Below are positions 1-64,000 of a stretch of DNA of 64,000 nucleotides, in pieces. Numbering within the stretch: position 1 is the stretch's first letter; every line of letters starts with the position of its first letter. The position numbers and the translations under genes were made by a program. The DNA lies in assembly GCA_021432635.1 (NCBI GenBank), contig MU270038.1, forward strand, positions 62,001 to 126,000, read 5' to 3'. Source of the DNA: Thozetella sp. PMI_491. Its lineage: Eukaryota; Ascomycota; Sordariomycetes; Chaetosphaeriales; Chaetosphaeriaceae. Below the pieces are notes generated by a model that saw only the letters and a list, made by a program, of their open reading frames with translations, was not told where the DNA came from and searched no databases.

Positions 1-512
1 AAAAAGGGCGGGGGTAAAAACGTCGCAGAAGGAGCCCCCCAAAATCAAGCTATATATACAAATGGCATCGTTCTTCCTCCGCTTCCCTTTCATGTTCCGT
101 GGTCCTCATTTCCTGCATGAACGGGTGCAACCGATGCTGAAACGAAAAAGCAAATGATGGGCGTGGTCATCCCTGACCTCACCACATATCCCTCTATGAT
201 TGTCTTTTTTGATGTGCCGCAAAATGTTCTGCTCCCAAGGAAAAAAATGCGGCCGAGGTCGTGAGGAAGAAAAAAAAGAAAAAGATGGACGAGTCGCAGA
301 AGGCCTCAAGATGCTGAACGCCCCCGTAGATGACCAGTGCCAGACTCGAAGCCGGCAACAAACGAAGAGAAGATGAAGGCGAAATCCCGCTACCATGGGC
401 CGCAGCTCTGCAAACGAAGCGAGTATTCAAAACACCAGACCGCCTTGGTAACATACACAACAACTCCCTCAGACGATCTCGGATTCTTGTGAGCGTCGAA
501 ATCGGGCCCGGC
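1..512. other. 3' flank of STE12; no gene seen
   Basis: No reading frame here resembles a protein. The stretch should include the 3' UTR of the minus-strand STE12 gene and intergenic sequence running off the left edge. An A/G-rich run occurs near 240-290. Nothing else stands out. Confidence 0.6.
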
Positions 513-2938
513 TTACATCATGCCGCCTGCGTTGATGGCCTGGGGCTGGCTGATGGTCATAGGCATGCTCAGCGTCTGAAGGCTGTTGAAGGTCGGGGCG
601 CTCGACATGACGGGGCCGAGTCCGCCCGAGTTTGGGGTGCCGCCATTGGCGATCGAGTTTAGCGAACTTGTGATGTAACCGCTCTCCGAGGTGGGCGAGG
701 CTTCCTCGCCGAGGGAACCGAGCTGGTCCTCGCCAGAGTAGTCCTCCTCCTCCTCGCCGGAGAGGTTCAAGCCGCCTTCAGCACCCTCACCACGGTCGTG
801 GGTACGCTTGTGCCTACAAGAGAGCAATGGTTAGCCATGCATCTTCCTTCAAAGGGTGTGCCACGATCGTCATGTGATGTTGTGCTGCTGCTGTGTGGTG
901 ACTCTGGCGGTTTGGTTGTTGGTTTCACACTGGTTGTTGACATGCCACACGCACAACATGACGTTTTTTTCTCCCTTTCCGTCTGACAAAAGAAATGATA
1001 CATCAAGGAAAGGTTAGGGGCATACTGTGCTAGGTTGTCTGATCTGGAGAATGCCTTGCTACAATAAGGGCAGATGTAGGGTCTTTCTTGGGTATGTGTT
1101 CTCACGTGTCTGGAAGTTCAGTCAGATACACGGCAGGAGGCTTGTGTTGACAAATGAAAAATCTCCAGTCTTACCGCTTCAGGTGCTCGAGGCGCTTGAA
1201 GAGACGGCCGCAAGTGGGGATGGGGCAAGAGTGTGATTTCTGGGGGTAGGGGCCAAGTTCCATCACGGTGGCTGACCGGGCTCTGCGTACCACATTGGGG
1301 CCGGCCTGCTGCATCACCTGTCGCTGCTGCTCACCCATGGGGCCGGCTTCGTCGGCCAGCTGAGCGAAGTCCTGCTGCTGCAGAGTCATGGGGTTGAGCG
1401 CTGGGCTGCCCTCGACCGTCGACAGCGGGGTGCCGTGGCGGGACAGCTCCATGAGCTCCTTGTGTTGCTGGCTGGTCATCGACATGCCCGAGTTGCTGTA
1501 CGTCAGGCCGGGAGGGGAGTTGTCAGCAGACTCATCGCCTTCCGCAACGGGTCCAACCGAAGCCGACACCGACCTCCGCAGGTCAGAGGGGCGGTGGGCA
1601 GCGGCAGTCGCCGAGGCGATAGCCGCCGCGGTGGCCGACATGGAGGGGGGAATCGAGGAACGCCTCCTCCTCTGCTTATACGTTGGGGATCCCTCAATCA
1701 CCGAGTACACGTTGTTGCCGCCATAGCCACGGTTGAAGGTCGGGCCAGCTAGGTTGGAAGGCGGGAGCTGAATCATGCCATTGAGGCCGTTCACGCCGTT
1801 CAGGTGATCGGGAATGGCAGTGTAGAGACCAGTCTCCTCATTGGCAATGTACGCGGGCTCAGCAGCCATGCCCAGCGCCTGCTGGGGAGGCGTGAGGGGC
1901 TCGAACGAGATGCCCCGCTGGCTATAGTCCTCGTAGTGCGAAGAAACAAAAGAAGGAGCGGGCGAGTACTCGAGAGCATAGGCGGGCATTGAGGCGTGAC
2001 GCTGGTGCGTCTGCGCGATCGGGACGCCGTTTTGGTTGTACTGGACCCGGTTGAAGTCAGGCTCCCTCTTGACCACTGGCTGAGGCATCTGGGGGGGCAT
2101 CGGCATCGCTCCGTACGGCACCATGGCGTCCATCCCATCTGATAAAGGGGCCATCGTCTGCGGGATCATCTGAGGCGGCGGCATGGCGTCAATTGCTCGC
2201 ATGACCGGAGAGGTTGCCTGGCTCTGAGAAAAAGACACCTGCTGGGCGTTGAAGGAAGAGGAGTTGGCCTGCTGGGCCTTGGTGAGTTGCTCATAGAGCG
2301 ACTGTGACGAGTCGTACTGGAAGGACAGGGCGGGCTCGCTGACGGCGATGGTGGTCGCCTCCTGGCCCATCTTCTCCCTCTTCAGATCTCGTTCCAGAGC
2401 ATCGAGGAAGAGCCTGTCGTGAGGTACGCTGTACCAGTAGAAGACCTTCTGCTTCTTCTGAGTCCGGATGCAGTTGTTCTTGTACAGGAAGTCGAGGAAG
2501 GGGCTCTTGGGCTCCTCGAGCGAGGCATCGGTTCCCGACTTCAGATTTCGCAGGTCTGAGAAGATGCCCTCCTCGAACTTCTTCGAGTTCTTCACCGGTC
2601 GGCCGAAAGCCTGGAAACGAAACGACAAGCACCTGACGATATCGGTTCCCGAGATGTGGAAGAGGTTGTTCCAGAGCACGCAGGAGACGTATTCGCCGGT
2701 AGGGAGAAGAAACCTCCGGATGTACTGGTCTGGTTGCCAGTCCACAGGCGCGGAGATGAGGAAGTATTTGACTAGAGGGTGCGAATGTCAGCAATGGAAT
2801 GGTCGTTTCATTCGGGGGGGACATAGGGAGACACTCACGGTTGTCAACTTGCTGGAGAGCTACCTGAGCATCGTGTGGGAGAGCTTGTTGAGCCTCAGTG
2901 CTCAACATGAACGTCTCTGGTTTCTGTGGTGCTTGCAT
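513..2938 (-). CDS. ste12: STE12-like transcription factor (homeodomain plus two C2H2 zinc fingers)
   Basis: Exons read as 2938-2839, 2771-1175, 1109-1026 and 813-513, giving 693 aa. The STE homeodomain-like region spans about residues 35-145 and includes the motifs FLLPTGEYVSCVLWNNLFHI and FQAFGRPVKNSKKFEEGIF. A long Gln/Pro/Ser-rich middle follows. Two C2H2 fingers lie near the C-terminus: C549-C554-H567-H571 and C579-C582-H595-H599. An acidic tail (EEEEDYSGEDQLGS) comes after them. The combination of STE domain and two fingers is the filamentous-fungal form; Saccharomyces Ste12 lacks the fingers. The family acts in the nucleus downstream of the Fus3/Kss1-type MAP kinase and controls mating and invasive or appressorial growth. 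Intron 2 splits finger 1 (after Arg566) and intron 3 (212 bp) splits finger 2 (at Gln594). The start is the first in-frame ATG; the first intron joins VDN to LKYFLIS, restoring the conserved start of the domain. Confidence 0.95.
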
Positions 2939-4680
2939 GGCGGGCAGAGTGTGATGTGAGAGGCTGCACTGCCGGTATAAAGCGGGCTGTCAAAGCTGGC
3001 GAGGAGAACAAGTCGTCGACCAAGTCCGACGCCCAGAACGCGCGATATTTTTGAGGGGTTTTGTTGAAGACCAGTTCCTTGTTTTATGTGGACAGTGACA
3101 GGTATGAAAAGTGCGATCGTGGTGACCGGCAGTTGGGGGGGGGTTGTGTGTGTACGTGTTGGTCTCAGGCGCTGCCTTGGGGGTGGGAGAGTAGTATTCT
3201 AATGTGAAATCGAGGCCAGCCCGGAGGGGGGGAAATTTGCACTAAGTTGAACCGATTGCCCCAAGCGAATGACGAGACCCGCTAATGCGATGGACCTTCA
3301 AGGTGCAATAAATCGGCAGTAGGGGGATCTGGCTGGTCGCAAGAGTGGAGCGCGGAGCCGTCCACAACAATGCGCGGTCGCTGGAGCTTCCAGGCCAAGT
3401 GAGAGCGTTGGGTGATTGTGTGCGTGCGAAAGCCGAGCTTCGGGCAGGCGATGGAAACAATAGGCCGAAGGGTGTGATTAAATTTTTTTTTTGCTGTCCG
3501 CAGCAACGAAACGAAACCAATCAACAGGAATTCCGAGCAAGGCTGGGCATCAGGCAGGCACAGGGCAAGCAAGTGCGAGGATGGACAGAGCTTTGCGACG
3601 GATCGTGTCTGATGTGTTGATGTCCAAGGGCGCCGAGGAGGGATGATGTGCCTCTAGGGTAGCCCGACGGGGAGACGGCGTGTTGGATGGGCAGTTGGGA
3701 AAAAATAAAAAAGAATAAAAAGGCCAAGGTTTATGTGCAGCTCCCGGAAGAAGGGCGCACGGCAGGGCACACAATACACAAGAGAGGCAGAGAGGTGCAA
3801 AACGGGTCCTCCTGCGATAGACACAGAATGAGAGGGAGAGTTGAGAAAAAGAGATCTCAAGAGAGTGCCGTTGACATTGGGGAGGGCGGGCCCCGGGGGG
3901 GTTTAATGAATTCGCTCGGGGGGGTGGGAAGGGGGGACCTTCGAGGTGGGAAGGGGTGGGAAGCGAAGGGCCTCAGATGGGCCAATAGCCTGCCGGCGGT
4001 AGGTGGTAGCAGAGCTGCAGTAGCGGGGGGCGCTCGGGGCGGAGGGCAGGCAAGTGCAGGCAAGTGGGAGAGAGGATCACGGGCGACAGAGCAGAAAGAG
4101 GGAAAGGGCAGATCGATGGGCGAGCGCACCGACCACCACAACCAGCACCCGCCACCCTTCCCTCGTCCCTCGTCCCTCGTCCCCCCCGGTCTGCCGTACA
4201 GTATGCGCCCGGCCAAAGTACACGGTAAGCCCAGCTACTGCTGTTGCTTTGCTTGTGAGCTGCACTCGCTCGCTCGCCCAAATGCCCGCGGTGAGAACGG
4301 GCCACACCAGGGGAGTGACGAGAGCGAGTCGCACACAGGGACAAGAGAGCCTGGCGCGGAGCGACAGGGCAAGCGGGCAAAGAAAGACATGCAGGAAAAT
4401 AAAAAAGAACATGGGCAGAACGACGGCGACGTATTGGCACCCCAGCAGACGCCGAATGCTCTTCCCCTTCCTACAGTGGGACAATTGAGCGCCTACCTCT
4501 CCTGCATCCCTCTTTTACTAGGTCGCCCAGAGAGCGCTGCCCATTCACAGGTCGCCCGCGTCTTGCTTGCTTCTGCGTTGTCGCTAGCTCTCCTCACCGT
4601 TTGGGGGGTGTTGCTATCACATCGCTAACACACGCCTATTCTTAGCTGAGCCATCTGTTCCGGTTGATAGGTCATCCTGG
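2939..4680. other. STE12 upstream region; G-rich, no gene seen
   Basis: This is the promoter and leader side of STE12. It contains many G runs on the plus strand (for example 3126-3144 and 3880-3960), so the STE12 sense strand is C-rich. One frame is open for 313 codons (3687-4628, plus), but it is compositionally a G/A-rich artefact with no recognisable domain. No protein-coding gene is supported. Confidence 0.5.
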
Positions 4681-4790
4681 TCAACGAGAAAAACGGGGCC
4701 CAAGCCCGGTTGAACCGCCAGGGATCCGTCCTTGGCCATGCCCACCGTCAGCAGCGTCTTCCTGGCTGCCCAAGAATCGGACGACTAGGT

Positions 4791-4816
4791 AAGAGAGAGA
4801 GACAGAGAGAGAGAGG
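4791..4816. repeat. GA-rich microsatellite
   Basis: An imperfect (GA)n run interrupted by one C, in the gene-poor region. Confidence 0.8.
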
Positions 4817-7178
4817 AAGGGGAGGAACACGCTCGCCGTCCGGAAATGACCGCTCTCACCGCCCACAGCACGAATCGTCGGAGCCCAGCTCTTGGACATC
4901 CTCCTTTGAGAATTGACTGCTACCCAGACTTGTGCCTCCCCCCTCCCCCTGGGCCTTGCTGGGGGGCCTGCGCTTCGACGGGAGGGCTGATGGTGTCTGT
5001 TCTCGCTGCTCTCTCGCCGCCTGTGCGCAGCCCGCTGGTGGTGATATGGATGCTGTTCCTGTCCAAGTCCCGCGCTCAGGGCTCCCGCATGGCGTCCACT
5101 CGCGCCAGGCGCCCATAGTCGCTTCGGCTGGCCTGGCCCATTTGTCATTTACGACACCCACTTGAGTGCACCGCCGTCCGCTCACCCGTCTTAGGCAGCG
5201 GGGTGCCTTGATGGTAGTTGGCCCTACCTCGCCATTCTCCAGAACTTAGCTGAGGCCCTACGAAGTACACTGGTCGGTGTACGGAGTGGGCATCAGCACA
5301 CCACCACCAGCACGAGATACACCTGCATGCACCTCCCTCGCCCCCAGCAGGGGGGAAGAGAGTCAGAGGGGAAGAAAAAAAAACATGTACCGGCCGGCCC
5401 GTTTCTGTGTGCTCCGTACTTTGCGCGAAGGCTTGGCACGCGCGCAGGTCGTAACGATCCTTGCAGAGATGCCCGCCAGGATGAGCCCTCTTACCCTGTC
5501 TTCGATCGCACCTGAGCCTTCGAGGGGGAGGCGGCAGGTGGTACGCGTTTGTCGGTAGGTGATGGGGAGTACCTCAGGGACATCCTAGGGCACCCTGTCC
5601 ACCAACGCAGCCGTCCTGTTGGGGACCACTCGCCCCCAGAATGAACACGGCACATCGATCTATCCAAGGGGCCTTGGCTCGTCCGGCACTGGGAGGGGGG
5701 GAGGCGACTGGGTTGACGTCTTCGCTGTCGGCGCAAACCGACGCGATTTGTGATTTGCCTCCCCCAATGTCCTCTAGGCCCGGCTGGCGCCTAGGCCCGG
5801 AATACCAAGCTCCCTGTCATGGTTCATGGCATGAGTCCGCTCCATTGGGCCTCGTGGGACGCTTTTGCTTGTGTGCGGTCAATGCTGCTAAAAATTGAGG
5901 CCATCGCAGGCCCCTCTGGCCGTGTGCCGATCTCCCAACCACGTCCGGGGGGAGGTCCAAGACCTGAGAAGCACTGGCCCACCGGGAACGCTGCCAGGTG
6001 GTGGTGATGCGCCTGGACTGCTGAAAGCGCGTGCGTTGCCGCCTCGGGGCTCGTTCGCTTGGCCAGCACCCGCTGCAAAAATACTACCCCGGCCCTGGCC
6101 CCAACGGGGTCGGACAAGGGGGCACGCGGCCAATGGCCACGCTCGCTTTGGACCGCATTGCTCGGCCAGAAGTACCTTCGTACTGCTGAGAGGTACCTCT
6201 CCCCGCCCGCAGGGTCTTGCAAAGAAATACCGCTCGCCCAAAGGCGGCGAGGAGTCTTTCCCGAGGGAGGAAGTAGTCCGTCCCCTCTAGCTTGCCCCTT
6301 CCCTGTCAAAGAATATGGATGGCCAGCCTAGGTCGAGAGAGCATGAACCTGGCCGCGGTCGTGTGCCTGGTCGGGCCTAGATGACCACCCCGTTCACGGC
6401 TCAATCCCAACTGGCGACGATCCAGTCGTACCTAGTATACAGCAACGACCTAGCAAATCTCCACGAGCGAATGACCCCGGGAGCGAAGATCCGGCTCGCC
6501 AGCCGCAAAGTGGATGTTGAACAGTGGAAGTAGGATTCGCGAATCACTGACCCGCAATGCGCAAATGAGCGTGCCAGTTCAACACATTCTTTGAGAAGCA
6601 GACGAATACGGTATCCTGACAGGCAGATACTGGTGCTCACAGAGAGAGGGTGCACCCCCGTTTCGCCGTCTCTCTGACTCGCTAGCAGTAGAAGAAAGAC
6701 TTGCTCTCCACGAGGTGTGAGATTGCTCGCTCTTCTGCCACCCCTCCCTGTCCCTCTTCGTCGGGGGAAAGGGGGGAGGGGAGCTGCTACTATGGTAGGC
6801 CCAATAACTACTAGAATCATCGGTGATTAAACTGGAAATTGCATCTAGCGGGTTGGGTTCTCAAGCAAGGCGGCTCGACTGAGACCGAAGAGGTCGCCCC
6901 ATAGTTCATGTAAGTGCCCGCCCTCTTCGGCCTCATTGGCAATAAGAGCAAGGCCCGCTAGAAGGCGACCGACCGTTGGACGGCGTGTCGCTCCCGAGAA
7001 CAAAGAAGGCGGTATGGGCAAGACAATTAAACAGCCATGCAGCCGGTGCGAGGCGCCAGAGGCGAGGCGCCAAAGTCCAGTAGCCCAAATCTCCACAGTT
7101 TCCTTGGGGCGCACATGGTGACATGGCCCAATCCGCGCTGGCCACCATAATCTCCGCTCTCCTGACCTTTGCAGTGGA

Positions 7179-7220
7179 CTCTTGCAGGCCAGAAGTGGGC
7201 TCTTGCAGGCCAGGAATGGG
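7179..7220. repeat. 21-bp tandem duplication
   Basis: Two adjacent copies of a 21-bp unit beginning CTCTTGCAGGCCAG (7179-7199 and 7200-7220). They differ at two positions (AAGTGGG versus GAATGGG). Confidence 0.85.
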
Positions 7221-7530
7221 GCGTCTTGACTGGCCTAGACAACGACACGGAAGAGAAAAGTAACTGATCGGAGACCGCGTTGTTCTCGCGTCTCGCCCAG
7301 CTAGAATCGAGCTTCTTACCGCTGCAAAACTCGAAGAGAAAAAAGAACCTGTCTGACGCTGACCTCCTTTTTCGCCGTGTCCGTGCCGCCTCTCAGTCAG
7401 CAGCGTGTACGGCTCGCTCCACGCGACTGTGCGACGAAACGTAGGTTCCTGTCTTCTACGGTTACCGATTCGACGCCTGCCGCAGCGACGACGGGAGAGC
7501 GCAATTCAGCTCGGCGGCCGTGGTTCCCAA

Positions 7531-7562
7531 GGGGGGGAAGGGGGGGGGGGGGGGGGGGGGGG
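7531..7562. repeat. Poly-G tract
   Basis: Seven G, two A, then an uninterrupted run of 23 G (7540-7562). It is potentially quadruplex-forming and also a likely place for sequencing-length error. Confidence 0.9.
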
Positions 7563-10500
7563 CAGAGTCAGTTGTGGCGATGACGGGTTGTTTCTTCTCT
7601 GTCTGTATCTTGGTGCATCGACGCTGCGTCACACCGACGAGTCAGCTTAAGACGACGCGAGTTGCTTCCTTCTGCTAGTATCGTCAACTTCAACTGCCCT
7701 GTGCCGTGGTGGTGGCAATGGGGCAACCGAAGTTCCTTGTCGGCTCCTCGGTCTTGTGTACCCTCAACTTCAAGGCGCGAGGAGGCCCATGGTTGGATAT
7801 GGGGCCATCGCCGCTTTAACGACACCTGGTCCCTGGGCGAGCTCCTTGGTCGGCACTACCAAGCGGTTCTGCTCCCGTACCCCTGCGGGCTGGCTTGGCC
7901 GGGTGGGCTCAGCACTTGCAGGGCCCCGCCCTCCGGCCTTGGAGTCCCTGTCGAATTTGAAACACGTTTGGCACAAGCCAGAGCGATTTCAGATCCACCT
8001 CCCTCTTCCCCCAACCACACCATCCCGTTGGCGCTGCTGCAGGACCAGAAAGAGTCCCACACCACCTCAGCGCCTCACGGCTTTGCTCGCGGATGCTTGC
8101 CCCTCGGTGACTGGCCTATCGAGCCAGCAAATCGGCCCTCCCCAACCCACTCGCCTTCTCTGATTGACTAGCCTTCTGCCTGGTGACGGGGCACACGCAC
8201 AACCCCAGCCATCCACCTTCTTTTTGCACAGAGTGTATGTAGTAGCAGATGTTGGCTATTGACTCTCGGTCGCCACAACCCCGGCGTTCCGCGCCTCCTT
8301 CCTCCCCCCCCCTCTTTCCCAAAAAGAAAGATGGCTGTGCTATGCAGTTCCGAATCATGACCGAGTGCGAATAGAAAGGCAGAGTCTAGAAACGTCTTCC
8401 GGTGGCATAGTTACCCTAGTTAGATGGGTTCCGGCCTAAGCCTCGACTCAATGCCCCTCCTAGGAGAGATCGGGTTGCCTTTTGCGATGATGGCTGGTGG
8501 ACAATTCACCGCCCGCCTTCGATAATGCTGCCCTCAGCCGCTCGCTATAGGATAGGTGTGTCTCACCCCAAGCGATGTCTGCGATCATGTCTTGCCCACC
8601 TTCGCCTTGTAATGAGCCTAATGGCGCTGGAGCGTCGTCTCCCGCACGCCACAACAGAATCCCAACCTTTGTTCCCCGGTTAAGATGCCCCTGTGTCACT
8701 CGTCACCGCCCGCCTCTCCTAAGCGCCACTTGGACCGGCCGTGGGAGCGAGGTTTATCCCAAGGCAGGCGCCGATAGCTCTCGCCGACTGAACCAGCCTC
8801 AGCCTAACAAATGATGAGCGTAGAATAGCCACGCAGTCTCTTTGGGAATATACCACGCCAGGTCGGGAAGCTGCCGTCTCCACTCTTTGTAGGTTCATAG
8901 CGTCCCATGCTTGTACGTACTCCGTATTGTCGTATTGTGTACAGACAGCTAGGAGCATGCCATACCAGGGTGCTTCTTCGATGGGGAACACCGGTCCGGC
9001 GAAATGCACACGAGGCACACACGCGAACACGGCAGAGCAAAAGTGGGGGAGCGAGCAGGCTGGACCGGAAGAGAGAGGAGATTGATCGCCATCCAGCAGA
9101 ATCCGAAACTTGAAACCTCGTAGCAGAAGCTTCCACCGAACCCGCTCGTGGGTGGATGTCGGCGGCGGCGGGACGAGCAGTTGCTCGGGGCTCCTCGCCA
9201 TCGCGTGCCTGATCGTCCCGCCCCTTGCGCCGGTCATGAGCGTGGCCTCTTTCATCGCTTCGTAACGTGACCACACCATCGGGTTTGTCCCGGCAAGAGC
9301 AGGGGGCTTGCAGCAGGACGAATGCGCTCAAGATGGGAAACGTGACTTCGCTCGGCAATGGTAGCGTTGCGCGGTCAACAAGCTGGCGGGGGAGGCGCCG
9401 GCGTACGTAGCATTCAAGTGTGCTGAGACCTCCGTTCTAATCTCGATTCCATGCACGCCTTTGTACTGTGCAGCTGCTGCAGGCGGTAAATGCTGACAGG
9501 CGGCGCCTCTTGGGGGTCGCCTGAGGAGGGAGGTCGGCCTCAGCGCAAGTGGCTAGCAGCCAGCCCTGCTCTATTCTCGGCTGCTCTCCGCCCGATTGCT
9601 ATTCTGGTGGTGTCACGACTCCCACTTGAGAAGCTCGAGGGGATCTCCAGGCGGTAGCAGAATTCTCCGGCGGCCTGTGGCCAGCGCCCCCAATCAAAGG
9701 TCGCTGTGCGGAGCCGGCATTCAGCAAGGAGTCTGGGCATCCGACTATAGTAGATGCTTGCATCCGCGAGGTACTACGGAGTAGGAGCCCAGGGAGCCCA
9801 TGGCCCAGCGCAGGTACCCGTGCCGAGACCGCAAAAATGAACCCACGAGATCGACGAGGCCCAGGTTGAGGCGACAGGCCCGCATCAACAAGGGTGCAGT
9901 TTCACATCGCCGAAAGGGCCTTAGGGCCTAAGCTTAAATCTGTCGCCAGGAGCAGAACCAATCGCCACCCCGCACGCTTTGGACGACAGGGGAGCAAGGG
10001 CTGCTCCGATTTCGTGATTGAACCAGGCCCGCCCAAGAATAGCATGCCTCCCTTCCCGTGATGCCCGCCCGAGAAGGCCGCAGAAAGGGCCGGAGCGTGC
10101 GCCAGCCATCGATAGCCACTCGTCTGCCCTCTTCGGTCCAGAGTTTTACCGGCCGGGGGCTCCAGCGGTAAACGAGGGCTAGATGACCCACGTAGGCGGT
10201 ATGGGAGGCAGGCAGACGTATGGTCGCTGAGCCGTGGCGGTTCTGCTCGTGGGTTGCGATCTCCCGGCGCAAGATCTAACCTACGAGGCGGGACGGTCAC
10301 GAGCAGGCCGCCGCACAGTCAATGGTCACGGCAAGACAGGCGACCCTTGCTCCTAGCTTGTCGAAACGAGCCTCCCATAGGCTACAATGCCAAACGAGGT
10401 TCAAGAAGCGGTAAAAAAGGGGCCATCACGACGGCCTCGTCCCGTGATAGGAGTATATGTCTTACTGATTGGTGATATGATGAAACTTTGCTGTCTTTCA

Positions 10501-13500
10501 AGCCATCTCCGAGCCGGCTACCCCACGATTCTGAGGTGTGGTATCATATTGACGATTGGGAAGACGGCGGCCAGGACCAGGCGGTTACCCAAGAGTGCCT
10601 CTGTGTTATCAGCCTGGGTGGGCTCGACCTGCCTGAGAGTATGCATGGTGCCAGGAGGCTGTATCTGGCCGTGCCTAGTGTGTTTCCCATCGAAGGATTC
10701 AAGGGCCGTCTTAGAGTCCAGTGCCGTAGGTGCCCGTCGAGTGCAGACTAGATGACTTCAGTGGCGTCCATGGTGCCGCCCCATGAGACGAACGGAACAA
10801 AAGAAACGGCCGCCATCTACCACCGCGCGATCCTCCGGCTCAGGCCACAAGCCGGCACAGCCCGGCACTTGGGGACAAAAGTTCAACGGAAGCAACGCTC
10901 CTCTCCCCCACCTCTCTCAATATCTCAATGCTCAACTGCTTCGGGGCGCAGGTTCACGGCGGCTATGATCGCGAGCAAGAGGAGTGCGTCTTCTAGGAGA
11001 GGCAAAGCAAGGCGGTTATTCCATCTGATAGGGTGTGCCACTGGGATTCTGAAACCAGAGATTTGTCGTCGAATTCTTGAAACATTGACATTGGCAGTTC
11101 CTCGGGCTGACTCCCGCTACAAGCAAACCGGCGGTGGCCCAGGCGGGTGCTAGCGCACTGTTGTGCACTGTAGAGGCCCAGCAACGCTCGGGAAGGTGGC
11201 GAGATCCCATTGGTGTGCCTGAATCGTGCATTAAGGAGGCCCGCCACTCGTCCACCGAGATGGGGAAATAGGCAAGAATGGGGCCATCGTGGTAGATGGA
11301 AGAGAAGGGGGGGAGGGGGGGTACCCTGCAGCTGTACGCAGGAATGTCACTTTGCCATGACCCATCCACAAGACTAAGAAGATACGATGTGATATCGCAG
11401 GAAAAGGGGGGGCAAGAACCCGGTGCGGGAGGCTTGTGAAAAGGTCAAGGGTGTTGTCCCGCCATGGGGCCGGGCTGCTAGAGCGAAAAGGGCCGTCTGC
11501 ACGTACCCCAACCTGCCCAAAGAGTCCAAAGTCAGGATGTCATGCAGAAGGCGAAACAGCCAGGCCAATTCGAAACACGAACGCTCTTGTCACATCTTTT
11601 TCCAGAAGCAAGGAAGTGGTTATGTAATACTGCCTCTGCTCCACCCGATTCGGCCGCCAACACCGGCCAGAGTGGTTGGGGCGGCTGTGGTGGAGGTCGA
11701 ATCAGTCCAACGAGGGCGATCTCCAGCCAGGTTCTTCGCAGCCGCCTTCAAGGGACGAGGTTTGAGGTATATTGACGCGTGGCCCTGCCGGCGGGTGCGG
11801 CGGGCTCGACGGGTCCTATCATGACGGCTTCCGGCTACGGCCAGTTCGTCCTCTCCTGGTATCCCGTCGGTGATAGGGCGGGCCATAAACAACGGGTCGG
11901 CTGGTAAAGAGGTCGAGCAAAGCACAGGCCCTCGGAGGAGGCTCTTGCGCTGCGTGAGGCTCACGGTTGCTGTGCCGTCCGCGGAAGCGTGCTATGGCAG
12001 GTCTGGCTTGCTTATGCAGGTACAGATCACAGCGGGCGCATGCACTGCAGGCAGAGCACACAGGCCAAGGGAGAGGCCAGCAGCGGCGGAAAGGCTCCCT
12101 CCATTCCTTTCCTTTCCTTTCCTCTCAATCTCGATGGTCGACGACATGCAAGGTACCCGTCCTGGCCGGCCTGCCGAGTAAGGCAAGGTGCTGCAGGTGT
12201 CGGACTCTGCTTAGCGGGACGGAGGGAGTAGTGCTTCGTAGGTGGCAGGAGCAGGGTGATCTTCACTGTTCTGTGGGGAAGGGGCAACTTTCCCGGCAAT
12301 CACAGCCTGTTACTGGCTAGCGCCACCACACGCCATTGACCTTAACAGCGCCTCATAAGAACAGGTTATTCTAACAACAATGCTAAGATCGAAGAAATGT
12401 TTCACGCTCTCTCGTGCTCTTGGTCGGACATGGCATCGGCGGCCTTCCCAGCACGTCGTCGCCAGCCCACCCTGCATCCTCGCCTCGTATGTCCGCCATG
12501 CATCCTCTCTCCTCGTTTGTCCACGAGCGTACTCCGGGCGCAGGGACCCTCATCCGAAGCGACCGCAGAAAAAGTTGGAGAACAGCGCAAACCGCCCGCC
12601 TCCCGCCTCCCGTCTCCCCCCCCTTTCGACCCCGGTCTGCCTCCTCACCCACGGTTCCCCTGTGCTTTGATGCCCTGCTGAGCGCCTGCAGGCGCATTGG
12701 CTGTGGGCTCCCCGTCACATAGCAACAACAACTTGAAACATGACAGACAACTGCCCGATGCCTGTGCCTATCTTGCTCGGATGGCTCGAGGGCCCCCCCA
12801 GTCGGGCATATGGCGAACAGGCCTACCCCCTTTGGGCGCTCGCCGCACCTTCTCCCTGGCTTACCGCCCCAGCGGGACACCTCGCCTCCTTGAGATGCTG
12901 GACCGCAAGCACACGCTGGGGTACCGTGATGCTATCGGTGATCGTCACGCATCCAAGGCCGGGCTGCAAGCTAGGGCGGTCTTCCTTCGATCCTGCTTGG
13001 CAAGCTAGCTGCCCGAAGGGGAAGACCGAGGCTTGACTGCCTCTCGGCTAAGGCACGAGTCGAGGGAAAGCCGCCGCCGCCTTCAGCGTGCTTTGCCCCT
13101 CCCTGTGCTCTTCTCGCGGCCCTTCGGCTCCCGACTCGAGCTCACCTTGTCTACCTCCACCCGGGGACCATTGCCGCCCTCCCGCCCCAAAGTCGGCACG
13201 CACGACGGCCTTCTGCCCTTGCCAGTGGATAAGTTACCCGCTTCGTGATGGACCATGGCCCTTTCTAGGGGCCCACTCGCCCGAGGGGATCGACTTCTGA
13301 AACCAAGAACCCCTAAGTGGACATCCCCTCCCCATGCCCATGATTGGTCGATCCCTGCGAACTACTCAAGAGCATGAACCACGGACGCTTGGACGCCGGC
13401 GGCGGCATGGCCAACCGCAGGCTCCAAGGCTCTTGTTCTCGGGAGGAAGCAGGCATTCGCTCCTTGGTGGTCCCCCCTTCCGGAGCTACTGAGGCATGAC

Positions 13501-15070
13501 TCTGGGATCCTCCCAGCACGTGGCCGGCAGGACCTCCTCTTTCTGCTGGTTCTATGTGTCTGGGGGCAGGATTGACCGAGATTTCATGCGTTCGTAGGTG
13601 CCATCCCCTTCTTGGGCACCTCACAGGGCTAGGAGGGTTCTTGCGTAGTCTTCACAAGGCGACGGATCGGACTGTGCGTTGTCCCTTCCACGGACGCCGA
13701 CGCCTGCCCTTGTCCAAAAGCAATGGAGGGCGTGCCGGGGCTTGCGGCCTTGAACTTGGGTCTACTCTAGTTGGTGGTAGTGTTTCCTCGCTGGGGTATT
13801 CTCCGAACAACCCCTTCTTCGTAGTGCCCACCGTGGGTAAGTGCATAACTGCCGTCGTCAGGACATCCGGGGGCCCCTACACCTGCTCACGACGTGTCAT
13901 CTGTTCGCCGAGGATGCATTGCATCATGCTTGCTTTTCTGCTTCTTGCCCGCTGCGCTATGTCGCTTTCAACCCACTCGGGGCGTAGATGTTGATGTGGC
14001 TCGAGCACCCGACTGTGCAATCCCACTTCGTCTGGATAGTTACCCTTTCCGAGATATTTCAAGAAGTCGTACCTAATGAGAAAGTCTGAAACCAGGCCAC
14101 AAGCAACAACGGATGATTCCGTACCAGGAAGATGCCACTAGGGCAGCTCCTACTAGGATGTTGATGCTTTCGAACTCGCCCATGGTTGGTCTCGGTGCCG
14201 AAGCTTGTAAAGAACGCTCGAGTCTTTTTGGCTTAGCTGCCCCATGCACCAGTAACCTATTTGTCCTCATCCGAATCGGTATCGATGGTCTAGATTCTTA
14301 CTGACTCGTAGGAGGTGATCTTGCAGGCCGAGAATCATACAGGGCAAGGAACCTAGGTAGCCCTCGCCTAGTTCGGGGGATACCTGCAGCCCCAACATTT
14401 GTAGATCAGGGAAGTATTGATTCGGGGGCTAATCCGATGCCCAGGGAGGCCAACTATCACCACAAGACCGGGATGTTTTGAGGAAGTGGCCTGGTGATTC
14501 CCTATAAACATTAGCCCACCAGCTTGAGCTTGAGCTGACTCGTGAAATGGTGGAATGAGTAACGGCCGTTCTTCAAGAAGGACTCAAATCAGGAACGACC
14601 ACTGCAGGGCGAGACAATGTTCGGCCGAGTTGATGAAGCGACCCTGGGAAGGTGCACACTCGAGCTCTTCCGCCCTTCTAGAAGCTAGGGCGATGGCTGT
14701 TAGATTGACTCTTTTGGCATCCTATGCTAGCAGTGAATTGTCTTGAATTCAGACCTTCTCTAGTCTAGCCCCAACAGTCGCCATGTCCGGACCCCATGGC
14801 CGGTGACTTTCGCGGACGCACTTATCTTATACAGGACGGGCTGGAAATGTGGCCACCTCTCCTTGCTCGATAACTCTCGACACAGGCCGATAGATATTGT
14901 TCTAACATCCCAGAGGAGTGATGAGTGCTACGGTATCACAGTGTGCAAGGCAGTCTCTGTGATCGTCGTGTCTTGCGTGAAGGCCGAGGATCACTGATCG
15001 TAGACCGACGACACTCCAAGTTTAGATTCACATCTCTTCTCATGAGCTGAGACAAGTATTTTACCAGAAA

Positions 15071-15101
15071 ACAACAACAACAACAACAACAAAACAACAA
15101 C
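15071..15101. repeat. CAA trinucleotide repeat
   Basis: About seven CAA units, a short A interruption, then two more units. It lies about 400 bp beyond the NOC3 stop codon. Confidence 0.9.
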
Positions 15102-15503
15102 ATGAACATCGCCTATGTGACGCCATTAGACACCCAACCTTCTGACACAAGACAGGGAGCCGGTACTACCAGAAGACGTGCTCGGAGTGACTGGGGGTAG
15201 ACCTTTCCACACGGTAGCACTCCGCCTCTTCCTCAACCATGGGATCCTGAGAATGTGGAGAGCGGAATGCTCATCCGGAGGGACGTCCATACACATTCAC
15301 TTCCCGGAAGTTCTAGTTGGGAGCCGAAACTGATACCACCGTACTTAACCTTGATGGTATCGGTGGCTTAGCAGTCACAGAACTCGAATTTGTCATTGTT
15401 TGGTCGCACAGTGCCCACAGAGCAACTGTGCGCCATGCAAGCCACTCGTAGTTGGAACCGACTAGTGAATTCGTTGTGCAGCCATCACTCAATCGCAACA
15501 TGT

Positions 15504-17531
15504 TCAGTCGCGAATCTTGGCCAAGTTTTTCTCCAGAAGCTTAACCTCCTCCCTGACCTTGGGGCAGTAGTGTTTCTTCAGGATCTCACCCTCCCAGACC
15601 GTCGCCGCGAACGGGTTGCTGCCCTCCACACTGTCGCTCAGGGCATTGTATGTGCCGTCCCCTTTCCTTTCCTCCGTGTTCCACAGCGCGTTGACCTTTT
15701 TCCCATGTGTATGGATGACGTCCTGCAGCAAGCCTAGGACGGCCTGGCTTGACTTTTCAGGCATGTGCAACGCCGTGGCCATGAGCTGCTTTGTGAAAGC
15801 AGCCAGCCGCGCCGGCGGCACTGACCGGATGTTCCAGGACGGGAGCATCACGCCACCGAGACACCTCATGAGGAGGACGGTGGTGGTCTGGAGGTTGACC
15901 TTGTTGCTCCTCCGATTGCTCTCTTGCGGACTGTCAGGATCTGGAAGGTGCAAAGACTTGGCACCGAGCTCCAGGTCTGGGTTCACAGACAGCGACAAGA
16001 GACTCCTATATAGGTGCGTAGTGAAAAATGTCAAATCCAAATGGAGATCGGCTCGTGCGTTGTGGGCGTCCTGCCCAGCCAAGAGCGCAAACGCCGTGAC
16101 GGTGCAAAGCAGAGCCTCCCTGCTCGTGTCCCGAACTGAGTCCGCAGTATCGCTGTCCTCAGTATTCTCGGCTCCCGCTTGCTCATCTGCTGCCTCCTCC
16201 GGTTCGTCGCTGTGGCGGATCAAGTCCTTCATGGCCTCAAGAAGGTCACCGAAGAAGTCTTGGTTGATGAGATGGGCGTACCTTGCGAGACCCTCCAGTA
16301 CGGCGCCCATGAGATTAGGGGAGCGCTGTTTCAGTATGCGAAAGTAGGTGGCAAACACCATCTTCAGCGTCTCCGACTGCAGCTGGTCTCTCTCCTCGTG
16401 GCTGACGGTGGCATCGGCCTCTGCCATGACCTTTTCGGCAGCCTTCTGCTCCTTCAATAGCTTGCGCTCACGCTTGGTTCGGAACTCCCTGTCCTTCTTC
16501 TTTTTCTTGCCATTCGACTGGCTTACTGCATCTCTCGATGCCGTGCCGGAGAACTCGGACAGGAGACGCAGGTGAAGGAAGAGATTCAACACACTTTCAT
16601 CCACCTGATAATTCCGTGCCTTCATCATCTTGGTGAGGAGCGACACTGCCTCCATGGAGGCGCGCCCTTCCTCGTCCTCGGCGAACATGGTCTCTAAAGC
16701 TTGCCGGCACTTGATGAAGGAGTCATCCACAGAGCGGGCGCTGAGCTTCCGTACCAGAATCCTTAAGAGGTCGCCGCGGAAGTTGAAGTGTGGTACCGCG
16801 TTCAGCAGCGTGCAGGCGCAAGTAATGGCGATGACAGGCATGTTCTGACCCCCCTTGCCGACTGCAGGGCCTCCGGCAGCGGCGAACTTGGCTAGAGTTT
16901 TGAGATAGTTGTGATAGCCGGAAACCAGTGCCTGTTCGTATTGCCGGAGTCTCCTGACGTCCTTGGACAATTTATCACCGGCCAAGTCCTCAGATGTGGG
17001 CCGAATGCGGTACCCGGGAATGACGTCCCTGTAAACGGTCATTTGCGTGAGGAGAGCGAGCTTCTGGACGGCGAGCACTTGGGACTCCCCGATCCTGGCC
17101 AGGGCCTTGAATGCCCCTTGGTGCTCCTCGGGGTCCTCGTTGAGCTGAGTGGCAACCTTTGCTAACTCCTCCTGGGCGATCCGAATTTGCTCCCGTTCTG
17201 GGATCTTGGGCTCCTCCGGGGCCGGGCGGCTCGCCTCGTCGACCTGATCGTCCTCGTCGCTCGGGAGCCACTCATCACTGGCTATGGAAGCAAGATCGTT
17301 GTGGTGAGCCTCAAGCTGCCTGACTTGCCCATCCTTGGTCTTGATTGGGAGGCGATTGCTCTCCTTCTCTTTCTTCTTGCCCTTCTTTCGTCTTAGTTCG
17401 TAGTCTTGTTCTAGATTCCAGCCTGCTGCGTTTTTGAAGTAGGCCTTTTGGATCTTTGAGGTGTTGCCGCCGGACTGCTCAGCGTCCGTGGTAGGGGACA
17501 GCCTCCGCTTTTTGGAGGGACGGGTGGCCAT
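15504..17531 (-). CDS. noc3: Nucleolar complex-associated protein 3 (Noc3)
   Basis: Single-exon gene, 675 aa. The open frame continues nine codons further upstream to a GTG, but the first ATG is at 17531 in good context (AACATGG) and is taken as the start. The N-terminus is short and very basic (ATRPSKKRRLSP), followed by a second Lys/Arg block (LRRKKGKKKEKESNR) and an acidic segment (EWLPSDEDDQVDE). The NOC3 domain follows (LAVQKLALLTQMTVYRDVIP, then a helical segment with SGYHNYLKTLAKFA). The C-terminal half is a CBF/Mak21-type helical repeat domain, ending with the conserved EILKKHYCPKV close to the terminus. Known family role: Noc3 pairs with Noc2 in pre-60S ribosome maturation and export from nucleolus to nucleoplasm, and in yeast also has a replication-initiation role. 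It is divergently placed with UTP10, 1,062 bp away. Confidence 0.95.
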   Translation of the reverse strand: MATRPSKKRRLSPTTDAEQSGGNTSKIQKAYFKNAAGWNLEQDYELRRKKGKKKEKESNRLPIKTKDGQVRQLEAHHNDLASIASDEWLPSDEDDQVDEASRPAPEEPKIPEREQIRIAQEELAKVATQLNEDPEEHQGAFKALARIGESQVLAVQKLALLTQMTVYRDVIPGYRIRPTSEDLAGDKLSKDVRRLRQYEQALVSGYHNYLKTLAKFAAAGGPAVGKGGQNMPVIAITCACTLLNAVPHFNFRGDLLRILVRKLSARSVDDSFIKCRQALETMFAEDEEGRASMEAVSLLTKMMKARNYQVDESVLNLFLHLRLLSEFSGTASRDAVSQSNGKKKKKDREFRTKRERKLLKEQKAAEKVMAEADATVSHEERDQLQSETLKMVFATYFRILKQRSPNLMGAVLEGLARYAHLINQDFFGDLLEAMKDLIRHSDEPEEAADEQAGAENTEDSDTADSVRDTSREALLCTVTAFALLAGQDAHNARADLHLDLTFFTTHLYRSLLSLSVNPDLELGAKSLHLPDPDSPQESNRRSNKVNLQTTTVLLMRCLGGVMLPSWNIRSVPPARLAAFTKQLMATALHMPEKSSQAVLGLLQDVIHTHGKKVNALWNTEERKGDGTYNALSDSVEGSNPFAATVWEGEILKKHYCPKVREEVKLLEKNLAKIRD

Positions 17532-18593
17532 GTTCTCGTGCTCTTGCGCTTGCTGCACTGCCTTGTTCAGGACAGCATCCTCTCGCGGGTGAAAATTTCA
17601 CCTAAGAGCTCTTCCGTTCAGGTTGCTAAACTGTGGGGCGAGGACATGAGGTTCCTGGTCGTGGGAAAGTGGATCCAGGTTTAAGAGTTTTCATTGGAGA
17701 AGAAAACAGGCGGGAAGAGAACGCCCGATTCCGTAGAGAAAGGCACCCACGATATGTAAGTACCTACCTTGGATACTTAGGTATGTAGAGGCGTGTCCTC
17801 CGCGGTGTATTTTAGTCCTCGAAGTCGGCTACCTATCTTGATACTCTCTCACAACATCTCCTAGCTTTTCATGGCATGGCCGACCATACTGTTAGCTATG
17901 GTCGTGTCTACACCGCCTAGGACCAGACGGGGGGCCTTGTTTGTACAGCTATGATTATGCTATGTTGAAAACCCAACAGTTGGTTCTGGAGGTGCAATCA
18001 TCATCGTGCTGACTGTCTTGCAGGCTGGAAAGCAATTTCTTTTAACTGAAGAGCCGGCAATATCTCAGCGACATCCCCTCCTCATGCTCTGAATGCGTCT
18101 AGGTACTGCTGGTACCTGGTAGATTCCAAGGCGCAAATAGCGGGGCTAAGAGCCTAGGCGCTTGGCAGCTCCTCGCCCATTTCACCGCCTTCGTACCCCC
18201 ATATTAGTTAGATATGCACGAGGCCATGAAGTGAATTTGCAAATTGAAAAAATAGAAATAAAAAAATTGCCCATGATGATTAGATTTATATGACACATGA
18301 ACTAATGCTCTCATAAATTATTTTTATAACCCTCTCCTGAACGAGCATATTGTTGAGATTTCCCTTCATCGTCTTTGGCTGCCCCAAGGACAATCGTATC
18401 GTACCGACGTTTACTTGGCCAGACCGTCTTTTCTGCCGGCAGAAAAAAAAATTAGCGGTCGGAGCTTCCTAAGGGAAAAAAAATCTCAGCGAAACAGACC
18501 CCGCCAAAACAAAGTCGAGCAGATACTCGAGTCGACCCGTGAGCAACAGCACCGTCGTCACACGCCGACTGGCTGCAGCATCGAGTCTCGACT
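17532..18593. promoter_or_regulatory. Shared NOC3-UTP10 divergent intergenic region
   Basis: No gene seen. It separates two ribosome-biogenesis genes transcribed away from each other. It contains a near-palindrome close to NOC3 (separate entry), an A/T-rich island at about 18235-18330, and A-rich runs followed by TT or TC just upstream of UTP10 (18441-18450 and 18477-18483). These resemble the A-rich half of the yeast RRPE motif but are not exact. Confidence 0.5.
17588..17602. promoter_or_regulatory. RRPE-like near-palindrome upstream of NOC3
   Basis: GGTGAAAATTTCACC lies 57-71 bp upstream of the NOC3 ATG. It contains GAAAATTT, which resembles the ribosomal RNA processing element (consensus near TGAAAATTTT) known from yeast ribosome-biogenesis promoters. 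Function is inferred from location and similarity only. Confidence 0.4.
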
Positions 18594-21500
18594 ATGGCAA
18601 CGTCTCTCGCTGCGCAGTTGGCGCAGATCGCCGCCAACTCCAAGGCGGGCTTGAACATCAAAGCCCAGAAGAGTGCCCACTCTAAATCTCTGATATGGGA
18701 ACGACAAGATGCGGCCACTCAGTCCTTCCAGACCATCTACAACAAGTGCATCGGGAGTTTTGAGGAGCTTTGCAGTATGGATAGACGATTCCATTCCTTT
18801 GCGCCGTCCCTTTTTAGCGAGGGAAGCCAGAACCAGGACCGCGTTGAGATGACCGCCGATGAGAATGCGCAGCTGGACAAGACGATCGTGGCTTTCCTCT
18901 ACCTTGTCGCGAGTCGGATACGGCTTCAGCCTGCCATTGGCGCTCTAGAGTGGCTGGTGCGTAGGTTTAGGTATTACCACGCAAATATACTGGCTGGCAA
19001 GAGGGCCTTGCTAATGCTAGTTCAGAATCCACGAATTTAACACGGCGACACTGATCATGACTTTCCTGCCCTACCATACTACCGATCAGTTCCGAACCCT
19101 AATGTCAATCCTACCGACGACCCTTCCTCATGAGTATAGGTTCTTGGATCCGTATGTTCGCCAACTTGTGGCCCCTCCTCGCGGCGCCATTGTTCGAGAA
19201 GCCACGAGCCGTCCCGAGCTGCTTGCAGCAATCTCTCGCTACACTCTCGAGTCGTGCGAATCTCAGACAGACTACCCTGCCTTGGTAGGATTCTGGGGCG
19301 GCATCCTGACACAAGCTGTGAACGGCATGGTGGACAACGGCCGAACGGGAAACCGCGCCCTCCAGGCCGACAACGACCAAATCCTATTGCAGCGGATACT
19401 GCCGACGTTGAGCGAATCTCTGGTAATGAAAGAAGCATCCGATCTCCAGATTGCCAGCTATACTGTCGTTTCCCTCCTTGCTGCCAAAGGCAGCCTAGAT
19501 GATGGTGCGCTAGCCGCCCTTATGGACCAGGTTGTGCATGGGTGGACCCGGAAGACTCTGCGGACAGGACTCGTGTGCTTGTGTATTCTAGCTCACTACC
19601 GGTCCGCTAAACAGCTTCCTGTCAAGGTTGCCAAGGCTCTTCTGAAAGTCCAGGACCTGCCGCAAACTCTAAAGGAGATTGGTCAGACGTACAGGGTTGG
19701 GAAGCTCTCGAACGGCCTCGCCTTGGCGTCGATTGACCGCCTCAGCAAGAAAGGCGATGCTCGTGGCCTCTCGGTCGTGAAATCACTTTTACTCAGTCAG
19801 GTGCTCCCGGAGAAACAAGTCAAGGTAATCTACAAGGCTTTGCTCGTCGCTGCCTATAAAATCACCGACGAGCTTGACCAGGACGGCCGTGTGCGCAAAG
19901 ACCTCGGATCAGCGCTAGTCACCCTTTCCCAAGCCGGAGGAGAGACAGGAGATACTATCAGGGCTACGATTGAAGAAGTGGACTTCGACATCGAAGAACT
20001 GGAGCTGAAGCTGGAGACAACCATCCGCCCACTGTTAGCCATTCAACCACCAGAGGATGATGAACATATGCAAGGCGAGCCAGAGAGTGCTGAGACGCAA
20101 GAAGATATCGACTCGGCACTCAAGAGGATCTCAGAGACCTGCCAGAAGACTTCCACTTGTCTCGGCCCCGAACCTTCCGACATATTCAACGAGCTCTGTG
20201 CCGTATTCATATCCGCAGCCACAAGCGAATCCACCCTGGCCAAATTCGACGATTCATCATTACTGGATCGGTCTGAGGCAACGGAACAGCCTTTCTACAT
20301 CAGCTTCTATATGAGAATCTGGTGTGGACCATATCCGACCTTGGCTAGAGCCATTGCTCTGGAACGAGTCAAGAATCTCTTGAAAGAGAAGGGAGACGGC
20401 ATGGACTTCCAGGCTGTCCTCCCATACGTTATCTGCGCTCTGGGTGACCCGGGAAAGAAAGTGCGCCGCGCTGCTGCGGACCTTCTCGCTGTTCTTGATC
20501 AAGTGACCCCCGGCCAAAACGTCTGGGGTGCCAAAACCCTATATGATAAGGCCAAAGATCTCGTCTTGATAAAACCCGATGCTTCACGGGATTTAATCCA
20601 CAAAATTCTTCTACCTGCTCTCGAAGAATCGGTACTCCACGACGAGTACGTCTCAGAGACACTGAAGGCTGCGCTGGATGGCTCTTCAACGCGGGATGGG
20701 ACTGATCCTAAAGGCCGTCATCTCAGCCATGCCACCAGGCTCTCGATAATGACCTTCCTCTCTAGCCATGTCATCAACACGCCTTTGCTCACCGCCAAGC
20801 TACGGCTCCTCAAACCCCTCAACCAGGTCCGTAGCATCTCTGGTACGACTAGGACGCAACTTTTGCTCCCACTACTTCGCTGGTGGGCAACCGTAGATGG
20901 GGTGGAAGCTCAACAGCTCGCATCGCGGGAGTCAATCGATGTGGCTATCTTTGATGCTGCTTGCGTGGATGTTGTGGCCGTCAACGACCAGTCCGGCCTC
21001 GAATACCTTCTTGACTTGATCAAGAAGCCTCAACCTGCCGGAAGAGAGGGCCTTGTCAAATCTGTCTTTGAAAGATTGAAGAGGATATGGTCATCAATGA
21101 AGGAGTCAACCCAGCTTGCGACCGCCAAAATCCTGCTCGATCTCGTGCAGACGGTGCCTTCGCAACCCCTTACTAAAAGGGTTGTCTCTGCTGAGGCTGC
21201 TGGTTTGCTGGGAGAGGTGGACTTGTCAACCAACATTCTCTTCGAATTTCTTGCCTCTTTGGACGACGTCACCCAGCTAGCTACAGAATCACCTGCGCAC
21301 AAACGTCGCCGGGTCAGCATGTCGGAGCCGAAAGACCAAGCCCAGCAAAGTTCCCGAGACAAGGACCTCCTTATCGCGGCGCGCAACAAGGCAAGCATCG
21401 TTCTAAATCTAGTTCAGGGCTCTAAGCCAGAAAGCCGCCCCGAGTTGCTGGAGAGCCTGTTCACAACCCTCTCGAATGTCCAGCATCTTGCCTCCCTCTC

Positions 21501-24086
21501 CGGCTCGGAGTCGGGTCACATCGTACAAACGGTATTGGACTGCCTCAATAAGATGATGCCAGCGTACCGGAGCAACAAGGACCTGAAGATCGATCCTTCA
21601 GTAGGACATGGCGATATCCTAGCTACTTGCATCCAGAAGTCGTCTAGCCCGAGCGTGATCAACGAGGCGCTTCTACTCGTTGCCAGCCTCGCAAGAGTCG
21701 CTCCCGACGTCGTCTTGCACAGCGTAATGCCCATCTTCACTTTTATGGGCAGCTCCCTGCTGAAGCGTGCCGACGAGTACTCCGCCTTTGTGGTCAAGCG
21801 GACCATCACGGAGGTCATTCCTCCTTTGATCGACACATTCCGCAAGAGCCGAAGGAGCTTGGTTTCGAGTGCATCCGAGCTCCTCTCCAGCTTCGTCGTC
21901 GCCTACGAACACATTCCTTCTCACCGCAAACATGACATCTTCACCTCTCTGATCGAGAACCTAGGTCCCGCTGAATTCCTCTTCGCGGTGCTTGCCATGT
22001 TTGTGGACAGATATGGGACAACGGATAACATTGTCTCATTCGTTTCGGAAGTTGTGAATGCGTTCTCTGTCGAAGTCCAGTTGCAGACCTTGATCAAGTT
22101 GGTGGACCTGGCTGCAGACACGTTCAGGCCCAAGCCTGTGTTGTCTACTGTGCTCCTCGGAAAGAACGATAATGAGGAGAACGACATGCAGAAGAGTGCG
22201 CTTAAGGTGTTAACTCTACTGCCTCGTCTCCTCGCCAACCGCCGTATGCGGAGAGAGATCAACAAGCTGGCCGAGAGAGACGACATGGAGGCTGGCAGGA
22301 TCCGGGATCTGTACGCGAATCTACTAGAGGATATATTGGCTCTCGCGACGACGGTCAAGGGGAAGAAGGCTTTCTACAGCCGTTGCGAGGATGCTCTGGG
22401 AAACCTCTTGAATTTGCTCTCCATCGGCGAGTTCATCAAGAGCGTCGAGACTCTGCTCGATCGACCCAACATTACATTGCGCCAGAAAGTCCTGCGTGCC
22501 CTTGAAATGCGTGTCGACAACGAGAGCACCGCTGATCCGACGTCCAGGACTGCCTTGCTGGCTTTCTTACCCCAGCTGACGGCGGTCATCCGGGAGTCAG
22601 ACGATGTCGACTACAAGCGCACGGCAGTCACATGTGTTGACAAGATTGCCGAGAAGTACGGCAAGAAAGACCTAGAGGCTGTCGCAGCCGCCGCTGCCAC
22701 TATTGCCGGCGACCAATGTCTTGGTCAGCCGGTTGAACACCTACGAATCATGGCCCTTCTCTGCCTGGCCTCCCTTGTTGAGGTGCTGCAAGACAGTATC
22801 GTGCCTGTTCTACCCCTTGCCGTTCCAAAGGCCCTCGACTACTTGCAATTGAGTCTCGACAAGGAAACTCCCGACCTCGAATTGCACAATGCTTCGTACG
22901 CCTTCATTACCTCCTTGACCCAGCACCTGCCGTTTATAATCTCGGACAAGTACCTGGACCGTATTCTTCTCTACTCAGGTCTCTCTGCAGTTGCCGGGGT
23001 GGATGAGGATGCGGCGTCAAACCGCCGACAGTGCCTTCAGTTCCTTGCGAAGCTGATCGATGCAAAGGTTATGTTCACGGCGCTGGAGCGCAACTGGGAG
23101 AAAATTGCAAGCTCTGGCTTCCGGGTAAGTCTCATGTCGCGTTTACAGCTAGAGAGAACATCTTGCTAACTCGCTCGCAGGCTATTGCTGAATATTTAGA
23201 GGTCCTGGGCTTGGCTATTGACAAGCATCCCAAGTCGTCCATTTCGAGGAATGCCGCCCCTCTATCCCGGATCTTTTTTGCTGCGCTTGATCTCCGCAGA
23301 GTGGCTAGAGCTAGAGAATCTAGGGATGACGAAGTTGCAACCAGACTCGACGAGCTCGAGGTGGTGACCAACGAAGTAGCCTTGAAGATGATCTACAAGC
23401 TGAACGACGCTACTTTCCGGCCCATGTTCTCCGATCTCATTGAGTGGGCGACTTCAGGCCTTCCCAAGAGTGACACTGTTGGTAGGACGCTGCGGTTGGA
23501 GAGTGTCTATGGGTTCTTGGAAGCTTTCTTTGGGAGCCTCAGATCCATCGTTACGAGCTATTCTTCTTATGTTTTCGAAGGGGCGACCGATATCCTCAAG
23601 AACGCGGACATTGGCGACGCTGATCAGCAGGAGCTGTGGAAACGCGTGCTCAAGACTCTTACCAAGTCTTTTGAACACGACCAGGACAGCTTCTGGCAAG
23701 CGCCTTCGCACTTCAGCGTCGTCGCGCCTGTTCTAGTCCAGCAGTTCTTGCGTGCTGACGCCGTCGACACATTCGCAGTGCTCACGCCCGCGATCGTTGA
23801 GCTGGCAGTCGCAGCGGACTCTCGTGAGCATCAGAAGGAGCTCAATACCTCCATGCTAAAGTTGTTGCGGCACGAAGCTGCGGCGGTACGACTGTCAGTC
23901 ATCAGGTGTGAACAAGCCCTGGCGGAGCGCCTAGGCGAGGAGTGGCTGCAGACGCTGCCCGAGATGCTCCCGTATATTAGCGAGCTTCAAGACGACGACG
24001 ACGAGGCAGTGGAACGAGAGAACAGACGCTGGATTGTGCGGATCGAGGAAACACTTGGGGAAAATCTAGACGCCATGTTGCAGTAG
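18594..24086 (+). CDS. utp10: U3 snoRNA-associated protein 10 (Utp10/HEATR1), SSU processome subunit
   Basis: Exons 18594-18970, 19026-23124 and 23181-24086 give 1,793 aa, the usual size for fungal Utp10. The N-terminus is diagnostic (SLAAQLAQIAANSKAGLN, then KAQKSAHSKSLIWE). The first 55-bp intron restores RRFRIHEFNTATLIMTFLPY across the junction. The rest is an alpha-helical HEAT-repeat solenoid, with a region like the Utp10 N-terminal domain around residues 230-350 and a BP28CT-type domain towards the C-terminus (from about residue 1500). A basic loop (HKRRRVSM) interrupts the solenoid near residue 755. In the family the protein is part of the t-UTP/UtpA complex, binds nascent pre-rRNA in the nucleolus, and supports rDNA transcription and 18S rRNA processing. 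The stop codon is only 43 bp before the TA flanking the candidate inverted-repeat element. Confidence 0.96.
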
Positions 24087-24131
24087 TCTCCCGGGGGGGT
24101 GGCTTGGCCTGCCGCATTGAGGATCATTGTA

Positions 24132-24155
24132 CAATTTCGTTCAGGTTCAACGTCC
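24132..24155 (+). repeat. Left 24-bp terminal inverted repeat of the candidate element
   Basis: Begins CAATTTCGTTCAGG and ends CAACGTCC. It differs from the reverse complement of the right copy at positions 2 and 19. TA lies immediately outside. Confidence 0.6.
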
Positions 24156-24239
24156 ACTGCCATCATGTACAAAATGTTTCCAGAGTGGGTCATAGTGGGG
24201 CAGGGGACAGTGTGCGAATTCCGGTCGAAAGTACCGCAG

Positions 24240-24955
24240 TCAATTCACCCTTAACAAATTTCATAATTCTTGTGCTTAGAGACCTTGGAGCAGAGCCAAC
24301 CACAATAGATTTGTGGCACCTCATCTTCCGGGATTGGTATGTTTAGGCGACTTGGGCAGTCCTCCTTCCCCTGACCTTTAGCTGTCTCATCCTAGTGCCC
24401 ATGACAGTAGACATGGACAGGCGACTGATCAGATGCTTTCCGCTTTCACTGTCTACGCGCTGATTCCTCCCCTTTGTGCCTGCATATCACCTCACGGATA
24501 CCTTCAAGCACGTCATTATGCCACTCCAACTTATTTCCTTCTTCAGGATAGTCGAGCAGTCGGTTTATAATGTCGGAGACAAGTCTATGATGCTTTTTGC
24601 TCTCTGGATCCCGCCAGCAGGAAAATTATCGGTTGGGGCATGCGGCGCTGGAACACTCTACTAGCTTATAGACCTCATTCAGACTCCCTGAAGCCTCTTG
24701 CTCTGCAATAAGCTTATCTCTCGCAGCCAGCTGCCTCCTCGTAGCCCTGCGACCTGTCTTGCTTGTCTCCTTGACAGCTTCTGGGTTTTCTTTGTAAATG
24801 AAGATGAGCGTGACCTCGAGGCTGTTTCCTTGATTGCCCTAAGACCTTGATTTATTCTCTACAATCGCCCATTCAATCTTCAGTTTGTTGAGGCGTTTTG
24901 GGAAGTCGCGCTCGTTGCGTTTCGAACAGCCAGCAGAGCCTATTGAGTGCCTCAT
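24240..24955 (-). pseudogene. Broken gene of a repetitive fungal family of unknown function
   Basis: From an ATG at 24955 one minus-strand frame gives protein-like sequence interrupted by stops. Segments include RDFPKRLNKLKIEWAIVENK, VTLIFIYKENPEAVKETSK, SLNEVYKLVECSSAACPNR, CWRDPESKKHHRLVSD and EGNKLEWHNDVLEGIREVIC. Further on, SRLNIPIPEDEVPQIYCGWL appears. The order, including a Cys-rich CP..CWRDP..KKH block followed by H-x-D-V and I-R-E, matches my recollection of a multicopy hypothetical-protein family in filamentous fungi. I cannot name the family or its function. At least four in-frame stops make it non-functional. It lies inside the candidate inverted-repeat element, pointing at its left end. 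Confidence 0.5.
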
Positions 24956-25391
24956 GGCTACTGCCGTACGGCGGAAGGACCTCCTTGTAACCTTGTATGG
25001 CCTTCCCCCTACCTAACCTTGACAGTGGGTAGATCTGGCTCTTTTCGGTTGCACTGATTGCAGGGTCGATTTGGTATGTGGCTCTGGATCAGCCACCCAC
25101 CTTGAGCCGTGGATCTCCCTCTGGTATTTAGCTTTTTAGGACAGAGTTTAGTTTTCGGAAGTAGGAAGGGCAACAAGATTTAAAACCTCCTTCTCGCGGC
25201 AGATATCCTCCACATCCACTGCACTTTTTTCTCATCCCACCCACGAGAACCCATAAGATAACCACCACTGCACAAGTTTATGGTTGCCCTAGATATAAGA
25301 CTGTGGACATCTTCTTTCTTACCCCTGCGGCAAAACATTTATACCCCTGATTTCTAGACACTACTACAGCACAGCTATGGTTTAGATCATT

Positions 25392-25735
25392 ATGGCTATA
25401 AATTCGCTATTTACCCCTGTTCGGCAAATATGGAGGGACTACAAATTTGGGCGTGCTACCCGCCAAAAGAACAGCAATAAGACAAATGCTAAACCTAAAG
25501 AAGAGACGAAGAGCGAGGGAAAAACCGGTGCAACGACAATACGCCGATAGGTCAACCCTTTGACGCGGAGAGACAAGGGTGTAAAACGCCATCCTCTACA
25601 GGAGTATGGCAGTACCGAGCAGATGGAGAATTTCCCTGGCGCTTCGAGCAGATCGTCCGGGAGGAGAGCAACTGGCGTGGGACTTGGGTGCTTGAGATAA
25701 AGGATATGCAAGCGATGGAGTGGGGGATAGTATGA
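25392..25735 (+). pseudogene. Unidentified coding-like remnant, two frames
   Basis: An ATG at 25392 opens a 52-codon frame (MAINSLFTPVRQIWRDYKFG, then a Lys/Asn/Glu-rich tail) ending at 25550. A second frame then continues to a stop at 25735 and reads, in part, GVWQYRADGEFPWRFEQIVR and WVLEIKDMQAMEWGIV. Residue composition and the Trp-rich blocks look like real protein, so this may be a frameshifted gene or two exons. I do not recognise the family. Confidence 0.3.
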
Positions 25736-25998
25736 GTGCCTAAGGAAAACTCACGTGGCGGCAGGTACTAAAGAAAACCAATATGTCACTTAGCATTCCT
25801 GTTTGAAGGGCCAAGTTATACTCTGCTTCCGTCCGAAGGAGGACAGGATGATTTGATGGTCTGGCTAGGGAAATCTTAAGATAGTAACCTAAAGAGGAGC
25901 CTTGACACGTCCTATGTTTATGGCTCTCGGAGGTAAGACACTATGTTTATTGGCCCACTCGAGGACCTGCGGACTGATCCTCTCCCGATACGCTTCTC

Positions 25999-26470
25999 CT
26001 ACCGCTTATCGCTGGCGGCGATGATGCGAAAACTATATTCTTGGGCCTCTGTCTTGTCGCCTTGCCTCCAGCCTGCCGAGTAGACCTCTTCGTGCTCGTC
26101 AGCGAACAGGAAGGCCTGGCTCAGGCGGATAGTCTCCTCGACATTCCGGCCTACGGGCAAGTCGTTGACGGTGCTCTGGTGCAGGACGCTTTTGGGGCCG
26201 ATGATGAAGAGGCCACGCAGCGCCACGCCCTCCTCCTCGAGAAGGACGTTGTATTCAGGAGAGATCTGCTGGTTGTGGGGAGCTCAAGGTGCGAGCCCGG
26301 CCACTCTTCTTCCGGAGCTGCGTCTGCCACCCCAGGTGGCTGTAGTGGCTGTCGGCGGAGATGGTGAGCACCTTGGTGCTGATAGCGTGGAAGCGTAGCA
26401 GGGCGACGTTTAATGGATGATATCTGTGGGGCAGATGAAGCTGAAGTTCATATAATAGAAGATTAAGACG
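25999..26470 (-). pseudogene. 2-Cys peroxiredoxin pseudogene (C-terminal two-thirds)
   Basis: Reading the minus strand from 26469 gives VLIFYYMNFSFICPTDII, the peroxidatic-cysteine region of typical 2-Cys peroxiredoxins (family pattern FYP-x-D-F-x-F-V-C-P-T-E). The catalytic Cys codon is at 26433-26431. A stop follows at once; after a frameshift comes HAISTKVLTISADSHYSHLG. After another shift comes ISPEYNVLLEEEGVALRGLF, then VNDLPVGRNVEETIRLSQAF and DEHEEVYSAGW. In family members the last block is GEVCPAGW; here the resolving cysteine is replaced by Tyr. At least two frameshifts, one stop, a missing N-terminal third and a lost resolving Cys show it is dead. It sits inside the candidate inverted-repeat element. 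Confidence 0.85.
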
Positions 26471-26931
26471 CACCTGCGACTTAGGCTGGTCCTAAGCGAC
26501 AGAAGGTGTATTGTACATCAACGTGATTTTGTACCTGGCTAAAGTATTGTAACACGAAGAGAGGGGGGACTGTTGGTCTTTATTGCCCGGGGTAGTAGAC
26601 ACACTATTCGATACTAATGGCAAGAATGCATTTGGGTAGAGCCAATACGTACGACAGATCGATACGTATAACCAAGAAGCTATCTTTGAAAACACCTAAG
26701 CATATGGTATAGCTAGGTCATGGTTGGGGATAAGTTGAGGAAGAGGGTCACTGTTGTCACGATCACGATCCCTACAGTGCCGGCTTTAGCCTAGTGAAGG
26801 CGGCCGGCAGGAGCTAGGCGAAAAGAACGTATATGCTGCTAATAAAAGGAAAGAAATAAACGGGAGGGAATGCGTTCGCAGTAAAACTAGCTTATTTGTG
26901 CCCGCTGGCACATTTTGGAGTTTGCTGCCTT

Positions 26932-26932
<1 letters not shown>

Positions 26933-26982
<50 letters not shown>
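26933..26982. repeat. 50-base poly-C homopolymer
   Basis: Uninterrupted run of 50 C residues in the candidate element. True length is doubtful in any assembly. The complementary strand is a G tract with quadruplex potential. Confidence 0.9.
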
Positions 26983-26983
<1 letters not shown>

Positions 26984-27459
26984 AGCCAACTCCCCGATGT
27001 CGGTCGCCGACCAGCCCGGAGCTGGCTGGGGCTCAACTTCCTGCCGAAATGGGACCGATCTCATGCGGCTCGTGGCAGTCGAGGGCAAGAAATTATATTA
27101 GATAGTCAGGAACAGAATATCACGAGATATCAGCCATAGAACCACCCCGCGTCATCATGGAAAGCCAACTCGATATCAACCTATTGACATGCTCGCACTA
27201 GGTAGACCTCCGTTAGTCCTGGCTCATCGGAGCCTTGCTCTTAACGGCCGGTGAAACCTTAGAAAAAGTGGCTCGCGAGTGTGTGGCGGCCTGATACCCA
27301 AGCCACTTACAGGCTGGAGGAATCAAAAGTACTGTACTCGAACCCTCTGTCTCAAGCGCTGTTAAGGCTGAAAGGGATGATGACACAGTGTTAATAATTT
27401 ACACACTGTTGCTGACCATTTCTGGCTCTTGCCAAGAATTTTTCGACACATCCACGGGC

Positions 27460-27483
27460 GGACGCTGAACCTGAACGAAATAG
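27460..27483 (-). repeat. Right 24-bp terminal inverted repeat of the candidate element
   Basis: On the minus strand it begins CTATTTCGTTCAGG and ends CAGCGTCC. It matches the left copy at 22 of 24 positions and is followed on the plus strand by TA (27484-27485). Confidence 0.6.
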
Positions 27484-27485
27484 TA

Positions 27486-28065
27486 TACATCTATGTAGAT
27501 GCCAAAATTGATGCCGACTTGGTTTCACTTGAAAGTCATTGCGTTGTTTGGTGTGCAAGGCAATATGTCAGGTCCTGTCGAGACCAAGAGACTTGGCCGT
27601 TTCGTGCCAAGTCAAAAGGTTCCGGGACAATAAGGATAGATCCTGGAAGGCCCGGTGGTCCGAGACCCAGCGACTCGCGGCTGAACAGAATGCTACAGCA
27701 CCTTGGGCCCCCGGGCACTATTGAAGTGCTCGGTATCTAATATCGTCTTCTGTCGTGCTCTGCATGCAGCATTTTTGTGGTACAAGCAAAGGGTTAATAG
27801 AGGCGCGAAAAGATCAGTAGCGCCAGACACTTCGCCAGAGACTTCGCCAGAGAACGAGACAGGAGCACCGTTTGAAGATCAACAAAGCATGCATTTTATT
27901 GTCAACAGCAAGTCTATGTCTTCAGCTATGAACAAACTAGGAAATAATTATATGTACTGTATGAGTATCCGGTATCCAATGTAACCAACCCATCCAATCC
28001 GCGCCGTAGCCTTTTCACACGCATATGCGTACAGCAGAATTCTATTGATTCTCGCCCCCGTACTC
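27486..28065. other. Spacer between candidate element and PMA 3' end
   Basis: No gene seen. It probably contains the 3' UTR of the minus-strand H+-ATPase. A 12-bp unit ACTTCGCCAGAG is tandemly duplicated at 27829-27852. Confidence 0.5.
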
Positions 28066-31000
28066 TTACTCCTCCTCCTCGACGACCTGCTTCTGGGCAA
28101 TGTAGAAGCGCGAGCCGTGTTCGTCAACCTCGTGCTCGACAGCAACCTTGCTGAGGTGGGTGAGGATGTTCTCCATCATGGTGTCGCTGGCGCTACGCTT
28201 CTTGCGGCCAAGGTCGTTCAGGCTCTGAAGACCAGTCATGACAAAGTAGACAATACCGATGACGATGGTGACAGCGATGGAGAAGCCCCAGACGACGACA
28301 ACGGTGACGATGTCAACGGAACCGTTCTCGCTCAGGGTGCCACCAGCGGGACCGTTGGACGGGTCATCGATGCCACCGGAGAACCAACCGAAGACAGCGA
28401 AGAGGGTGGCCAGGATGTCGACACCACCAATGGCGGCAACGAGCTGCCAGTTGGGCAGGGTCTCGAAACCACGGGTGACGAAGATGAGCCAGTTCTCAGT
28501 AAGCGAGACCTCGAGGAACAGGATCTCCTGGATACCACCATGGTTCTGGATAATACCGCCGTTGGGGAGGAAGAGGGTACCACGGAGGATCCAGGTGCCG
28601 ATGGCAAGGAGGGTACCAAGGACGATGGAGATGATCCAGATCTTGGGCAGCTGCCACTCGACAGGGCGCTTCTCGTAGTGGGCGTTGTCGTATGCGACCG
28701 CGATGGTGGCCAGATCGGCGAACAGGGCCAGGAAGACAATGAGATCGGCGCGGATGGTCTCGTTGATGATGATCATAGAGGTGACCAGGTACAACTCGAG
28801 GTGCAAGCAGAGGGCAATGCGGTACTGGATGTAGGACTTCATGCGCTGGAAGATCTGGCGGGAGATCTTGATGGCGGAGACGATGGTGCTGAGACCGGGG
28901 GCGAGGAAGACAATGTCGGCGGCGGCCTGGGCAGCCTCGGTGGCACCCTCGACGGCGATACCGCAGTCAGACTTCTTCAGGGAAGGTGCGTCGTTCACAC
29001 CGTCGCCAGTCATGGCAGTCAAGTGGCCCCGCTGCTGAAGCATCTCGACGACCTGGTACTTGTGCTCAGGGAACACTTCGGCGAAACCATCGGCGCGCTC
29101 ACAGAGATCGTGGATAGCGCTTCCAGCCATGTCGCTGTGCAGGAGCTTGTCCGAGTTGTAGACCTTGGTACCGAGGGCAAGCATACGGCAGGTCTCCTTA
29201 GCAATGGCGATGGCGTCACCAGTAAGCATCTTGACGCTGAGGCCGAGAGCCTGGGCCTCAGCGATGGTCTGAGCAGTATCCGAACGGGGAGGGTCGAAGA
29301 GAGAGAGCATGCCGAGGAGCTCCCACGGGCCATCCTCCTCCTTGACAGCAACAGCGAGGGAACGGAAACCACGGCGGGCGAACTCAGTGGCCTTCTCCTT
29401 GAAGAGAGTAGCCTGCTCCTCGGTGCAGTTGCTGATGTTCAGGACGGCCTTGGGAGCACCCTTGCAGCAGGTGTAGCGGACCCCCTTGTGGGTGACGACG
29501 GCAGTAATGCGCTTGCTGACGGGGTCAAAAGGCATGAAACTCTCAGTCTTCCAGCCCTCGGCGATCATCTCCTTGGCCTTGGGGTAACGCTTAAGGGTCA
29601 GGATGGTGATCTTGTCGATAGGGTCAAGCGACTTGATGTTGTGCGACGAAGCGAGGGCAGCAACAGCCATCATCCAGTTGATGTCAACACCCTCCATGAG
29701 GAAAGGCTCGCGGATGGACAGCTGGTTGGCAGTGAGAGTACCCGTCTTGTCGGAGCAGAGGATGTCGACACCAGCAAGGGACTCAATGGCGGTAAGCTTC
29801 TGTACGATAGCCTTCTCCTCGGCGAGGTAGGCGGCACCGACGGCGAGAGTGGTGGTTGTGACAACGGGCAGACCGACGGGTACGCCAATGATGAGCAGGA
29901 TCAGAGCGTAGTGGAGTAGGTTGACGGAGCTGTCCTCGGGGGTGGCGATGCGCAGGTGGCGGTAGAAACCACCGATCCACGAAGCCAGGATGAAGATGAC
30001 GACGAGGACAAGCAGTGTGGTACCAATGTTGTTCATGATGGCCTTGAAGTGACCAGAGTCCTTAGCACCCTGGACGAGCGAGGCAGTCTTGCCGACGAAG
30101 GAGGCCTGGGCGCCATGGGTGACAATGCCGTAAGCCTTGCCGCGCTTGCAGCCAGTGGTGTAATAGACGGTGTCGGTCATATACTTGTCCACGGCGAGGG
30201 ACTCTCCGGTCATGGCGGACTGGTCGATGGCCAGGATGGCGTGGCCAATGTGGGGAACGCCCTCATCGTCATCGCCCTCCTCAAACTTCTCCTTGCGGGG
30301 AGAAGCTAGGTCCTGGCCGTGAAGCTCGGCGTGGTACTGGGCGAAACCCTCTGCCTTGTTCGAATAGTCGCAGATGAGACGAGCATCGGCAGGGACAACA
30401 GTGCCTTCCTCAATCACGATCTGTGGCTGGTCAGCATTGGGTCGCGGCGAAAGGCTACGTTGTGGTCGGGAAGAGGCTTACGATATCACCAGGGACGAGG
30501 TCTCGGGCCTTGATCTCCTGTTCCATGCCGTTGCGAACCACGCGAGCCTTGAGAGCGATATCACCCTTCAGCTTGGCGACGACATCGGCAGCCTGCTTCT
30601 CCTGGTACCAACCCACAATGGCGTTGAGCAGCAGGATACCGCAGATGATACCGGCGTCTAGCCAGTCCCTCAGACCGAAAGCGAGGATGGCGGCAGCTTC
30701 CATGACTGGGTGAATGTTAGGGCGTGCGCAGGGCAGCTTGTCAGCAGTGCAAGGGGACACATACCGTAGAGAATAGGACCTTGGAAGAAGCCGACGAACT
30801 TGAGGAACATGTTCTCCTTCTCAGTACTGAGCTCGTTCCAGCCCGTGAACTTCCTGCGGCGTTCGATTTCCATGCTGTCGAGGCCCTGGTTGATGTCGGT
30901 CTTGAGCCAGTCCTCAGGCGTAGCAAAGTCAGATAGGTTCCGGGTGGAAGCCTTCTTGCCAAAGTGATACCATTTTCCGCCCTTGCTGTCCTCAATCTCC

Positions 31001-31385
31001 TCCTCTCCCTCAAGTTCCGCGCGGGGATCCCTGTAGGTATCGATATACCTCACAAGACTAGGTTACACAAAGTCAGCAACCGGTTAGGAAGGCGAGCACG
31101 CGACTCAGCGGTGGCAAGCGCCAACGACGCCAGCCAGCAATTTGTGGTGGGGGAGCGGTAGAGTTGATTAGAAGGGATGACTTACGCCCGGTACTCGTCC
31201 AGGTAGGGGTTGTCTCCCTGGTGATGGGCATCCCCGCCGTGGCCCTGAGAGCGCTGGCGTTCGTTCAAGAAGCTGCCAGCCTCGAGGTCAGGGTTGTGGG
31301 TGGGAGTGTCCGGGCTTGGGGGCACGTCCGGCTCCAGCGAGTGGTGCTGGCCAAACACCTTGACTTTCTTGAAGTTCGGTGCCAT
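28066..31385 (-). CDS. pma: Plasma-membrane H+-ATPase, P3A type (long form)
   Basis: Exons 31385-31186, 31057-30765, 30705-30482 and 30420-28066 give 1,023 aa, about 100 longer than Neurospora PMA-1 (920 aa). P-type ATPase marks are present: [12 protein letters not shown] (actuator, about 307-318), CSDKTGTLT with the phosphorylated Asp at about 463, KGAP in the nucleotide-binding domain, and [12 protein letters not shown]. Fungal PMA signatures include [14 protein letters not shown] and [13 protein letters not shown]. About ten membrane helices are expected. The N-terminal extension (about 90 residues) is hydrophilic, and an acidic insertion of about 40 residues ([14 protein letters not shown] to [11 protein letters not shown]) lies in the actuator domain before the conserved DQSAMTGES. 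The enzyme exports H+ across the plasma membrane, energising secondary uptake and setting cytosolic pH. The C-terminal tail has basic RKKRSAS and ends in four Glu. The divergence suggests the second (PMA2-like) fungal paralogue class; that assignment is inference. Confidence 0.93.
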
Positions 31386-34343
31386 GGTGAACCGACGTTA
31401 CAGTCCAGCTGTATGACGAGTAGGGAGGAGTGCGGAACGGGGGGAGAGGGGAGAGGGGAGCAACCGAACAGAGCGAGCTGGCGGTACTTCTTCCTAACCC
31501 CGGGGGCGGGAAGGCATTCCTACTTATACCGGAGACGACTCGGCATACACGCGGAGAAAGAAGCTGGGCCCCCAGACCAGGAGCGCGAAATACGCACAGC
31601 TCCATGGCATCCACCTTGGCGTGCCCCTCGAGGCGGTCAGGGTGTCGGCGATTCGGGGTATCCTAGTGGACTCGGGCCAGGAGCCAAATAGAGGATCCGG
31701 TTTATTCTCTGATGGAGCTCTGGCCGATGGGGCCAAGCCGAGTCAAACGAGGGCGGGAAGAGAGAACCGACTTGTCCGACACGGAACACGACAGGTACGG
31801 AGCTTGTGTGATGGTCTGAAGCTATTGGTAGTCTTGCTCGAACCGCCATGCCCGTCTGGGTGCCTCCCAGGATGGAGCTCGGGAGCTATTGAGATGGATT
31901 GGCCTATCGGCGTCGAGAATTTCGGGTTAAAGGGGGGGCGAAGACCCCGAGTTGATCCGTTTCGAAAAGAGGGATGTACCCTTCCAGTTTGACCTTCATC
32001 TCAAGCTACGGCGGCATGGCGTATTAGGGCAAGGCCAGCCCAGGTCGATGTAACTGCGAACAGGGCTAGACCTGCACCGAAGATCGCGTAACGTGGGCAG
32101 AAAATGCCTCAACGGCCCTGACTAGCGTAGTACGTACTTGCTGTACATCGTCATGATAGTAGGCTAGCGGGGCCCTGAGGGCCCGCTAGAGACAAACAAA
32201 ACGGCCCCGGACGCGAGGCTCGGAGGGGGGGAGGGGCAACCCACGTCCCTGCAGGCCCACAGTTTCATCTCGAGTCCGAAACTGCCGCGCACGTGATCTC
32301 CCCAACAGACACCGTACACACACGTACACACCACACACCTTCTGTGGCCGTCTGTTCCTGGCTGTAACTCTCAGGCTTGGGTTGAGCGTGTTCCACGACG
32401 GCCGCCAAGGCTCTCCAGAATTTGACGCTGCCCTTCGTGCACTTCGTTCCCTTCGTGCCAAGCGATGCCAAGCTGGGGATGTGCGGATTCCCGCAGCCTG
32501 TAAACTCTGCCCTCGAGCCCTCTAGATAAAGCCTCCCTTGGCACTTGGCCAAGACCCTGGATATGACACTCAAGAGATTCAAAAAACGCCGAGAGGACCT
32601 CTAACTGGCAACATCTGCGCGCCCACTCCGGCACTTGGATGTCAAGAATGCGTATGCGTCGCAGACAGACGCCGCAGGGCTCCCCCCCCTCTCTCTGTTT
32701 AATCCTCTCCCCCCTTGCCCCCGCCCTTCCAAGAGATACCAGAGCTTGTTGCCGTCTCGGCCAGCGCGGCCAAGCCCCAAGACTTGAATGGGCCTCGCAT
32801 CCGCACTCGAGATCGACGGCCCAGAGCGGTGCGACCTTTGTCTCGGCGGGCGAGGCTGCCGAGTCGAGCGCGCCTGGGGCGTTGGGAGACCCCGGGGAAT
32901 AAAGGGAATAAGGGAAACAAGCGGACAACGGGCATGGATCCAGGGTTCGACCAGAAGGCCCCAACAACAACAAAGATATCGGCACGAACTTCGGCGGAGC
33001 ACGCGCATCTCGGTGCTGCACGAGGCTAGCAGGGTGAGCATGGCTCTTCTGCTGGACGTAGCACGCTGGTAGCGCATATCCACCAAGACCCTGGTCTAGT
33101 CGACAACCCACACCGAGAGACATCCAGAATGAGAAGTGGCGACAGCGGCGGCTTTTGCGGGTCACGGCTGGATCGGCAATACTAGACCGGCTGTTGCCCG
33201 GAAATGTTGCGTGCAAAAAGGCCGGCGCGCCATTTTTGGGGCGGGCGGTTATTTTTACATGCACAGTACAGCCGATTGGCGAGTTCGGAGGGATGGCGAC
33301 TCAAGCGAAGGCCCGTAGAACGAGACCGAATAGTGCTGACCGCGAAGCGCGGCCAAGAACGGGGTATACTTGGTGCATTTTGACAGGAGAGGGATTTTTT
33401 TGGCAACCGGCGGTCCACGTCCTGTCTGCCACTAGGCCGAGCCGGACCCCCGCCCACATTCTGCCTACCCACATCGGTCACAGTACCGGCTGAAATCGCC
33501 GTGCGAGGCGAACTTCAGGTGTCCCAAGCAGGCATTCAAGCGCCCATGCCCCCCCGGCATGGGAAGTGGGAGGAACGGGAAAAGAGAGAGGCGGGCAAGG
33601 CGGGCTCGAGCCAGACAGACATGGGAGAGCTGCAGGCTGGCAGGGGAGCTTCTACCCAGTCTATGAAACGACAAAGATCAAACTTTGAGACGAGTGGATG
33701 AACAGGGGCAAGCAAAAACGTCGCACCTTCCGGTGAAGCGTTGGCGCCCGGTGCTCGGGGCGCGTCCAAAAAATCGCTATCAGACATGGCAGAATCGGGA
33801 ATTGCCAACATCGGGTGGGGCCGCGCCCTAGCCCGGGGCAACCAGGGCAACCAGGGGTCCTTTGTGGTCCTGGGTGGGCAAGCTGGGGATCGAACTGGAC
33901 TTGAAGCGAAGGCCGTCAAAGAAAAGGTGGCTGGGCGACACGCATCGCGCGCCGACAAGTGCCACCACCGGTCGACGAACCGACGCAGAAGCCACGCAGG
34001 TACGGAACGGTGCCAAGCCAGAGATTTGTTTCTCGAATGTCGGGAAGCATCGATCTGTGCAGGTGGCTACTGCCCCGCACGATTGGTGGAGGGGCAACCG
34101 AAGCGGGATGCGCTTGCTGGCTTGGCTGTCCACAAAGTGGCAGAAAGTGGAGCGGGAAGGTGGTGGGTGATGGCAGGTGCAGGTGCGCCTCGATAAGATA
34201 AGGAAATTTTTGGTAAACTTGTGAAGGAGAGAGCAAACCGGTACGGCGACGACGTTTTACAGCATAGGTATCCCCCACCGCCTGGCTTTCTCTGGCGCCA
34301 CCCTCCTGCAAAAGCTGCCGATCATCTCTACGTGCAGAACAAG
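31386..34343. other. PMA-DBP9 divergent intergenic region; no gene seen
   Basis: About 3 kb between two divergent starts, so it contains both promoters. A palindromic CACGTG followed by A is at 32290-32295. An RRPE-like motif near DBP9 is listed separately. One minus-strand frame is open for 297 codons (32371-33264), but it lacks any recognisable domain and overlaps equally open frames on both strands, so I do not call it. Confidence 0.5.
34202..34213. promoter_or_regulatory. RRPE-like element upstream of DBP9
   Basis: GGAAATTTTTGG (minus strand CCAAAAATTTCC, containing AAAAATTT) lies about 130 bp before the DBP9 ATG. It resembles the RRPE motif of yeast ribosome-biogenesis promoters and the motif seen upstream of NOC3. 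Confidence 0.35.
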
Positions 34344-36496
34344 ATGAAGCGGAAGCTGGCTCAGCGCGACGATGCGCCCCCTCCCGAGACGGCCGCGCCC
34401 GAGTCGACGGCCGCCGCAGTCCCGGCGCAACCTTCGTTCGCCGACCTCAACCTCGACGCTCGACTTGTCCAAGCCCTGGCGAAGCTGGGCTTCGAGAAGC
34501 CGACCCATGTGCAACATCGAGCAATCCCATTGGCATTGAACGGCCGAGATATTCTTGCCAAGGCTCCCACAGGCTCAGGCAAGACGGCCGCATATCTGCT
34601 TCCTGTGATGCAGTCGATCCTCAGACGAAAAAAGGTGCGCCTTAGGAGGTCCGTTCCCTCCATATCGGAAACAATGCTAAGACTTTATTCTTAGACGTCC
34701 ACCGAAGCTTGCACCTCTGCTCTTATACTGGTTCCCACTCGAGAACTTGCCGATCAAGTTTTGAAGAAGTTCGAGGAGCTCTCGGCTTTCTGTGCCAAGG
34801 ACATCCAAGCTGTGAAACTTGCCGAGAAGCTACCGGACGCAGTCCAGAGAGCGTTGCTTGCCAACACTCCCGACATCGTGTACGTGCATCTTGTTCCACG
34901 CGGCCTGTCTCCGAACCGTCGAAGCCGTCCAACTAGCCACAGCTGTCTAGAGAATGGCCCGGCATATGTGTGTGTGTGTCTCTGTGTGTGGACAATTGCT
35001 AACTTTTGTGCGTGCTGAAGCATCTCGACGCCTGCTAGAGCATGGAACAATGTCAATTCTTCCTCCTTGTCTGTAGACAAGCTCACCCACTTGGTAATTG
35101 ATGAGGCAGACCTAGTGCTAAGCTATGGCTACGAAGACGATCTCGAGAGGTTGGCCGAGGCCGTGCCCAAGGGGCTGCAGAGCATCATGATGAGTGCGAC
35201 TCTGAGTGAGGATCTAGAAAAACTAAAAGGAATGGGCTTCTGCCGGAACCCGGCCCTGCTGGATCTCGACGAGCAGAAGGCGGAAGGCGGGGGGGTCGCC
35301 CAGTTCGTCGTCAAGTAAGTTTACTTACCATGCCTCTACATGGACTTTGCGGCTAACAGAGGCCCAGATGCGGAGAAGATGAGAAGTTTGTCCTTGCCTA
35401 TGTTCTAATGAAGCTCAAGCTATTGCGGGGCAAGTGCATCATCTTTGTCGCAAAGTAGGTCAACCTCATCCAGCAGTGTGTCTTGTCTGCTAAGACTGAT
35501 CCCGATAGCGTCGACCGTTCCTACCGCCTCAAGCTGTTCTTCGAGGGCTTCGGCATCAAGAGCTGCCTGCTCAACCAAGAACTGCCCGTCAACTCAAGAA
35601 TCCACGTTGTCGAGGAGTTCAATCGAAATGTTTACGACATTCTTATCGCCTCCGATGAGAACGAGGTGCTCGGGGGCGAGGACAAGCAGGACGAGGGCGA
35701 AGACGCGGAAGTTGACTCGAACGGCGAGCTCCAGAAGCAAACCACCGAAGCAGACAAGGATGCGAAGCGGCCCAAGAAGAAGAGGAAAGCAGAGAGACGC
35801 GACAAGGAGTACGGCGTCAGCAGAGGCATCGATTTCCGCAACGTCTCCGTGGTCCTCAATTTCGATTTCCCTGTGACATCCAAGTCTTATACGCACAGAA
35901 TTGGGAGGACAGGCCGAGCCGGCCAGAGCGGCATGGCGCTCTCTTTTGTTGTCCCCAAAGATCTTTATCGGAAACACATCCCGACGACGGTCGAGGCGGC
36001 GGAGAACGACGAGAAGGTACTCGCCAAGGTGGCACGCCAGCAGGGCAAATTGGGCCAGGAGATCAAGGACTACGTATTCGACAAGAAGCAAATCGAGGCT
36101 TTCCGGTACCGAGTCAACGACTGCCTTCGATCCGTCACCTCTACTGCTATCCGAGAGGCGCGCACTAAGGAGATCAGAAAGGAGCTTCTCCAGAGCTCCC
36201 AGCTCAGCCGCTACTTTGAAGAGAACCCGGCTGAGTTGAAACACCTGAGGCACGATGGAGAGCTCTCCAGGCCAAACCGATCGCAGAGCCACCTGAAGAA
36301 CGTCCCGGCATATCTACTTCCGAAAGACGGCAAGAAGGCGCTCGTGTCTGACGACATTGGATTTGTGCCCTTCAAGAAGGAGGGCCAGAGACAGCGTGGC
36401 CACAAGAAGAGCAGGGTGAAGGCGAAAGGCTTCAAGGTTGGCAGGAGGAAAGGAGACCCGCTCAAGACATTCAAGGCGGGGAGGAAAACCAAGTAG
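34344..36496 (+). CDS. dbp9: ATP-dependent RNA helicase Dbp9 (DEAD-box)
   Basis: Five exons: 34344-34634, 34695-34879, 35021-35314, 35368-35454 and 35509-36496; 614 aa. The frame is open upstream of the ATG, but MKRKL at 34344 is the family's conserved start. Motifs in order: Q-motif region [13 protein letters not shown], motif I APTGSGKT (about 74-81), Ia PTRELADQ, Ib STPAR, II DEAD (186-189), [27 protein letters not shown] highly charged insertion ([19 protein letters not shown] through [17 protein letters not shown]) between motifs IV and VI is typical of Dbp9. The tail is Lys/Arg-rich. The family works in the nucleolus on 27S pre-rRNA processing and 60S assembly. Introns 2-4 have CTAAC or CTAAG branch points; intron 2 (141 bp) carries a GT-dinucleotide run. 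Splice choices rest on conserved joins such as [11 protein letters not shown] and [15 protein letters not shown]. Confidence 0.95.
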
Positions 36497-37327
36497 GACG
36501 GCTCGCATGTCGCCCGGTTTGAGGCATAAGGCCTTGGCTCTGTCTAAAGCCGCTGGCGGTCGATCTGGCTTTGCATTCGGCTTCCTCTCGGATAGCACAT
36601 GACAGGGCGTGGTGGTGGAGTGGCATGTGCAAAGTTGAATCTCCGGACGCGTTATGCTCGATCTGCCGTCGCGTCTGAGGTCTCGTGAGAGGAGCGCATA
36701 GATTAGACGATTCCCCGAACGGCGATCTGATTGCACGCGCGGGGTGGTAGGGACGGACGAGGTTCTACAAATGGATCTTGACCGCGCCGGCTAGTCAACG
36801 GCCCAGATGGTCTGAATGATTTGAAGCAGGGATCAGGGGATGGCCCCGCAAACTGTACCTCCCGACTCCCAAGGTTTGCCATGGGAGGAGGAGATGAGTG
36901 GGGTTAGCAAGAAACCTTTAGGCCGATAGCTGGTGCTAGGACCAAGCAGGGCATTCTTAACAGGGACGAGGTCCCGCTCAAAAACCCCCATGGCGCTGTC
37001 CCGCGTCTTTGCTGAGCTGCCCACCGACGAGCCGAGGCTAAAGAAGCTCCATGGCCGAGAAAAATCCTTGACCACTAAGGATCGCGAGGGCACATGTAAA
37101 CGGTGCCGGCAGCATCCACCTCTCTCTCTCTCCACTGGCATTTGAAGCCACGCGTGTCGACGTCAATTGTCGCGCCCAAAATGAGACGGGCTCATTAGGA
37201 GAGATTGACCCTGTTATCATTCCTCATTCCACTTTCCCCACGAGACCCCGTCCGGTGTCAATGCGATTGCTCACGGCAGGCCGCCCCTGCGTGCAATAAC
37301 GTCATCCGACGGCCTGAAAAGCAAACA
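36497..37327. other. Spacer between DBP9 and PEX26
   Basis: No gene seen. It contains the DBP9 3' UTR and the PEX26 promoter and leader; a short CT-rich stretch lies at about 37119-37135. Confidence 0.5.
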
Positions 37328-38753
37328 ATGGCCTTCACCAGCTCGTACACCGCCTCGCTGAGCCCGACAGCCACCGAGACGCTGTCGTCGTCGTCTCGCC
37401 TTCTCTCCGCATCGATCTCGTCCCTGTCGTCTTCGGTCTCGTCGGCCCGCCCGTCTTCCAACCACATATCCAAGGCCTATCGCCAGGCGTCGACACTCTT
37501 CTTGACGCGTCGGCTCCCCGAAGCGCTGTCGACCGTCTTGCCCCTGGTCACTCCGCGACCATCGGAGGAGGCTGACGGCGCGGTCGAGCCTGCACTGGTC
37601 GCCCAGGCGTCGAGGACGACGAGAATCAAGGTGTGGAGTCTGTACCTGACCATCTTGAATGCCATCATCGAGCTGGATCCAGAAGAAGGCAAGGAGGCGT
37701 TCGGGACTCAGGAGTGGAGAGCCGTATGTTCCAAGGTTCGAGACGGGGAGGTCTGGGAGGAAGTGGTGACAAACGGCTACCACGGCGTCGAGGGCGACGT
37801 GGATTCGGACGTGGTGATTAATCTGTGCGTCAACAATCTTGGACTCCCCCCTCCTGACTTACATCACTGACGCATCTCACAGGGCTACCCTTTTGCTCGC
37901 GCATGCGCGGACCCAGGCTTTGAACCAGAAGCGGCTCGAGAACTATCTCGCAGCTGCCAACTCGCCGAACCTGGACCTGTCAGGTCGGTTCCCAACGACA
38001 CCGAAGACGCCACGGCAAAGCCGTCATGGGTCGCGGGCAAGGGGTACCAGCGGTGCAGACACGCCCCGGGACTTGAACGCACGTGTCAAGATACTCGAGC
38101 TCTATACGCTCCACGTCCTCCTCCGCAATAATGAGTGGGACTACGCCCGGGAATTCATCAGTATGAGCTCCGTGCTAGACGAGGAGCGGCGGGACGCCTT
38201 CTTGCAGGCACTCCAGAGCCTACAGGAAGAACAGCAAGAGGCTTCTAGGAGGGAGCGGGAGGAGAAGCAGCAGCAAGAAGAACAGCTGCGCCGAGACCTT
38301 GAGGAGGCCCGGAGGCTCCGGGCCGAGAATGAGGAACGCGAGCGGAGGCGGCTCGAAGAAGAACGAGCCAGGCGAGAAGCCAGCGAGGTCGACTACGGCA
38401 TCGAAAGGACCCCAAGCGCTAGGAGTCGGGACACGAGGCGGCACTCGGGAGCCGCCCTCTCCCGACCCAGTGCATCCACTTCTAATAAGGGGAAGGGGAA
38501 GGCGGTCGCACCTCCAACCTTTGCTGCGAGGGCCACCATGATCCTCTCTAATTTACGGGTTTTGGTGGAGCACTGGAGTAATGCATTCCAAACTAACCCA
38601 GCTGTCTTGCTACGGACACTGGCGTTCGTCATCGGACTACTCTTAATGCTCAGCCGCAAGAGTATACGCGAGAGAATCTCGCGGATCCTAGGGGTGAGCT
38701 GGAATAAAGTCAAGGCGACCGCGGGGATGGGCGTCAAGGTTAGCTACATATAA
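37328..38753 (+). CDS. pex26: Peroxin 26-like tail-anchored peroxisomal protein
   Basis: Exons 37328-37824 and 37883-38753; 455 aa. The start is the first in-frame ATG after a stop-free upstream segment; it opens a Ser/Thr-rich leader ([13 protein letters not shown]). A conserved helical domain follows ([40 protein letters not shown]). The junction [22 protein letters not shown] is restored by a 58-bp intron. A long Glu/Arg/Gln-rich coiled coil (about 285-360) comes next, then a low-complexity linker and one membrane helix near residues 405-423 ([16 protein letters not shown]), with a basic 32-residue lumenal or C-terminal tail. This architecture fits fungal PEX26, the membrane anchor that recruits the Pex1-Pex6 AAA complex for recycling of the PTS1 receptor Pex5. 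The assignment rests on recalled family similarity plus architecture. Confidence 0.75.
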
Positions 38754-39230
38754 TGGAAGCATCTGGGCAGGAAGCAGGCAGCGATCTTGTCTGCCCTCGG
38801 TTGTCGATTGTACTATATATATCTAGGATGCATACGAGTTAAGGCGGGGGCGTCTTTGTTATCGTCTATGAATAATGCCAACATCAAACTGCACGAATAA
38901 TGCTCTCTTCATGTTGCAGGCGTCGCAAACGCTACGTACCCCACGGGGGACATTACAGACAGCTACAGAACCTCACAGCTTTCAACAACAAGGCAAACTC
39001 ACCTAGATTCTCCTGAACGTGGTTCAGAGGCACGGGGGACGAGCGCGGGTATAGCTAATGGTAGTTCAGCAAATTGCTTCCGAAAACAACAAATACAGGC
39101 GCGGTTTCCCAACCTTTGTCGGCCGCTAGAACTCCATGACAACGCCTGATAGCAATACCCTTAAAACCAAGCCCATGAACTGCACAGGAGGGTACGAGGG
39201 CCAACGGCCCTGACCTGGGCTTCTCCTGTG
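38754..39230. other. Convergent 3' spacer between PEX26 and RDS3
   Basis: No gene seen; it should hold the 3' UTRs of both convergent genes. A TATATATATCTAGG stretch lies at about 38814-38828. Confidence 0.5.
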
Positions 39231-39676
39231 CTAGTACGTACGATTCGTTTTCTTTTGGTAGAACAGCTAGGAGCACAGTCAGTATCGGTTTTCAGGGCGG
39301 AAAGACGTGGGGGAAACGCACATCTGTCCTCGAGCTACCCAGATTGATAATCTTGGGGCAGCCGTCCCGGTCCTTCTCGAGGCGGGTGCACTCGAAGCAG
39401 TAGAACGCGTCCGAGATGCCCTCGCCGCCACAGACGACGCATTTGTTCTGGTAGTTGCCGAAGCTACACTCGTCGCAGATGCGCACCAGGGTGGTCGGTC
39501 GTACGTACGAATCGCATACAGGGCACTTTCCGTCGCACTTGTCGCAGAGCCGGCCGATGGCGATGCCGGACTGCTTGCGACACATGACGAGATCGCTAGA
39601 AGGGGCTCGCTGGTTAGCTCCTGTCTGTGGAGTGAAGGGGAAAGAGGGCCATTGCTTACGGGTGATGACGCGACAT
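39231..39676 (-). CDS. rds3: Rds3/PHF5A-like splicing factor (SF3b subunit)
   Basis: Three exons: 39676-39660 (17 nt), 39595-39322 and 39266-39231; 108 aa, matching the family's 107-110. The tiny first exon encodes MSRHHP and joins to [17 protein letters not shown]. The Cys-rich core is almost invariant across eukaryotes: [56 protein letters not shown]. It forms three zinc fingers in a knotted fold. The last exon gives [12 protein letters not shown]. In the U2 snRNP the protein sits against Hsh155/SF3B1 near the branch-point adenosine and helps form the pocket targeted by pladienolide-type inhibitors. Intron 1 has a GCTAAC branch point. It is divergently transcribed from the pinin-like gene, another splicing factor, 670 bp away. 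Confidence 0.96.
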
Positions 39677-40346
39677 TTTCGAGAGTTACAATACGGCGCC
39701 GCTGTGGTCGGGAACCTCCAACTTCGCAGAGACAGGTGGGAGGAAGCTTTCAGTAGGTTCTTGTTGTGGTGATGCGGGAGCCTGGGGTCGTGGGGCAAGT
39801 TTTTTGTAGGGAGGAGTGCTTGCAGTTCTGAATTGTCAGCCTTGCGCCACCGTTCTAGCGAATTCTGGTTTGGTCTGTGCGCAGCCGCGCCTCCGGTGCA
39901 TAGCTTGATCGTCTCCGAGAAAGGTTGGCCGTCTGCGTGCCTCCTGAATAGGGAGATGGTAAATAAAATTGCCGCAGAATGAGCTTGGATCTTCAAACTT
40001 TGTCTCTTTGAATGCGGATGCTGTTGGGCCTCTATATTCGAGCTCTCTTTGGGCTGGCGCATAACACAGCCGAGGCTGTGTTTCTGCTGTGAATTATTTG
40101 AATGCCTTTCTCGCTAGTGGGGTAAGGACGAGCGAGTGAGCTCCCAGGTCGTTCGCGACTGCATTTCTGGTTTTCCACAATCCAACCGCGACGGGCAATC
40201 GATTTCACACCCCCCATCGATGACCTCTGCGGCCTATCCTTAAAACTCGCCAGCCGATCCGCTGGAGCATTTGCTCGCGCCTCCCCCGGCAACCCGTCAC
40301 TCAGCTCCTCGCGCCCTGTTGCGCTGCTGCGACCCCAACTCGCACA
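39677..40346. promoter_or_regulatory. Bidirectional promoter region, RDS3 and pinin-like gene
   Basis: 670 bp between two divergent start codons, both of splicing-factor genes. No gene or clear TATA box was seen. Shared control is inferred from the arrangement only. Confidence 0.5.
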
Positions 40347-41402
40347 ATGGCTGACGTCCAGCACGAGGACCCGGGCGCGCAGAAGCGAAAGATATCGGAA
40401 TCCCCGGATCCCGACAGTGGAGCAGTGAAGCGCCTCAAGGTTGGCGACGAAAATGGACACGACGGCGGACCGGGCAACCATCGTGGTGGCAGACGCGAAA
40501 GTGATGACGCTCTGGGAGAAGACGAGAGACACGAGTCCAACGACGGCCCCCCAGCCGAGCGACCGAGTACCTCGTCATCCAAAGGAAGTAAAGGAGACGA
40601 TGCAACCGCGGCCAGGCCCCTGTCCGCGGACGGACCGGAAAAGCGCAGACCGTCAGGCCAAGGACGTCGAGATATCCGGCTAGAGGAGAGAAAGCGAGGA
40701 CAGCGCCTGTTTGGTGGCTTGCTGAGCGCCCTGAATCAGAATAAACCGAACACTCACCAGGTGAAGCGGCTAGAGATTGAGCGCCGGCAGCAGCATCGAG
40801 CGCACGAGCAGCGGCTAGAGGACGACAAACGCAGAGCCGAGAAGCTGGCCAAGCTAACTTCGCTCCGCAAGATCGAGCAAATCAAGTTTGACGAGCAAGT
40901 TGTACGTCACGCCGAATGGGCTTTCATTGCGAGACAGCTGCTGACCACAGGCGGGTGGCTCTTTACAGATCCAAGCTCGACATTCGAACATGCTCGCAGC
41001 CGCGAATCATCTGCAGACCAGGAGCGAACCCAGGATTGTATGCCGCCGAATTGGCCTATAAAGACCTCGTACCATTGCGCAGTAGCGGGCTAACGTGCGC
41101 CTTAGTATTACCGACCTTGGCGGCTGACCGAGCGCCAAGAAGAGATCGTCAGAGAACAGATACAGGAGGCGGAGGAGATCATCGAGCAGGAGGCACGAGA
41201 GTTCAAGCAGCAGAAGGAGCGAAGACTGAAGGACTTGGGAGCTCTCGACTCGCCGCCCGAGTCATACGATGTTGGTGAGCATGCACCCTCGAGAGATGCT
41301 AATCCGCGCCTGCCTGAGCCCAAGGGAAGTCACGAGAAGGATCCCGACGAGATGGGAGACGACGAGATGGAGCAGGACAAGGAAGATGCAGTACTCTACT
41401 AA
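40347..41402 (+). CDS. Pinin/SDK/MemA-domain protein (spliceosome-associated)
   Basis: Exons 40347-40901, 40969-41037 and 41106-41402; 306 aa. The N-terminal 115 residues are disordered and charged, with two short basic clusters (AQKRKISE, VKRLKVGD). The pinin/SDK/MemA core follows: RDIRLEERKRGQRLFGGLL, QVKRLEIERRQQHRAHEQRL, KLTSLRKIEQIKFDEQVIQA, YYRPWRLTERQEEIVREQI. The two introns are placed so that these blocks join in frame (EQV-IQARHSNMLAAANH and EPRI-YYRPW). The tail is acidic (DPDEMGDDEMEQDKEDA). Animal pinin is a nuclear-speckle protein linked to splicing and the exon-junction complex. Fungal members are shorter and little studied. The divergent RDS3 neighbour supports a splicing role. 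Confidence 0.88.
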
Positions 41403-42570
41403 CATAAACCCCGCCGCACCCCTTCATAGTTGTTGTTGTTGTTCCTCTTCCTCCCCCTCCTTCTCCCTCTTCAGTTTCCCCTCGTCCCTTTGGGTTGATT
41501 ATACCTCCTTCCGCTGTACATGTATGAGTAGCGGATCGACATGATTTGACCCCGGCGTTTGGATCCCTTTTCCGAGGGATAAAAGGTCTACTAGCTTCAT
41601 TTCGCGCTCGGGTCGGGAATCGGGCATCGGGCATCGGGCATCAGATACCACTGTATGGATACCACGGTTTACAGCTCTTAGTTATAACGTAGACCAATTT
41701 GATGGCTTTGTGGCGGGAGGGTATCCAAACCTCGTGCCGGCCAGGACGCTCAGAATTACCAAGGCTATGCCATTCTCATTCCACACGGGCACTCAAGACC
41801 TCGAAAAGTGTGTTTTGATAGTGAAGGCAGGAAATTGCGGGATGAACAATTTTAGACATGCACATTTTATCCGGGATGCTTAGGATTGATCTCTGCTCTT
41901 TTCTGTCTCCTCTCAATCTTACTCTCTGCCCCTTTTAGTCTCCGCCTATTCGTTACATCCTGTTTACTCACCCCTTTCCCTCTTCTCCACTCGCAGTTCT
42001 CAACTCCACGATATGGCAGAAATACCCCTTTCCTATGGTTCGCAGTCTTGGGGAATGGCAAAGCTGTGTCTTTGGTTGTGGTCTAGCTTGCAAGAGCCCG
42101 GCCCATCCGCGTGCATCTATTGGTCTATGCTCCGCAGAATGCGACTTGCCTCGGCCATTTTCTAAGCCCCATCCAATCGGCCTCGGCATGGCGAGGACCC
42201 TGAGACCACAAACGCATTGCCCCTCGCCACGACTCGCTCACCTCGTGCGTAAAGCGACGTCGTCTCCATTTCCCGTACAGTGCGAACCATTTCTCCCGCC
42301 TCGCTTCTATGAGAACAGGAATCATTCCCTGGTCGGATCCCGTTCTCCTCGCCCTTATACACCAGTCCGACGAGACACAAACTCCACCTCACTATCGTCG
42401 TGATCCTTGCCGACCAGCTGTATTCTAATCCACCCAAACGGAGCGTCCGAGGGCTGTAATTATAAAAACCTAGGGTAAGAAACTTGAGCTGAGACATAAA
42501 TGGGGCCTACCTCTCCTCTTTCTCGTTCCCTTCTCGTGACTTCTGAGCATCTCTCGCCAGATCTTTAACG
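41403..42570. other. Spacer between pinin-like gene and hydrolase
   Basis: No gene seen. A CCT/TTC-rich stretch follows the pinin stop (about 41430-41480). A 7-bp unit ATCGGGC is repeated three times at 41619-41639. The last part is the hydrolase promoter, with a TATA box entry below. Confidence 0.5.
42461..42467 (+). promoter_or_regulatory. TATA box candidate for the hydrolase gene
   Basis: TATAAAA, 104-110 bp upstream of the ATG at 42571, in a locally A/T-rich stretch. Confidence 0.45.
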
Positions 42571-43629
42571 ATGGATAGCGACGCCCCGCCTAGCGACACC
42601 GCCGACATGGCTGTCGACAAGCTCACTATCAACGACCCCCGTGTGGAGCACCACACGACTACTGTGAACGGCAGGAAATATCACTATATCGTCGGAAACC
42701 CCACGTCCGGCGCTCCCGTCGACACCATCCTGCTCGTTCATGGGTGGCCGGACCTGGGTCATGGCTGGCGCTATCAGGTGCCATTCCTCGTTTCTCTGGG
42801 CTACCGGGTCATCGTTCCCGACATGCTCGGGTACGGCCAGACCGACGCGCCGCAGGCCCTTGGTGAGTACTCGCACAAGAGCCTGGCAGGCGACCTCGTG
42901 GCGCTCGCCGCCCACGTTATCGGGGAAGACCAGCCCTTCATCCTTGGCGGGCACGACTGGGGCGGCTCGGTGGTCTGGCGGACGACTCTGTGGTATCCGC
43001 AGACGATCAAGGCTGTGTTCAGCATCTGCACGCCGTACGCAGCCCCCCTTCCGGTCTGGATCGAAGACGAGCGATATGTCACGATCGTGCCCAGCTTCAA
43101 GTACCAACTGCAGCTGGCCGGCCCCGATGTCGAGGCCAATGTCGTGGGCAAGGATAAGCTACGAGGCTTCCTGAACGGCATGTACTATGGCCGTGGGCCC
43201 AATGGAGAACGGTCCTTCACCACCGAAAAGGGGGTGCTACTCGAGAACCTTGACAAGATTGGGCCCAGCCCGCTGGTTAGCAAAGAGGAGATTGACTACT
43301 ACGTCGACCAATATGCGATCCACGGAATGCGTGGTCCGCTCAATTGGTACCGCACCCGCAAGATTAACTGGGAGGAAGAGCAGGAGCTGCTGCTGCAGCC
43401 TGGGCGCACGCGCATCACGGCGCCATCCCTCATGGTGGTGGCCAAGAGAGATGCGGCGCTGCCGCCCCAGCTGGCCGCCAAGATGCCCCAGTCGTTCGAC
43501 AACTTGACCATGAAGGAGGTCGACGCTACCCACTGGGCGCTATGGGAGGCGGCTGCCGAGGTGAACAACCACCTCGAGCAGTTCTTGAACTCGGTTGTCA
43601 AGGGAAGCGGCCCCAAGGCTGCAATCTAA
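42571..43629 (+). CDS. Epoxide-hydrolase-like alpha/beta hydrolase
   Basis: Intronless, 352 aa. The ATG at 42571 is used; a second Met at residue 13 could also serve. Alpha/beta-hydrolase marks: oxyanion motif HGWPD (57-61), nucleophile elbow GGHDWGGS with Asp129, a likely catalytic acid Asp near 294 (VAKRDAALP), and His near 321 (DATHWALW). Cap-domain tyrosines that could polarise the epoxide oxygen are in GMYYG (about 205-206) and NWYR (about 260). An Asp nucleophile with HGWPD indicates a soluble epoxide hydrolase (converting an epoxide plus water to a diol) or the related haloalkane-dehalogenase-like branch. There is no signal peptide, so it is probably cytosolic. Substrate is unknown. 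No biosynthetic cluster surrounds it, which argues for a general detoxification or lipid role. Confidence 0.88.
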   Translation: MDSDAPPSDTADMAVDKLTINDPRVEHHTTTVNGRKYHYIVGNPTSGAPVDTILLVHGWPDLGHGWRYQVPFLVSLGYRVIVPDMLGYGQTDAPQALGEYSHKSLAGDLVALAAHVIGEDQPFILGGHDWGGSVVWRTTLWYPQTIKAVFSICTPYAAPLPVWIEDERYVTIVPSFKYQLQLAGPDVEANVVGKDKLRGFLNGMYYGRGPNGERSFTTEKGVLLENLDKIGPSPLVSKEEIDYYVDQYAIHGMRGPLNWYRTRKINWEEEQELLLQPGRTRITAPSLMVVAKRDAALPPQLAAKMPQSFDNLTMKEVDATHWALWEAAAEVNNHLEQFLNSVVKGSGPKAAI

Positions 43630-44508
43630 CGCCGCAAGCCTGCAATGACTGGAACCGCATAGGGAACCGCGCAGGGACCCAGCGAATGAGCTACAGAGTT
43701 CCGAGGGAGAACACGGGGAAACGTGATGGGACACAGTAGGCATTCTAAGGGACCCCGTTCAAAAAAATCTTGGGTTCTCGCGAAACAGTCGCAGAAGTGA
43801 TGGCTGCCTACTTTCTCTTGGCTCACACGCCCCCAGCTATTTACTCTCGAATAGGGTGGCCAGTCGGGATGTTGTAGCCTTGGTAGTTACCAGGTAACGT
43901 TATGATTATTGAAACGGTATGGATGACTGCCATATGAGAGGCCTTCCTCAAGCTACAACAACGTGAGCCTCGGTGCAGCCAGTCCTTTGTGCTTAGACCG
44001 GCCGGGCCTATATTGCGGTCGCCTGTCTCTATTCCCACTATCCATTCCTAGGGAGCGTGAGCATGGGAGCACTGTTTGCTCTTCAACAGCGAGGAGGTTC
44101 TCTTGGTAACACGAAGTAAACGTATGGCCATGTCGCCGCACTGGGCCCGCGATCTCCTCACCTTTTACAGCAATCGTAAGACGGGCCCACTCTGCCATAT
44201 CGCCCTATATACCTGGTGAGTTTAGGAAGAGCAGTTGTCGGTGCCCCCGAGTCATCAGCGTGCGTACGTGCCCATTCGATAAACCCTGGCATGGAGTTGC
44301 GGCGCCTACCCCTTCAGACAGAGGGAATGGCGACCACCACCCGGTGTGTCGCCATTCGGATGGGGGGAGGCAGTGCTATCTAATCTGATGAGCTGCCTGG
44401 CCAAGCTCGTCCAATGCATGGCGAGGTTCGAATGGCAGCGCGGGAGAGAAGGGGGATGGCGGCTCGTGTTTCGGGCGCAGCAACGGCTCTCGCCACTCTT
44501 GGCGCTCC
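43630..44508. other. Convergent 3' spacer between hydrolase and CRIPT
   Basis: No gene seen; it contains the 3' ends of two convergent genes. Confidence 0.5.
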
Positions 44509-45065
44509 TTACTTCAAGGTAAATTTCTGCCCTTGCACCGTCGGAGCAGACGCGTTGGTTTTCTTGTTTGCCTTTCCGCAAATTGCACAAGCTAGATTTG
44601 GGTGTTAGCATGGATAGATATAGCAAAAGATCTAGAACAAGAGGCGCTCTTACCATCGGCTTTATAGGCGCAGGTTTGACAGAAGGTATGGCCCTGCGAG
44701 ACCTTGGTTTTGCATCTGGTGCAGGAGCTGCCGATACTCATCGTTAATGATGGAGGTCCCCTAGACTCAGGAGGGTAGGAGATGGCGGGAGCTCACCTTG
44801 AATACTGGGCGTAAGGATTCTTAGCATTCTTGGAAAGGAGCTTGCTCTAGTCCAAGCTATGTCAGTGTCGGCACGAGCTGGCGCGTGGTAGGGACATGCC
44901 CTCTGCATCACATACCTTTGAGACGCCGGTCTGCCCCAGGGTCGCCGACTTCTTTTCTCCTGAAGAGGTGGAGGCTGAGCTACCATAGTACATCTCGGAC
45001 TTCCTCTTGACCCCGGGGGTGGCGAGAGTCGTCGTCGACTTCTTCTGGCACTTGTTGCAAACCAT
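44509..45065 (-). CDS. CRIPT-family cysteine-rich protein
   Basis: Four exons: 45065-44916, 44846-44797, 44727-44654 and 44591-44509; 118 aa (animal CRIPT is 101). It starts MVCNKCQKK, the family's conserved N-terminal CxxC. The exon 2 peptide SKLLSKNAKNPYAQYS matches the conserved S-x-N-K-NPY region. Exons 3-4 give SSCTRCKTKVSQGHTFCQTC and CAICGK, a further set of CxxC pairs expected to bind zinc. The Ser/Thr-rich segment after the first CxxC is longer than in animals. CRIPT was first described as a PDZ-binding protein. It has since been found as a component of the human minor (U12) spliceosome, so a role in snRNP biology is likely. Junctions are supported by frame and conserved residues; the last intron shows a GCTAAC branch point. 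Confidence 0.9.
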
Positions 45066-46369
45066 GGTCGCTAAATTCGACTCGGACTGGAATACGGGAA
45101 GGTGAATGATGGGGCAAAGACTCAGCGCTCAGTTACTGGGGTCTGTCCCGAGCGCGGTGACGACTGTCGACGAGGCTGAGAAGGGTTCTGGTTATGTTGG
45201 CAGTCGAGCCGTCGCAGGGTTGCCAGTGTCGTAGCGGAAGAAGGCGGCAGAGCAGGGTCAAAAGAGAGGGTGCCGACAGGTGAAGAGGCGGCGCTAGAAG
45301 CGGCCTAGCGCGGGGCTGTAGCGCCTCGTAGCTCTCAGGTCGGCCGCAGGCCCCAGACTTTGGCTGCGGCCGACGACCTGACTTGTTAACCTCGACCTGC
45401 GTGCCTGCCCACTCACCATCCACTACCACTCACTGCCCGCTCCATTAATAGAACTATATACGGACGAAGGGGCTAGATGGTAGCCCCCGCCCCCCCCCAT
45501 TCTCCTCCTAGGGCGAGTAGAGTTCGTACATACATGGACGAACAGGCGAAATTACTGGCCCATCTTTGCCTGCCTGGCAAGCCGGGGCGGCCCCATTTCC
45601 TACCCACTGGTGCTTACGTACCTTACGTCTTACCTACCAGCATTTCCAGAGCTACTTTGCTACTGTACTCAGCAGAGAGCAAAGCGTGTCCGTTTCGTTT
45701 AATTAATCTCACCCAATGAGCGCTCCTACCCTCCGGTCTCCGTCGCGCGCCCCCCTGGCCAATCACGTGAAATACAGGGCGTAGATTGGCTACCATCGGT
45801 GCCTCAAGGCTGAGGAAAAGCAGGGGGCCAATGCAACTGGGTCAATCAAGAGAGGGTCTCAGCCGTGACGTCCTAGCGTTTTCTGACAGCCCCCTCCCAC
45901 AGTGGAAGAAGCTCTTTGGCCTCTTGGAGAAAACCGTCGTACGCCTGCCCAAAACAATCACATCTTGAACACACCCCCGAGTGAGTCGCTTCCGCCGCAG
46001 ATCCCGCCGTGCATTGCGCTGCGCTTTCATTTTATCCCACCGGTGCTGCCTCGAGCGGCCAATTGCGCGCCTGCGGCCGACCGTGTACGAGCCGCGACGT
46101 CACTCTCTTGTACCCATAATCCTAGTAATCCTCCTTGCGCAGAAAAGAGGCTGTGCTGCGACGGATACGGATCGACTCCCCTGCCTCCCTTAGCTGTCCC
46201 GAAACACCACATTCTGCATCTATTCGACCACGATTCCGTCCGATTTCCATCTATCAGCCCTGTCCTCGATGCTTCGGTAATTCTCTCGACGTCAACATTT
46301 GCGAGTTTCCGGGCGCTCCGTTGCGGCCTTGATTGACGACAACTCTCCGAGAGCGCCAAGCCTGCCGGC
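45066..46369. promoter_or_regulatory. CRIPT-DRS2 divergent intergenic region
   Basis: No gene seen. It contains the promoters of CRIPT (minus) and DRS2 (plus). A composite CCAAT plus E-box is listed separately. Confidence 0.5.
45759..45769 (+). promoter_or_regulatory. Abutting CCAAT box and CACGTG E-box
   Basis: CCAATCACGTG places a CCAAT box directly against a palindromic CACGTG site, about 600 bp upstream of the DRS2 ATG. CCAAT is bound by the HAP/CBC complex, and CACGTG by bHLH factors such as Cbf1/Pho4/SREBP types in fungi. Functional use is inferred. Confidence 0.4.
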
Positions 46370-49300
46370 ATGGCCAACCGACCTCCCGCGGGAGGCTCTT
46401 CGAGCAACCGGAATGACCTCCTGCTCGATCTCGATGGCGACCAACCTGCATACAGTCAGGGACAGAGGTCACATGTGAACGATGACGACCTCCTCAAGGC
46501 TTACGATGACCACCCAGATGGCGGCCAGCCGCGGCCGTCCGTCTCGTACGATGACTTCGTCGGCGCGGACCAAGCGACACACCCGTCGGTCAAGGCAGAG
46601 GGCGGCCCTTCCCGCGCCGGCGGCCGGCCGCGAGGTCCGTACCTCACCGAGAACGACCGGCAATACAGCCAAACGACGGAGCTCGGCAACTACCAGCGGT
46701 ACGCCGACGACTTTGATGACTACCCGGAGGATGGCGGGTCGTACTATCAGGGCGGAAGCAACGCGCCGGGAAGGCAGGGTAACGTGCGCTCGCGAGGTGG
46801 CGGTCTGTTTGGTCGGGCCAAGAAGATGCTGGGAATGGGCGGAGGATACTCAGAGATGGACTTGCCCTTGACGGAACCCGGAGGTCAACGGCCAGACCCC
46901 GGCGTGGCTCAGCCGGCGAAATCGAGCAACAAGAAGTTTGACATGGGCAACTTCAAGTTCGGCTTCGGGCGAGGCAAGGTAGATCCTGCCACGCTCGGTC
47001 CGCGCATCATCCACCTTAACAACCCCCCCGCGAACGCCGCCGCCAAATACGTCGACAACCACATCTCAACAGCCAAATACAACGTCGCCAGCTTCCTTCC
47101 CAAGTTCCTCTTCGAACAGTTTTCCAAATTCGCCAACATTTTCTTCTTGTTCACCGCGGCCCTGCAGCAAATCCCAGGACTGTCGCCCACCAACCAATAC
47201 ACCACCATCGGGCCTCTGATTGTGGTGCTGCTCGTCTCTGCTGGCAAGGAGTTGGTGGAAGACTACCGGCGGAAGCAGGCAGACAAGGCCCTCAACCAAT
47301 CGAGGGCCCAAGTTCTGAGGGGATCGTCTTTTGAGGAGACAAAATGGGTCAACGTCGCCGTTGGGGATATCATCCGTGTCGAGTCCGAGGAACCTTTCCC
47401 TACCGACTTGATCTTGCTCGCGAGTTCCGAGCCCGAGGGCTTGTGCTACATCGAGACGGCCAACTTGGACGGCGAGACTAACCTGAAAATCAAGCAGGCT
47501 CTTCCGGAAACCTCGACCATGGTCAGCTCGAGCGAGCTAAGCCGGCTGGGTGGGAGGATCCGGTCCGAGCAGCCGAACAGCAGCTTGTACACATACGAAG
47601 GCACGCTGACGATGCAGGCCGGTGGAGGAGAGAAGGAGCTTCCCTTGACCCCCGAGCAGCTGCTGCTTCGCGGAGCCACCTTGCGGAACACCCCCTGGAT
47701 CCATGGAGTGGTTGTCTTCACCGGCCACGAGACGAAGCTCATGCGCAACGCTACGGCCGCCCCCATCAAGCGCACCAAGGTCGAACGTCAACTCAACATG
47801 TTGGTCCTGGCTCTCGTCGGCATCCTGTTGGTCCTGAGTGTGATCTCCACTGTTGGCGATCTGGTCAGCCGGAAAGTCATGGGCGACGGACTGGCGTATC
47901 TGATGTTGGACCCGACCGGCACCGCCTCTGAGGTCGCCCAGACCTTCTTGAAGGATATGGTCACGTACTGGGTCCTGTTTTCCTCTCTCGTGCCCATTTC
48001 CCTCTTCGTCACGGTCGAGCTTGTCAAGTACTGGCAGGCCACTCTCATCAATGACGACCTCGACATCTACTACGACAAGACCGACACCCCCGCCAACTGC
48101 AGAACCTCGAGCTTAGTCGAAGAATTGGGAATGGTGGAGTATGTGTTCTCTGACAAAACCGGCACATTGACCTGCAACATGATGGAGTTCAAGCAGTGCT
48201 CGATTGCAGGCATCCAGTACGCTGAGGAGGTCCCCGAGGACCGCAGGGCGACAATCGAAGACGGTGTCGAGGTCGGCATTCACGAATACAAGCAGTTGCA
48301 GGCAAACCTCAAGAGCCACTCCAGCGCCCTTGCCATTGAACACTTCCTCGGGCTGCTAGCGACATGCCACACAGTCATTCCAGAGCAGGACGAGCACGGC
48401 AACATCAAGTACCAGGCCGCCTCCCCTGACGAGGGTGCGCTGGTCCAAGGTGCCCAACAGCTCGGCTACAAGTTCGTAGCGCGAAAGCCCCGCGCGGTCA
48501 TCATTGAGGTGGAAGGCAAACAGTACGAATATGAACTCCTTGCGGTTTGCGAATTCAACTCGACACGGAAGAGAATGTCCACGATCTACCGCTGCCCAGA
48601 CGGCAAGATTCGCTGCTACTGCAAGGGTGCTGACACGGTCATCCTGGAGCGGCTCAACGAGAACAACCCGCACGTCGAAGCCACTCTACGGCATCTTGAA
48701 GACTATGCATCCGAAGGACTGCGGACGCTCTGCCTCTCCATGCGCGAGATTCCGGAGCACGAGTTCCAGGAATGGTACCAGGTTTTCGACAAGGCCCAGA
48801 CGACTGTCGGAGGCAACCGCGCGGAGGAGCTCGACAAAGCGGCCGAGATCATCGAGCACGATTTCTACCTCCTCGGCGCCACGGCCATCGAGGACCGACT
48901 CCAAGATGGCGTTCCCGAGACCATCCACACTCTTCAGCAAGCCGGCATCAAGGTCTGGGTCCTGACCGGCGATCGCCAGGAAACTGCCATCAACATCGGC
49001 ATGAGCTGCAAGCTTCTCAGTGAGGATATGATGCTGCTCATTGTCAACGAGGAGAGCCCACAGGCGACGAGGGATAATCTCCAGAAGAAACTGGACGCCA
49101 TCCGGCAACAGGGCGACGGCACCATCGAGATGGAGACCCTCGCACTGGTCATTGACGGCAAATCGCTGACATATGCCCTTGAGAAGGACCTGGAGAAGCT
49201 GTTCCTTGACCTCGCCATCAAGTGCAAGGCCGTCATCTGCTGCCGTGTCTCGCCGTTGCAGAAGGCACTAGTCGTGAAGCTGGTCAAAAAGTATCAGAAG

Positions 49301-50695
49301 CAATCCATCCTGCTCGCCATCGGCGATGGTGCCAACGACGTGTCCATGATCCAGGCCGCCCACATTGGTGTCGGCATCAGCGGTGTCGAGGGTCTGCAGG
49401 CTGCCCGGAGCGCCGACGTCGCTATCGCTCAGTTCCGGTACCTGCGCAAGCTGTTGCTCGTCCATGGCGCGTGGAGCTATCACCGCGTCAGCAAGACCAT
49501 CCTGTTTTCCTTTTACAAGAACATGACGCTGTATCTGACGCAATTCTGGGTAGGCTCTTACCTCCCCTGCTCCCTCTCGTTGCCGCCGCATTCCGTCGTG
49601 CTAACCTGTCCCAGTACACGTTCCAGAACGTCTTTTCCGGCGAGGTCATCTACGAATCGTGGACGCTTTCCTTCTACAACGTCTTCTACACCGTGCTTCC
49701 GCCGCTGGCGATGGGGTGTCTTGATCAGTTCATCTCGGCCCGTCTCCTAGACCGGTACCCGCAACTGTATCACCTCGGCCAGCAGAACACCTTCTTCAAG
49801 CTGAGGGTGTTCTCATCCTGGATCGCCACCGCCGTCTACCACTCAATCATCCTGTACATCGGCGGCGTGCTGCTGTGGCCCCGTGATGGACAGCAAGGCG
49901 ATGGCCAGGTCGCTGCGCACTGGGTGTGGGGCACTGCCATGTACGGCGCGACGCTCCTGACGGTGCTGGGTAAAGCCGGCCTAGTGACCAACAATTGGAC
50001 CAAGTACCACCTCATCGCCATTCCCGGAAGCATGGCTATCTGGATTATTTTCGTCGCAGTGTACGGAACCGTGGCCCCGATGATCGGCTTCTCGATGGAG
50101 TACCACGGCGTGGTGCCGCGCTTGTTCGCGAGCCCCATCTTCTGGCTGGAGATGCCCAGTCTGGCCGTTCTCTGCCTGACCCGAGACTTTGCGTGGAAGT
50201 ACGGCAAGCGCATTTGGGCTCCCGAGGTGTACCACCACGTCCAGGAAATCCAGAAATACAACATCCAAGATTATCGACCTCGGTAAGTTCGCTTCCTACA
50301 TCCTCATCCTTCGTCACCGAACCCCAAGCCTTTGCCTCGTGATTGCGCTGTCAGCCCTGTTTTCTTGACGTACCCCCTCCCAAAAAAGACCACATCAACG
50401 ATCTCCTTCCGATCTCCGATCGATACCCCATGCCCCAACCCGCCGCTATGGTTTAGCGCGCATAAAAAAAAAGGAAATAATTGCGGCAGCAAAGCTAACG
50501 TTTGATCCACTCTACAGTATGGAGCAATTCCAGAAGGCCATCCGCAAAGTCCGTCAGGTACAGCGCATGCGCAAGCAGCGTGGATATGCCTTCTCCCAAG
50601 CGGACGAGTCCCAGACACGCGTCCTGCAGGCGTACGACACGACTCAGCACCGCGGACGTTACGGAGAGATGGCGAGCTCGCGGCCGCACCAGTAG
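46370..50695 (+). CDS. drs2: P4-ATPase aminophospholipid flippase Drs2
   Basis: Exons 46370-49549, 49615-50282 and 50518-50695; 1,341 aa. A disordered Gly/Asp-rich N-terminal domain (about 200 residues) precedes the first conserved block, RIIHLNNPPAN. P4 signatures: QIPGLSPTNQYTT, DGETNLKIKQALPET, the PISL lipid-path motif at 542-545, DKTGTLTCN with the phosphorylated Asp595, SPDEGALV, and GDGANDVSMIQAAHIGVGI. About ten membrane helices are expected. The C-terminal cytosolic tail contains EIQKYNIQDYRPRMEQFQ and IRKVRQVQRMRKQRGYAF, homologous to the Gea2-interaction and PI4P-binding region of yeast Drs2. It stops soon after YDTTQHRGRYGEM and so lacks the longer yeast autoinhibitory extension. 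The enzyme moves phosphatidylserine and phosphatidylethanolamine to the cytosolic leaflet at the trans-Golgi, with a Cdc50 partner. The last intron (235 bp) falls inside the Gea2/PI4P segment. Confidence 0.97.
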
Positions 50696-53609
50696 GTCGG
50701 CTGCCGGTGACCGGGGCTTCCGCGAAGGCCGGCGTTTTGCTGGCGTCAGGAGGACCCATCCCAAATTTAATACTTGGCTACGGCGCTGTTTTGTTCACGA
50801 TACGATGCATTGATCGACGGGGCCCCGAAATACCATGAGAATAACGGTGGGAGGTGGCCCAGCCGGACCGCCCGTTTCTCATTTTATACATCGTTGAATT
50901 GGTACAAAATCCATTACACATGGGGAAAAGGGCTGGTCAGAGTCCGGGAGTTCTATTTATTTGTGTTTGTACTTAAAGCTGTACTTGATTCGACTCCTCA
51001 CATCAGATAGGCGAAATGGTAAACAAGGAAATGGTTTGTGCTCTTCCCTGTCTTTTCTCAGCCCTTCCTCGGGTGCGGTATGTCTCTCCACACACCAGCC
51101 CTGCCTGTCCATCTAGATACAGACGGTGTTGCAGATCTGCGATATCTCCATGCCCAAATCCGTACGGTGTTGTCGAAGGCGTATTCCCTCACCCAGGCCC
51201 GCCTCTCTCCACTTTACTGCTTAGAAACATGTGCCGCGGCCCCGGCGCTAATGCGGCAAACACGACGAGAAACCGCTGGACCGGACCGTACGGCTTTTGA
51301 AAGGGGGGAACGATGCTCGCTGCGCAGCCCGAGCAACCGAGCAACCCAAGTTGGCCAAGTGGCGAGGAGCAAACGGACAAGGCGAGGTAAGACGGTACCC
51401 TCGATTTCCAGCGGTGGTTCTCGTACGTGGGGGGTTGGGCTCCGCTTGGGCAGGTACCACGCGCCCCGGCCAGCGGCAGCAAAAGCAGCAGTAGCAGCAG
51501 TAGCAGCAAGCCCCGAGATTCTCCGGGCCGCAGCCCCTTCTCCGCCCGATCCCGCGAGTCAAGTCGGGGACAATGATGGACCCCCCCGGCACTCGGGCGC
51601 AGTGCGGGCAGGGCCCTGAGAGCAAGCACGGCCCGTCTCCACCGTGCCGACCCCCTTTCACCGTCCTTATAATGCCATAGCCAGGACCACGTGTGTGCGA
51701 GCGGACGACCAGACTCGCGACAAGGAGAAAAGACGGCCAGCGCCACTGTGACCCTAGGGGTGGCCGCTGCCCGCTGGGCGTCTGCTAAGTGGGAAGTGGG
51801 GCCACGAGCGAGGCCATTGAGTAATAGCTAGGGCGATGCATTTGTTGTCTTTGCCCAAGAGGTACCCGTATTATGGGGTATATTTGGGGTGCTTGGCCGA
51901 GCTAAGCAAGGCAAAGCTAGGCGCATGGCAATCAATGGGGGGAAGGGGAAAGCAGGACGTGGGAGGAGAGAAAGACGGGGGCAAGGGGGGTAGGAGGTAG
52001 TTGGGGGAGCCGTGGGCGGGCCAGGCATGACTGACTGCTGGTAACCAAGGGAAGAAGAAGAAACCCACTAATAGGTGATCGCTCAGATAAGACTTGACAA
52101 GGACTGCTCCTGGCGCTAACGAGTTTGAACCAAAGCATTTGCTTCTCAAGGGTCGTCGTTATCTCGACACACCGGCCCTACGGAGTAGTGCTGCCCGGTT
52201 TCCCTACCGAACCAGAGATAAGCTCTGCGCCTGTAAGCACAACTCGGATGGGCTCTGCTCTCCACATTGCCCTTGATTGCCCTCGGGCGCGTGAGGGTAA
52301 GAAAAGGTGGAAACCCCTTCTAGTTTTGCCGGATCTGGATCGCTGTTCGGAGGGATACAGGACCGGAAACCCGCGCGGGAACAGCTGCAAACTTGGCACG
52401 CTGAACACGAACAGGGACCAGGTCCTAGCGGTGCTTTGCACTAGACAATATCATGGTACCCTGCTAATAACTACATTCAGGCGAGAGGTTCATTCACAGA
52501 CGAGCAGGTCAGCAGGTAAGTAGATGCAATGTGGTATTCGTGTCATCCAATGTCATGATGCCTAGGCCCTAGTCGTTAACGCCTTGATTGTTGTCGTTGT
52601 TCCGAATGCCCATTAAACCCATGATCCCAATGTCTCTGTAGACGGTCCCATATACCTAGCCAGCCTATCGTAACCCCCCAAAATGCCAGTGATGACCGCT
52701 TTTCGTCCCTGTGTCCCTTTCTATGTATTATTTCCTATGCAGAAAGGCATCCAAAGATTGCCTCGAAGAGGAGAAAAATCCAAGCTCGACAGAAAAGTCA
52801 ACGTGAAGGGGGATGATCAAGTTGCGCAAAAAAAAAAAGGTGGCAAAGCGCGGCGGTTGCTACCCCGCGCCGTCCATCCTTCGGAGGCACTACCGCCTTG
52901 GTAGAAACGTAATCCAAGTCATGCCCGAGAGGAAGCACCCTGACCAAACACCGTCCACACCGAAAACAAAAACTGGCGACGACGCATCTTCCATTGCATT
53001 CCCCGCCTCGTCACGACCTCGCCTCGAGCACCGGAAGCCAAGAAGCCCGAGAGACTAGTCTCAAGGACCCCCCCGATCCCCAATTTCCCCCCCGCTTGCT
53101 GGCGCGTTTCTGTGGCGCCTTCTCTTATCAGGGTCTAGGACGGCCCGTGCAATTCGCCAGGCGAAATGCTCGCCTGTTTTCCCCGCGCGGAGTGTTGCAT
53201 TCCAAATGGCAGGTCCGGGGAAAACCCCCACACCAGTCGAAGGGAATTATATGGTGGAAAATAATCGAGTATCTCGGTTGGTGTCCAGTGATTTGGCCCT
53301 GCAGCAATGATGACCTTGCATTTCGGTGTCCCAGGAGGTAGCGCGGGGCGTACGAGGGCTGCGGTCAGCTTCCTTCCCTGTTGGTTTGGAGGTTTGCGCC
53401 ACGCCCCCCCGTCCTCCCCCCCCGAGTCGTGGGGCAGTTTGCTTTTGGTAGCGGTCGACATTACCCGCCCCCAAACTCCTCACATGACTGCTTGGGCCAA
53501 TGCAGGCTGCCGTCACTCTGGGGGTCCGAGGATCGAGACGCCTCGGGTGGGCTTTCCCTAAACAGGCCACGGGCATGCCGCGCACAAATGTCGCATGCTC
53601 CCTTCCCTT
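50696..53609. other. Convergent 3' spacer between DRS2 and the Ecl1-type gene
   Basis: About 2.9 kb with no recognisable gene; the longest open frames (up to 193 codons near 51038-51619) have random-looking, Arg/Pro-rich products. A CAG/TAG-rich triplet run is at about 51475-51511. Confidence 0.45.
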
Positions 53610-54828
53610 TTACCGTCCTCCCAAGGTAGGCGTTACGAGCTCAATGCTCTTTGGCCGTGAGTATGTCCCCGGTCGGCGAGACGGGAGTGGGCGGTCTGCA
53701 CTAGGCGAGGTCACCGAGTAGGCTCCCGCCCCAGCAAAGTAGGCCCCATCGTATGTGGACGAGAAGAGGCCCGAGATAGGGCGGGTATACGACGTGCTGG
53801 GGCTGGTCGCGGCGCTCCTACCAAATGGCCAGATGTTGGGTGAGTATGTCTGACTAGGAGAAGGAGGGCTAGGGGGCCGGATCGACAAGGATCTCAGGGC
53901 TGAGATGGCCGATGTGTGGGTGGTGCTCGGCGTCGTTGGCGGGGAGAAGTGGGTGGAATGAGGCCGTGACGGAGAGGCTCGGGGGATGATGTCCTTGGGC
54001 TCTGAATGACCGGCGTAATGAGGGTAAGCGGAATAATGATGGTTTGAGTGACGGCTCGACGGTGTCGTTGACGGCGCCAGGGTCTGATCGTGCATGCGGC
54101 AACTGCCATCCCGTTAGCCTACGGTGTCCCGGGCCAAGGTGGGCCAAAGACGAGGGGGACTCACGCTTCGGAGCAGTAAAGGAATCGCTCATCCTGAGGA
54201 ACAAACTGCTTTTCGCAAGTCATACTGAGACGTAACAAGTCAGCCAGGTTGTTCAACCCCCCCCCCCCTCCCCCCCCCATGCACAATCTGTATGCAGGAA
54301 CGGCAGGTCTCAGACTAAGACCGCCTCGAATCCTGCTCATTGGAACGAACCTCCGGCCAACGTAAATGGCCTGCATATCAGGTGATGGCGCGGCTTAACT
54401 AAATGGGCAAGCCTAGGAGGGGAAGCGAGGGAAAAGCAATTACAAAATCGAGGGGGAGACATGGTCTGCGACGACATAGTGTGACCCCAAGTCACAGGGG
54501 AGGGGCGCCACCATGAATAGCAATTGAGGGTGAAAAAGGGTGGGATGCGAGGCAGGGGCATAGACCATAGGAAGTCCGGAGCTTACCAATATGTCGGGAA
54601 GCTGTCCCGTTCCTCGTCGAACCAGCGCTCCTCCTCGAGCTCCCTCTCGCGATCACGGGGGTTCCTGCCCAGCTTCTGGGAAGCCTGTGGCGTGTGTCTC
54701 CTGGTCAAAGGGGCTGGGCGCGATGGCTTATGTTTTGTTGATAGGTCCGACACGGTGACTGCCTTTCGCACGTCGGTCATGGACGTGTTGGCTGAGCCAT
54801 GGCCGGACTTCCTACGGTGGTGGTGCAT
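53610..54828 (-). CDS. Ecl1-type life-span regulatory factor (zinc-binding)
   Basis: Exons 54828-54587, 54224-54165 and 54102-53610; 264 aa from the ATG at 54828. The core is C81-M-T-C84 followed by LYCSEAC (Cys98 and Cys102) and R-M-H-D, created exactly by splicing the 60-nt middle exon: TY-CMTCEKQFVPQDERF-LYCSEA-CRMHDQ. This C-x2-C, x13, C-x3-C arrangement is that of the fungal Ecl1/life-span regulatory factor family. In fission yeast, Ecl proteins respond to nutrient limitation or zinc and extend chronological life span. The N-terminus is basic and charged (RERELEEERWFDEERD). The long tail is Ser/Pro/Thr-rich, as in filamentous-fungal members. The start is uncertain: a CTAAAC...CTAG acceptor just upstream (about 54853-54866) could join an earlier coding exon, and a Met at residue 17 is also possible. 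It ends convergent with DRS2. Confidence 0.75.
54257..54278. repeat. C12-T-C9 tract inside intron 1 of the Ecl1-type gene
   Basis: Near-homopolymer C tract on the plus strand. It lies in the 362-bp intron and is therefore G-rich in the transcript, with quadruplex potential about 33 bases before the acceptor. Confidence 0.85.
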
Positions 54829-55836
54829 AGGGCCGGATGGTGATTGGTGATGGCCTAGGGGGTTTAGGTGAAGCCGGGGGCTGCGAGGCTTCACGGTCGC
54901 TGGTTGGCTCGCCGGTCTGTCAGGGTGACAGGGTCCCAGGGTCCCCTAGGACGGGTGGCAGAAACGTGGGGTTGAGCAATGGAAGGCGGGGTCCCTGCGA
55001 ATTGCAGCAAAGCCCTGGCGCCGTTCCAAGGGATGTGATTATTGTTCTGGACTCTTGGATGTGCAGGAGAGTCTTGAAGGGGTGAGCTGACCCTCTTGTT
55101 AAATGGTCGGCGGGCTTGCAGAGTTTTTTAGTCCGAGTTGGAGTAGAGGTTCCACGTTCGCTGTCGCGCACGCCTTGCAATGGCGACGGGGTGGCAAATA
55201 TGCTTCCTGCAGGAAAGAGAGATAAAAAAGTTTTTCTCCCTGCGTCTGGGGCCTGCTGCTGCGCTGGGTTTTGATGGTCGCGAAGGAAGAGAGCGATGAT
55301 AACGGTAGCCGCTAATAGCAGTGACTAGCTGCGATCAATTTTGATTGTGGAAATCTGGGGGTGAGATAGCGTCGGCTCGGGGACGAATTTCCCAAGGGCA
55401 AGCTCGGCTGCAAGCTAGGGTGAAGGCTAGCAGAGGGTGCTCCTAGATAGGCGAAGATATGGTCCGGCAACCAAAGAGGTTTCCGAAAGGTGGAGCAGCG
55501 ATACCAACAGGCACCTGGCTATCTCGGGAATTTGTCTGATGGATGTGGTAGCGGCAGCTGTTGTGATACCTGCAAAGTCGCCGTTGTCGGATAATCTCGG
55601 TCCCAATGGTCGAGTGCACAGCAGCAACAGGTAGGCAATTAGGTGTGGCAGAGAGACAGATTGCCCGGGTTTGCTAGGGGAGTGACGTCGTGGTCGGGAA
55701 GCGGGTTGTTGAAGAGCGCAGCAGACGGAACGTGAGAAAGGCGGGTCCCGGAGGGGGATGAGGTAGAGAGGTTGAGTGGGAGATAAACTGAGAGAGAGGG
55801 AGGCGGACGGTGCGGAGGATGTGGGTGTGTGCAATA

Positions 55837-55865
55837 GACACACACACACAGAGAGAGAGAGAGAC
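55837..55865. repeat. CA-GA compound microsatellite
   Basis: A (CA)n run followed directly by a (GA)n run; in the sense of the Ecl1-type gene it is (TC)n(TG)n, about 1 kb upstream of its ATG. Confidence 0.9.
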
Positions 55866-57337
55866 AGGTAAAGAGAGGAGCAGCGATGCTAGGTGAAGCA
55901 AGCGCTGGCGTCGTCAAGGGTTGGTTGTCTGGGGTTGCCAGGGAGGAGGAAAAGAAGGAAGAAAGAGCTGGAGGGGAGAGTGAGGTGTATTATGTGTCGA
56001 TACGGGGACGCGTGAACCAGCAGCTATCAGATTAGGATGACTCTTCAGAATTTGGCGTGATTTGCACCGTTTTGCACGTTCCTGCTTCTCAAGCCTCCCG
56101 GTGCTCCAGCTCCTAGTGGGGACCCTGTTGAGAAAGAGCAAGGACCTTTCTTGTCACTTTGTGAGTCTGCTGGACCGAAAGCGGAGATCATCTGCTTCCT
56201 GGTCTTGGCCAATCGTCTTTCACCGTCGGCGTCTCACTTTCTCTTTCTAGCGCCAAGCGGCCAGTGGGGAGGCCAGTCCTCTACGGGCCGATGGGTGCGG
56301 ACTGGGATTGAGCGCAGGGACTTTTCTGTGTGTGTGTGGGCTTGTGTGGCCGGTGTGTGGCCGTGTGGGCGTCTGATTCGAAAGGCGAGGGCGGAAGAAA
56401 AGGGAAGAGAGTGATAGTTTTGGAAGGGGGGGGCGAAAGGGGAATGGTGCTCTTTTTTTTTTTTTCTTCTTCTTTGAGGGCAAAAAGGGCTTGATTCAGC
56501 AAGCAAGAAAAAAATTTCTCTTGGTTCCTGAATATTGAGCAGGCTGTCGCTGGCGAGGTCTCCAAATGCCACACACACCAAGACTTTGAAAGGAGAAGGT
56601 GAGAGGCACATCGGAACGGAGGGAACCCTGCTGGTTCTTGTAGTGTGTATGTGCTGCGCGGACTGGGGCTGGAGCAGGTCACGTCTTCTGTTCAAGGAAC
56701 CCGAATGGACACCTGAGAGGACCCCCATAACATCCATTACGGCATGTTGGCTTGCACGTACCCCTCCCGACAGCGCTCCAATTCGCTAACCAACCCCACT
56801 GCAAGTGCAGGAAAAGAGTTGCGACTGCCCTGCAGGTTTGGGAAGCGGGCAGCCGGGAGGGGAGGGGTGGGGATGGAGGGGCGCGAGGCTTGTTGGAGGG
56901 GGGGAGGGGCGTGGGATAACGGAGGGGTCGCGCCTGGCGATTGCGTTTCTCTGCATACTAGCCAAGAGCCACAAGGGCCAGGAGCTACCACCAGACGGGC
57001 TTCACTTCACACACGTCTCCCAGCCCGGGCTAGAGACATTGGCCATTGCTCTATTTCTGCATTTCCTTGTGCCATGTTCCTGCCGGTACATGACCGAGAG
57101 TCTCCCGACGCCCGCGGTGCTGCCTGGGACTGTCTCTCGGCTACCGCCGTCCGGTCGCCGCCGACGAAAAGCTTGATTATGGTGACAGATAGAGAGAGAT
57201 GTTGCAAGAATGTTGTCATATTCCCGAATGCAGCCGCCGGCTTCTCTTATTTTTCTTTATTTTTAATGCACAATTTTTGCCCCTGGCGCGATTCCTTGCT
57301 TGCCGCATCTAGACCCATCCCTGGCTGCCCGCCCCCT

Positions 57338-57342
<5 letters not shown>

Positions 57343-57370
<28 letters not shown>
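57343..57370. repeat. 28-base poly-T tract
   Basis: Uninterrupted run of 28 T. Eight A/T-rich bases or fewer flank each side, so it is not an obvious retrotransposon tail. Confidence 0.9.
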
Positions 57371-60300
57371 GCGTGGGGTGTTTTTTATCCCAGATTGCGT
57401 TTTCATCCCATCCCCAATGCGTTGATATACCGAGCCACCATGACTTTGGGACGACGACGCCTGTGCCACGGCTGGTGTGTAATACGAGGGAACTGAAGCG
57501 AATTGGGGACAGTCGTGTCCCCTCCCACCTATTCTTCTCTAGTCGCTGTCGATTCATTGCTCTTTTGGGGCGAAGGGGCTGGAAAGAGGCGCAAAGTTAC
57601 TAACTCGGGCTTGCTCAGCTGCTCTTGGACAATGGTCATGAGCGCCTCTACAGCTTTGCAGTGCTCACATCATCACCTCCCTCGCGTCACACCTAGCTCG
57701 CCCCAACCCGACATACTGGATGCTCAGCTTGAGCCACCCGATCGATCGGCAGAGTCAACTCCTTTGGATCCAACATTGTTTTTTTTTCCTCCCTTTTATC
57801 CTCTTGCCCCCCCGAATTCCCTCCCCTTCCCGCATGCCCCAACTTGTCCTCCCGTTATAGTAGTATTCATAACCCTTAGGGGATCCACACAGCACACATC
57901 TTTCAGATATGCCCACGCCGAAGCAGCTCCTCATACGGCACGGCACAGCTTACACAGCATAACGGCGCAGTTCCATCTGGATGAGACCAGACTCAGGTCT
58001 CTCCCTGGCCTGCCATTGGCAACACGTTTTGGATCTCGTCTCCGCGTTTCGTCCTACGTACGTTTCCTCAGATCGACCGTAACCCAAGCCCATGTCTCCA
58101 CAGAAGTCTCCACGGAGGCATGTGAAAAGGTCTCATAGAAGGCTGAGACCTGGTACAGCGAAGGCGAACAGGGGGATCTTCCCATACGGACGCCGCACAA
58201 GCCATTGTGCCAAATCCTCGCCGGCGTGTTAGTCCAACAGCCCAAAACCCCTGATAGCTTGGGCCTATCCCTGAGATGTTTTTATTTCTTCGCTCCTAGT
58301 TCTACCATACCCCCGCTATCCAAGAGTTCCTAAGAGAACCGGTGTAGGGCCGGGGGTTGTTCATGGCGCGCCACAGACTCTCCACAGGGTGTAGTTATAG
58401 AGTCTGAGAGTTCCGCAGCACCTGCGAATGTGGTTGCGTCTCGTCTTCACGTTGGACAATCCACTCGTTGTGCTAGCATCAACCACCGAGAAACGTGGGC
58501 GATAGCATGACAACAAAAAATCTTCTCTCTGTAGGCACTTCTTGCACCGGCGGTACGTACTCTCAGACGTGCACATACGGAAAACTTTTCATCCGCCTGT
58601 GCAACCGTCCAGAGGTTTTACCCACGTAGACGCTATGGTCCAGGCCCCCCAGAGGGTGGATGGCAGACCGTCGCAACCCGAGGCGTACCATTCTGTCTCG
58701 CGGCCGCAGACGCGCCCATGCATCGGTGAAGATGGATTCGCCGGCGGCTGCTGTTACTACAAGGGGCCCTTGTCCCTAGGCTTCGACTCTTGGGTGAACG
58801 AGGTCTTTTTGCCGTGTGCCCGTGGTCGGGGATGGAACGCCAACTTCGTTGCGTTGCCAATGGTAGCATTCCACTCCCTGGTCTGAACCAACGAGCAGGC
58901 GCTTTTCGGTCCGCCAGACACGCAGGCAGGCCCTGCCTGAGACGAAGCCATCATTCAATATCCAGCCGCCTTGAGCCGTAAAAACCGCTATCCGTTCCCA
59001 AACCTTGATGAGCCCGGCGTGGGGGTCCTCCCTCGGGCCCACCGACGCTTGGTCTTTCGCAGCCCGGCTTATGGATCTCAGCTCGGGGGCCTTGATGTCT
59101 GGGGCTTCACAAATTGGGCCGACGAACCGAAGCTATCACCTTTTTGACCCGCGAGGCACTGCGCAGCAGGACTGGGAGCGAGGTTGACGTGAGCAGCGCC
59201 AGGTCCGCATACGTCCTACTCCGGTCAGATCGCGGCGGCGATGCCCAGAACGAGAGACGTCGACCGTCTGCTTCTCCTTGCCAATCTCGCCGCTGCGCCA
59301 GCCTTCCTTCTTGGCCCAAAGCTGCTGCCGGTCCGAGGCGTTGCAAGCTGCCCTCCCACACACCCTCGCACGCCTTTCCCGCCGGCCAAAAATAACCCCT
59401 CCCCCTCCCAGGTCGAGGTCAGTCGGCGAGCGGTAGGCAAAACTCTGAATACCATCGGAGCATACATAGCAGAGTACTGTACATAGTACGCATCCCTCCC
59501 AGCCGCGGGCATGCCGCCCTGCTAGGGCCGGGCATTGGTCAGGCCTTTCGGCATGCCGTTTCCAGCAACGAAGGACAGTAATCAGACTTGCATCCCAGGT
59601 CTGCAAAACCATCGGGTTTCCTTGGCCTCTATGCTCGTTACCAGCTTCTCAGCGGCCCCGCGGCTTGGTAGGCAGCCACACCCTTGGAGGTTGTGCGACC
59701 CCGGAAAGGAGGGGTCGGCGTCCGGCCCATGCAAGACATCGTGAGCCAGCAGCGTCGTGAACCATCCGGGGCGGGACAGCGCGCATGGAGGCTGCAGTTC
59801 AGGATGCTAGCCTCGCCATCCGAACCATCTTTTTTTTCTCCTTTGCCAGGGCACCCACCTGCGCCGTCCCCTCTTCCCCATTGCAAATTGCTTTTTGTCT
59901 TGGTTGTGCTCTCCCTGTCCTATTTCGACTCCAACGATGCTCGCAGGGAGGGGGCAAACGGGTACGGGACGAGTCGCGAGCAGCAAGGCACTAGCTTGCA
60001 GATCCCACAGCAGAGATGCAAGGCTGGCTCGTCTTTTCGTACCGGATCGCTTGTCATATCATCTCAGGGGTATTAGGCAGGTGCCCGGGTAGGTTGCACC
60101 TCCCCTCTGCGCGACAACACCCACTCTCGCCCGCTCGCTTGCCAGCCCGTGGGATACTTGACCTTGGCCTGTGTGACAGACATACCGTTGGAGCCCGACC
60201 TTCCTCCGCCATGCTAGGCGCGATGCCGAGCTGTGAAACTGCTTCGCTGGCTGCTGAATTGAGGCCTGCCCGCCGCGCTGCCTAGTGCCCGGGCGGGTAT

Positions 60301-61811
60301 CCTCGGTTGGTGAGCAGGAATATCCATAGGTTGGAGTTTCGCAGGTCTGGACCCTGAATGTGCCCGGGATAGCTTCATGCGAGATAACAGAACAAGCCAG
60401 CCCGCCTCGCCATACCCGCCGTGGGTCACCCCCCCATGATACGTAACCTTGCGATCTCATCGCGGATGGACGCAGCATGCCGCTGTAGACCTTCGCAGTG
60501 GCGCCCGCCCCTCCTCCTTCTCCCGATCCCGCACAAAGCTTGGGTAGGTAGCGCGCAGAGCCATATGCAGAAGCATGCACGGGGATTTGCATGCTCTCAG
60601 AACGGCTTTTTGTGTTTGGACACAACCCCGCGCCTCGGTTCGAGGGGGACTGGCAGAGCTCGTGGTAGCAGTAGGCTGCCCCTCCTCCCCCGACCCCGGC
60701 TATCCAAGGCTGGCAACTGCAGGTACGCCGAGTCACAGCGCGATCCCTTATCAGTGAGCGTGGGAAAGGATGGGAAGGCAATATTCGGGCGCGGCCCAAT
60801 CACGTCGCCGTACAACGCAATTTTTCCGGTGCCGAGGCGCCCTTCTAGCCCGTCACCTAGAAGCATGGGGGCGCCAGCTTTCGTGGCAAGATGGCAGTCG
60901 TCGCTGCCGACCGGAGGCGTCCTCGTGTCCGCCAGAGAGCGGGAGGCTGCTTTATCAGCGCCATATAGGACGGTCCCTGTCGACTCCAGATCGGCGATAT
61001 GCGCACTCGGCTCTAGGGGGGGGCTGCTGGGGTCCGGTTTCGCGCCGACGCAGCCGCCGTCGTCGATGATATCAAACAATCTCGGCTTATCCATGACGGA
61101 TCTGGTCATCTGAGCTCCTTGTCCTACTTTGGGCGTCGACGATAACGGCCTCATCACGCTGATCAGGCACGTCGTGGTCGTGATGCGCTCCTCTCGGCCG
61201 GCTGGCCTGCCTCCTCTTTTGGCCGTTGTGCTTGTCAACTGTGCCTCATCTGGTCAGGTCCGGCGCCCTGGGAACCCAACCATGGTGTGGCCGCGTCTGG
61301 CCGCCTGCGCGCTGGCTGCTTAGTCCCGGTGCGTCCTTCCCGCCAGGTGTTGGCTCGCATCATCTTTCACGCCATCTCGACCGCAAGCGGTGTGCAGTCG
61401 AGGGCTGCCATGCCTCTCTCCTCATCCTCGGCCCCGTGCGCGTCAGCGGACTCAGCACTACCCGTCTCATGGCTATGCGGCAGCAAGGATGGCCATATCG
61501 GCATCTGCAGCCGTGGTCAAGTGCCTACGTTGTGTATATGAGCCATGATGGACCGGTAGCCGAAGGCTGGTGCCCGCTCGCAGTCTGCTGCTGGACGCAT
61601 TGCCGTGGCACCAACCGCACCCCTTTGACGCTGCTGCCGTCGGGGTCGAAGCAGTGCCATGTCGTCTCTGGTGCGACGTTGAGCCTTCTATGCCTGCAGC
61701 TTTCCCCGTACCGAAGGACTGGCCCGGCGGTTCTATTACGTACGCGCATCCGGGCCGCGCAATGACGCGAGACTGGGCAACGATGGTCAACGTCCCGCCA
61801 AAATCACAAGC

Positions 61812-61841
61812 GTGACCGCCGTCGTGACCGCCGTCGTGACC
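61812..61841. repeat. 12-bp tandem repeat
   Basis: GTGACCGCCGTC occurs twice in tandem, plus a half copy. Confidence 0.9.
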
Positions 61842-62110
61842 TGAATGACATATGGCGAGTGATGGCATCAAGAGCACCTTGGGCCTCATCATATCCACAT
61901 TCCCGTAGGTAGATAGCGTTTTGCCCTAGACTTGCATGCCGGCACCAGCATGATATCATGTAGCAGGAGAAAAGAAAAGCTTCTAATTACAAAGCGAGAT
62001 GCACTTATAGGACACATATTCTCTAGCTAGTGCACGAGAGCTTTCAAGACATTATTACTGTGCCTCCTCTCCCTCCACGTGTCGAACTAATTCCGCGAAT
62101 GATCTTGAGA

Positions 62111-64000
62111 TTATTTGCCAGCGTCTCTGGGATGCGGCTCGGAGTCTAACTCGTGCGTCTCGCTCTGCTCTGTCGCCCCGGGATACCCCCCATATCCTCC
62201 TGCTCCGAGACGTGGGCCGCCAACATGCATTTCGCTCAATCGCGGCATCCAGACCCGGCCTTCAGAGTCAATCTTAGGGACCGGGCTTGTGTGGCTGCCC
62301 ACTGTGCTGCCGCCGAAGAATGGCGCGTGGGCGGAGTACCCTCCCGGAGACACCAGGTCATACGTCACGCCGTTTGGTGCCTGCCAAACGTGTGCGCCGG
62401 GGTCGGCAGAGAGTTCAGAAGGATGTGCTGGTATCGCAGCAGACGGGTGTCCCTGGTACGGACTACCCGGGTAAGACGCGCTTGGTGCATAGGTTGAGCT
62501 ATGTGCCCCCCAGGGGCTGCCCATGGGGTTCGGCGCTGCAGGAGTGATGGCGGTTCCCCCCACGGCAGAAGCCTCTGCACGCCTGCGTATACGGTGTTTC
62601 CGGACGAACCAGCAGCATCCCACTAGGGCGGCGATACCTACCACACCGCAGCCAACAGCGATGCCAGCGATGGCGCCGGTGGACAAAGACGTCCCGGAGC
62701 CCGCCCCTTGCGTTTCCTTGGTGACTGATCGGGTCGGGCTTCTCGTCGCTACGGTGGCCTTGCGCGTCATGAGCACCTGGAGATCGTGATTGTTCCAGCC
62801 AGCTGCCGGGGCCGTCTTTGTCGCACCGCCCCCTGCCGAGCCACCCACGGCACTGACGATGAGGTCAGGGACGCCATAGGTTGTCCGATTCGTCGAGAAG
62901 AGCTGCCACGGTGTCGTGCTGTCCGAAACATCCAGGTTATGGGTCCCAAACTGGGTCGGGGCGTCGCAGTCGTCGGTCGTCGTGAAGGTGCCGCCGATGA
63001 TTAGCATCTGGGCGCCGTCCACCATATTACAGCTAAGACCGTTGTGCGGGTATTGACCCGTGTAGTCTGAAGGATTGTCAGCTATTGATCGGAGCTGCAG
63101 GTGCACCCCAGGAGCTAGGTGTGGGCTCGAAGCGCTCTTCCGCATATGGCTACTCAAATCCGTTCCTAGGATTGGAGTAAAGAACATAGCGAATACTTAC
63201 TGCCGTCGTTTGGGTATAGCTTTATCCACTGGAACGAAGGTATCGTCAAGATGTAGACATCGTCGTAGCCCGAGCCATTTGGTGGGAAGCCAAGTCCACC
63301 GTAAAGATAACTACCGGCGTGTCAGTGCTCCGCATTGTGCGCGAAGAACAAGAACTCTGTGGCACTCACATGTTGTAGCTCGACTGGTCCGGGGCCCAGG
63401 TCACGTCAGCGCAGAACCTCCTCCGAATTGCTGGAACGGTACCAGTGGCAGTCTGGGTATACCACTTGGAACTTAAAATATCATAGACGAAGATCTGCTC
63501 CATGGGCTGGCCGATTACGGTACCATTCCCGGGGTCCTGCAGTCCTCCAAAGTAAATGAGCATCCCGCCATCGCTGGCAGGGATATACACCATCGACCCT
63601 TCGGCCCGCCGTATAAGATCCGGTCCGGTGCCATTGATAAATGTGTTTGTATCCATCGTGTATTTAATGAGGCCGGCGGTTGCGACGGAGGGCCCATTCC
63701 AGTTCAGGACCGAGTTGTTCGAGAGCCACCCTCCGTAGTAGTAGCCCTCGCCTCTTTCAGAAACCGATGTACCGGCTCCAAACGACAAACGTTGGAGGCT
63801 CGTCCCTGTAGAAATCGGTATGGAGGACCAGTAATCGTAGAGTATGTCGTAGGCGTACAAAGCAAATGTGGGCGCCGGAGTTTCTTGGTAGTATTCTCCG
63901 CCGAAGAGATAGAACTTCTTGTTGACCTTGTCCGCCCAGAGAATGCCGCCGCTGACATCCGGCACTGAGCTGTTCTTGGTGAGATTTGGGAATAGCTGTG
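62111..64000 (-). CDS. Kelch-propeller single-pass membrane protein (partial, N-terminus outside window)
   Basis: Exons read as >64000-63370, 63310-63202 and 63066-62111 on the minus strand; the 5' part lies beyond the right edge. Kelch-type blades are visible: KVNKKFYLFGGEYYQ, GEGYYYGGWLSN, GGMLIYFGGLQDPGNG with YDILSSKWYTQTATG, IYLYGGLGFPPNGSGYDDVY, and GAQMLIIGGTFTTTDDC. After the propeller comes a Ser/Thr/Gly-rich stalk, then one membrane helix (AIAGIAVGCGVVGIAALVGC), then a stop-transfer HRIRRR and a cytosolic Pro/Gly/Ser-rich tail of about 150 residues. A signal peptide is expected outside the window. Such fungal surface proteins resemble galactose-oxidase central domains without evident catalytic residues here; function is unknown. 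The 59-bp and 135-bp introns are placed by frame and conserved joins (YN-IYLYGG and NDG-NYTGQYPHNG). Confidence 0.85.

Follow-up and report, generated by a model that had tools for sequence, protein, structure and literature searches.

The window analysed here is a 64,000-nucleotide stretch of the Thozetella sp. PMI_491 genome (contig MU270038.1, positions 62,001 to 126,000), in which a segment bordered by inverted repeats has as neighbours UTP10-type domains and a P-type ATPase (PMA), both identified by Pfam. The UTP10 frame ends at 24086, leaving 43 bp between its stop and the element, as an earlier note on this DNA had placed the boundary. A repeat search delineated two arms (24130-24155 and 27460-27485) of 26 nt each, which are 24/26 (92%) complementary and enclose 3304 nt; the 24-bp inverted repeats of that note, matching at 22/24 with TA outside, are these same arms without the TA. 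They represent the only 26-mer inverted pair in the window with two or fewer mismatches and a spacing of up to 6 kb, and because such a pair appeared in 0/40 and 0/1500 first-order Markov sequences (0/1540 altogether), the chance estimate of about 1 percent given earlier proved too pessimistic. Between the left and right ends, the outer 26 bp alone were conspicuous (the next best match was 13 bp, E 0.10), and TA was the sole exact direct repeat spanning both junctions. The features of the element, in window coordinates, are as follows.

24130..27485, no strand: entire element of 3356 bp, counting the TA at each outer end; a copy in C3 has matching end points and unalike flanks
24130..24155, + strand: outermost 26 bp (core) of the left terminal inverted repeat, starting with TA
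24130..24226, + strand: left terminal repeat, profile extent (imperfect); nhmmer positions 1-96, E 7e-21, this end being itself in the profile
24987..25240, + strand: block common to C3, 84%; in C3 it begins 3 bases past the end of the Crypton-like fragment
25352..25903, + strand: core block common to C3 (82%) and partly to C4; a 162-aa frame is open in C3 and stop-broken in the window
26051..26462, - strand: peroxiredoxin (AhpC-TSA) exon fragment; DNA 77% identical to the host gene C40:366984-367410, frame broken
26470..26929, + strand: two abutting blocks common to C3, 77% and 83%
26977..27058, + strand: block common to C3, 83%
27300..27485, + strand: right terminal block; 76% to C3, in part 75% to C42:198977-199102
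27389..27485, - strand: right terminal repeat, profile extent (imperfect); nhmmer positions 1-97, E 4e-23, this end being itself in the profile
27460..27485, - strand: outermost 26 bp (core) of the right terminal inverted repeat, ending with TA

The second full copy (C3:1278110-1282909, 4,800 bp) is delimited by exactly the same element bases as the window element (C24), with which it shares nine blocks of 76-84% identity, while the flanks of the two are unrelated. In the C3 copy, the 162-aa frame of the core block had no Pfam match, and apart from the family copies (C3, C24, and C4) its protein matches were limited to two weak ones (E 0.004 and 0.008). The parent of the peroxiredoxin fragment is an open host frame in C40 that carries AhpC-TSA and 1-cysPrx_C domains, to which the window piece is 77% and the C3 piece 79% identical. 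The two pieces overlap and lie within unrelated flanks, and sequence comparison indicates that the fragment predates the split between the window and C3 copies, was present in their common ancestor, and moved with the element.

A genome-wide search with an IUPAC pattern of the terminus returned 64 matches compared with a single match for the reversed control, although 22 of the 64 contain three mismatches and a few may be due to chance. Among neighbouring terminus pairs within 6 kb, 17/23 were convergent, while random placement gave a mean of 0.087 and a maximum of 2 in 2000 draws. A profile built from nine ends aligned by nhmmer across 97 positions, and we therefore describe the family terminus as an imperfect inverted repeat of about 95 bp, opening TA-C[A/T][G/A]T...CAGGTTCAGCGTCC. 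The inverted repeats thus mark a real multi-copy element that belongs to a dispersed family, and copies with inverted termini 1-5 kb apart, the search for which had been proposed earlier, are indeed present elsewhere. Sequence was read for 9 of the 17 pairs (including C41 with its 905 N) and the other 8 (C1, C5, C17:448657, C24:748414, C33, C35, and two in C38) were assessed by coordinates; the interiors of the compared elements had mostly nothing in common except their ends. Side observations concern individual loci. Two weak ends from the first pattern scored poorly against the profile (C46 at E 0.048, C36 absent at E 10), and C46 was left out of the element count despite a HET match 0.8 kb inside it. 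C38 contains six termini within 4.7 kb, and in the C42:370304 element another left terminus lies 118 bp further in.

TA was found at both ends of all nine elements fetched end to end, with no exact longer duplication, a count to be read with the proviso that the pattern starts with TAC, which means that the ends recovered with it are in part preselected for TA. The joined 150-bp flanks of seven elements matched only themselves (14/14), revealing no paralogous empty site in the genome. The flanking TA may thus have arisen by duplication or belong to the terminus itself. When one mismatch was tolerated at the junctions, scattered 4-bp agreements turned up in C24, C57, and C42:332363, and we took them as chance. 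The Tc1/mariner-pogo group targets TA, and CAGT after the TA characterizes its classical Tc1/mariner members; CTGT or CAGT directly follows TA in 11/18 family termini, while those of the window element differ, reading CAAT and CTAT. The 8-bp target duplication regarded as the hallmark of hAT elements in two reports (PMC8903248, PMC6710886) was not observed, as the exact direct repeat was TA alone in 9/9 elements. The transposase search covered DDE_1 and DDE_3; none of the 27 DDE_1 and 8 DDE_3 hits fell within any of the 17 pairs or less than 10 kb away from one, and no transposase domain was found in the selected ORFs of the elements. Given its terminal inverted repeats and flanking TA, the family is probably of Tc1/mariner type; since no transposase accompanied by the family termini was found, we state that it works like Tc1/mariner-pogo elements and do not claim membership.

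The cargo differs from member to member and includes the peroxiredoxin piece, a HEX-1-like piece, a Crypton-type fragment in the C3 copy, and HET-type frames. The HEX-1-like exon piece of the C57 element (351 bp, 83%) has a parent-type gene in C42 and is lacking in a sibling element (C24:748139-749872), which aligns with C57 up to 1357 and again from 1732, with 12 bp separating the two alignments; this pair could also reflect loss in C24 instead of gain in C57. The aligned captured pieces fall within single open exons, which would fit a transcript or retrocopy source as well as a genomic one.

The RIP indices of eight elements were also compared. Usual RIP cut-offs are 0.89 for the TA/AT index and 1.03 for the substrate index. 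The TA/AT values were mixed, ranging from 0.77 to 1.18 (C17 0.89, C24 0.95, C3 1.01, C57 1.07, C42:332363 1.18), and the substrate index ranged from 1.06 to 1.32. Some elements thus exceed the TA/AT cut-off but also the substrate cut-off, and mild RIP may therefore have acted on some of them.

Taken together, we consider it highly probable that the element in the window represents an old DNA transposon that is non-autonomous and belongs to a gene-capturing (Pack-TYPE-like) family dispersed in the genome of a filamentous ascomycete, because copies share exact boundaries, their ends are convergent, TA occurs at all ends of the nine elements, and exon pieces have been captured. This reading upholds the earlier description of a decayed transposable element with inverted repeats, TA flanks, and host-like coding DNA in its interior, lacking a transposase. 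Its features resemble those of Pack-TYPE elements, namely host gene pieces between the termini with a parent elsewhere (peroxiredoxin in C40, HEX-1-like in C42), a captured piece that moved with its element, and no transposase of its own as far as DDE_1 and DDE_3 are concerned. The termini would be recognized by a transposase acting in trans, most likely one of Tc1/mariner-pogo type, and whatever sits between them would be moved; repair after excision or transposition might then lead to the uptake of pieces of host genes and other transposons. We infer the transposase class, the role of TA as a target duplication, and the mechanism of capture from these features of the elements.

The shared blocks of the window and C3 copies, with host coding DNA inside, could also be produced by segmental duplication of a host region in which the inverted repeats are incidental. 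Their similarity, however, is bounded exactly by the termini, and the 17 convergent pairs with mostly unlike interiors speak strongly against such an origin; we rejected it on the common exact boundaries and give it next to no credence. A second, improbable alternative would derive the element from a tyrosine-recombinase element of Crypton/Starship type, with the C3 fragment as the element's recombinase and the host genes as ordinary cargo. Positions 295-1257, in the left part of the C3 copy, match a Crypton-type recombinase (C10:1377153-1378364; NDC10_II, GCR1_C) and point inward, and C2:1684174-1684573 contains pieces of the fragment and of the block common to the window element in the same order, so Crypton-derived DNA may be present in the window element as well. 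Starships are, moreover, known to carry HET and NLR-type genes as cargo (PMC9594970). The protein similarity, however, covers the C-terminal part alone and was found at E <= 0.01 in one of ten element sequences searched, the window element having none. In the 5.5-kb stretch examined, which stops at a contig end, the C10 Crypton displayed no family terminus, and the inverted termini of the family, about 95 bp long, carry TA, beyond which there is no direct repeat. With a C-terminal fragment in 1/10 sequences in place of a tyrosine recombinase gene, this origin was rejected as the main reading.

The role of the HET genes is less firm than the captured-exon reading of the window element. HET-type frames occurred in 4 of the 17 pairs (C17:269435-273067, C38:465933-468989, C41:233113-237262, and C42:370304-374070) against an expectation of 0.25, a count made post hoc, after HET frames had been noticed, in a genome with 440 first-look HET candidates. 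In the three HET pairs that were read, a left and a right terminus bracket the HET gene, and there are no two complete short elements. HET genes inside some members may represent mobile cargo. Going further, small TA-flanked elements might shuttle whole HET or HET-NB-ARC genes, copied, moved, and reassorted singly, thus feeding a large HET repertoire, while unlike interiors may shield the copies from repeat-induced mutation; we put this further reading forward tentatively and think it rather unlikely. We attach an appreciable, though less than even, chance to the explanation that the HET genes are uncaptured and that short elements inserted separately on both sides of them, or that the two merely share fast-evolving regions. 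The abundance of HET candidates, the post hoc count, and the additional termini in C42:370304 and C38 favor this explanation, as does the HET-bearing C17 element, which had no DNA match elsewhere except one terminus; it is a candidate for co-movement only, and counts against demonstrated HET mobility. The bracketing termini, the excess over expectation, and the peroxiredoxin piece, which does travel with its element, point in the opposite direction.

Gene capture by small cut-and-paste elements has been documented mainly in plants, and the fungal cases that we found are hAT elements with histone H3 (PMC3538342, PMC6710886) and Helitrons. Our literature search did not find Pack-TYPE transposons in Ascomycota, nor a joint treatment of heterokaryon incompatibility genes and gene capture by transposable elements; in one fungal paper (PMC10853768), Pack-TYPE appears only in the reference list. 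A fungal family that has taken up several different sequences, including an exon piece present in one element and missing from its sibling, provides a natural series in which the process of capture can be studied. Should the HET genes prove to be mobile cargo, they would offer a concrete route for allorecognition gene turnover that is directly testable with population data.

The gene-capturing family described here can be compared with several known systems. The Pack-Mariner elements of rice (PMC8903248) are likewise non-autonomous, with inverted repeats, TA flanks, and gene pieces inside, and include members with or without a captured piece, mostly at low copy number; they belong to a plant, whereas the present family is fungal, has termini of about 95 bp, and contains some open HET-type frames that are not fragments. 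Starship and Crypton elements (PMC9594970) are also ascomycete mobile DNA with HET-type cargo, and a Crypton piece lies in one family copy, but the family is far smaller, has TA-flanked inverted termini, and none of its elements that were searched had its own recombinase. The transduplication of histone H3 by fungal hAT elements (PMC3538342, PMC6710886) similarly involves a DNA transposon with a captured housekeeping gene, yet with an 8-bp duplication, one captured gene, and many copies; in Pseudocercospora fijiensis, the hAT capture resembled a transcript or retrocopy (PMC6710886). In contrast to these hAT elements, the window family has TA-flanked termini, no transposase was found for it, and it carries several captured sequences at low copy number. 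The mimp (miniature impala) elements of Fusarium are short, non-autonomous, Tc1/mariner-type inverted-repeat elements located beside effector genes. They resemble the family in being non-autonomous inverted repeats near fast-evolving genes, whereas the genes of the family lie between its termini.

The window element (24130-27485, 3356 bp including the outer TAs) is bounded by inverted repeats at 24130-24155 and 27460-27485, in which 24 of the 26 nt are complementary and the outermost two bases on both sides are TA. They form the window's sole 26-mer inverted pair with at most two mismatches and no more than 6 kb apart, and none of the first-order Markov simulations of the window produced such a pair (0/40 and 0/1500). 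The left end is located 43 bp from the stop codon of UTP10 (domains U3snoRNP10 and BP28CT), and a P-type ATPase is encoded on the minus strand to the right. Within UTP10 (window 23031-24086), the frame differs past 23169, indicating an intron or frame change near 23030-23170.

Searching the genome (72.3 Mb, 157 contigs) with the window element revealed related sequences on other contigs:

C3:1278110-1282909, second full-length copy (4,800 bp)
C42:198977-199102, additional right end
C4:201972-202477, relative of the element's core

Similarity to the C3 copy runs from element base 1 through base 3356, in nine aligned blocks (76-84%) separated by unaligned stretches, and the C4 core relative is accompanied by a family terminus at C4:202657. 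Within the window element, 50 consecutive C (window 26933-26982) sit between two C3-shared blocks (the first ending at 26929, the second resuming at 26977) that abut in the C3 copy. When the 150-bp flanks of seven elements were joined via one TA and used as queries, no empty-site paralogue was found in the genome; all flank matches (14/14) were to their own loci, and the element copies therefore sit at unrelated places.

Alignment of nine ends, together with the resulting profile, revealed termini of ~95 bp. The terminus pattern TACNRTNNNGTNCAGGTTCARYGTCYRC, allowing up to 3 mismatches, matched the whole genome 64 times (32 per strand; 15, 12, 15 and 22 matches with 0, 1, 2 and 3 mismatches), including by construction the already-seen ends from which it was derived, while its reversed control matched once. 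Neighbouring termini no more than 6 kb apart were convergent in 17 of 23 pairs, including three built from seed ends with known partners (C24, the window element; C3; and C42:332363-334386), and the other three orientations accounted for 2, 2 and 2. Random placement yielded a mean of 0.087 convergent pairs and a maximum of 2 (2000 draws). The 17 convergent pairs span 286 to 4800 bp and sum to 41,397 bp. At C42:370304-370422, two left termini lie in tandem, 118 bp apart, the inner one aligning better with the right end. The left arm of the C57 element contains a 29-bp stretch identical to the inner part of its right terminal repeat, a pattern that copying or conversion of one terminus would produce.

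Nine elements were fetched end to end (C24, C3, C41, which includes 905 N, C42:332363, C42:370304, C17:269435, C111, C57 and C39), and all nine carry TA at both ends. If TA is counted as outside, it is the sole exact direct repeat in 9/9 elements; if counted as inside, none of the nine has any. The TA could still belong to the terminus itself. An initial comparison of 12 ends, each picked by pattern or similarity starting TAC, showed no conservation extending outward beyond TAC. The bases following TA at the 18 ends are CTGT (8), CAGT (3), CTAT (2), CAAT (2), and TTGT, ATGT and CTGA (1 each), with CAAT and CTAT at the window element's own ends. CAGT after TA is a habit of Tc1/mariner-type elements, which target TA; the TA ends of these nine elements would fit such targeting. 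PMC8903248 gives TA as the Mariner target duplication.

Several elements contain pieces of other coding sequences:

window 26051-26462, antisense, broken peroxiredoxin exon piece, 77% identity to C40:366984-367410
C57:435954-438120 element, HEX-1-like piece, 351 bp, 83% identity to C42:269013-269363
C3 copy 295-1257, C-terminal part of a Crypton-type recombinase

The C40 host gene is an open frame with AhpC-TSA and 1-cysPrx_C domains. The C3 copy holds an overlapping peroxiredoxin piece (79% to the host gene across 279 bp), and the order of this piece and the shared blocks is that of the window copy; the piece therefore predates the separation of the two copies, demonstrating that one captured piece moved together with its element. 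The source of the second piece encodes a protein ending SRL, which we take to be HEX-1-like; no Pfam match was found for the 70-aa piece tried. The C57 copy has one stop and differs from its C42 counterpart at 14, 8 and 39 of the 117 first, second and third codon positions, respectively. A related element, C24:748139-749872, is similar to C57 as far as position 1357 and then from 1732 onward, the two matches being 12 bp apart, and thus is without the HEX-1-like piece. Gain in C57 is the simplest reading, the alternative being loss from the C24:748139-749872 element. In the C3 copy, the Crypton fragment stops at 1257 and the next block in common with the window element begins at 1260; since pieces of both occur in the same order at C2:1684174-1684573, this block may be Crypton-derived. 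Contig C10 carries, close to its end (C10:1375614-1378274), a tyrosine recombinase of Crypton type in three adjoining open frames (NDC10_II, NDC10_II and GCR1_C).

Frames with HET, a fungal self-recognition domain, were also found between termini:

C42:370304-374070, HET frame (401 aa) and ankyrin frame
C17:269435-273067, HET frame (466 aa)
C41:233113-237262, HET and NB-ARC
C38:465933-468989, HET match with a 712-aa open frame, by coordinates only

Six family termini lie within 4.7 kb at C38:465933-470617, suggesting nested or tandem elements around the HET gene. A first look at the genome returned 440 HET-domain candidates, a very large allorecognition gene repertoire, of which 150 were scored and 150/150 exceeded the cut-off. 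A HET match fell within 4 of the 17 convergent pairs, 8 of which were compared with the 150 scored hits alone. Against 0.25 expected from the 440 candidates, the 4 observed give a Poisson P of 1.4e-4, and the scored hits only give 2 observed versus 0.086 expected (P 0.0035), both P values ignoring regional clustering and being calculated post hoc, with the HET frames already noticed. Cargo in the nine fetched elements comprised HET frames in three, peroxiredoxin in two and HEX-1-like in one; none was recognised in C42:332363, C111 (best Pfam match under its cut-off) or C39 (286 bp, left out of the family scan).

The evidence shows mobile units whose ends are fixed and bounded by TA, with captured exon pieces inside. 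Among the open frames chosen for scanning in the window, C3, C42, C111 and C57 elements, none has a transposase domain. The DDE_1 profile matched the genome 27 times (26 with in-frame stop codons) and DDE_3 8 times, and no convergent pair had any of these matches between its termini or up to 10 kb away. Any DDE_1 or DDE_3 transposase serving the family must thus act in trans or have been lost. A Tc1/mariner-pogo transposase would act in trans and duplicate TA at the target, and gene pieces would be captured during break repair. The differing interiors might protect the family from RIP; RIP indices of the elements are mixed.

In the literature searched, which left most subscription journals outside, neither Pack-TYPE elements in Ascomycota nor HET gene capture was found. 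Published fungal cases are transduplication of histone H3 by hAT elements (PMC3538342; PMC6710886) and HET-type genes among the known cargo of giant Starships (PMC9594970). According to PMC8903248, rice Pack-Mariner elements, like this family, combine TA flanks and inverted repeats with captured gene pieces, and have members with and without them. Given these precedents and the literature negatives, we rate the family not as a new category but as fungal, TA-flanked and gene-capturing, with unusual HET content.
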